Shown piece by piece: positions 1-25,198 of a stretch of 25,198 nt of DNA. Under the pieces are notes generated by a model. That model was not told the DNA's origin, searched no databases, and saw only the letters and a program-made list of their open reading frames with translations. The translations under genes and the position numbers were made by a program. How positions within the stretch are numbered: position 1 is the stretch's first letter; each line of letters opens with the position of its first letter. The stretch is from a virus. The stretch is taken from positions 1-25,198 of IMG/VR virus record IMGVR_UViG_3300027734_000294; one strand, 5' to 3'.

Positions 1-116
1 GCCGACGCGGTGTTGGGTGCGAACTCAAGCCGAGTTATTATCGGCAAGCGGTCAAGAATCTTGCATCTCTAGGCAATCAGCAAGTGACGCAACAACAACC
101 TACCCTCTTCGACTAG
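1..116 (+). CDS. DNA methyltransferase, C-terminal fragment (5' end outside window)
   Basis: The third reading frame is open from the window edge to a TAG at 114-116. It reads GVGCELKPSYYRQAVKNL followed by a short polar tail ending in PTLFD. A G-(I/V)-G-x-E-L-x-x-x-Y-x-x-x-A motif near the C-terminus is typical of phage-encoded DNA adenine or N4-cytosine methyltransferases (N6_N4_Mtase family), where it forms part of the AdoMet-binding fold. The catalytic motif (DPPY or SPPY) would lie upstream of the window, so target base and specificity cannot be given. The enzyme would modify phage or host DNA, for example to protect against restriction. It sits upstream of the replication genes and is separated from them by a terminator-like hairpin and a structured leader. 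The family call rests on about 37 residues. Confidence 0.6.
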   Translation, partial: RRGVGCELKPSYYRQAVKNLASLGNQQVTQQQPTLFD

Positions 117-125
117 CCCTAACAG

Positions 126-166
126 GTTGGCTCGCCTGGGTAAAGGCGCCAACGTCATGGCGTTGG
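126..166 (+). other. Mutually exclusive hairpins downstream of the methyltransferase
   Basis: GTTGGC (126-131) is complementary to GCCAAC (148-153), and between them GCCT (134-137) pairs with AGGC (144-147). CCAACG (149-154) is also complementary to CGTTGG (161-166) across a six-base loop, so the GCCAAC block can take either of two partners. The stretch 117-239 contains no convincing coding frame. Two competing stems could mean a switching RNA, processing signal or weak terminator. No run of T follows, so a simple intrinsic terminator is unlikely here. Function unknown. Confidence 0.3.
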
Positions 167-239
167 AATCCCGCCGAATGAGCTGGTGCGCGGTAAGTGC
201 CAGTGTCTCACCTAACTACCGTATCAACCTCCACGTCCT

Positions 240-265
240 GCCCCGAAAGGGGCGGGGCGTTCTTT
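240..265 (+). terminator. Terminator-like hairpin after the methyltransferase
   Basis: GCCCC (240-244) pairs with GGGGC (249-253) across a GAAA tetraloop, followed by GGGGCG and a short interrupted T tract (TTCTTT). The stem is compact and GC-rich, but the T tract is weak and displaced by six bases, so efficiency would be partial. It lies between the end of the methyltransferase gene and the candidate promoter of the replication operon. Confidence 0.35.
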
Positions 266-268
266 CGA

Positions 269-284
269 CTAGGCATATGCCTAG
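269..284 (+). promoter_or_regulatory. 16-bp perfect palindrome, candidate operator
   Basis: CTAGGCATATGCCTAG is a perfect 16-bp dyad with no spacer, in non-coding sequence. It lies about 15 bp upstream of a TACAAT hexamer (299-304), so it covers the expected -35 region. A dimeric repressor or activator bound here would control the replication operon. No regulator gene is present in the window, so the partner is unknown. Confidence 0.45.
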
Positions 285-304
285 CGATTGACGAAAAGTA
301 CAAT
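276..304 (+). promoter_or_regulatory. Candidate promoter of the replication operon
   Basis: TACAAT at 299-304 is a good sigma70-type -10 hexamer. A -35 at 17-bp spacing would fall in the palindrome at about 276-281 and does not match TTGACA. A TTGACG exists at 288-293 but is too close. Transcription would begin near 311, just before the first arm of the leader structure. The same TACAAT hexamer occurs in the second candidate promoter at 4242-4247. The poor -35 suggests activator dependence, or that the call is wrong. Confidence 0.3.
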
Positions 305-310
305 TTAGCG

Positions 311-426
311 AAGTCTGGCTGGCACCTGACTCAATACAACACAATTCCCCGGCGGGTACATTCTTAGCCATTCGGCTATAGGTGCCAGCCCTTGTATCCG
401 CCGGGGGTTTTTTACAAGGTGCTAAC
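311..426 (+). promoter_or_regulatory. Pseudoknotted, attenuator-like 5' leader of the replication operon
   Basis: Four complementary segments are visible. Stem 1 pairs 317-327 (GGCTGGCACCT) with 380-390, 11 bp, perfect. Stem 2 pairs 347-355 (CCCCGGCGG) with 398-406, 9 bp. Its 5' arm is inside the stem 1 loop and its 3' arm is outside, which is an H-type pseudoknot. A local hairpin pairs 365-369 (TAGCC) with 374-378 (GGCTA). A fourth helix pairs 390-396 (CCTTGTA) with 413-419 (TACAAGG) and would sequester the AAGG (416-419) that serves the ATG at 427. The stem 2 3' arm runs directly into T6 (408-413), so stem 2 also looks like an intrinsic terminator with a long loop. This is the pattern of a cis-regulatory RNA acting on termination and/or translation. 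I do not recognise a known riboswitch consensus. Confidence 0.5.
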
Positions 427-1233
427 ATGGCACGCAAGAAACCGCCATCGTTCGACTTCTTCGCTGATGACTTCATCGCGGGCACCTACCACATGGAAGC
501 AGAAGCGGTCGGCATCTACATCCGCCTGTTGTGCTATCAATGGTCGAATGGGTCAATTCCCGACGACGAGCCGACACTTTGCAAGATTGCCGGAGTCGAT
601 GCGAACGCATTGCGAACGCATATGCGGTCGGTTATGCGAAAGCTATGCGTTGGCAGTGCTGGAGAGTTGTACAACGAGCGACTTGAGATCGAGCGAGCGA
701 AAAAGCTAGAGATCATCGAGAAGGCGAAAAGGTCAGCGGAACAGCGATGGAGCAAGGAAAACAAAGGTAATCCGAAATTACGGCCGGAAAATGACGGATG
801 CGAACGCAATGCGAACGCATATGCGAACGCAATGCCAACGCAATGCTCCCTACTTCCTACTTCCAACGTCCTACTTCCAAATACAAATAACCCCCTACCC
901 CCTAAGGGGACAGGTAAAGCAACTTCGCTAGGTGAGTGGGACATACCGGACGGCTTTGATACTCCAGAAGTAAGACAAGCCCTTAGCGACTTCGAGTCGA
1001 TGAGGGCGAGTATCGGCAAGAAGATCAAGAGCCGGGCGAACGTATCGAAGTCCCTAAGAGGTTATGACAGTCCATCTCACTTGGTATATGCAATTGAGTT
1101 TGCAATTGGCAACGAGTACCAAGGCATCAAGCCTGAGTATCGACCAAGTAACGTAGGGCAAGGTGGCTACACGTCACCCAAGCCTAAAAAATCCACCCTG
1201 CCTGTTATCGACGAAAACTGGGAGCCAGCATAA
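427..1233 (+). CDS. DUF1376-family phage replication protein
   Basis: The 268-residue product begins MARKKPPSFDFFADDFIAGT and continues with the tryptophan/leucine-rich pattern of DUF1376 (YdaU-like) proteins, which occupy the replication-initiator position in many phages. Residues 1 to about 105 are the DUF1376 domain, about 115-160 form a low-complexity linker rich in N, A, P and T, and the rest is a basic C-terminal region. The ATG at 427 is chosen because AAGG lies seven bases upstream. An upstream GTG at 382 would add 15 residues but lies within the leader structure. The stop overlaps the next ATG (TAATG), so it is translationally coupled to the DnaB-type helicase. By analogy with lambda O it probably binds the origin and helps load the helicase. 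Two iteron clusters lie in its own coding sequence. Confidence 0.75.
   Translation: MARKKPPSFDFFADDFIAGTYHMEAEAVGIYIRLLCYQWSNGSIPDDEPTLCKIAGVDANALRTHMRSVMRKLCVGSAGELYNERLEIERAKKLEIIEKAKRSAEQRWSKENKGNPKLRPENDGCERNANAYANAMPTQCSLLPTSNVLLPNTNNPLPPKGTGKATSLGEWDIPDGFDTPEVRQALSDFESMRASIGKKIKSRANVSKSLRGYDSPSHLVYAIEFAIGNEYQGIKPEYRPSNVGQGGYTSPKPKKSTLPVIDENWEPA
600..650 (+). repeat. Iteron cluster 1 inside the replication gene
   Basis: TGCGAACGCA occurs exactly at 600-609 and 611-620, and TGCG half-sites follow at 623, 635 and 646. The spacings are 11, 12, 12 and 11 bases, so all copies sit on about the same face of the helix. Each full copy is itself a dyad (TGCG-AA-CGCA). The segment lies in the conserved DUF1376 part, so coding constraint could explain some of it. 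Confidence 0.5.
799..842 (+). repeat. Iteron cluster 2, four copies
   Basis: TGCGAACGCA occurs at 799-808, 810-819 and 822-831, with a one-mismatch copy TGCCAACGCA at 833-842. Spacing is 11, 12 and 11 bases, one helical turn. The encoded protein is a low-complexity NANA linker, so the DNA repeat rather than the protein is probably what is maintained. Together with cluster 1 and the adjacent G-poor tract it resembles lambda ori, which has iterons inside gene O. Confidence 0.6.
846..905 (+). other. Strand-skewed tract, candidate DNA unwinding element
   Basis: These 60 bases contain a single G on the plus strand (868). TACTTCC is present at 851, 858 and 872, followed by an A-rich stretch (879-890) and two CCCCCTA blocks. 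The tract begins directly after the last iteron, the position the melting region takes beside origin iterons. It encodes the proline/asparagine-rich linker of the replication protein. The melting role is inferred from position and strand asymmetry. Confidence 0.4.
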
Positions 1234-2546
1234 TGCCACTACATCCAAGCCACTTCGAGACATGCCGAGCAATCGAAGAGCAGTTGATTGCGGGCATCAT
1301 CCTCAGACCAGGAGACTTCTACGCGGTCGCTGATTCCTTAGACGCTTCCGACTTCATTCATCAACCGATGGCGGACGCTTGGCAAGCATTCCAAGCGATG
1401 GCTAGGGATGGCGTAGAGTTTCACCGCGAATCGGTGATGCTCTCGGAACTTCGCAAGCGTGGAGTCTTTGACAAGATCGGCGGCGATGTTGGCTTCGCTG
1501 ACCTCGTAACGAAAACCGTACCAGGGCACATCGTTTACCACTCAGAGCAAGTCGCAGAATGGGCAGAGCGGCGGCGGGTGTTGTTGGCTTTGGAGTGGGC
1601 TGTGACCGAGGCTTCATCGTTGGCATTCGATCCGGATAGCGTGGTCAGCAATGCTCAACAGCGATTACTCAAAGCCAAGAGCATTGGCGGCGAGGATGTT
1701 CAGCATCTCGGTGACTTGATGGGCGACTATCTTCAGACTCTCGAAGATGCAAGAGCTAACAGGCGAACGGCGGCGGTAGTGCGGACTGGGTTTCGTGAGA
1801 TTGACATGGCCCTAAGTGGCGGAATACCGCTTGGATCATACGCGATCCTTGCCGCTAGACCGTCAATCGGCAAGTCGGCTCTTGCAATGGATATCGCTCA
1901 AAACGCCGCGGCGAACAACGATCAGACGCTATTCGTATCGCTCGAAATGTCCAATCAGCAGATCGGCCAGCGGCAGTTCGTCAAGAATGCCGACATGCGT
2001 ATCAGCGAAATGCAAAATGCTTCGTACACGGACGCGGATTGCTTGCGAATGCTAAAGGCTTGCAGCGAAGCGAAGCAGTTGCCGCTTTACGTGTGGCAAG
2101 CGGCGGGTATCTCGATGGCTCGCATCGAATCGCGGTTAAGAGCAGAAGTTGCCAAGCGTGGCGTGAGGCTGGTTATCGTTGACTACCTTGGACTTATTCG
2201 CGGCAGCAGTCCACATCAGAAGATTTACGAGCGGGTGACACAGATCAGCGGCGAACTTGCGAGGGTTAGCAAACAGCTTAACATCGCGTTGTTGGTGCTA
2301 TGCCAGTTGGGCCGAGCGGCGGAAGGTGAAGAGCCTAGTATCAACATGCTGCGGGATTCAGGTGCTATCGAACAGGACGCGGATATTGTGATGTTATTGC
2401 ATCGCGAAAGCCGTGACGCTCAAGATGCCGCAGTGTTGCTTGAGAAGCAGCGAAACGGCAAAGTAGGGCGGTTTAACCTCAAGTTTGACGGTAAGCGGTT
2501 CAGCGATGCGTTTCGAGACGCGGAAACTTTTCACGGAGACTTTTAA
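1233..2546 (+). CDS. dnaB: Replicative DNA helicase, DnaB family
   Basis: This 437-residue protein has the two-domain DnaB plan. The N-terminal helical domain covers about residues 8-125 and the RecA-like ATPase about 175-437. Visible motifs are Walker A ARPSIGKS (208-215), Walker B VIVDYLGL (314-321), the sensor glutamine in LCQLGR (Q358), RDSGAIEQDADIVMLLHR (374-391), and EKQRNGK (404-410) carrying the arginine finger. It would unwind DNA at the phage fork as a hexameric 5'-3' helicase and recruit host primase. The ATG overlaps the stop of the DUF1376 gene (TAATG), and the pair parallels lambda O-P or other initiator/helicase modules. Length and motifs are complete, with no sign of an intein. 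Confidence 0.95.
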   Translation: MPLHPSHFETCRAIEEQLIAGIILRPGDFYAVADSLDASDFIHQPMADAWQAFQAMARDGVEFHRESVMLSELRKRGVFDKIGGDVGFADLVTKTVPGHIVYHSEQVAEWAERRRVLLALEWAVTEASSLAFDPDSVVSNAQQRLLKAKSIGGEDVQHLGDLMGDYLQTLEDARANRRTAAVVRTGFREIDMALSGGIPLGSYAILAARPSIGKSALAMDIAQNAAANNDQTLFVSLEMSNQQIGQRQFVKNADMRISEMQNASYTDADCLRMLKACSEAKQLPLYVWQAAGISMARIESRLRAEVAKRGVRLVIVDYLGLIRGSSPHQKIYERVTQISGELARVSKQLNIALLVLCQLGRAAEGEEPSINMLRDSGAIEQDADIVMLLHRESRDAQDAAVLLEKQRNGKVGRFNLKFDGKRFSDAFRDAETFHGDF

Positions 2547-2759
2547 ATGACAATCAGCCTAACAGACATGGCAAGAGAAATCGAGCATCTACAAGCATTG
2601 CTCGCAGAGTAAACGAGCGAAATCAAGTCGCTGCAATCGCAACTTGCGAAAACGGCGAAAGACCGTACGCGGTTTAGGGATCGGAGCGAAGAGTTGAGGC
2701 AGGAACTGGCGAAGTTCGTCAGGCCGGATAATCCAGTTTTGAGAGGAAAGAAGAAATGA
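2547..2759 (+). pseudogene. Small coiled-coil ORF interrupted by an in-frame TAA
   Basis: An ATG directly follows the helicase stop and the frame encodes MTISLTDMAREIEHLQALLAE before a TAA at 2610-2612. The same frame then stays open for 48 more codons, rich in E, K, R and L with heptad-like spacing, ending at a TGA (2757-2759) that overlaps the next gene's ATG. Change of one base (TAA to CAA, Gln) would restore a 70-residue coiled-coil protein fitting exactly between its neighbours with coupled junctions. It is either a recent nonsense mutation, a sequencing error, a 21-residue peptide, or a read-through site. Small coiled-coil proteins are common beside phage replication genes. Function unknown. 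Confidence 0.5.
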
Positions 2760-3109
2760 GCGAACAAATAAAAATCGACGATCATATCGGGCCCTTCAAG
2801 TCCGCAGGGAGTGTTGTGCCAACGGAGCAATGGAACGGGTTGTATTGGGCATACAACTGCCCTTTGCAGATGTGGGAAGACGGCGAGCGGGGGTGGCGTG
2901 TTGTTAATTACATGCCGCGAAAAGAAACCTGTGATTCCATTGATGAGCGAGTTACGGCGGAAGAGATGCCGCAATTTTGCAAAAACGCGGCGGTTGTGCT
3001 TCGCAATTTAGCAACGCTTTTTGAACTGATGGCGGATGGAAAAATCGATCACATTTACTATCCAAATAAAGACCCAGATGTTGCTATTGCCGAGTGCAAG
3101 GGCGAGTAA
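2756..3109 (+). CDS. Hypothetical protein, 117 aa, early region
   Basis: The ATG overlaps the preceding TGA (ATGA) and GAGAGGAAAG lies upstream with good spacing. The product starts MSEQIKIDDHIGPFKSAGSV and is soluble and acidic, with several tryptophans and tyrosines in the first half (an NGLYWAYN segment) and a helical second half (FCKNAAVVLRNLATLFELM). I see no signal peptide, membrane segment or catalytic motif and do not recognise the family. Its place between helicase and nucleotide-metabolism genes suggests an early accessory function. Confidence 0.7.
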   Translation: MSEQIKIDDHIGPFKSAGSVVPTEQWNGLYWAYNCPLQMWEDGERGWRVVNYMPRKETCDSIDERVTAEEMPQFCKNAAVVLRNLATLFELMADGKIDHIYYPNKDPDVAIAECKGE

Positions 3110-3152
3110 GTAGGGATGGCGTTTTATTTTTTATTTTTGCGAGGGAAAAGAA

Positions 3153-3707
3153 ATGAGCGAAACAAATTTTAAGGTCGGGGATCGGGTGCGGGTTAAATCG
3201 CCAGCGAGTCCGATGGATGGCGTGGTTTGCGTTGTTACAGCGACAAACGCGGGAATGCGTTCGCCGTATTGCGTCGAGTTAAAAGATTGCAGTCAAGGAA
3301 GTTGGTTCAGCGAATACGAACTTGTGCTAGCCGAACCTGCCCCAGCCGTCAAGGAATGCTTGACAGTTGACAACGCACAGACGACAGGCAAACAGGCGTT
3401 CGTCCGAGCTCGTTACGATTGCATTGATCCAATAGCGTTGCGGCTAGTCGCTGAATGCGTTGGCTTTGGTGCGAGGAAGTACGGCGAAGATAACCACAAA
3501 AAGATCAGCGTTCGAGATCACCTCAACCATGCGGTAAACCACATTTTGGAGCATCGTATAGGTGACCAAAGCGAGATGCATTTAGTACATGCAATTGCAA
3601 GGCTGTTTTTTGCGGTCGAGTTAGTAGTCCATTCTGGTGCTATGAAGGATCGGTACTTCCATCCGGACATGGTCGAGGGAGTTTCAGAGGAGGTAAGCGG
3701 TGAGTAA
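3153..3707 (+). CDS. SH3-like domain fused to a dATP/dGTP diphosphohydrolase-like (DUF5664) domain
   Basis: GAGGG lies eight bases before the ATG. Residues 5-58 (FKVGDRVRVKSP... YELV) resemble an SH3/KOW-like beta barrel. Residues 86-160 carry RYDCIDPIALRLVAECVGFG, ARKYGEDNH and HLNHAVNHILEHRIG, then an HLVHAIARLFFAVEL helix, the all-alpha pattern of DUF5664/MazG-like phage nucleotide pyrophosphatases. Characterised members hydrolyse dATP and dGTP, altering the nucleotide pool during infection or supporting base replacement. Here the substrate is inferred from family only. The combination with a barrel domain is moderately unusual. The gene overlaps the resolvase gene by eight bases. Confidence 0.65.
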   Translation: MSETNFKVGDRVRVKSPASPMDGVVCVVTATNAGMRSPYCVELKDCSQGSWFSEYELVLAEPAPAVKECLTVDNAQTTGKQAFVRARYDCIDPIALRLVAECVGFGARKYGEDNHKKISVRDHLNHAVNHILEHRIGDQSEMHLVHAIARLFFAVELVVHSGAMKDRYFHPDMVEGVSEEVSGE

Positions 3708-4212
3708 AAACATAATTTTAGGAATCGACCCAGGCCCGAAGGAGCATGCTTTCGTTTGGTGGGATGCGGATGAGAATCGGGTCGTTGAACTTGAGACGTT
3801 CGACAGTTTTATCCACTTCACGAAGTTTGAAAAACTCGACATGGTTTGCAAGGTCAAAACCGTTGCCTGCGAGTGGATCGAGTCCTACGGCATGGCGGTG
3901 GGTCAGGAAGTATTTCGCACAGTGGCCGGTATCGGATGGCTAGCGGGCACCATTGGCACCGAAGTTAGGCTAGTGCCGAGGAAGTCGGTGAAAATGCACT
4001 TGTGCAACTCGATGCGTGCAAAGGATGCCAACATCCGCCAAGCGTTGATTGACCGCTTCGGCGCTGTGGGCACGAAGAAGGCACCGGGGCCATTGTTTGG
4101 AGTCAGTAGCCACTACTGGGCGGCGTTAGCCGTTGCGGTTTACGCGGCGGAGACTAAGGCGGCTGATGGCGAGTATTGGATTGAGGATTTGCGGAAGCGA
4201 TCTATCATCTAG
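3700..4212 (+). CDS. RuvC-like Holliday junction resolvase / RNase H-fold nuclease
   Basis: The 170-residue protein starts at a GTG preceded by AGAGGAGG (3686-3693). Residues 5-12 (IILGIDPG) form the first RuvC motif with catalytic D10. CEWIES (57-62) supplies the second acidic position (E58 or E61). The C-terminal GVSSHYWAALAVAVY (134-148) matches the last RuvC helix, but histidine 138 is where an aspartate is usual. RuvC-like nucleases in phages resolve branched DNA before packaging. Its place at the end of the replication block fits. The first two motifs are clear, and the third suggests a divergent subfamily. Confidence 0.7.
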   Translation: MSKNIILGIDPGPKEHAFVWWDADENRVVELETFDSFIHFTKFEKLDMVCKVKTVACEWIESYGMAVGQEVFRTVAGIGWLAGTIGTEVRLVPRKSVKMHLCNSMRAKDANIRQALIDRFGAVGTKKAPGPLFGVSSHYWAALAVAVYAAETKAADGEYWIEDLRKRSII

Positions 4213-4219
4213 CCAAAGT

Positions 4220-4247
4220 TTGCAATCCCCCTAGCACTTGCTACAAT
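4220..4247 (+). promoter_or_regulatory. Candidate sigma70-type promoter of the small-membrane-protein cassette
   Basis: TTGCAA (4220-4225) and TACAAT (4242-4247) are separated by 16 bp in the 58-base gap after the resolvase gene, one of few real gaps in the early region. Transcription would begin near 4254, leaving a short leader with a GGGAGG ribosome binding site before the ATG at 4271. The break in gene coupling and the hexamers together suggest a separately controlled transcription unit. Confidence 0.45.
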
Positions 4248-4270
4248 GCGAGTAACCAAGGGAGGGTAAC

Positions 4271-4453
4271 ATGCAAGACCTGTTAAAGTCGAAACGTTTT
4301 TGGGCAGCGGCTGCGGTCGTTGCCGTGATTGTGCTAAAGGACAAAGTACCTTTGAGCGAAGAGCAGATACAACAGCTTGTGCTTGCTGTTGGAGCGTGGA
4401 TTGTGGGCGATTCGATCCGACCTTTGCCAAAGCCTGATGAGGTGGCAAAGTGA
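4271..4453 (+). CDS. Small membrane protein, 60 aa, holin-like candidate
   Basis: AAGGGAGGG sits at 4258-4266, just before the ATG. The product begins MQDLLKSKRFWAAAAVVAVI, with one hydrophobic segment at about residues 11-22, a polar break (KDKVPLSEEQ) and a second amphipathic helix (LVLAVGAWIVGDSI), then a proline-rich tail. Size and two-helix layout are compatible with a holin or other small phage membrane protein, but no family is recognised. It is the first gene after the candidate promoter and its TGA overlaps the next start (GTGA). Confidence 0.65.
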   Translation: MQDLLKSKRFWAAAAVVAVIVLKDKVPLSEEQIQQLVLAVGAWIVGDSIRPLPKPDEVAK

Positions 4454-4752
4454 GTTTGTTTAAACGATGCGAAACAGCGTGGCGTCCTGATGACGCAATC
4501 AGGATCTACAACGAAACGGGCGGAGATCGGCAAGCGTTTCGGCGAGCCTATCGCCAGCACGCTAAGACCGCTTACGGCCTCGACCCAGTGACGGTTATTA
4601 TGCTGGTTCAGATGGCAATCAGGTTGTATTTCTGGGCGAAGGAAAACGGGTTTCTATCCGCGATCCCGCAAGCCCAATACTCCAATGCACCTTCGGCGGC
4701 TCAACTCTACGCAGAGGCAGAGATCGAAGCGGAAGCGAGCGACGATGAGTAA
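4450..4752 (+). CDS. Hypothetical protein, 100 aa, one possible membrane helix
   Basis: A GTG start overlaps the previous TGA (GTGA). The N-terminal half is basic (MSLFKRCETAWRPDD, RQAFRRAYRQHAK), a hydrophobic stretch (VTVIMLVQMAIRLYFWA) lies at about residues 53-69, and the tail is alanine/glutamate-rich and acidic. It could be a membrane-associated accessory in the same cassette. No family recognised. Confidence 0.6.
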   Translation: MSLFKRCETAWRPDDAIRIYNETGGDRQAFRRAYRQHAKTAYGLDPVTVIMLVQMAIRLYFWAKENGFLSAIPQAQYSNAPSAAQLYAEAEIEAEASDDE

Positions 4753-5113
4753 GGGCGACAGCAGCTGGCTACCGTGGATCATTGCAGCGGGTGCAATCTA
4801 CTTTGCATTTCAAAAACCTGGCAACGTTGATCCAAAGCCGAAGGACATTAAGGGCGTTGTAGCCTCAACGCTTCCGAATATTCGAGCGGCCTACCGTGCT
4901 GCATTTCTGGAGGCGGCATTGAAGATCGAAAAGCGTGAAATTGCGAACCAAGAGCAGTGGACGCAATTCATCGCGGCGAATGCCGGAGCGAAGCAACGCG
5001 AAGCTTTGGATAAGGTTTACAGCGCCATCGACGAACTCAAACTACCGGCTAGCTTTGAGGGTAAAGAGTCTGAGATTGCGAAATTGAATCGTGACATAGC
5101 GGGAGCGTGGTAA
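4745..5113 (+). CDS. Membrane-anchored helical protein, 122 aa
   Basis: The ATG at 4745 lies inside the end of the preceding gene (ATGAGTAA). It is preferred over an upstream in-frame ATG at 4685 that would add 20 basic residues overlapping the previous gene. The N-terminus (SSWLPWIIAAGAIYFAF) is a membrane segment at about residues 6-22, followed by a long, mostly helical, charged domain. That is a tether with the body on one side of the membrane, as in some Rz/spanin-like or inhibitor proteins, but no signature of those families is visible. The stop forms TAATG with the next gene. Confidence 0.6.
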   Translation: MSKGDSSWLPWIIAAGAIYFAFQKPGNVDPKPKDIKGVVASTLPNIRAAYRAAFLEAALKIEKREIANQEQWTQFIAANAGAKQREALDKVYSAIDELKLPASFEGKESEIAKLNRDIAGAW

Positions 5114-5313
5114 TGCCTAAACTCGTATACAATATCCTGAATTGGATTGAGGAGTGGTTGTTCGTCAATGAAGGGCTAGTTAGGGCGATTGTTTTTGTTG
5201 TTGCGGCGTGGGCTTTTTTCTTCGCTGGCGTCTACCGTGGGAAGCAGATAGCAGAGCGGGAAGCATTGCAGCAACTAGCGAAAATCATGCTTGAAGAAAA
5301 GGCGGCGAAATAA
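5113..5313 (+). CDS. Small single-pass membrane protein, 66 aa
   Basis: The ATG at 5113 overlaps the previous TAA. The sequence has an amphipathic start (MPKLVYNILNWIEEWLFV), a membrane helix at about residues 24-42 (VRAIVFVVAAWAFFFAGVY) and a charged helical tail (KQIAEREALQQLAKIM...). The layout is that of a small holin or membrane accessory. It is one of five clustered membrane-type proteins and ends in TAATG with the next. Confidence 0.6.
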   Translation: MPKLVYNILNWIEEWLFVNEGLVRAIVFVVAAWAFFFAGVYRGKQIAEREALQQLAKIMLEEKAAK

Positions 5314-5525
5314 TGGACTGCAAGGAACTCGAAAACAAATTGCTTGAACTTGAAGCAAAGCAAGCCCAACGCAACGAGCATTTAATTGGCGGCGTGGTGC
5401 TGGCGTTATTGCTTGCAACGGTTGCTTTGCTTGGCGGCATCATGTCGGCTATCGAGCAGCAACAGCGACTTGAGCGGCTGGAGCATATGCAAGGCATCGA
5501 CGCAATCGGGAGGCGGATTAAGTGA
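5313..5525 (+). CDS. Small single-pass membrane protein with flanking coiled coil, 70 aa
   Basis: The product begins MDCKELENKLLELEAKQAQR, a charged helix, then a membrane segment at about residues 24-45 (LIGGVVLALLLATVALLGGIMS), then a second charged helix (IEQQQRLERLEHMQ). The shape, one membrane helix between two coiled-coil arms, suggests an oligomerising membrane protein. Start and stop are coupled to both neighbours (TAATG and GTGA). Confidence 0.6.
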   Translation: MDCKELENKLLELEAKQAQRNEHLIGGVVLALLLATVALLGGIMSAIEQQQRLERLEHMQGIDAIGRRIK

Positions 5526-6340
5526 GTGAGTTTTTTACCGGCTACGACCCAGCGTTAGAACGACGCGACGAACTGCAAAGCAATTCGGTATCGATGCCAT
5601 TTGCGCTAAAAGACTTTTTCGCACCGGAAGAGATAGACCCCAGGCGATTAATGAGGCATGACAAGCAAGGCAACATGAGTAGCTGCCAAGGTTTTTCGCT
5701 GACGAATTGCGGCGAATATTTGCTTGCCATCGGGCATGGATCGGTTAGCGAATCGCGTCAGTTTTCGCAATTGTTCGCCTACCTAGAGTCTCAGCGGATT
5801 GACGGTCTGCTAGGACGCGATGCGGGATCAACGATCAGCGGTGGATTGAGGGTTGCAAAAGAAATTGGCTATCTACTCGAATCAGCCTTGCCGTATCGCA
5901 CTCCATATCCATCGAATGCACGAAGCATGGTTACCGATCAAATGCGGCTTGAGGCTTTGCCGTATCGCATTAGGTCGCATACCTGGCTTGAGAGTTACGA
6001 TGACATCTATAAATACCTTGCGAGTGGTTCGGGTGCCGTGCATACAGGGACTACGTGGAATGATAGTTTTTACGCATCCAGTGGAGTCTTGGAATCGATC
6101 AGCCTACGCGGTGGCGGCGGTCACGCTACGGCGTGGCTAGGCTATAGCAAACGCAAGGATAGTCGCGGACGCAATTACATTTGGCGCCTAAATAGCCATA
6201 ACGATTCTTGGACTGAAATTTCCCCTGCGGTTATCGATGCACTCTGCAAGCATCAGTACACTTCGATCGTCGGCATTAGTGACTTGAGCCTACCAGGGCC
6301 GCGAAGCGTATCGTGGCTAACATCGAGGCCGCTAGGATGA
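5522..6340 (+). CDS. Papain-like (C1 family) cysteine peptidase
   Basis: The 272-residue protein carries the complete C1 catalytic set in order. QGNMSSCQGF (49-58) has the oxyanion glutamine Q49 exactly six residues before nucleophile C55. GGGGHATAWLGY (197-208) supplies H201. YIWRLNSHNDSW (219-230) supplies N224 at the asparagine position. No signal peptide is evident, so it would need another export route (for example a holin pore) to act outside the cytoplasm, or be a virion protein. C1 peptidases are uncommon in phages. The position inside a group of small membrane proteins and overlapping a thioredoxin-like gene suggests lysis, envelope digestion or virion entry, but a head-maturation or anti-host role is also possible. 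Confidence 0.8.
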   Translation: MSEFFTGYDPALERRDELQSNSVSMPFALKDFFAPEEIDPRRLMRHDKQGNMSSCQGFSLTNCGEYLLAIGHGSVSESRQFSQLFAYLESQRIDGLLGRDAGSTISGGLRVAKEIGYLLESALPYRTPYPSNARSMVTDQMRLEALPYRIRSHTWLESYDDIYKYLASGSGAVHTGTTWNDSFYASSGVLESISLRGGGGHATAWLGYSKRKDSRGRNYIWRLNSHNDSWTEISPAVIDALCKHQYTSIVGISDLSLPGPRSVSWLTSRPLG

Positions 6341-6771
6341 GCAAGCAAGGAGGTTTGATGATGGTGCTACTGTTTTTTGCGTTGTTGCTTTGGTCACAGA
6401 GTCCGCCTGTAGTCGATCCTACGCAGTGCGACATCGCACCGACTTCGAGTGAGTTGATAAGCGAACTTGAGCAAGCCGCAAAGACGCTAGCGGAGCCTAA
6501 TGTCGCAATCGACCCCACCCCAAGCCCAAGCGACAAACCAAAGGCGATCAAACGTGAAATCGTCATCTTCTCAGCGGATTGGTGCGAGCCTTGCCAACGA
6601 TGGAAGCGATGCGAACAAAGCAAGTTTGCTGATGCCGGTTATGCTTTCGCGTATGGCAATCCTGATGACGTTAGGCGGGTGCCTCACTTCATCATTACGG
6701 ATGGCGATAAGACCGTCGAGATTAGCGGCTACATGACACTTGAACGACTTGCAGCGGAGTTGGCGAAATGA
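6337..6771 (+). CDS. Membrane-anchored thioredoxin-fold protein with CEPC motif
   Basis: The 144-residue protein has an N-terminal hydrophobic segment (about residues 8-19), a linker with SELISELEQAAK and a proline-rich DPTPSPSDKP, then a thioredoxin domain from about 72: IVIFSADWCEPC places the redox cysteines at 83 and 86, and RVPHFII gives the cis-proline P116. The start is uncertain. ATG 6337 overlaps the peptidase stop (ATGA) and supplies a positive residue before the hydrophobic stretch, while ATG 6358 or 6361 follows AAGGAGG (6347-6353). The domain probably faces the periplasm as a disulfide reductase or oxidase. Translational coupling to the C1 peptidase suggests joint action. Confidence 0.75.
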   Translation: MSKQGGLMMVLLFFALLLWSQSPPVVDPTQCDIAPTSSELISELEQAAKTLAEPNVAIDPTPSPSDKPKAIKREIVIFSADWCEPCQRWKRCEQSKFADAGYAFAYGNPDDVRRVPHFIITDGDKTVEISGYMTLERLAAELAK

Positions 6772-6974
6772 ACCAGGATTCACTTATCTACATCATCGGC
6801 ACCGGCATCGTAGGTGCATTGACAACGGCGGTAGGTATCCTGTTTCGCTTGTTTGTCGAGGAAAAGAAAACAACGCGGGCAGACTTGCAAGAATGCCGAA
6901 GCGACCGAGAAAAACTATGGGCCAAGATTGAAACGCTGCAAACGGAAATCGGCAAATTATTGAGGGGTGCATAA
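6768..6974 (+). CDS. Small membrane protein with coiled-coil tail, 68 aa
   Basis: ATGA overlap with the thioredoxin-like gene. The N-terminus (IYIIGTGIVGALTTAVGILFRLF) is a membrane helix at about residues 7-29, followed by a charged heptad-like helix (RADLQECRSDREKLWAKIETL). The layout fits a class III-like holin or a membrane-tethered coiled coil of the same cassette. The stop forms TAATG with the next gene. Confidence 0.6.
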   Translation: MNQDSLIYIIGTGIVGALTTAVGILFRLFVEEKKTTRADLQECRSDREKLWAKIETLQTEIGKLLRGA

Positions 6975-7471
6975 TGAAGGTGAGCGACCTGATTGAACAG
7001 ATTGACGATTGGCAGACAAAGACAACCGATGAAGTGTGGGCGGAGTTAAACGCCAACACAAAGCAGTTTGTAAGCGATCAGTGGTGGAGTTTGCTAGGCA
7101 TCGCCCAAGTAATCGGCGAGGCGAATGTATCGCCATTCATCGCTTATCTGAAATCGATCAACCTGGAATGGGTGGCGACGCAAGCAGCGGGACGAGGAAT
7201 TCCGATTGGCGATCCAGCGATCAATACGATTTTGCGAAACCTTGGAAGCACTGAGGCTTGGTTGATTGCGGAAGCAGGTAGGCGAATGGTAAGCCCACTT
7301 CAGTTTTACGACCTTGCTCCAGACAAAGACCTCGTTGCAACTGTCCTGAGCGGTATGCAACTCGGAGCGATCAAGCGTGAGAAAAAGGTAATTGCGTCGA
7401 GTCGCTACAATGCCTATTGTGCGGCTATGGAAGCATGGGACGGAAGCCCTGATACGGAGCCTACACTGTGA
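6974..7471 (+). CDS. Hypothetical protein, 165 aa
   Basis: The ATG overlaps the previous TAA. The product begins MKVSDLIEQIDDWQTKTTDE, is mostly helical and tryptophan-containing, and lacks a signal peptide, clear membrane helix or catalytic motif. A motif-like patch NLEWVATQAAGRGIPIGDPAINTIL occupies the middle (about residues 63-87). It could be the last member of the membrane cassette or a minor virion protein. No family recognised. Confidence 0.65.
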   Translation: MKVSDLIEQIDDWQTKTTDEVWAELNANTKQFVSDQWWSLLGIAQVIGEANVSPFIAYLKSINLEWVATQAAGRGIPIGDPAINTILRNLGSTEAWLIAEAGRRMVSPLQFYDLAPDKDLVATVLSGMQLGAIKREKKVIASSRYNAYCAAMEAWDGSPDTEPTL

Positions 7472-8130
7472 CAATCAGCATTGTAGGAAGTGCGACGAAT
7501 TTAGGTAACACAATCACCATGCCGACACATGCGGCAGGTGATCTGCTTATGATGTTTGCATACAACGATGGAGCATCGACAGCAGTTACACTCCCCACGG
7601 GATGGGTTGAGCGTTATGGTGTCGCAGTCGGTGGCTCAGGGTACATTCGAATTGGTTACAAGTATGCAGCATCAGCAGCAGAGACAAGCGGGACATGGAC
7701 GAATGCTGACCACATCTTTGCGATCTCGATGCGTGGTGGTTCTAATACACTGCTATTTCCAAATTTCGTTTCCACAAATACGGGTACATCTGCGACGATC
7801 AACTATGCCGCTCAAACAGCGTCAACATTCCAGACGAATGCAGACGATCAAGCATTGTTGAGCTGGGTTGCAAGTCGAAACTCTGCCAATACATTGACAG
7901 CACCAACAGGATTGACCGAAGAGCGAGCAGCGACAGACGGTGCAAACTTCGTCGCACAGATGTGTCGGCAACTTGCAAGAACGACGATTTGGGCCGCGAC
8001 GAATGTGACAGTGACGAATTCCGCACTATATCGAACAGTCATTTTGTCAGTGGTTGAGTCACCAGTCTATGGTGCAACTGGCGGTGGTGCGATGTTTTTC
8101 CGACCAGGAATGAATGGGGGACTGGACTGA
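7468..8130 (+). CDS. Virion-type beta protein, 220 aa, probable tail/host-contact component
   Basis: A GTG start overlaps the previous TGA. The sequence is rich in G, S, T, A and N, low in charge, and contains LPTGWVERYGVAVGGSGYIR and YKYAASAAETSGTW, the alternating pattern of small beta-sandwich phage or surface proteins with a PTGW motif. It ends in a glycine-rich segment (GATGGGAMFF). No catalytic motif. It sits immediately before the fibre-like protein, and the two probably form one structure. Confidence 0.6.
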   Translation: MTISIVGSATNLGNTITMPTHAAGDLLMMFAYNDGASTAVTLPTGWVERYGVAVGGSGYIRIGYKYAASAAETSGTWTNADHIFAISMRGGSNTLLFPNFVSTNTGTSATINYAAQTASTFQTNADDQALLSWVASRNSANTLTAPTGLTEERAATDGANFVAQMCRQLARTTIWAATNVTVTNSALYRTVILSVVESPVYGATGGGAMFFRPGMNGGLD

Positions 8131-9773
8131 TGAAACGTAAAGTTTTTGCTGGTATCACGTCTTTGAGCCTACCGATCATCGTGTACGACAACACATCGAC
8201 AACCGGAGCTGGATTGAGTGGCTTGACGCACTCAACGAGCGGCTTGGTGTTGGAGTATCGCAGGGCGGGCCAGTCGTCTTGGACTTCGGTTACTCTCGTT
8301 AGCAAGACGCTTGGCACGTATACCAGCGGCGGCATCGTTGCGAGTGGATCAAGAGCAGGACGCTACGAGGTCGATATTCCCGATGCGGCGGTAGCGGCTG
8401 GTGTTCGCATGGTTGAGATATGCCTTCGCGGTGCCGCGAACATGCACCCGGTAGACATTGAAATTGAACTAGACGCGGTGAACTACCAAGACGCAACATC
8501 CTTTGGCCTGTCGCGTATTGATGCGGCGGTATCGAGTCGCATGGCAACCTACACACAGCCTACAGGATTCCTCACGGCTGCGTTCCCAGCAACGGTTGCA
8601 AGCACGACGAACATAACAGCGGCAAGCGGTATTACGCTAGCGGCATCTCAACCTGGCGTAACGATACCGACGGTAACGAGCGTTACTAACGGCGTAACGG
8701 TATCGACGAACAACGATAAGACCGGCTACAGCCTCACGCAATCATTTCCGTCAAACTTTGCGACGTTGAGCATCAACGAAAGCGGTCGGGTATTGCTACA
8801 GCCTACGCAACCTGGCGTAACGATACCGACGGTAACGAGCGTCGATACGGTTGATGAATTGGGGCCTGATGCACTCAATGCCAACTCACTACAGGATCAA
8901 ATTTCGAGTGCAACGTGGAGCAGTCTTACTACAGCAACATGGCCCACCAACTCCTTCGGCAAGCAAGTGTTGATTGGATTGTCAACGCAACGCGAAGTTG
9001 CGGTAACGGGGTCTCATCACGTTGCATCCGTGCTGCACGACGCCGAGCCTAATTCGATCCCGGAAGATGCCTTTGTTACCGGTGCATTGTCGGCACGGGT
9101 GCTAGCAGCCGATGCGGCAACCGAGATAGCAACAACCGTAGGTACGTTGCAGGTGCTTACGCGATTGGACAGCATGATTGAGAGCGATGGAGCGGGGCAG
9201 TTTAGGTTTGATACGATTGCCTTGAGCATGGCACCGGCTGGAGGTGGTGGTGGTGGAACTGATTGGACGTCGAGCGAACGGACGGCTATTAGAGGTATCC
9301 TTGGGTTCAGCTCCAGCGGCGTCATCTCGTTGCCAAGCGAAGGTGTTTTAGATGCGATCAAAGACAAGACCGACCTGATAACATCAGGAGCGGTGCAGAC
9401 TTCACTACCGGTCACAGCAAGCGGTCAGATAACAAGCCCATTGGTTATCGGTGATGACTACCTAGCGGCCAATGGCAGAGCCTTTAGTTGGACGGTTGCA
9501 TTGCCTACCGGATTCGTTGCGGCTACCGCCTCTTGCCGATTCGGTATGCGTTTCGAGGATGAACAGGGAGTAAACTCATTCATCTCTACAGGCGCGGTAA
9601 CTGATGCGGGAAGCGGTAACGTGACGCTATCGTTCGACGTTGCGAAAACGGTTACAGGCATGCTCAGACCTGGTTGGTATGATTGGTCGGTTGAGATTGT
9701 TTCGGCATCTGGCGTTGAGGTTACACGGGTCAAGAGCGGTAAGAATGCCGAGTGGCAGGAGAAGCAGACATGA
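8130..9773 (+). CDS. Tail fibre/baseplate-like structural protein, 547 aa
   Basis: The start forms TGATG with the previous stop. Residues 1-125 (KVFAGITSLSLPIIVYDNTS... VRMVEICLRGAANMHPV...) match an N-terminal beta module frequent in phage tail-associated proteins of environmental phages. Residues 130-250 are a T/S/A/V-rich shaft including two copies of QPGVTIPTVTSV. A GGGGGG hinge follows, then DWTSSERTAIRGILG and LDAIKDKTDLI, a short motif pair common in phage tail proteins, then a C-terminal beta domain. It is likely a virion fibre or baseplate appendage. Its position upstream of the terminase, rather than after the tape measure, is unusual. Confidence 0.65.
   Translation: MKRKVFAGITSLSLPIIVYDNTSTTGAGLSGLTHSTSGLVLEYRRAGQSSWTSVTLVSKTLGTYTSGGIVASGSRAGRYEVDIPDAAVAAGVRMVEICLRGAANMHPVDIEIELDAVNYQDATSFGLSRIDAAVSSRMATYTQPTGFLTAAFPATVASTTNITAASGITLAASQPGVTIPTVTSVTNGVTVSTNNDKTGYSLTQSFPSNFATLSINESGRVLLQPTQPGVTIPTVTSVDTVDELGPDALNANSLQDQISSATWSSLTTATWPTNSFGKQVLIGLSTQREVAVTGSHHVASVLHDAEPNSIPEDAFVTGALSARVLAADAATEIATTVGTLQVLTRLDSMIESDGAGQFRFDTIALSMAPAGGGGGGTDWTSSERTAIRGILGFSSSGVISLPSEGVLDAIKDKTDLITSGAVQTSLPVTASGQITSPLVIGDDYLAANGRAFSWTVALPTGFVAATASCRFGMRFEDEQGVNSFISTGAVTDAGSGNVTLSFDVAKTVTGMLRPGWYDWSVEIVSASGVEVTRVKSGKNAEWQEKQT
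8649..8842 (+). repeat. 35-bp exact direct repeat within the fibre-like gene
   Basis: The 35 bases at 8649-8683 are repeated identically at 8808-8842, both starting CAACCTGGCGTAACG, 159 bases (53 codons) apart and in the same frame. Each copy encodes QPGVTIPTVTSV. Perfect DNA identity including third codon positions suggests a recent duplication or gene conversion in the shaft, so copy number may vary between relatives and change shaft length. Confidence 0.8.
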
Positions 9774-9877
9774 TGAATAAAAGACCGGCCCCCCATACTC
9801 AAGGTACTCCTAAAAATGCTTGGTTGTTCAGACGCAAACCTTTCGCACAGAAAAACAACAGAAAGTTAGTCCGTTAG
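9770..9877 (+). CDS. Possible 35-codon basic protein
   Basis: ATGATGA at the end of the fibre-like gene provides two possible starts (9770 and 9773), with AGGAG at 9757-9761 at good spacing. The frame encodes MMNKRPAPHTQGTPKNAWLF and continues RRKPFAQKNNRKLVR before TAG. It is strongly basic, without membrane helix. Coupling and ribosome binding site support expression; the small size leaves real doubt. It fills most of the 140-base gap before the packaging genes. Function unknown. Confidence 0.4.
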   Translation: MMNKRPAPHTQGTPKNAWLFRRKPFAQKNNRKLVR

Positions 9878-9887
9878 TCGGTTAGTC
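9865..9887 (+). repeat. Three tandem GTTAGTC units at 8-bp period
   Basis: GTTAGTC occurs at 9865-9871, 9873-9879 and 9881-9887, separated by single bases. The array overlaps the end of the small basic ORF and lies just before the possible small-terminase gene. A regulatory or packaging-protein binding site is possible, and a chance short repeat cannot be excluded. Confidence 0.5.
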
Positions 9888-9913
9888 ACGACGCACTTGG
9901 GGTAGGGGGCGAA

Positions 9914-10231
9914 GTGTTCCGGATCGAAACAAAGCGTGACATCGGGATGGTTAATCAAGCACTCAAGAAAAACTGGGACGTCGACAAGGATAAAATCAAG
10001 GCGGCGTTGATGGCATGCTTGACGGATCCAGAGTTAGCGGTTGAAGCGGCGAAGGTGCTTTTAGCAGCGGACGCAATCGACCAGAAGAGAGAAGACGCAC
10101 GAGCGAAAAAAGAAGCGAAGGACAATGAACTTAGACTCAAACTTCTTGCAGTCGCTCAGTCTGTCCCAGTTGCAGAGCTTGCTCGCATTGCATCCGAAAA
10201 CGGCATCGTCAGCGGATCCGGTCAGGGGTGA
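9914..10231 (+). CDS. Possible small terminase subunit / DNA-packaging protein, 105 aa
   Basis: A GTG start follows AGGGGG (9904-9909); ATG 9947 is an alternative start 11 codons in. The protein is highly helical and charged: NQALKKNWDVDKDKIKAALM, a TDPELAVEAAKVLLAADAID segment, a lysine/glutamate-rich helix (KREDARAKKEAKDNELR), and a C-terminal small helix pair (VPVAELARIASENGI). This architecture and the place directly before the large terminase are those of small terminase subunits, which recognise packaging sites as oligomers. No classical helix-turn-helix can be claimed by eye. It overlaps the large terminase frame by up to 107 bases. Confidence 0.5.
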   Translation: MFRIETKRDIGMVNQALKKNWDVDKDKIKAALMACLTDPELAVEAAKVLLAADAIDQKREDARAKKEAKDNELRLKLLAVAQSVPVAELARIASENGIVSGSGQG

Positions 10232-12335
10232 CGAGCGGATGCGTCAGCGTGAGTTGATGCGAAAGAAGCGAGCAGCGGAACGCGACCTAATCATCCCGAC
10301 TCCCGCGCATCCTTCGCGTCGTCTTCGTTGCGAGGCTGATTGCTCTTTGTGGTTATCAACGTACTTCTCCGGTAAGTTCTTCGAGGCTTGGACGGAAGAC
10401 CGTCTAGCGATGGTCAAGTCGATCATCGATGCGGCTTGCTATGGCGGTGACCAGGCGATAGCAGGCCCTAGAGGAGAAGGAAAAACTACGCTCGCAATTC
10501 TTACCGCGTTGTTCTTGATGGTTCGTGGGTTGTCGCATTTCCCAGTCGTGATTGGCAAGAATGCGGACAAGGCAAAGAAGGAAGTACGCGACGTTGTTGA
10601 GCAACTCCAACAGAACGAAGTCTTCGTTGCAGACTATCCAGAGATCGGCATTCCGTTTCAAGCGGTCGGGGCGTGGTCGAGTCGCGGACGGATGCAAACG
10701 GTCGGCGGTAAGTCGACCAACATCGTTATCGGCCCAGAGTTCTTCGTGTTCCCGTCAATCGCTCTCGACCAGTTAACGGGATGGCCTAAGGAGATCAAGC
10801 CCGCATCGAATGGGCAGGTGCTTTACTCCCTCGGTATTGACGGAGCGATTCGCGGAACAAAGTACCGAAGTCAGAGACCTACGCTTGCAATCATCGACGA
10901 CATCGAAGACCGAGACGCGGCAGCGAGCGAAGCACAGGTTGCGAAAAATGCCGACATCATCGAGCAGGATATTGCCGGGCTAGGTCAATCATCGGAGCGA
11001 ATACCGCGGGTTATGTTATGCACAATCCAGAATAGAAAGTGCATTGCGTACACTTACACGGATCCTAAACGGAAGCCATCTTGGAGGGGTAAGCGATATC
11101 GAAAGTTGGTCAAAGCCCCTGACCGTATCGACCTCGTTGAGAAGTACATCGACCTAAGACGCGGACGCAAGGACGACGACCCAGATGCCCGCGAAGCATT
11201 CGCGTTTTGGCGTGACAACAAGGAAGAGATTGAGCGAGGGTCAGCTGTCTCGAATCAATGCTCCTTTGGTCGCAAGACGCACGCTGACGGCGAGCCGATG
11301 GAGCTATCGGCGGTGCAAAGCTATTACAATCGCGTAGCAGACGTCGGAGCAAAGGCGGTATCGACCGAGATCGACAATGACCCACCAGAGGAAGCAGGGC
11401 CAATGGGCTTAGGAATCACTCCAGCCCTAGTCGAATCGCGTCTATCTGGATTCGCACGAAGGCAACTACCGGCTAACACGGTTGCACTCACAGCGGCGAT
11501 TGACTTAGGCAAGTACAATTGCCATTGGGTAGTAGCGGCTTGGTGGCACGGGGCAGGCGGTGTCATCGTTGATTATGGGATTGCTCAAGTCTACGGAACG
11601 GATAAGAGCATGGATCACGAAGCATCCGAGCCTATGATCTACGACGCACTCTTAAACTGGCGTGACGAATTGCTAAGTCGTGAATTCGTCGATGCAACCG
11701 GTACGCGACGTGCGGTCGACTTCTGCTTTGTCGATTCGGGTGCTTTTACGAATGCACCGTACAAGTTCGTACGCGAAGTCGGCGGCATCTTTCATGCTTC
11801 TAAGGGACAGTTTCCCTATCATCGAAAAACGAAATCTACGACAACTTGCATAGCAGGTGACAACTTGCACGCGTCGAAACTACCCAACGGCGGTCTGTGG
11901 CTTTACGAGCTTGACACCTCGTACTGGAAGCAGTTTGTCCATGAGCGATTCATGACGCCGACCTTCGACGAGTCGAACATGATTCGGCGTGGGTCACTTT
12001 CGCTCTTCTCTCTCGATGAGAATCAGCGGCACAGCCAATACGCCCAGCATATCGCAGCGGAAGAGTTAGTTACCAAGTTCACCGAAGGCAAGGGATCCAA
12101 AACATACTGGAGCGTTAAGGACACAAATAACCACTGGCTGGACGCAACCTACATGGCAGCGGCAGCAGGCGAGGCTTGCGGTGTTAAGTTAATAGCACCG
12201 TCCGAAGTCGAGATTCAGCCTAAGACGGTAAGTAGCGAGCCGAAGCAGTCACAACCAAAGCCACAACCGAAGCGATACCAGCATGGTAACTTTAAGACTC
12301 GGCAAGGCGGATGGATACCTAAGCGAAGGAGTTAA
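10125..12335 (+). CDS. terL: Terminase large subunit (packaging ATPase and nuclease)
   Basis: In the 736-residue protein the ATPase shows Walker A GPRGEGKTT (114-122) and Walker B LAIIDDIED (254-262), with a CTIQN coupling-type motif at 299-303. The RNase H-fold nuclease has aspartates at 460 (TAAIDLGKYN), 537 (FCFVDSG) and 673 (NHWLDATYM). The C-terminal 50 residues are basic and proline/glutamine-rich, likely the portal or small-subunit contact. It cuts concatemers and drives DNA into the prohead. The ATG at 10125 overlaps the previous gene by 107 bases. An internal ATG at 10239 (residue 39) would nearly remove the overlap and still leave the ATPase complete, so the start is uncertain. Confidence 0.95.
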   Translation: MNLDSNFLQSLSLSQLQSLLALHPKTASSADPVRGDERMRQRELMRKKRAAERDLIIPTPAHPSRRLRCEADCSLWLSTYFSGKFFEAWTEDRLAMVKSIIDAACYGGDQAIAGPRGEGKTTLAILTALFLMVRGLSHFPVVIGKNADKAKKEVRDVVEQLQQNEVFVADYPEIGIPFQAVGAWSSRGRMQTVGGKSTNIVIGPEFFVFPSIALDQLTGWPKEIKPASNGQVLYSLGIDGAIRGTKYRSQRPTLAIIDDIEDRDAAASEAQVAKNADIIEQDIAGLGQSSERIPRVMLCTIQNRKCIAYTYTDPKRKPSWRGKRYRKLVKAPDRIDLVEKYIDLRRGRKDDDPDAREAFAFWRDNKEEIERGSAVSNQCSFGRKTHADGEPMELSAVQSYYNRVADVGAKAVSTEIDNDPPEEAGPMGLGITPALVESRLSGFARRQLPANTVALTAAIDLGKYNCHWVVAAWWHGAGGVIVDYGIAQVYGTDKSMDHEASEPMIYDALLNWRDELLSREFVDATGTRRAVDFCFVDSGAFTNAPYKFVREVGGIFHASKGQFPYHRKTKSTTTCIAGDNLHASKLPNGGLWLYELDTSYWKQFVHERFMTPTFDESNMIRRGSLSLFSLDENQRHSQYAQHIAAEELVTKFTEGKGSKTYWSVKDTNNHWLDATYMAAAAGEACGVKLIAPSEVEIQPKTVSSEPKQSQPKPQPKRYQHGNFKTRQGGWIPKRRS

Positions 12336-12336
12336 G

Positions 12337-12672
12337 ATGGCAAAGAGCAAGAAGCAGATCCCAGCGGTTGAGCAAGAGAAGTTGCCGCCTAATTCGTTGA
12401 TTGTTGACTACGACCCGGTTGATGATGTAGTGCATCGAAGGCGAGGAACCGACGACCAAGGAAACGTTGTTTTCGATTCACTGGAAAAAGATCAAGAAAA
12501 GCACGCCGAGTCGGCACCAAAGCCCAGAGAGTTTACCCCTAGAGACTGCACGCTTTGCATTACATCGCGTCCACCTAGACAGCAGTTCAGCCGAGTCTAT
12601 GCCAAGCGTGGAAAGATCCGATATTGCAAATGCGGGTACTGCGGGAATACATGGTCACAAGAAGGCGATTGA
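12337..12672 (+). CDS. Zinc-ribbon protein between terminase and connector, 111 aa
   Basis: AAGGAG at 12326-12331 directs the ATG at 12337. An upstream in-frame ATG at 12283 lies inside terL and is rejected. The N-terminal two thirds are polar and probably disordered. The C-terminus is a zinc ribbon: C71-x-x-C74, then C99-x-x-C102 with an extra C97 (YCKCGYCGNTW). Zinc ribbons in phages bind nucleic acid or serve in transcription, as in Com/Ogr-type regulators, or contact packaging proteins. The position within the head operon suggests a late regulator or packaging accessory. Function not known. Confidence 0.7.
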   Translation: MAKSKKQIPAVEQEKLPPNSLIVDYDPVDDVVHRRRGTDDQGNVVFDSLEKDQEKHAESAPKPREFTPRDCTLCITSRPPRQQFSRVYAKRGKIRYCKCGYCGNTWSQEGD

Positions 12673-12737
12673 TTTTCCGTCTCTTTACAATTGCAATAGT
12701 ATTGCGATCTAGCAAGTAGCGACAGGCTTGCCATGCT

Positions 12738-12959
12738 ATGCACATGGCAACATCGGCGAGTCTACTTGCATTGATCGACGCGGCAATCGAATCCCTGCTT
12801 ACAGGCGGGGCGTCTTCGTATTCGATTGGGTCTAGGACGGTCACGAAACTTGACCTAGCGACTCTCTTTGAAGAGCGTCGGCAACTACAGCAGCAAGTCA
12901 ATCGAGAGACTTCGAGCGGCGGAATAAGCCTTGCGAAAATGTCGAGGTCACGCCGATGA
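12738..12959 (+). CDS. gpW-like head-tail connector protein, 73 aa
   Basis: The small protein has two helices joined by a short beta turn: SASLLALIDAAIESLLTGG, then SYSIGSRTVTKLDLATLFEE, then RRQLQQQVNRE. This is the pattern of the gpW family, which seals the portal after packaging. Its order, terminase then this gene then portal, is the same as A-W-B in lambda. The start could be 12738 or 12744. The TGA overlaps the portal ATG (ATGA). Confidence 0.75.
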   Translation: MHMATSASLLALIDAAIESLLTGGASSYSIGSRTVTKLDLATLFEERRQLQQQVNRETSSGGISLAKMSRSRR

Positions 12960-14743
12960 TTACTCGCATCATTGATAAGGCGATTGAAGCAGTAAGCCCG
13001 CTTCAAGCACTGCGACGAATGCAAGCCCGCAAGGTACTGCGATCCTACCTAGGGGCGGAACCTTCGAGGGTATCGAGTGGACGCACGCCAAAGAATCAGC
13101 CAGCGGATACCGAGTTACTCGGCCCATTCGGAGCGGATCGGCTTAGGGCGTGGTCGCGGGAGCTCGTGCGCAATAACGCGTACGCATGGGGCGTTGTCGA
13201 TACCATAGTCTCATCCGTCGTCGGATGCGGCATCAAAGCACAATCGGTTTTCGAGACTCCCGAAGGGGATGATATCGAAGAGATCAACGACCGGCGCGAT
13301 AGCGTATGGGCGGAATGGTGCGAAGTTTGCGACATCAACGGCCAATACACCTTAGAGGAAATTCAATCCGTCGCACAACGCGAAGTGGTCGAGGCTGGGG
13401 AAGTTCTGATCCGAAAGATTCGCACGCCTGGAAGCGTGTATCGCGGCATCTATCGCCCAGTGCCATTGGCATTGGAGATCATCGAAGCAGACAGGCTAGC
13501 AGGTGACAAAGACAACTACGCATCGAGATTGACCGCCAACGGCGAAAACCGCATCATTCGCGGGGTCGAGGTTGACGATACTGGCAGGCCGGTTGCTTAC
13601 TGGATCTATCCCGATCATCCTTTGCAACCATACTCCTACACTCGAGAGCCTGAACGAGTTCCAGCGTCGGAAATCATGCACTTGTTCCGACGTGAGCGAG
13701 TGGGTCAGACGCGGGGCGTATCGTGGTTTGCTCCAGTGGTCGCGGCTATTCGCGACTTAGGCACGTACCTCGACAACGAGCTACAAGCATCGGCGGTTGC
13801 TTCATGCTTCACCGTTGCCATTAAGACCGAAACTCCCTTAGGCGATCTTGCAGACCCAGACGGAGGAAGCCTGGTTGATTCAGCGGGCAACAGGCAGCGA
13901 TACATCGAGCCGGGCATGGTTATGGAACTAGCACCAGGCGAAAGCGTCGAGGGGATTAACCCAGGCCGACCGGCTACAGGTGCAGAGCCTTGGATTGCTC
14001 TAATCCTTCGTCAGATTGCAGTCGGTACAGGCCTGTCTTACGAGACAGTCGCTAGGGACTACTCGCAAACTTCGTACAGTTCAAGCCGTACGAGTCAACT
14101 CGAAGACCGCAGGCGGTTTCGATGCTGGCAACAATACCTTATTCGGCACTTGCTCCAGCCAACTTGGGACGCGTTTTTCGATGCTGCTTCAATCAGCGGC
14201 GCTCGAGGTTTTCCAACTCCGAGCGATGTACTTGCCGACCGCAGAAAAGTAAGCCCGGTTGAGTGGCAGACCCCCGAATGGGAATGGGTCGATCCACAAA
14301 GCGAACAAGCAGCGGCTAAAGATGCAATCGATTCGTTCATGTCGGACTACCAAACGGAACTTGGCAGTCGCGGTCGAGCATGGCGAGCGGTGTTTTATCA
14401 ACGCAAAAAAGAGCAAGACCTAAAGAAGAAACTTGGATTACTCACGCCACAAGAGCAGCAAATGGCAATCAGTGCAGCTCAGTCGGCACCGGCTCAAGCA
14501 TCGCAACCAGAGCAATCAGCAACCGGAAGCGGCGAGATGATGGGATTGTCGACGCTTCAGTTCAATCGCAATCGCAAGGCGATCCTGAAGACGCTTGACG
14601 ACTTAGCGTCCAAGTCGATCAGCGAAGCGGCAGCGAGGGTGTTCCTGTCGTCAATTGGCATGAGCCAGGCGAACGTTGACGCACTCATTGCGGATGCGTC
14701 AGATGGAGTTATCGATACTCAAGTCGCGGAGGAAGTGCAATGA
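12956..14743 (+). CDS. Portal protein, lambda family
   Basis: This 595-residue protein shows the lambda gpB-like portal pattern: an ADTELLGPFGADRLRAWSREL N-terminal region with RNNAYAWGVVDTIVSSVVGCG, then VVEAGEVLIRKIR, EIMHLFRRERVGQTRGVSWF followed by APVVAAIRDLGTYLDNEL, and PGESVEGINPGRPATGAEPW. It ends with a helical, glutamine/alanine-rich tail. As a dodecameric ring it forms the DNA entry vertex and binds terminase and connectors. Length is normal for the family. It is coupled upstream to the gpW-like gene and overlaps the capsid fusion gene by four bases (ATGA). Confidence 0.95.
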   Translation: MITRIIDKAIEAVSPLQALRRMQARKVLRSYLGAEPSRVSSGRTPKNQPADTELLGPFGADRLRAWSRELVRNNAYAWGVVDTIVSSVVGCGIKAQSVFETPEGDDIEEINDRRDSVWAEWCEVCDINGQYTLEEIQSVAQREVVEAGEVLIRKIRTPGSVYRGIYRPVPLALEIIEADRLAGDKDNYASRLTANGENRIIRGVEVDDTGRPVAYWIYPDHPLQPYSYTREPERVPASEIMHLFRRERVGQTRGVSWFAPVVAAIRDLGTYLDNELQASAVASCFTVAIKTETPLGDLADPDGGSLVDSAGNRQRYIEPGMVMELAPGESVEGINPGRPATGAEPWIALILRQIAVGTGLSYETVARDYSQTSYSSSRTSQLEDRRRFRCWQQYLIRHLLQPTWDAFFDAASISGARGFPTPSDVLADRRKVSPVEWQTPEWEWVDPQSEQAAAKDAIDSFMSDYQTELGSRGRAWRAVFYQRKKEQDLKKKLGLLTPQEQQMAISAAQSAPAQASQPEQSATGSGEMMGLSTLQFNRNRKAILKTLDDLASKSISEAAARVFLSSIGMSQANVDALIADASDGVIDTQVAEEVQ

Positions 14744-16896
14744 GCCTAGCCAAGCGAAACAAAGAGCGACGGAAGAGGATCGAGCGTATCGCATCAACAC
14801 CTAAGATTCAGCGAGCATTCGCGGCACCGAAAGACGGTCGAGCGGTTATTGCAACTGAGACTCCGATTGAAATCTACGACGAGCAACGCGGTCGCATGGT
14901 TCGCCAAGTCTTACTGATGGACGGCGTCCAGTTTCGCAACTCAAAGAACCAATTGCCAATTGTCGATTCGCACAACGACAGGACGGTCCGAAATGTCTTC
15001 GGCTCGATTCGCAATATCGAGATTCAAGACGGCGAGTTGGTTGGCGATCCTTCATTCGCATCGGATCCCGAAAGCCAAGTCGTAGCGACTCGATACCAAG
15101 AGGGCCACCTAAACGACTTTTCGATAGACGCGGTAATCCTCAATCGCATCTACATCCCGGAAGGGCAAGCATACACAACGAAACGTGGCGTTGTAGTTGA
15201 AGGGCCAGCGGAGATTGTTACCGCTTGGGAGCCTCACAACGCGAGCATCTGCGCAACGGGTGCAGATCCTAATTCCACGGTCAGACGGTCTTACGACCAA
15301 GCAGAAAGGCAGGAAGGCATGGATGAGCAATTGATGGCTCAACTCTCGTCTCTTGGTCTACCCGAAGGTATGACCGATCCAAACGAGATCATTAAGTGGA
15401 TGGCCGATCACATGGCGAAACCAGAACTCGAAGTTGAGTTAATGGAAGGCATGGAAAAGCCAGTAGAAGAAGCGACAAGGGCGGAAGGCGAAATGCCTAA
15501 AGAGCCTGAGGTTGTTCGAGCGGAAGACAAAGTCGAAAGCGAAGTTGCACGACAACTGAAAGCAATTGACGACCGAAAGAAATCGATTTACGCAGCGGCC
15601 AAACTCGCAAAGGTAGAGCGCACCTTTGCTGATGAGTTGGTTGATAGCGGTTGCTCCCTGGAAGACGCTCAGCAAAGGATCATCCGTCAGATGGCTAATC
15701 AACCAATCGGAAGCAGCGTTACCGTTACTGAATCGGAACACGAAAAGTTCGAGCAAGCCGCTAAAGCGGGCTTGGTTCAACGTTGTTTCCAAGGCAACAT
15801 CCAACGCACTAAGGCACCGACCGCACAAGGCGATGCGGAATTCCGCAATGTCGGACTTTACCGACTTGCCGAAGAATGCGTACGCCGAATGGGAATCGAC
15901 CCACTCAAGCACACAAAAGGCGACGTAGCACGCATGGCAATGGGGCACGCAGGGACGTTCAATCGTCTCAAGGTTCGCCGATCCGATGCGTACCACACGA
16001 CCGGAAGTTTCCAGAACATCCTCTCGGATGCGGTCAACAAGACTCTGCGAGCGGCTTACGACGAAGCACCGTTCACCTGGGCTCTGTGGGTTCGCCAAGC
16101 GGCTAGCGTCGATGACTTCAAGCAGATCAACCGAACGCAACTTTCCGAGTATCCAAACTTGGAAATGGTGCCAGAGGGCAAGGCGTACCCAGAGAAGGGC
16201 TTGAGCGATCAAAAGAAGTCGTACAAGGTCGATAAGTTCGGTGCGGAGTTTACCGTGACTTGGGAAACTGTCATCAACGACGATCTCGATGCACTCTCTC
16301 GCATCCCTGCAATGCAAGGGCAAGCGGCTCGACGTACCCAAGAGCGTCTCGTTTACGATACGTTCTTGAGCAATCCAGTGATGCCAGACGGCTTGGCGTT
16401 GTTCTCCGCTTCCCACGCAAGCGGATCGAACATTACAGCAGTCAGCCCAGCGGCCCCAAGCGAAACCACTCTCGACGAAGCATTCGAGTTGATGAGCAAG
16501 CAAAAGGGCCTCGGCGGATCGGTATTGAACCTATCGCCAAAGGTGTTGCTGGTTCCTCAAAAGTACGCAGCGACAGCGTCGCGGATTGTAAACAGCCAAT
16601 CCTTCGCACAGTCGAACGGAAACGAGGGAGTAACCAGCCTCTACGGTATCAACGGCACTCGACCTCTGACCGTTGTTGCTACTGCCTTGCTCGATGCGAA
16701 CAGTTCCACGAACTGGTATGCAATCGCGGACAATTCGCAAGTCGACACAATGGAACTGACCTTCCTCAGTGGCGAAGAATCCCCAGTCCTGGAAAACGAA
16801 TGGGACATGAGCCGAGATGTTTACCTCTACAAGATCCGTCAGACGATGGGAACAGCGGTAATCGATCATCGCGGATTCTTCGGTAATCGCACCTAA
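14740..16896 (+). CDS. Prohead protease / scaffold-like / major capsid fusion protein (gpT-like capsid)
   Basis: This single 718-residue frame covers three functions. Residues 35-180 resemble an S78-type prohead protease: H78 in VDSHND and S128 in NDFSIDAVI are the probable catalytic pair, followed by PHNASICATGADPN. Residues 190-345 are acidic, charged and helical, like a scaffold/delta domain. Residues about 410-718 are the capsid: FQNILSDAVNKTLRAAYDEA, ALFSASHASGSN and a C-terminal VYLYKIRQTMGTAVIDHRGF, resembling Mu gpT-like heads and proteins named prohead protease/major capsid fusion. Self-cleavage would release mature capsid. An in-frame ATG at 15319 (M194), preceded by AGGAAGG, could give a separate scaffold-capsid product. 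A terminator follows. Confidence 0.9.
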   Translation: MSLAKRNKERRKRIERIASTPKIQRAFAAPKDGRAVIATETPIEIYDEQRGRMVRQVLLMDGVQFRNSKNQLPIVDSHNDRTVRNVFGSIRNIEIQDGELVGDPSFASDPESQVVATRYQEGHLNDFSIDAVILNRIYIPEGQAYTTKRGVVVEGPAEIVTAWEPHNASICATGADPNSTVRRSYDQAERQEGMDEQLMAQLSSLGLPEGMTDPNEIIKWMADHMAKPELEVELMEGMEKPVEEATRAEGEMPKEPEVVRAEDKVESEVARQLKAIDDRKKSIYAAAKLAKVERTFADELVDSGCSLEDAQQRIIRQMANQPIGSSVTVTESEHEKFEQAAKAGLVQRCFQGNIQRTKAPTAQGDAEFRNVGLYRLAEECVRRMGIDPLKHTKGDVARMAMGHAGTFNRLKVRRSDAYHTTGSFQNILSDAVNKTLRAAYDEAPFTWALWVRQAASVDDFKQINRTQLSEYPNLEMVPEGKAYPEKGLSDQKKSYKVDKFGAEFTVTWETVINDDLDALSRIPAMQGQAARRTQERLVYDTFLSNPVMPDGLALFSASHASGSNITAVSPAAPSETTLDEAFELMSKQKGLGGSVLNLSPKVLLVPQKYAATASRIVNSQSFAQSNGNEGVTSLYGINGTRPLTVVATALLDANSSTNWYAIADNSQVDTMELTFLSGEESPVLENEWDMSRDVYLYKIRQTMGTAVIDHRGFFGNRT

Positions 16897-16917
16897 GCGA
16901 CTGCCTGATTAACACAC

Positions 16918-16949
16918 GGCCCCGGCTCGATTGGGTTGGGGCCCTTTTT
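16918..16949 (+). terminator. Rho-independent terminator after the capsid gene
   Basis: GGCCCC (16918-16923) pairs with GGGGCC (16938-16943) across a 14-base loop and is followed by C and five T. It lies 22 bases after the capsid stop in an 84-base gap. It would lower expression of the downstream tail genes relative to capsid if read-through is partial, since no promoter is obvious after it. Confidence 0.75.
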
Positions 16950-16980
16950 CAAAAGAACAAACAAAGCAAAGGAATTGATA

Positions 16981-17649
16981 ATGAGTGATATTCGAGACTT
17001 TCAGATTTTTTACGACGACTTCAACGGAGCGGTCGCAACGCTTCCAACTTCGGCGGATCCGGCAACGCCTTGGCTTGTCGACGACACTTCGTCAAGTGGT
17101 GCGCCGGTCTACACCAAGGGCGCTTCGGAACTGACCGTTACTCTCGCGGCAACAAACGAGATCGAGAACGTAGCCCCTCACTTCGGCGACGCATTGGATT
17201 TCGATATCGACTTGGTTCAGCGAGTCGAGATGCGAGTGAAGATCGGTGCGGCAACCTTCACCAGCGGTTCCACCTTGGTCTTCGGTGTTGGCTCAGCACG
17301 CAACGATACGCCTGACAGCGTCGCGGCTAACGCATGGTTCCGAATGGAAGGCGCGAACAGCACCAGCCTTGTGTACGTCGAGACTGACGACGGGACGCGG
17401 GACAACGACGACGTGTCGAGCGGTACGACCTTAGGGACTACGTACAAGGAATTCGTGATTGACTTCACCGGCGGGAAGCCGGACGTCAAGTTCTACATCG
17501 ACGGACGCCGAGTCGCTACCGGTACGACCTTCGACATGAGCGGTTATAGCTCTGGCTTGCAACCGATCATCCAACTACAGAAGGCCGCGAATACCAACGT
17601 GGATTCGGTGGTTGTCGACTACGTCAAGATCACTTGCAAGCGAGCCTAG
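16981..17649 (+). CDS. Probable head decoration or lectin-like virion protein, 222 aa
   Basis: AAAGGA eight bases upstream sets the ATG at 16981. An upstream in-frame start at 16936 lies in the terminator and is rejected. The product is acidic and beta-rich: FYDDFNGAVATLPTSADPAT at the N-terminus, FGVGSARNDTPDSVAAN mid-way, and VKFYIDGRRVATGTTFDM near the end, a strand pattern resembling concanavalin A-like/LamG jelly rolls in which the last motif is typical. Placement directly after the capsid gene is that of decoration proteins (lambda D position is just before E). A surface lectin role is equally possible. Confidence 0.6.
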   Translation: MSDIRDFQIFYDDFNGAVATLPTSADPATPWLVDDTSSSGAPVYTKGASELTVTLAATNEIENVAPHFGDALDFDIDLVQRVEMRVKIGAATFTSGSTLVFGVGSARNDTPDSVAANAWFRMEGANSTSLVYVETDDGTRDNDDVSSGTTLGTTYKEFVIDFTGGKPDVKFYIDGRRVATGTTFDMSGYSSGLQPIIQLQKAANTNVDSVVVDYVKITCKRA

Positions 17650-17652
17650 TAA

Positions 17653-18000
17653 GTGACATTGCACGACCTGATTAAGCAAGATGCCGAGAGCGTATTTTGC
17701 AACGCTGACGACTTCGCCGAATCGATTGTTTACTACAAAAGGAACGGTCGATCCAGGGAGATCAAAGCAGTTGTAACGCGAACAAACGCGGCTGTCTTGC
17801 CGGAGGGAAGCGACTTAAATACTCCAGTATTTGAAATCGCAGTACCTAATGATCAGTCGAGCGGAATTGCAAGCGATGAACTAGATTTAGGCGGGGATGA
17901 GATTGGACTTTCGCCCCGCGTCGGCCAGCCTGTTTCGCGGCGGTCGATAGTACGATTGCTTGAGCATGATGAAGGGATGTTATTGCTGGAATGCCGCTAG
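17653..18000 (+). CDS. Head-tail joining protein (gpFII-like), 115 aa
   Basis: A GTG start lies three bases after the previous stop. MTLHDLIKQDAESVFCNADD followed by FAESIVYYKRNGRSREIKAV matches the opening of phage head-tail joining proteins of the lambda gpFII type, where a D-x-F-A-E-x-(V/I)-x-Y segment precedes a small beta barrel. It would sit at the connector's tail-facing side. It overlaps the next gene by ten bases. Confidence 0.6.
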   Translation: MTLHDLIKQDAESVFCNADDFAESIVYYKRNGRSREIKAVVTRTNAAVLPEGSDLNTPVFEIAVPNDQSSGIASDELDLGGDEIGLSPRVGQPVSRRSIVRLLEHDEGMLLLECR

Positions 18001-18479
18001 CCATTGTTGAGAAAATTGCCGTTGAGATTTACGACCGGCTTTCGGCTATGGTGGGCGATTCGACTTCGTACCCAACGGACGTTATCGAGGTCGTGAGGCC
18101 GACCCGCTTTGCAAACTTCACGCCAAGGGATCGACAGGTAATCATTACCCAAGGAGTGGCAAGCCCGGTTCCTGAGTTTAGTTGCCCAGGTATTCCGCCA
18201 GCGGTGGCTATTGCTCAACAGTTCAATATCCGATTGCACGTGATGCCATCGGAGCGAAACACAGACGCAATCGATACGCTACTGAACCAGTTTGCGTCGG
18301 ATGTTCGTAAGTGTATTTGCCAGCCGGCTTCAAGTTGGCACACCTTCGACGGCAATGCTCTATTCGGCGTATTTGGAAATCAGATCACCTTTACGTCAGA
18401 TGGAGGGCTTGAGGGTGGCAACTTGCCTCTAATCGTGACTTACCGAGTTTCCGAAGACGATCCTACGGAATTGAGGTAA
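17991..18479 (+). CDS. Tail completion/terminator-like protein, 162 aa
   Basis: The ATG at 17991 lies inside the previous gene's end. The product (MPLAIVEKIAVEIYDRLSAM...) has an N-terminal helix, a central beta region with RQVIITQGVASPVPEF and a helix TDAIDTLLNQFASDV, ending in LIVTYRVSEDDP. Helix plus mixed sheet and the place between head-tail joining and gpZ-like genes match tail terminator/completion proteins (lambda gpU position). The call depends mostly on synteny. Confidence 0.5.
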   Translation: MPLAIVEKIAVEIYDRLSAMVGDSTSYPTDVIEVVRPTRFANFTPRDRQVIITQGVASPVPEFSCPGIPPAVAIAQQFNIRLHVMPSERNTDAIDTLLNQFASDVRKCICQPASSWHTFDGNALFGVFGNQITFTSDGGLEGGNLPLIVTYRVSEDDPTELR

Positions 18480-18484
18480 TTGCG

Positions 18485-19069
18485 ATGATAATCAACATTC
18501 AGGCACACACAGAAAACGCGATTAGAGCATCCGACCGGGTGACGAACTACGCAGACGGATTAGAGAAGGCTTTCAGCAATCGTCAGGAAGAAGCGATTAA
18601 GGAAGTACGAGCGAGGACGCAGCGAGAGATTGCGACTACCTTGGCGATTCAGCGAGCGGAAAAACTCAGAGCCTATTGCGTCGATGAAAGCCTGATCGAC
18701 AGCACGCTCTCGAAAGAGTCGCTGTTGAAGATCGATGACGCATTGACGGTGCCCCTTAGAGCTTTTCGCGCTCGCCAAACTCCAGAGGGAGTAAGCATCG
18801 AAGTAACGAGGGGCATGACGTCGATGGTGTTTGAGGGTGCCTTCGGCCCAGAGATTCAAAAGCTAAACCGAAACATTTACAAGCGAGCTGGAAAGAATCG
18901 TTTTCCGATTCGCAAACTGCGAGATTTGCAAGTAAGCAAGATTGACGGCGTGAAAGATGCGTTCGATAGGGGGACGGCTCAAGCCCAGGCGGTTATGACC
19001 CGTAAACTCATCGAAGCGAAAAAAGATGCAAACCAAATAATCGGAAGGGACATTTATGCTACTTTTTAA
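18485..19069 (+). CDS. Minor tail protein Z-like (gpZ/HK97 gp10 type), 194 aa
   Basis: GAGGT lies upstream of the ATG. The N-terminal half is a long charged helix (AFSNRQEEAIKEVRARTQRE). The second half has RAFRARQTPEGVSIEVTRG, then FEGAFGP and NIYKRAGKNRFPIRKLRDL. That pairing of an RARQT strand with an RAGKxRxPIxKL motif is the signature of lambda gpZ-type minor tail proteins acting at the head-tail junction. It overlaps the tail tube gene by 14 bases. Confidence 0.75.
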   Translation: MIINIQAHTENAIRASDRVTNYADGLEKAFSNRQEEAIKEVRARTQREIATTLAIQRAEKLRAYCVDESLIDSTLSKESLLKIDDALTVPLRAFRARQTPEGVSIEVTRGMTSMVFEGAFGPEIQKLNRNIYKRAGKNRFPIRKLRDLQVSKIDGVKDAFDRGTAQAQAVMTRKLIEAKKDANQIIGRDIYATF

Positions 19070-19994
19070 AAAGCGTGTGTTGGGTGCGAAGATCGAAAGC
19101 ACGGTCGGAACAGCGGAGTCGATTACCGCTTCCGAATGCACGGTCAACGCTTACGACTTGACGATCAACCCTGAATTCGAGTTTCAAGAGCGAGAGGGTC
19201 AAGGCGGGTTTGGTCGACTTGCATCTATCCCAGGTGCGAGGATCGGCAGGGCAACGTTTTCCGTAGACCTTGCCTACGATGGGACAGTGATACCAACATG
19301 GGCTAGCACCTTCCTTCCAGCGTGCGGGCTTGTGCTTTCATCTACTACCTACTTCCCAAAGACACAAGTACCGGCGAGCGGAAGCGATGTTAAGACGTTG
19401 ACCATTGCCGGATTCTTCGATGGTGTTCGTCGTCGAATATACGGAGCGGCGGGTAACGCTCGCATCGTCTTGCCTACCGGTCGAATGGGTCGGATTGAAT
19501 TTGACTTCATGGGCGTCTACGACGACGAATCCGATACCGCAATCCCGTCGAGCATCAACTACGACAACACGCTACCGCTTCGCGTTGCTGGAGGTGCTAC
19601 GGCGTGGAGTTCGTACAACCTTTGTCTTGAGTCGGCTAATATCGACTTGGGCAATGTGATTGTCGCAAGGGAATGCACTACCACAGCGGCAGGCGTGGAT
19701 AACTTCGTCATTACCGACCGAAACCCTCGAATCACCGGCAATCCTGAATCGAAGTTGATTGCAACTCAAGGGCGTTATGCACAGTTGCGAGATTCGACCG
19801 AAGCAAGCCTATCGTTTACAATCGACGGGCCGTCCAATTCAACCCTTGTAATCACAGTCCCTAAAGCCCAGATCGTTTCAAAACCGATGGGCGAGAGGAA
19901 TGGTATAATGGTCGATCAATTAGAGTGGCAGGCCAATAAAAATGGCGATACCGCAGACCAAGAGATTTCAATTGCATTCAACCACGCAAGTTAA
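19056..19994 (+). CDS. Tail tube (major tail) protein, 312 aa
   Basis: GGAAGGGA ends five bases before the ATG at 19056. The sequence is beta-rich: KIESTVGTAESITASECTVN, then FEFQEREGQGGFGRLASIPG and RIGRATFSVDLAYDG, and later RMGRIEFDFMGVYDD and RDSTEASLSFTIDG. TVGT near the N-terminus, followed by conserved GxR/F strands, is characteristic of phage tail tube proteins, which polymerise around the tape measure. Length is on the long side of normal, perhaps with an added surface domain. Position just before the tail chaperone gene supports the call. Confidence 0.75.
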   Translation: MLLFKKRVLGAKIESTVGTAESITASECTVNAYDLTINPEFEFQEREGQGGFGRLASIPGARIGRATFSVDLAYDGTVIPTWASTFLPACGLVLSSTTYFPKTQVPASGSDVKTLTIAGFFDGVRRRIYGAAGNARIVLPTGRMGRIEFDFMGVYDDESDTAIPSSINYDNTLPLRVAGGATAWSSYNLCLESANIDLGNVIVARECTTTAAGVDNFVITDRNPRITGNPESKLIATQGRYAQLRDSTEASLSFTIDGPSNSTLVITVPKAQIVSKPMGERNGIMVDQLEWQANKNGDTADQEISIAFNHAS

Positions 19995-20000
19995 GCCAAT

Positions 20001-20300
20001 ATGCAAGCAAGTACATTCACTGACAAGATCGACGGCGTAGACATTGAGTTTACGCTAAACCGCCTCAAGTTCCGAAGTACCGAGCGAGTCTTAGGACTTG
20101 TGAGCGACTTCCGAGATTCAAGCGATCCAAAGAAGCAGATAGCAGCAATCCGAGAAGCGTTTGCAGTTTGCGTCAGCGGGTGGAGTATTGGCGAGCCGTT
20201 CGATTCTTGGGATGAAAAACTCGAGATCGTGGACGCGGTGAGGCTTGTTGAAAAGTGCCTTCGAGGTAATTCAGCGAGCGAGGGCGACAGAAAAAAATAA
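20001..20300 (+). CDS. Tail assembly chaperone, G product (99 aa)
   Basis: The 99-residue protein (MQASTFTDKIDGVDIEFTLN...) contains a small beta start, then helices with KKQIAAIREAFAVCVSGWSI and WDEKLEIVDAVRLVEKCL, ending KK-stop. Location between tail tube and tape measure is diagnostic for the gpG-type chaperone that binds the tape measure. The stop TAA comes immediately after a run of seven A (20291-20297), the slippery site that yields the longer GT product. Confidence 0.8.
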   Translation: MQASTFTDKIDGVDIEFTLNRLKFRSTERVLGLVSDFRDSSDPKKQIAAIREAFAVCVSGWSIGEPFDSWDEKLEIVDAVRLVEKCLRGNSASEGDRKK

Positions 20301-20326
20301 GGATTGCCGCATTTATCAGATGCGGC
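20291..20326 (+). promoter_or_regulatory. Programmed -1 ribosomal frameshift signal
   Basis: The slippery heptamer A AAA AAA (20291-20297) is in correct register (codons AGA AAA AAA TAA). Eight bases later a perfect 7-bp hairpin begins: GCCGCAT (20306-20312) with ATGCGGC (20320-20326), seven-base loop, extendable by U-G and U-A pairs. A -1 slip continues at ATA AGG and enters the frame open to 20647. Heptamer, spacer, stem and gene position all match the conserved G/GT frameshift of lambda-like phages. Confidence 0.9.
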
Positions 20327-20647
20327 GAACTTTGCCAGAGTTGCACTCGAACGAATTGCAACAGCGAGCCGACAAGCGAACTACCTTTGCTTGTGCCGTG
20401 CCCAAGTTGCGAGGAGTCAGGATGCGACGAATGTAACCAGCGAGGATACTTCGAGTTGATCGGGTGCCCAAAGGATTTTGTAGGGCACAGGATTAGTTCA
20501 GCGGTCAACCTTGCTGGATGGGTAGCCAAGGGCATCATGCCGGAGGCTGGCGGTGTTTACGATCAAGATTCGTGGTTTGTGTCGGTTCAGAATACACTCG
20601 ATGCGGACGTGACCAAGATCGAAGAAGAGAGGCGGAAACGTGGCTGA
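20297..20647 (+). CDS. T domain of the GT tail chaperone, made by -1 frameshift
   Basis: After the slip, 116 residues are added to the 99 of G, giving a 215-residue GT. The frame has no proper start of its own; the best internal candidate is a TTG at 20387. The extension contains nine cysteines (fusion residues 108, 112, 115, 120, 134, 137, 142, 145, 156), including CPSCEESGCDECNQRG, which resembles the CxxCxGxG zinc repeats of DnaJ. In lambda, GT bridges tape measure and tail tube subunits, and the ratio of G to GT controls assembly. The stop overlaps the tape measure start. Confidence 0.85.
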   Translation: MRIAAFIRCGELCQSCTRTNCNSEPTSELPLLVPCPSCEESGCDECNQRGYFELIGCPKDFVGHRISSAVNLAGWVAKGIMPEAGGVYDQDSWFVSVQNTLDADVTKIEEERRKRG

Positions 20648-22088
20648 CGTAGAAGTAACACTAGGAGCAAAAAACGAAGCGTCCGCCGTACTTCGTCAAT
20701 TCTCGGCGGAAGTGACGCAAACCGCTCAGCAAGTCGAATTCTCGATTCGCGGATTGGCTCAATTAGCAGGCGTCACGGCGGCGGTTATTGGAGTGGTAGA
20801 AGCGGGCCGGGCCATCGCTGGATTCGCTTCGTCGTCGGTCACGGCTTTCGACCAACTCAACAGGTCGGCGGTGAAGTTATCCGAGACGATAAAATTGATA
20901 CCGGGATCCGGCCAAGCAGCGGCGAGCGAACTTCAAAAGACAGCCAATTCACTTGAGCGCATAACCAACATTGACGCGGCTAAGATCATGGATCAAATGT
21001 CGCAAGCACTTCGCAGAGGTGCGGGCGTCGATGCCGTTGAGGACATGACAGAAGCAGCGGTCGGACTATCGAGAGTCTTTGACCGCGATCTATCTTCGGC
21101 AATGCGAATGGTCGAGGATGCCGCTAATGGAAACTTCGCGGCGTTCGAGGGATTGATACCGCAGATAGCAACGATGGCAACCACCGAGGAAAAGCTAGCG
21201 GCGGTCAGTCAACTTGCTACCCAAGGCTTCATCAATAAAGCCAATTCAGCAAAGGATGCTGCGGAGGCTAGCGATGCACTGCGAATTGCATCGAACAACC
21301 TCTACGAGTCTTTCGGTTCACTACTCGCACCGATTCGAGACGTCGTGTACCGTGGTTTCGCGGTTGCCTTTGAGTTTATCCAGTCCTCTATGATTCCAGC
21401 CCTTGAGGATTTCCAAGGGTACGCAAAGCAGCTTGTTGATTCGATGCAAGGCGTTGGACAGTCAGTCGCGGAAGGGTTCGTTACCGGGTTCACGGCGGCA
21501 GAGATTGCGGTGTTTCGCTTTGAGGGTGTAATGGAGTCGGTATCGGCCTCTATCCTTCTAAGCGTCAACAGGCTTGTAAACGATTCCGTTTTCGCGTTCC
21601 AAGAGATGGCGGTGCAAGCGTCTTGGCTTGTCGAGAATATCGGAGCTATTACGGCAGTTGTGGCAATGGGCAAAACAACCTTTGCCGAAGCATTCCAGGA
21701 CATGCCAGATTTCGGCGAGAGGGCTTTAACCGAAACCGAGCGTAGTTTGCAAGCGATCCTCGATGAATCGGTCTTAGGACTTACGGAAGACTTCGGCGGC
21801 AAGTTACGCGAAAGACTCGCATCGCTACGGGAATCGCTCAATCTCGACGTCGATATCAACCTAAGGCCAAGAACCCAAGGCGGGTCGGCAAACTCTTTAC
21901 AGCAACAATTGAGGGCTTTGCAGGGCTTTGAGTCGCGTGTATTGGTTCGCGGTCAGACGGATAGCCCGATTGCTAAGCTTGTTGAGAACACAGCGAAGCA
22001 GGTCACGGAGCAACAAAAGACAAACACGCTACTGCAGGGCGTCAATGTTTCTCCGAGCGACGAGCTTAGAATCGAGGTAATCAAGTGA
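20640..22088 (+). CDS. Tape measure protein, 482 aa
   Basis: A GTG start with AGAGAGG upstream. The protein is almost wholly helical and alanine-rich, starting MADVEVTLGAKNEASAVLRQ and with hydrophobic stretches at about 39-68 (LAQLAGVTAAVIGVVEAGRA) and 200-260, typical of tape measures. Coiled-coil EKLAAVSQLATQGFI and long A/E/S repeats follow. Position after the G/GT pair is decisive. The protein is short for a siphovirus. At the usual approximate 0.15 nm per residue it would specify a tail of about 70 nm. The C-terminal 60 residues are polar with glutamine runs. Confidence 0.9.
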   Translation: MADVEVTLGAKNEASAVLRQFSAEVTQTAQQVEFSIRGLAQLAGVTAAVIGVVEAGRAIAGFASSSVTAFDQLNRSAVKLSETIKLIPGSGQAAASELQKTANSLERITNIDAAKIMDQMSQALRRGAGVDAVEDMTEAAVGLSRVFDRDLSSAMRMVEDAANGNFAAFEGLIPQIATMATTEEKLAAVSQLATQGFINKANSAKDAAEASDALRIASNNLYESFGSLLAPIRDVVYRGFAVAFEFIQSSMIPALEDFQGYAKQLVDSMQGVGQSVAEGFVTGFTAAEIAVFRFEGVMESVSASILLSVNRLVNDSVFAFQEMAVQASWLVENIGAITAVVAMGKTTFAEAFQDMPDFGERALTETERSLQAILDESVLGLTEDFGGKLRERLASLRESLNLDVDINLRPRTQGGSANSLQQQLRALQGFESRVLVRGQTDSPIAKLVENTAKQVTEQQKTNTLLQGVNVSPSDELRIEVIK

Positions 22089-23014
22089 GCGATAAGATAA
22101 TCTCGGTTACTCCAATGTGGTCACGCGTCAACGGCGACTTTCGCTTAGTCGACAAGTTCCGAAAAGGTGAAGCCAAGTTTGAATCCGCCTATCAGGTGTT
22201 CACCAAACCGGAAGCGGAATTTGACGATGTGATTCAGGCGAGCGGAATACCGGCGGCAGGATCGGCGTATTCACTCGCCTATCCCTACGTATTCGCAGAT
22301 CAAGCGATACCCGTCAGGATTAGCCCGGTATACTGGATTGTCACGGTTAACTACCAAGGCGAGATCAAGATCGGGCCTAGCAATCAATCGCAGAGCCCAT
22401 TGCTTGCACCGCCTAAGATTGACTGGGATGACGTTGAAACCGAAGAAGAGATCGACGAAGACTACGATGGGAATCCGATTGTCACGAAGAACAACGAGCC
22501 AATACAGGGCATCCGGCGATTGTTCGCAGATCAGACGGTTACGATCCGCAAGAATATGCTGTTGTTCAATCCGTACGTTCAAGCCCTTTACCGCGAATCG
22601 GTCAATTCCGACTTATTTTTAGGATGGCCTCCTGGGACTGGGAAGATGCAAAAGTTGCAAGGCGTCAGCATCAAGGATTCGACGGTCGGCGGCGGTGGTT
22701 ATTGGGAAGTTACAGCCCAAGTGCAATTCCGTTTTCCGTATCGCACGACCCCCGATAAGGCATGGTATAAACGAGTCCGGCACGAAGGATTCTACAAGCG
22801 AGTTGACTTGGCGGGGCCAGCGGCACCAGGACAACTTGACTACCAGATCATTCGTGCGATGCGAAATGGAGAGCCTACGACGCGGCCAGTATTGCTAGAT
22901 GCCGAAGGCTACCAGATACCAGACGTTGAGCCCCCAAATACAGTTCAAGCCCACTGGCTAGAATTCAAACTTTACAACCCATTACCTTACGGAGCATTAG
23001 GGCTACTTTCATGA
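22085..23014 (+). CDS. Distal tail-region structural protein, 309 aa
   Basis: GTGA overlap with the tape measure gene. The product, starting MSDKIISVTPMWSRVNGDFR, is mixed beta with an acidic central stretch (DDVETEEEIDEDYDGNP) and an aromatic C-terminal half (GGYWEVTAQVQFRFPYRTT). No catalytic motif. Synteny places it where distal tail or baseplate hub proteins are encoded, but no family is recognised directly. Confidence 0.6.
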   Translation: MSDKIISVTPMWSRVNGDFRLVDKFRKGEAKFESAYQVFTKPEAEFDDVIQASGIPAAGSAYSLAYPYVFADQAIPVRISPVYWIVTVNYQGEIKIGPSNQSQSPLLAPPKIDWDDVETEEEIDEDYDGNPIVTKNNEPIQGIRRLFADQTVTIRKNMLLFNPYVQALYRESVNSDLFLGWPPGTGKMQKLQGVSIKDSTVGGGGYWEVTAQVQFRFPYRTTPDKAWYKRVRHEGFYKRVDLAGPAAPGQLDYQIIRAMRNGEPTTRPVLLDAEGYQIPDVEPPNTVQAHWLEFKLYNPLPYGALGLLS

Positions 23015-23640
23015 CAACGATTCCAGATACAACGATCATCCTCCCTCCAGAGGTAATCACCAACTACACCATCGCGGGAAATGCCGATATTGCCTATACA
23101 AAGATGGCACAGCGGGTACTTGCTGAATCGGTTGTTCCGGTCCACTCTTTCAGAGTATGGGACGCGGTCGCATCGAATCCGGTTTCGTCAGCGGCCAGCG
23201 ATGACTTAGGTCTAGTAACCGGGACTTGGGGCACCAATCCGGTTCGCATCACAGCCGGGGACGTTAAAGCATCGGGAAGCGTGACGCGTCGAGTCTATTT
23301 CAGCGTGCCGATTCCGGCTAACTACGAAGACGGTCAGACGATTCAAGTTCGCATCCGTGCGAAGATGGAGACAACGGTTGCCGATACCAGTTGCACAATC
23401 GACCTAGAAGCGTACGTTGGCTCAAGCGGTACGTTGTCGAGCGACTTGGTTACGACTCCAGCAACCTCGATGAATTCGCTGTCAGCGGCTAACTACGACT
23501 TCACGATCAACGCAACGGGCGTAGATCCAGGACAGTTGCTCGAATGCCGCTTAACCATCGCCAGCAACGATGCGGCAACCGGTACGGCGGTCATTCCAGC
23601 GGTCTATAAAGTGTCGCTATTGTGCGACACAAGGGGCTAA
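23011..23640 (+). CDS. Virion beta-sandwich protein, probable tail appendage, 209 aa
   Basis: ATGA overlap. The sequence is low in charge and rich in T, S, V and A: FRVWDAVASNPVSSAASDDLG, then RRVYFSVPIPANYEDGQTIQ and RIRAKMETTVADTSCTIDLE, a jelly-roll-like strand pattern. It resembles upper fibre or receptor-binding modules encoded after the hub in many phages. No enzyme motif. Ends three bases before the next ATG. Confidence 0.6.
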   Translation: MTTIPDTTIILPPEVITNYTIAGNADIAYTKMAQRVLAESVVPVHSFRVWDAVASNPVSSAASDDLGLVTGTWGTNPVRITAGDVKASGSVTRRVYFSVPIPANYEDGQTIQVRIRAKMETTVADTSCTIDLEAYVGSSGTLSSDLVTTPATSMNSLSAANYDFTINATGVDPGQLLECRLTIASNDAATGTAVIPAVYKVSLLCDTRG

Positions 23641-23643
23641 GCG

Positions 23644-24327
23644 ATGGTAACGCAGATCGGAGCGTACACGCCAGAACGGGCGAAACGAATTTGGGACGCG
23701 GTGCAAGCCTTCGAGAAGATGGGCACCCGTCCCGAAAAGGTAGTTACACCATACACGCCGACTCCGATCTACTTTATCAATAAGTCATCCGAGACAATCC
23801 CTTCATATGGTTGTATTCAGATGATTGGAGCGTCGGAGATCGACGGAACGACCTATATCGAAGTGGATCGACCATTCGACTACAGCGAATCCGTTATGGG
23901 GCCTTTTCTGCTAAATGGTTCCGGAGAAGTCCCGACGAATAATATCGGAATGGCTCAATGGGGGCCGGTGTTCAGGGCTAAGAAGGATTCATCGACATAC
24001 GCGACGGGTACGCGGATGGGTCCGGTCGCATCCTCGTTTGACCTGTCGAAAGGTTGCCTGTTTACGTACATCGGAGACGATGAACAAGAAGATGATTTAA
24101 TCAAGATCATCGCTTGTGAAACGCCCCTATTAGCAATCGCGGGAAGCGGCGGAATAGCGGCTAACTCAAGCGGGACGGTTACAGCGAAGCAACCGGCAGC
24201 AGGCAACTGGACGAGCGGAAGCGTGACGTATACGGCGTGGGCACCAACGGCAACTCCGATTGCGGCTAATGCTACAGTGATGATATTCCCGGTTGATGCA
24301 AAATGGGTAGCGGTGGAGATTTGCTAG
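23644..24327 (+). CDS. Virion protein, probable tail tip/receptor region, 227 aa
   Basis: The N-terminal helix (ERAKRIWDAVQAFEKMG) leads into a proline/threonine linker (TPYTPTPIYFIN), then beta domains with SSETIPSYGCIQMIGASEID and GIAANSSGTVTAKQPAAGNW. The last part is like small spike or head-fibre domains. Helix followed by beta modules is a usual anchor-and-knob layout. Family not recognised. Confidence 0.6.
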   Translation: MVTQIGAYTPERAKRIWDAVQAFEKMGTRPEKVVTPYTPTPIYFINKSSETIPSYGCIQMIGASEIDGTTYIEVDRPFDYSESVMGPFLLNGSGEVPTNNIGMAQWGPVFRAKKDSSTYATGTRMGPVASSFDLSKGCLFTYIGDDEQEDDLIKIIACETPLLAIAGSGGIAANSSGTVTAKQPAAGNWTSGSVTYTAWAPTATPIAANATVMIFPVDAKWVAVEIC

Positions 24328-25198
24328 ATGGGCTGTTTTGGCAAGTGCGGTTGTGCTGAATGCTGCTTATCCGAAGAGGATATGTCCGACATTGCGTCGA
24401 GTGTCAGAGTGCAGCATCCACGTTACGATTCGACCGTTACTTTCGATCATTCCGATTGCTGTAATACCGCCCAAGCAGGCGATACACTCGGCGGGTTTTC
24501 GTACTACTGCGTGACCACGAACACGCTGACAACCAACGAATCAATTTCGATTGCTTCGCTGATGTATAAAACGAAAAAGGTATCGGCGTCTCCACCAATA
24601 ACAACATGCGAAGAACCTGACTATCCGCTGGTCGACTTCGGCGAGGTTTGCAGCGATGTTGTTACGTGCGGCAACGCAACGAAGACTTATAACGAAGTGC
24701 GAAAGGTTGCCGGGTTCGTTGCGTGGACTTACGGCCGTACACGGGTTAGCGTCATTAAGCGGCTTGTAGTTTGCAGTGAAGGTGCTGAGCCGGTTTGCAA
24801 GTTTATCGTAGAGTGTGCCGTTGAGGTCATCTATCAACTCGGTGCCTTAGAGAAGGTGGCGACAACAAAGAACTCTACGCTGTCGAATCAAAGCGATTGT
24901 TGCACGCTAGGACAGGGCTACGACAACAACAGCGGGTTCCCGCCCTTGCTCATCCCCAACAACGATACATGCTCTTGGAGTCAAACGGAAACCGGGCCAA
25001 CGTTCGACTGCTCTATCGATGCGGATGATGCGGTATGGGGCAATCTAGCAACGGTATGGATTCGCAAAATTCGCGTTTACGATACCGCTGGCGATATCCC
25101 AAGTTCAATCACGTTTAGCAACGGCGATTCAACTACGTGCGTTTACGAGCCTTGCCAAGAGAGCGAAGGCGATCTTTGCATTGCGATTGGTGGCGATT
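24328..25198 (+). CDS. Cysteine-rich structural protein, 3' end outside window
   Basis: An ATG immediately after the previous TAG opens a frame continuing past the window end (290 codons visible). It begins MGCFGKCGCAECCLSEED and has 21 cysteines in 290 residues, including CC pairs in HSDCCNT and QSDCCTL and isolated cysteines in strand-like segments. The rest is a polar, threonine-rich beta sequence. The N-terminal C-x3-C-x-C-x2-CC cluster suggests metal binding; the later pairs suggest disulfides or metal sites. Position and composition fit a tail or host-contact protein. Such cysteine density is unusual for a phage virion protein. Family not recognised. Confidence 0.7.
   Translation, partial: MGCFGKCGCAECCLSEEDMSDIASSVRVQHPRYDSTVTFDHSDCCNTAQAGDTLGGFSYYCVTTNTLTTNESISIASLMYKTKKVSASPPITTCEEPDYPLVDFGEVCSDVVTCGNATKTYNEVRKVAGFVAWTYGRTRVSVIKRLVVCSEGAEPVCKFIVECAVEVIYQLGALEKVATTKNSTLSNQSDCCTLGQGYDNNSGFPPLLIPNNDTCSWSQTETGPTFDCSIDADDAVWGNLATVWIRKIRVYDTAGDIPSSITFSNGDSTTCVYEPCQESEGDLCIAIGGD

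Follow-up and report, generated by a model that had tools for sequence, protein, structure and literature searches.

The leader directly upstream of the first replication gene in the 25.2-kb virus record analyzed here (the window) almost certainly folds into a pseudoknot of two interlocked stems with an inner hairpin. By sequence comparison, it is a phage mRNA-leader pseudoknot of a family that has no description in the sources searched and no match in Rfam. Covariation and co-occurrence with one DnaB-type replication module lend strong support to the original prediction of a pseudoknotted leader RNA linked to replication genes. Its further suggestion of a riboswitch or attenuator is not supported, as neither the T6 tract nor the helix over the Shine-Dalgarno sequence on which it relied is conserved and the leaders revealed no alternative fold that is conserved.

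Architecture and setting of the leader

The replication region lies at the left end of the record and carries a single copy of the leader (Table 1). Downstream of the helicase gene, dATP/dGTP diphosphohydrolase-like and resolvase-like genes are found together with terminase, portal and head genes. Proteins related to the head proteins at 24-34% identity are encoded in genomes from the phylum to which a Pirellula MAG belongs; as to the host, this is no more than a hint. Iteron-like direct repeats (GATGCGAACGCATTGCGAACGCATATGCG) are present within the first replication gene (598-626, 797-825 and 820-848) and recall origins located inside initiator genes.

Table 1. Positions of the leader elements and adjoining features in the window.
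Feature	Position	Strand	Remarks
Dyad	270-283	+	TAGGCATATGCCTA; 5' of the putative promoter, possible operator
-10-like box	299-304	+	TACAAT, 12 nt before stem 1; putative role
Putative transcription start region	310-312	+	6-8 nt past the -10-like box, placed by spacing
Stem 1, 5' arm	317-327	+	GGCTGGCACCT
Loop 1	328-346	+	A-rich, conserved ACAA-like core
Stem 2, 5' arm	347-360	+	CCCCGGCGGGTACA
Loop 2	361-379	+	Conserved UCU (362-364), then inner hairpin
Inner hairpin	365-378	+	TAGCC-ATTC-GGCTA, abuts stem 1 3' arm
Stem 1, 3' arm	380-390	+	AGGTGCCAGCC
Stem 2, 3' arm	393-406	+	TGTATCCGCCGGGG; 2 nt past stem 1
T6 tract	408-413	+	Degenerate in many relatives
Shine-Dalgarno sequence	416-419	+	AAGG
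Operon gene 1	427-1233	+	DUF1376/primosomal-type replication protein, 268 aa
Operon gene 2	1233-2546	+	DnaB-like replicative helicase, 437 aa

Stem 1 comprises 11 bp without a mismatch and the small inner hairpin is present, both as originally predicted. Stem 2 was correctly located but underestimated at 9 bp: it spans 14 bp including one G.U pair, or 15 bp if U346.G407 is included. That the two stems interlock was confirmed with a descriptor, i.e., a purpose-written search for two interlocked stems. The leader scores 68.4. Dinucleotide shuffling of the whole window, repeated 400 times, gave at best 58.6, and shuffling the leader alone 1000 times never produced a score as high as its own. The nested fold of positions 300-430 has a z-score of -3.65, and according to rough energies the pseudoknot is better than the best nested fold in only six out of ten leaders. 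A further descriptor match at 5353-5447 (score 54.2, reached in 2 of 400 shuffles) is located inside a 70-aa ORF (5313-5525) and is possibly due to chance.

A -10-like TANAAT box precedes stem 1 by 9-13 nt among the leaders, reading TATAAT or TAAAAT in the sister clade (see below). At the position of the upstream dyad, which is present in most leader types, other relatives have ATTCC-N3/4-GGAAT. No -35 consensus was found near the box. Since a scan for the sigma-70 consensus gave no promoter, we infer promoter and start from the position of the -10-like box; if this box is used, the RNA would begin around position 310, a few bases from stem 1. This suggests that the pseudoknot forms the 5' end of the mRNA or sits within a few bases of it.

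Further upstream, directly past the stop codon of a methyltransferase gene, a second conserved structured-RNA-like element is found (123-262; GGTTGGCTCGCC...GGGGCGTTCTT), which ends in a GC-rich, terminator-like hairpin. It occurs in 36 IMG/VR contigs by exact pattern and in the sister clade as well, has an inner hairpin with compensatory changes (UGC/GCA, AAC/GUU) and has no match in Rfam.

The original prediction could not match the leader to a known class, and neither did Rfam 15 (4227 models, riboswitches and ribozymes included). The whole window gave no match at the gathering threshold, and positions 90-440, searched at E up to 10, gave only a chance 28-nt match to sbcD over the upstream terminator hairpin. 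Seven loci with the other leader types yielded a single sub-threshold match, away from the leader.

Conservation of shape across sequence types

A set of 23 related loci was collected from IMG/VR with the protein of the first gene, and more were added via the flank pattern and the helicase. In the clade of the window (helicase 83-100% identical), the leader occurs in four sequence types, A-D, the window being type A. Four further types, E-H, come from a sister clade whose helicase is 64-67% identical, giving at least eight sequence types with one common architecture. The descriptor fits each of 11 leaders that together cover types A-H, and for every one of them no shuffle out of 1000 reaches its score. 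Stem 1 measures 9-14 bp, loop 1 is A-rich in all types, loop 2 opens with UCU or has it close to its start, the inner hairpin directly adjoins the 3' arm of stem 1 and the 3' arms of both stems are separated by 0-5 nt. The stem sequence itself is free: it shows almost complete turnover across the two-clade phage family, and almost no bases are invariant.

As MAFFT misaligned the stems when all types were combined, a model was first built from three types (B, C and E), and the others were aligned to it. In the alignment of these three types, 97.3% of the cells are paired versus 34-46% when partners are slid, and 11 pairs have changed on both sides. Model R1, the covariance model derived from the same types, covers stem 2 and the inner hairpin and leaves out stem 1; one innermost pair is one column off (43-75 for 43-76), which is harmless. 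R1 recovers the other five types (G, H, F, D and A) at the correct positions, with E-values from 2.6e-9 to 1.3e-3. This yielded an alignment of 15 sequences with 93.6% of the cells paired (35-46% when slid), 20 pairs changed on both sides and a covariation score of 0.52 versus 0.16 for shuffled data. Stem 1, although outside R1, has 87.5% of its cells paired (24-58% when slid) and a covariation score of 0.33 versus 0.15. Both pseudoknot stems hence carry the compensatory changes by which the prediction could be checked. A hand count over 248 pairs gave 231 Watson-Crick pairs, 14 G.U, one A.C and two others, i.e., 245 standard pairs. A second model, trained on other type A leaders but without that of the window, matches the window's own leader (E = 3.9e-9). 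It finds the leader once per locus and once in a record of 39 kb.

When G.U and A.C are treated alike in a symmetric test of the stems, 26 G.U stand against five A.C, four of which are located at stem ends. The excess of G.U over A.C points to the plus-strand RNA as the molecule that folds and is selected. On the minus strand, the descriptor is lacking in 10 out of 13 leaders.

The leader occupies the same place in all 73 IMG/VR loci that contain this DnaB module and at least 1.1 kb upstream of it, a heavily redundant set with many near-identical sequences that corresponds to about 37 contigs when counted by contig name. Among these 73 loci, none kept the downstream module while lacking the leader. 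The module is always DUF1376 (or a variant) with DnaB, and the leader is present in a single copy in each record examined. The first ORF behind the leader differs: DUF1376, a MAGDW-type or MARIRTIKPEF-type protein, an HNH gene or an MKTHGVG protein. The leader is missing from those members of the window's clade in which a DEAD-helicase module takes the place of this one (several of L050-L063); in these, the conserved upstream element is followed by other genes. Searches with model R2 gave no convincing match in more distant DnaB phages, in bacterial loci (best E 0.016) or in 294 genomes of the phylum of the Pirellula MAG, where a negative shows little.

Possible roles of the leader

The constant shape, the putative location at the 5' end and the nearness to the ribosome landing site lead us to favor a cis-acting 5' UTR element (317-406) that controls translation initiation or protects the 5' end. 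This reading is tentative, and we put its probability at about 0.45. Transcription would start around position 310 and the RNA would fold while emerging from the polymerase, after which both stems may stack via the nearly continuous strand 380-406. The compact knot would then lie just 5' of the 30S landing site, where it could set the translation initiation of whichever ORF comes first and shield the mRNA 5' end from decay. From the end of stem 2 to the start codon, 20 nt are counted in types A, B and D and in one C leader, and 19 nt in two other C leaders. In many leaders, the Shine-Dalgarno sequence is presented in the loop of a small hairpin that could add to the effect of the knot. This hairpin shows compensating changes between types, with modest individual support (p 0.004-0.2), and is absent from the window and from types C (L003), G and H. 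The 5' UTR reading is weakened by this uneven occurrence of the hairpin, by longer spacing in other types (22-26 nt in F-H, about 50 nt in E), by a pseudoknot that is energetically ahead in only part of the leaders, as stated above, and by a T6 tract that would suit a terminator in several types.

Some other roles were considered and rejected. A leader peptide does not fit, as type A of the window has stops in the frames corresponding to the Shine-Dalgarno-ATG frame of the sister types and as coding cannot account for the nearly complete complementarity of the pairs. In sister-clade leaders L092-L100 (e.g., L097 at about 3030-3170), such a frame does span the whole pseudoknot and overlaps the start of the next gene. 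Programmed frameshifting was set aside because no slippery heptamer is seen by eye near stem 1. A search for targets in trans gave no sense or antisense match of at least 11 nt to the leader elsewhere in the window.

A transcription attenuator, as the original prediction suggested, is unlikely. Stem 2 and the U-tract would act as an intrinsic terminator, while stem 1, which closes a loop around the 5' arm of stem 2, would form earlier and hinder stem 2, thereby deciding between read-through and stop. Indeed, the sequence order completes stem 1 ahead of stem 2 during transcription, and T6 follows directly 3' of stem 2 in the window and in types E, F and G. The tract exists as predicted, but it is not a conserved terminator: across most of the window's own clade it is degenerate (L009, L017, L019, L025 and types B, C and D), reading CTTTGTC, ACTTATC, GTTTAGT or GTCTCAC in close relatives. 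Moreover, the terminator loop would measure about 32 nt, and in F types the T-run is able to pair with downstream AAAA. A switch would also need a pairing that frees stem 2, and no conserved, mutually exclusive antiterminator or anti-Shine-Dalgarno helix was found among the leaders. The predicted helix over AAGG (390-396/413-419, CCTTGTA/TACAAGG) does occur in the window; as it has bases in common with each of the pseudoknot stems, it excludes both. It is kept in the type A leaders with T6 and in L009 (there by a G-C replacement), broken in L017, L019 and L025 and, by inspection, absent from types B-H, and was rejected as a conserved switch.

Pseudoknot riboswitches such as preQ1, SAM-II and others place a pseudoknot with an A-rich loop ahead of the ribosome binding site, as does the leader. 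Nonetheless, the leader differs from them in lacking an Rfam match, a conserved alternative fold and, almost entirely, invariant bases. HDV-like ribozymes have the strand order P1-P2-P3-P1'-P2', which is topologically like that of the leader. They are characterized by a 7-bp P1, P1.1, P4 and a J4/2 with the catalytic C, whereas the leader has no P4, no J4/2 with a catalytic C and no Rfam match, and its longer stem 1 and the short distance between its 3' arms, both given above, differ as well.

Besides the HK022 put RNAs treated below, the closest functional analogue is found in gene 32 of the tailed phages T4 and RB69, where a 5' pseudoknot likewise precedes the Shine-Dalgarno sequence of a DNA-replication gene; this mRNA pseudoknot is an autogenous translational operator in which shape outweighs sequence (PMC535899). 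Analogously, a phage replication protein could bind the knot of the leader and spread over the ribosome binding site. Besides the equal placement, this quite unlikely reading draws on the tolerance of the T4/RB69 operators to sequence change (PMC535899) and on DnaB as the constant downstream product. The T4 element, however, comprises about 28 nt followed by more than 40 nt of unstructured UUAAA repeats and is bound by the phage's own SSB. The leader consists of about 90 nt with three helices and a spacer of 19-20 nt in the window's clade, and contains no UUAAA repeats. Behind it, no operator-binding SSB is encoded: the window has DUF1376 as the first ORF, and relatives have various other kinds there. 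Given the variable first ORF and the free stem sequence, autogenous control by the product of the first gene is unlikely; the leader is more probably a shape-dependent 5' UTR module.

Antitermination as by the put RNAs of phage HK022 is improbable. Here, the nascent 5'-terminal fold would bind RNA polymerase and make it resist terminators within the operon. The leader resembles putL and putR as an RNA element of a phage early transcript (PMC9378689), and its putative location at the 5' end of the early operon is comparable to that of putL just downstream of its promoter (PMC9378689). It also keeps its shape plus a few loop bases (UCU, A-rich loop 1). The put RNAs of about 70 nt, on the other hand, are built from two stem-loops that share sequence, with no pseudoknot reported (PMC9378689), whereas the leader has an interlocked fold with free stem sequences, and no target terminator was identified inside the operon. 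As the defining features of both are absent, the leader belongs to neither the gene 32-type nor the put RNAs. Finally, a function at the DNA level, as replication origin or recombination site, with an incidental RNA fold is very improbable: the element adjoins replication genes amid clustered HNH nuclease genes, and genomes differ in how leader types and first ORFs are shuffled together, but the excess of G.U, the scarcity of the descriptor on the minus strand and the fixed placement before the start codon argue against it.

Possible exchange of leader alleles and significance

Genomes with a DnaB that is 96-98% identical to that of the window carry leader A, B, C or D between near-identical flanks, and leader types and first ORFs are found in several combinations. 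Either the knot is swapped as a cassette, or it evolves very fast under a constraint on shape. Cassette conversion is plausible because HNH genes surround the knot.

Several rearrangements are observed in this region. HNH endonuclease genes have entered several sites around both the leader and the upstream element (L032 865-1341, L045 883-1344 and L050-L063). The replication module is exchanged as well: the same upstream element is followed by either DUF1376/DnaB or DEAD-helicase/primase. In L031 and L044, an insert of about 2.5 kb separates the leader from the replication genes; by eye, it encodes a 270-aa protein and a ParB-like protein (L031 7051-7860 and rc 7555-8973).

A farther-reaching and rather unlikely proposal is that the leader represents a new class of 5'-terminal pseudoknot RNA that acts through topology instead of sequence, with swappable alleles and stems that possibly diversify under selection. 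Diversification of the stems could, for example, allow escape from homing HNH nucleases, CRISPR or a trans-acting RNA; early gene expression would be set by the shape.

Very strong covariation thus reveals an uncatalogued RNA family in uncultured phages that is linked to one replication module and missing where a different module takes its place. As a pseudoknot whose conservation lies almost entirely in its shape, it is a clean example, and eight naturally occurring sequence variants are available for testing. This makes it testable whether 5'-terminal pseudoknots may set early phage gene expression via translation, decay or antitermination.

Follow-up and report, generated by a model that had tools for sequence, protein, structure and literature searches.

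A probable phage replication origin inside a DUF1376 initiator gene, exchanged together with the N-terminal domain among related phages

The DNA analysed here, hereafter the window, is the whole of IMG/VR virus record IMGVR_UViG_3300027734_000294 (25,198 nt). It carries a gene for a DUF1376 protein, directly followed by that for a DnaB-like helicase, and the following features were delineated in and around them:

427..1233, + strand: initiator gene with DUF1376, assigned by Pfam PF07120, phrog_9327 and collinearity with YdaU
aa ~12-113 of the 427..1233 product: N-terminal DUF1376 domain, a predicted winged helix
aa ~123-155 of the same product: iteron-encoded linker
aa ~154-268 of the same product: C-terminal domain, putatively O-like/primosomal
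599..655, + strand: array 1, five ATGCG-led units starting at 599, 610, 622, 634 and 645, with two exact TGCGAACGCA
798..848, + strand: array 2, five units starting at 798, 809, 821, 832 and 843, with three exact TGCGAACGCA and TGCCAACGCA at 833
846..905, + strand: tract with a single G in 60 nt and repeats resembling CCTACTT, a candidate unwinding element
427..885, + strand: exchangeable cassette of N-domain, both arrays and tract, running from the start codon (ATGGCA) up to AACCCCCTACCCCC (886)
886..1230, + strand: C-terminal half, conserved; the related loci L014-L016, which have a different N-domain, match it at 115/115 aa
1233..2546, + strand: DnaB-like replicative helicase gene (DnaB_C 6.4e-59, phrog_19 7e-72)

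The product of 427-1233 matches PF07120 (DUF1376) in Pfam with E 1.5e-9 and 38.6 bits, above the gathering cut-off of 30.1, and the PHROG family phrog_9327, 'primosomal protein', at 1.7e-16. It is collinear with Escherichia coli YdaU (E 2e-8), the two C halves giving a weak alignment (E 0.001); queried alone against PHROG, the C half of the window protein found no match. A search of Pfam likewise returned no sequence match of the protein to RepA_N (PF06970). The sequence-only reading of this DNA had likened the locus to lambda ori within the O gene. That parallel stands as regards iterons lying inside an initiator gene and their different sequence, but not as regards the N-domain, which is DUF1376 and not of the lambda O type; the window protein has no O-like match in PHROG. 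Past the end of the helicase gene and ahead of the ORF at 2756 (region ~2547-2758), the frame from ATGACAATCAGC (2547) encounters TAA near 2610 and is open thereafter, possibly reflecting a small gene with an internal stop or a re-start.

Modeling of the N-domain with AlphaFold2 gave a pLDDT of 53 from five near-identical sequences and of 82 from a 14-sequence alignment. The model comprises helices at residues 13-20, 25-41, 48-55 and 59-70, then a wing of two strands and, last, a long helix. Its structural matches are winged helices, namely ORC2 (Z 6.9) and CRP/MarR types, and the N-domains of RepA_N initiators (4pql, 4pta, 5kbj) also match it over 84-85 residues with Z 5.6-6.4; DnaD is among the top Foldseek rows, yet is not significant. 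A search of solved structures for sequence relatives of DUF1376 recovered none. The modeled DUF1376 N-domain is thus a winged helix, with membership in a particular family unsupported since all Z are <8, and the helix at 59-70 is expected to be its recognition helix.

Exact copies of the 10-mer TGCGAACGCA occur five times on the + strand of the record (600, 611, 799, 810, 822), all within 427-1233; the 25,198-nt record outside the gene has no further exact copy, and the reversed control pattern was also absent. Two copies have the one-mismatch form TGCCAACGCA, at 833 (+ strand) and at 646-655 (minus strand). The earlier tally of five exact copies and one with a mismatch was therefore correct save for this second mismatched copy, and its two clusters with 11-12 base spacing resolve into five phased units each, spaced by 11, 12, 12 and 11 nt in array 1 and by 11, 12, 11 and 11 nt in array 2. 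Variant unit starts are TTGCG at 610, ATGCC at 832 and ATGCT at 843, and the iteron has the form of a ~10-bp dyad, TGCG-AA-CGCA. Array 1 starts 172 nt into the gene, apart from the G-poor tract, and coincides in part with the codons for aa 59-70, the predicted recognition helix; array 2 encodes, as had been claimed, a low-complexity linker (CERNANAYANAMPTQCSLLPTSNVLLP). The arrays are 199 nt apart and in different frames; the exact copies lie in frames 1 and 0 in array 1 (translated as DANALR and LRTHMR) and in frames 2, 1 and 1 in array 2 (GCERNA, NANAYA and YANAMP), so that all three frames are used. When its frequency elsewhere was checked, the 10-mer proved to be confined to the DUF1376 gene of the record, and a 39,092-nt relative likewise has its five copies in this gene alone. 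Other relatives that keep the DUF1376 N half retain 4-5 exact copies of TGCGAACGCA, as against 0-1 in those with a different N half. Neither of the two findings that the sequence-only reading had named as refuting it was seen. Even a distant DUF1376 gene (L157, 24% identity) has ATGCGAACGCATTGCGAA at the aligned position in another frame. Array 1 may be a second half of the origin or may serve control.

The 60-base tract with a single G, also pointed out in the sequence-only reading, was recovered at 846-905 and adjoins array 2. It contains the least stable windows of the gene (20-nt, 871-890; 40-nt, 850-889), which rank in the top 0.2-0.3% of the record, the 20-nt window being in the top 0.2%. 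Its G-depletion reaches just p=0.02 under a codon shuffle (defined below), a modest value because the linker amino acids themselves account for most of it. The GC-skew inflection anticipated at an origin is absent at this locus, both in the window and in 19.5 kb of a relative: the skew is positive throughout, with only a local dip.

The C-terminal half (residues ~154-268) is common to the related loci L014-L021 and L023-L027 at 76-100% identity, and their N half differs. In L014-L016 the sequence diverges abruptly upstream of 886; at the other edge, loci of a second iteron type, type B (L021, L023, L027), have a leader like that of the window (87-89%) to position 432, i.e. up to the start codon. 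The N-domains that take the place of DUF1376 fall into the families phrog_2509/9474, 'replication initiation protein'. Type B iterons are GTAACGCGTAACG (GTAACG) and type C iterons are CTAACGC (CTAACG), with two arrays in each, and the length of the array differs by one 12-nt unit between the close relatives L010 and L011. The leader common to phages of different iteron type contains no array of either kind. Since the iteron type changes with the N-domain, the iterons are likely to be specific to their cognate N-domain, and the N-domain and its sites move as one cassette in related phages. We also considered a common ancestry of the DUF1376 and phrog_2509-type N-domains; it found no support, as hhalign detected no kinship between the two (probability 1.4%). 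Among other observations on such genes, the arrays in Salmonella phages epsilon15 and SPN1S (L131, L132) are inverted composites, TCCGCA..GTCCGCA..GCGGACA..GCGGA, nearly duplicated between N-domain codons and linker and followed by an AGAGAAG-rich purine tract. A search of the phage collection for close relatives was negative, as was one of sequenced bacterial genomes for the C-terminal half. The nearest phrog_2509-type relative sits in a Planctomycetaceae MAG (59%) and others are in planctomycetes, where DUF1376 is rare (3/392 genomes); judged only by these nearest phrog_2509-type relatives, the host of the virus is probably a planctomycete bacterium.

An equivalent exchange is seen in the Rac prophages of E. 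coli. The ydaU gene of the K-12 Rac prophage encodes DUF1376, carries TGTTCAAACA dyads in its linker and has 33 repeat pairs versus 14.6 +/- 4.7 after codon shuffling (0/500 reaching this value); the C half of YdaU matches phrog_678, 'replication initiation O-like' (2.5e-24). In strains NCTC11476 and H9 and in phage vB_EcoS-673R7, the N-domain specified at the ydaU locus is instead of the phrog_2509 type (E 4.7e-88), and two arrays of GTAACGC/GCGTTAC sites accompany it. Both Rac types are alike in the C half and ydaV (94-98%) and in the upstream region (93-96%), and among 5,426 complete E. coli genomes the DUF1376 cassette was counted 869 times and the phrog_2509-type cassette 683 times. By these alignments, the Rac swap is an independent replicate of the exchange in the group of the window. 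A reciprocal exchange was observed in Escherichia phage Rac-SA53 (L281), which joins a K-12 YdaU-like N half (93.6%) to a different C-terminal half, with a shorter gene in the position of ydaV. The Rac prophage has been reported to have an active replication origin, oriJ (PMC3945230), and oriJ plasmids are cited in PMC11014345.

To gauge chance, synonymous codons were permuted with protein and codon usage kept (500 shuffles), repeated 8-mer pairs being the statistic. The window gene has 84 such pairs versus 13.8 +/- 4.8 in shuffled versions (maximum 29 of 500). This excess of ~15 sd over a protein-preserving shuffle, along with copies in all three frames, bears out the earlier suggestion that the repeat is maintained for the DNA. 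The positive control, lambda O with its known intragenic origin, passes (51 pairs vs 16.7), and lambda P does not (13 vs 8.6); in the window, the DnaB gene has 52 pairs versus 37, and a large ORF at 8130-9773 also reaches p<=0.01. This level was attained by 21/40 DUF1376 genes, 64/117 phrog_2509-type genes and 16/150 neighbouring control ORFs. Given the passing controls, this null is too lenient, and the value for the window initiator is far beyond their range.

Spacing was examined across 158 non-redundant initiators (41 DUF1376 and 117 phrog_2509-type) and 160 control ORFs. Copies of a 7-mer on the same strand lie 11 nt apart in 51% of the initiators versus 7% of the controls, 12 nt apart in 47% versus 11%, and 22-24 nt apart in 17-30% versus 2-11% (25 vs 2% at 23 nt), with additional initiator peaks near 33-35 and 45 nt. 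Spacings of 11 and 23 nt are not multiples of a codon yet are among the most enriched, which argues against a protein-level cause. The array in the N-domain region matches that in the linker 2.6- and 2.5-fold more within a gene than across genes in the two families; as control ORFs also give 1.6-fold, this matching is partly a codon-usage effect. The DUF1376 iterons are often ~10-bp dyads (TGCGAACGCA, TGTTCAAACA, TGCTCAAGCA, GAACACCTGTTC) with a G-poor tract behind them, which frequently consists of short repeats (e.g. CATTCA, AACCAG). Tracts are G-poor in DUF1376 genes and C-poor in phrog_2509-type genes, an opposite polarity which indicates that the strand is not conserved. Genes of the phrog_2509 type commonly have two arrays, as do a minority of DUF1376 genes (the window, L013, L157, L273, L244). 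The strongest case of the survey was a DUF1376 gene from a pseudomonadotal genome (L248), in which eight copies of AACGACCG with 11/22-nt spacing form two groups, one at nt 347-369 of the gene and the other at nt 539-627, and which has 266 repeat pairs versus 47 +/- 12.

Two candidate structured RNAs were observed upstream of the initiator gene. Just before the start codon, at 346-408, lies a hairpin with a three-way junction (z -4.3; -37 kcal/mol when its flanks are included), which is found at the same place in L014, L018, L021, L024, L053 and L056 and often precedes a small hairpin presenting the ribosome-binding site. The sequence of its basal stem of ~14 bp is wholly different in relatives with the pairing kept, e.g. 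CCCCGGCGGGTACA/TGTATCCGCCGGGG, CCCCGCGTCGTCGT/ACGGCGACGCGGGG and CTCCAGTGCCTTCGT/ACGAGGGCACTGGAG. The other, at ~126-265, is a candidate small RNA (AGGUUGGCUCGCC...CAACCU) with several stems and a terminator-like hairpin at 239-259. It is 85-90% conserved in relatives at a varying distance from the initiator gene, with both-sided pair changes in several stems (8/47 pairs). Searches of Rfam gave no match for the hairpin, and none even at E<=1 for the ~126-265 RNA.

Phased iterons in an initiator gene and an adjacent easily melted region, the hallmarks of intragenic origins of the lambda ori and pSK41 kind, are both present here. We accordingly regard 599-905, with a probability of about 85%, as a theta-type phage origin inside its own initiator gene, wherein DUF1376 would bind the iterons, the tract would open and the C half would help load DnaB. 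The basis of this reading is comparative throughout: repeats, phasing, maintenance at the DNA level, confinement, cassette exchange, low stability and a helicase neighbour. By analogy with lambda O and pSK41 Rep, we infer the binding of iterons by DUF1376, melting, helicase loading and origin activity. In such a mechanism, dimers of the N-terminal DUF1376 domain would coat the ~10-bp dyads, the 11-12 nt phasing aligning the bound molecules along one face of the helix; the bound arrays would favor opening of the adjacent unstable G-poor tract, and the C-terminal, putatively O-like domain would help to place DnaB, the helicase specified next door, on the opened strand. With specificity and sites in one stretch of the gene, both could be exchanged in a single cassette and the half that faces the helicase be retained.

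The arrays could alternatively be initiator-binding sites used mainly for autoregulation or copy control, by handcuffing or as a transcriptional roadblock, with replication starting elsewhere. Plasmid iterons often double as control sites, array 1 is separate from the tract and begins just 172 nt inside the gene, and a pair of arrays is present in many relatives. Nevertheless, the leader shared across iteron types is free of arrays, placing the sites away from the promoter, and the low-stability tract adjoins array 2; we consider this account unlikely. Recombination-promoting repeats or neutral products of tandem duplication at a module boundary might be suspected from the cassette edge beside the tract and from the single 12-nt unit separating the arrays of L010 and L011. 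Such an origin of the repeats is very improbable, as the iteron changes with the N-domain, the within-gene match of arrays exceeds that of control ORFs, and tandem duplication leaves unexplained why a matching array should lie in a different frame at a distance of 199 nt.

Phased repeats are also a feature of centromere-like sites, and the sites could in principle serve another DNA-binding function, e.g. partition or packaging. Their position in an initiator gene beside DnaB, their co-exchange with the N-domain and the distance of 9 kb to the terminase gene make this still harder to credit. Finally, the linker is of low complexity and control ORFs likewise show some excess of repeats, as expected if the repeats merely followed from codon bias or from the low complexity of the protein in a disordered linker, with no role for the DNA. 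This has next to no likelihood, in view of the excess over the same protein recoded, the use of several frames, spacings that are not codon multiples and the presence of array 1 in a folded domain.

A broader proposal building on the origin reading is that a bipartite origin is the general rule for DUF1376 and phrog_2509 initiators, a large share of those of phages, with one array over DNA-binding codons and a matching one in the linker. Specificity and target would then be locked in one cassette, which would act as an incompatibility or superinfection type and be traded between unrelated N-domains joined to a shared helicase-loading half. We offer this tentatively and think it rather less probable than not. 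Initiator genes with their own origin are already known, as is the exchange of an N-domain with its origin on a kept C-domain (pPR9). A literature search, mainly of the open literature, combining replication or iterons with DUF1376 or YdaU returned nothing relevant. As far as the open literature shows, what is new is that DUF1376 receives an assignment, that there are two arrays of which one lies in winged-helix codons, and that N-domains with no detected kinship have been exchanged repeatedly, in two distant phage groups. A likely function as an origin-binding initiator is thereby proposed for DUF1376, a family without an assigned function which includes YdaU of E. coli K-12, and its candidate binding sites are named by sequence. 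These natural swaps of domain plus origin offer a direct route to studying the co-evolution of initiators and origins, and how related prophages avoid replication incompatibility.

Among known systems, the lambda O gene has its iterons where the DNA-binding N half gives way to the helicase-loading C half, with an unstable tract beyond them and a next gene that serves helicase loading (PMC7466680). The window gene is alike in the placement of its iterons and tract and in the helicase function next door. It differs in that the lambda iterons are annotated as a single group of four 18-bp elements at intervals of 20-24 nt, as opposed to ~10-bp elements 11-12 nt apart in two arrays; the lambda flank is AT-rich, whereas that of the window is 53% AT yet G-poor; and its N-domain is DUF1376 and its next gene is the DnaB helicase itself. 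The phrog_2509-type initiators (epsilon15, SPN1S, the 'MAGDWIK' family) also have two arrays at comparable positions in their own gene and share the C half in fusions, but their N-domain shows no relation by profile comparison, their iterons are GTAACG/GCGGACA and their tract is purine-rich rather than pyrimidine-rich. YdaU is a collinear DUF1376 protein with its own dyad iterons in the linker, but the iteron is TGTTCAAACA and the next gene is the DnaC-like loader ydaV in place of DnaB. In pSK41-type RepA_N Rep proteins, an N-terminal winged helix binds boxes located centrally in its own gene, the ori encoding the linker, and both N and C domains resemble DnaD (PMC5703833). This system is from a plasmid of a Gram-positive host with four boxes in one group, and no sequence relation to DUF1376 was detected. 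In the chimera pPR9, the N-domain and ori (~500 bp) are swapped for a phage-type domain and the C-domain stays >97% identical (PMC5703833). The window locus resembles pSK41 and pPR9 in having its putative origin sites in its own gene and in the exchange of the N-domain plus sites on a kept C-domain.
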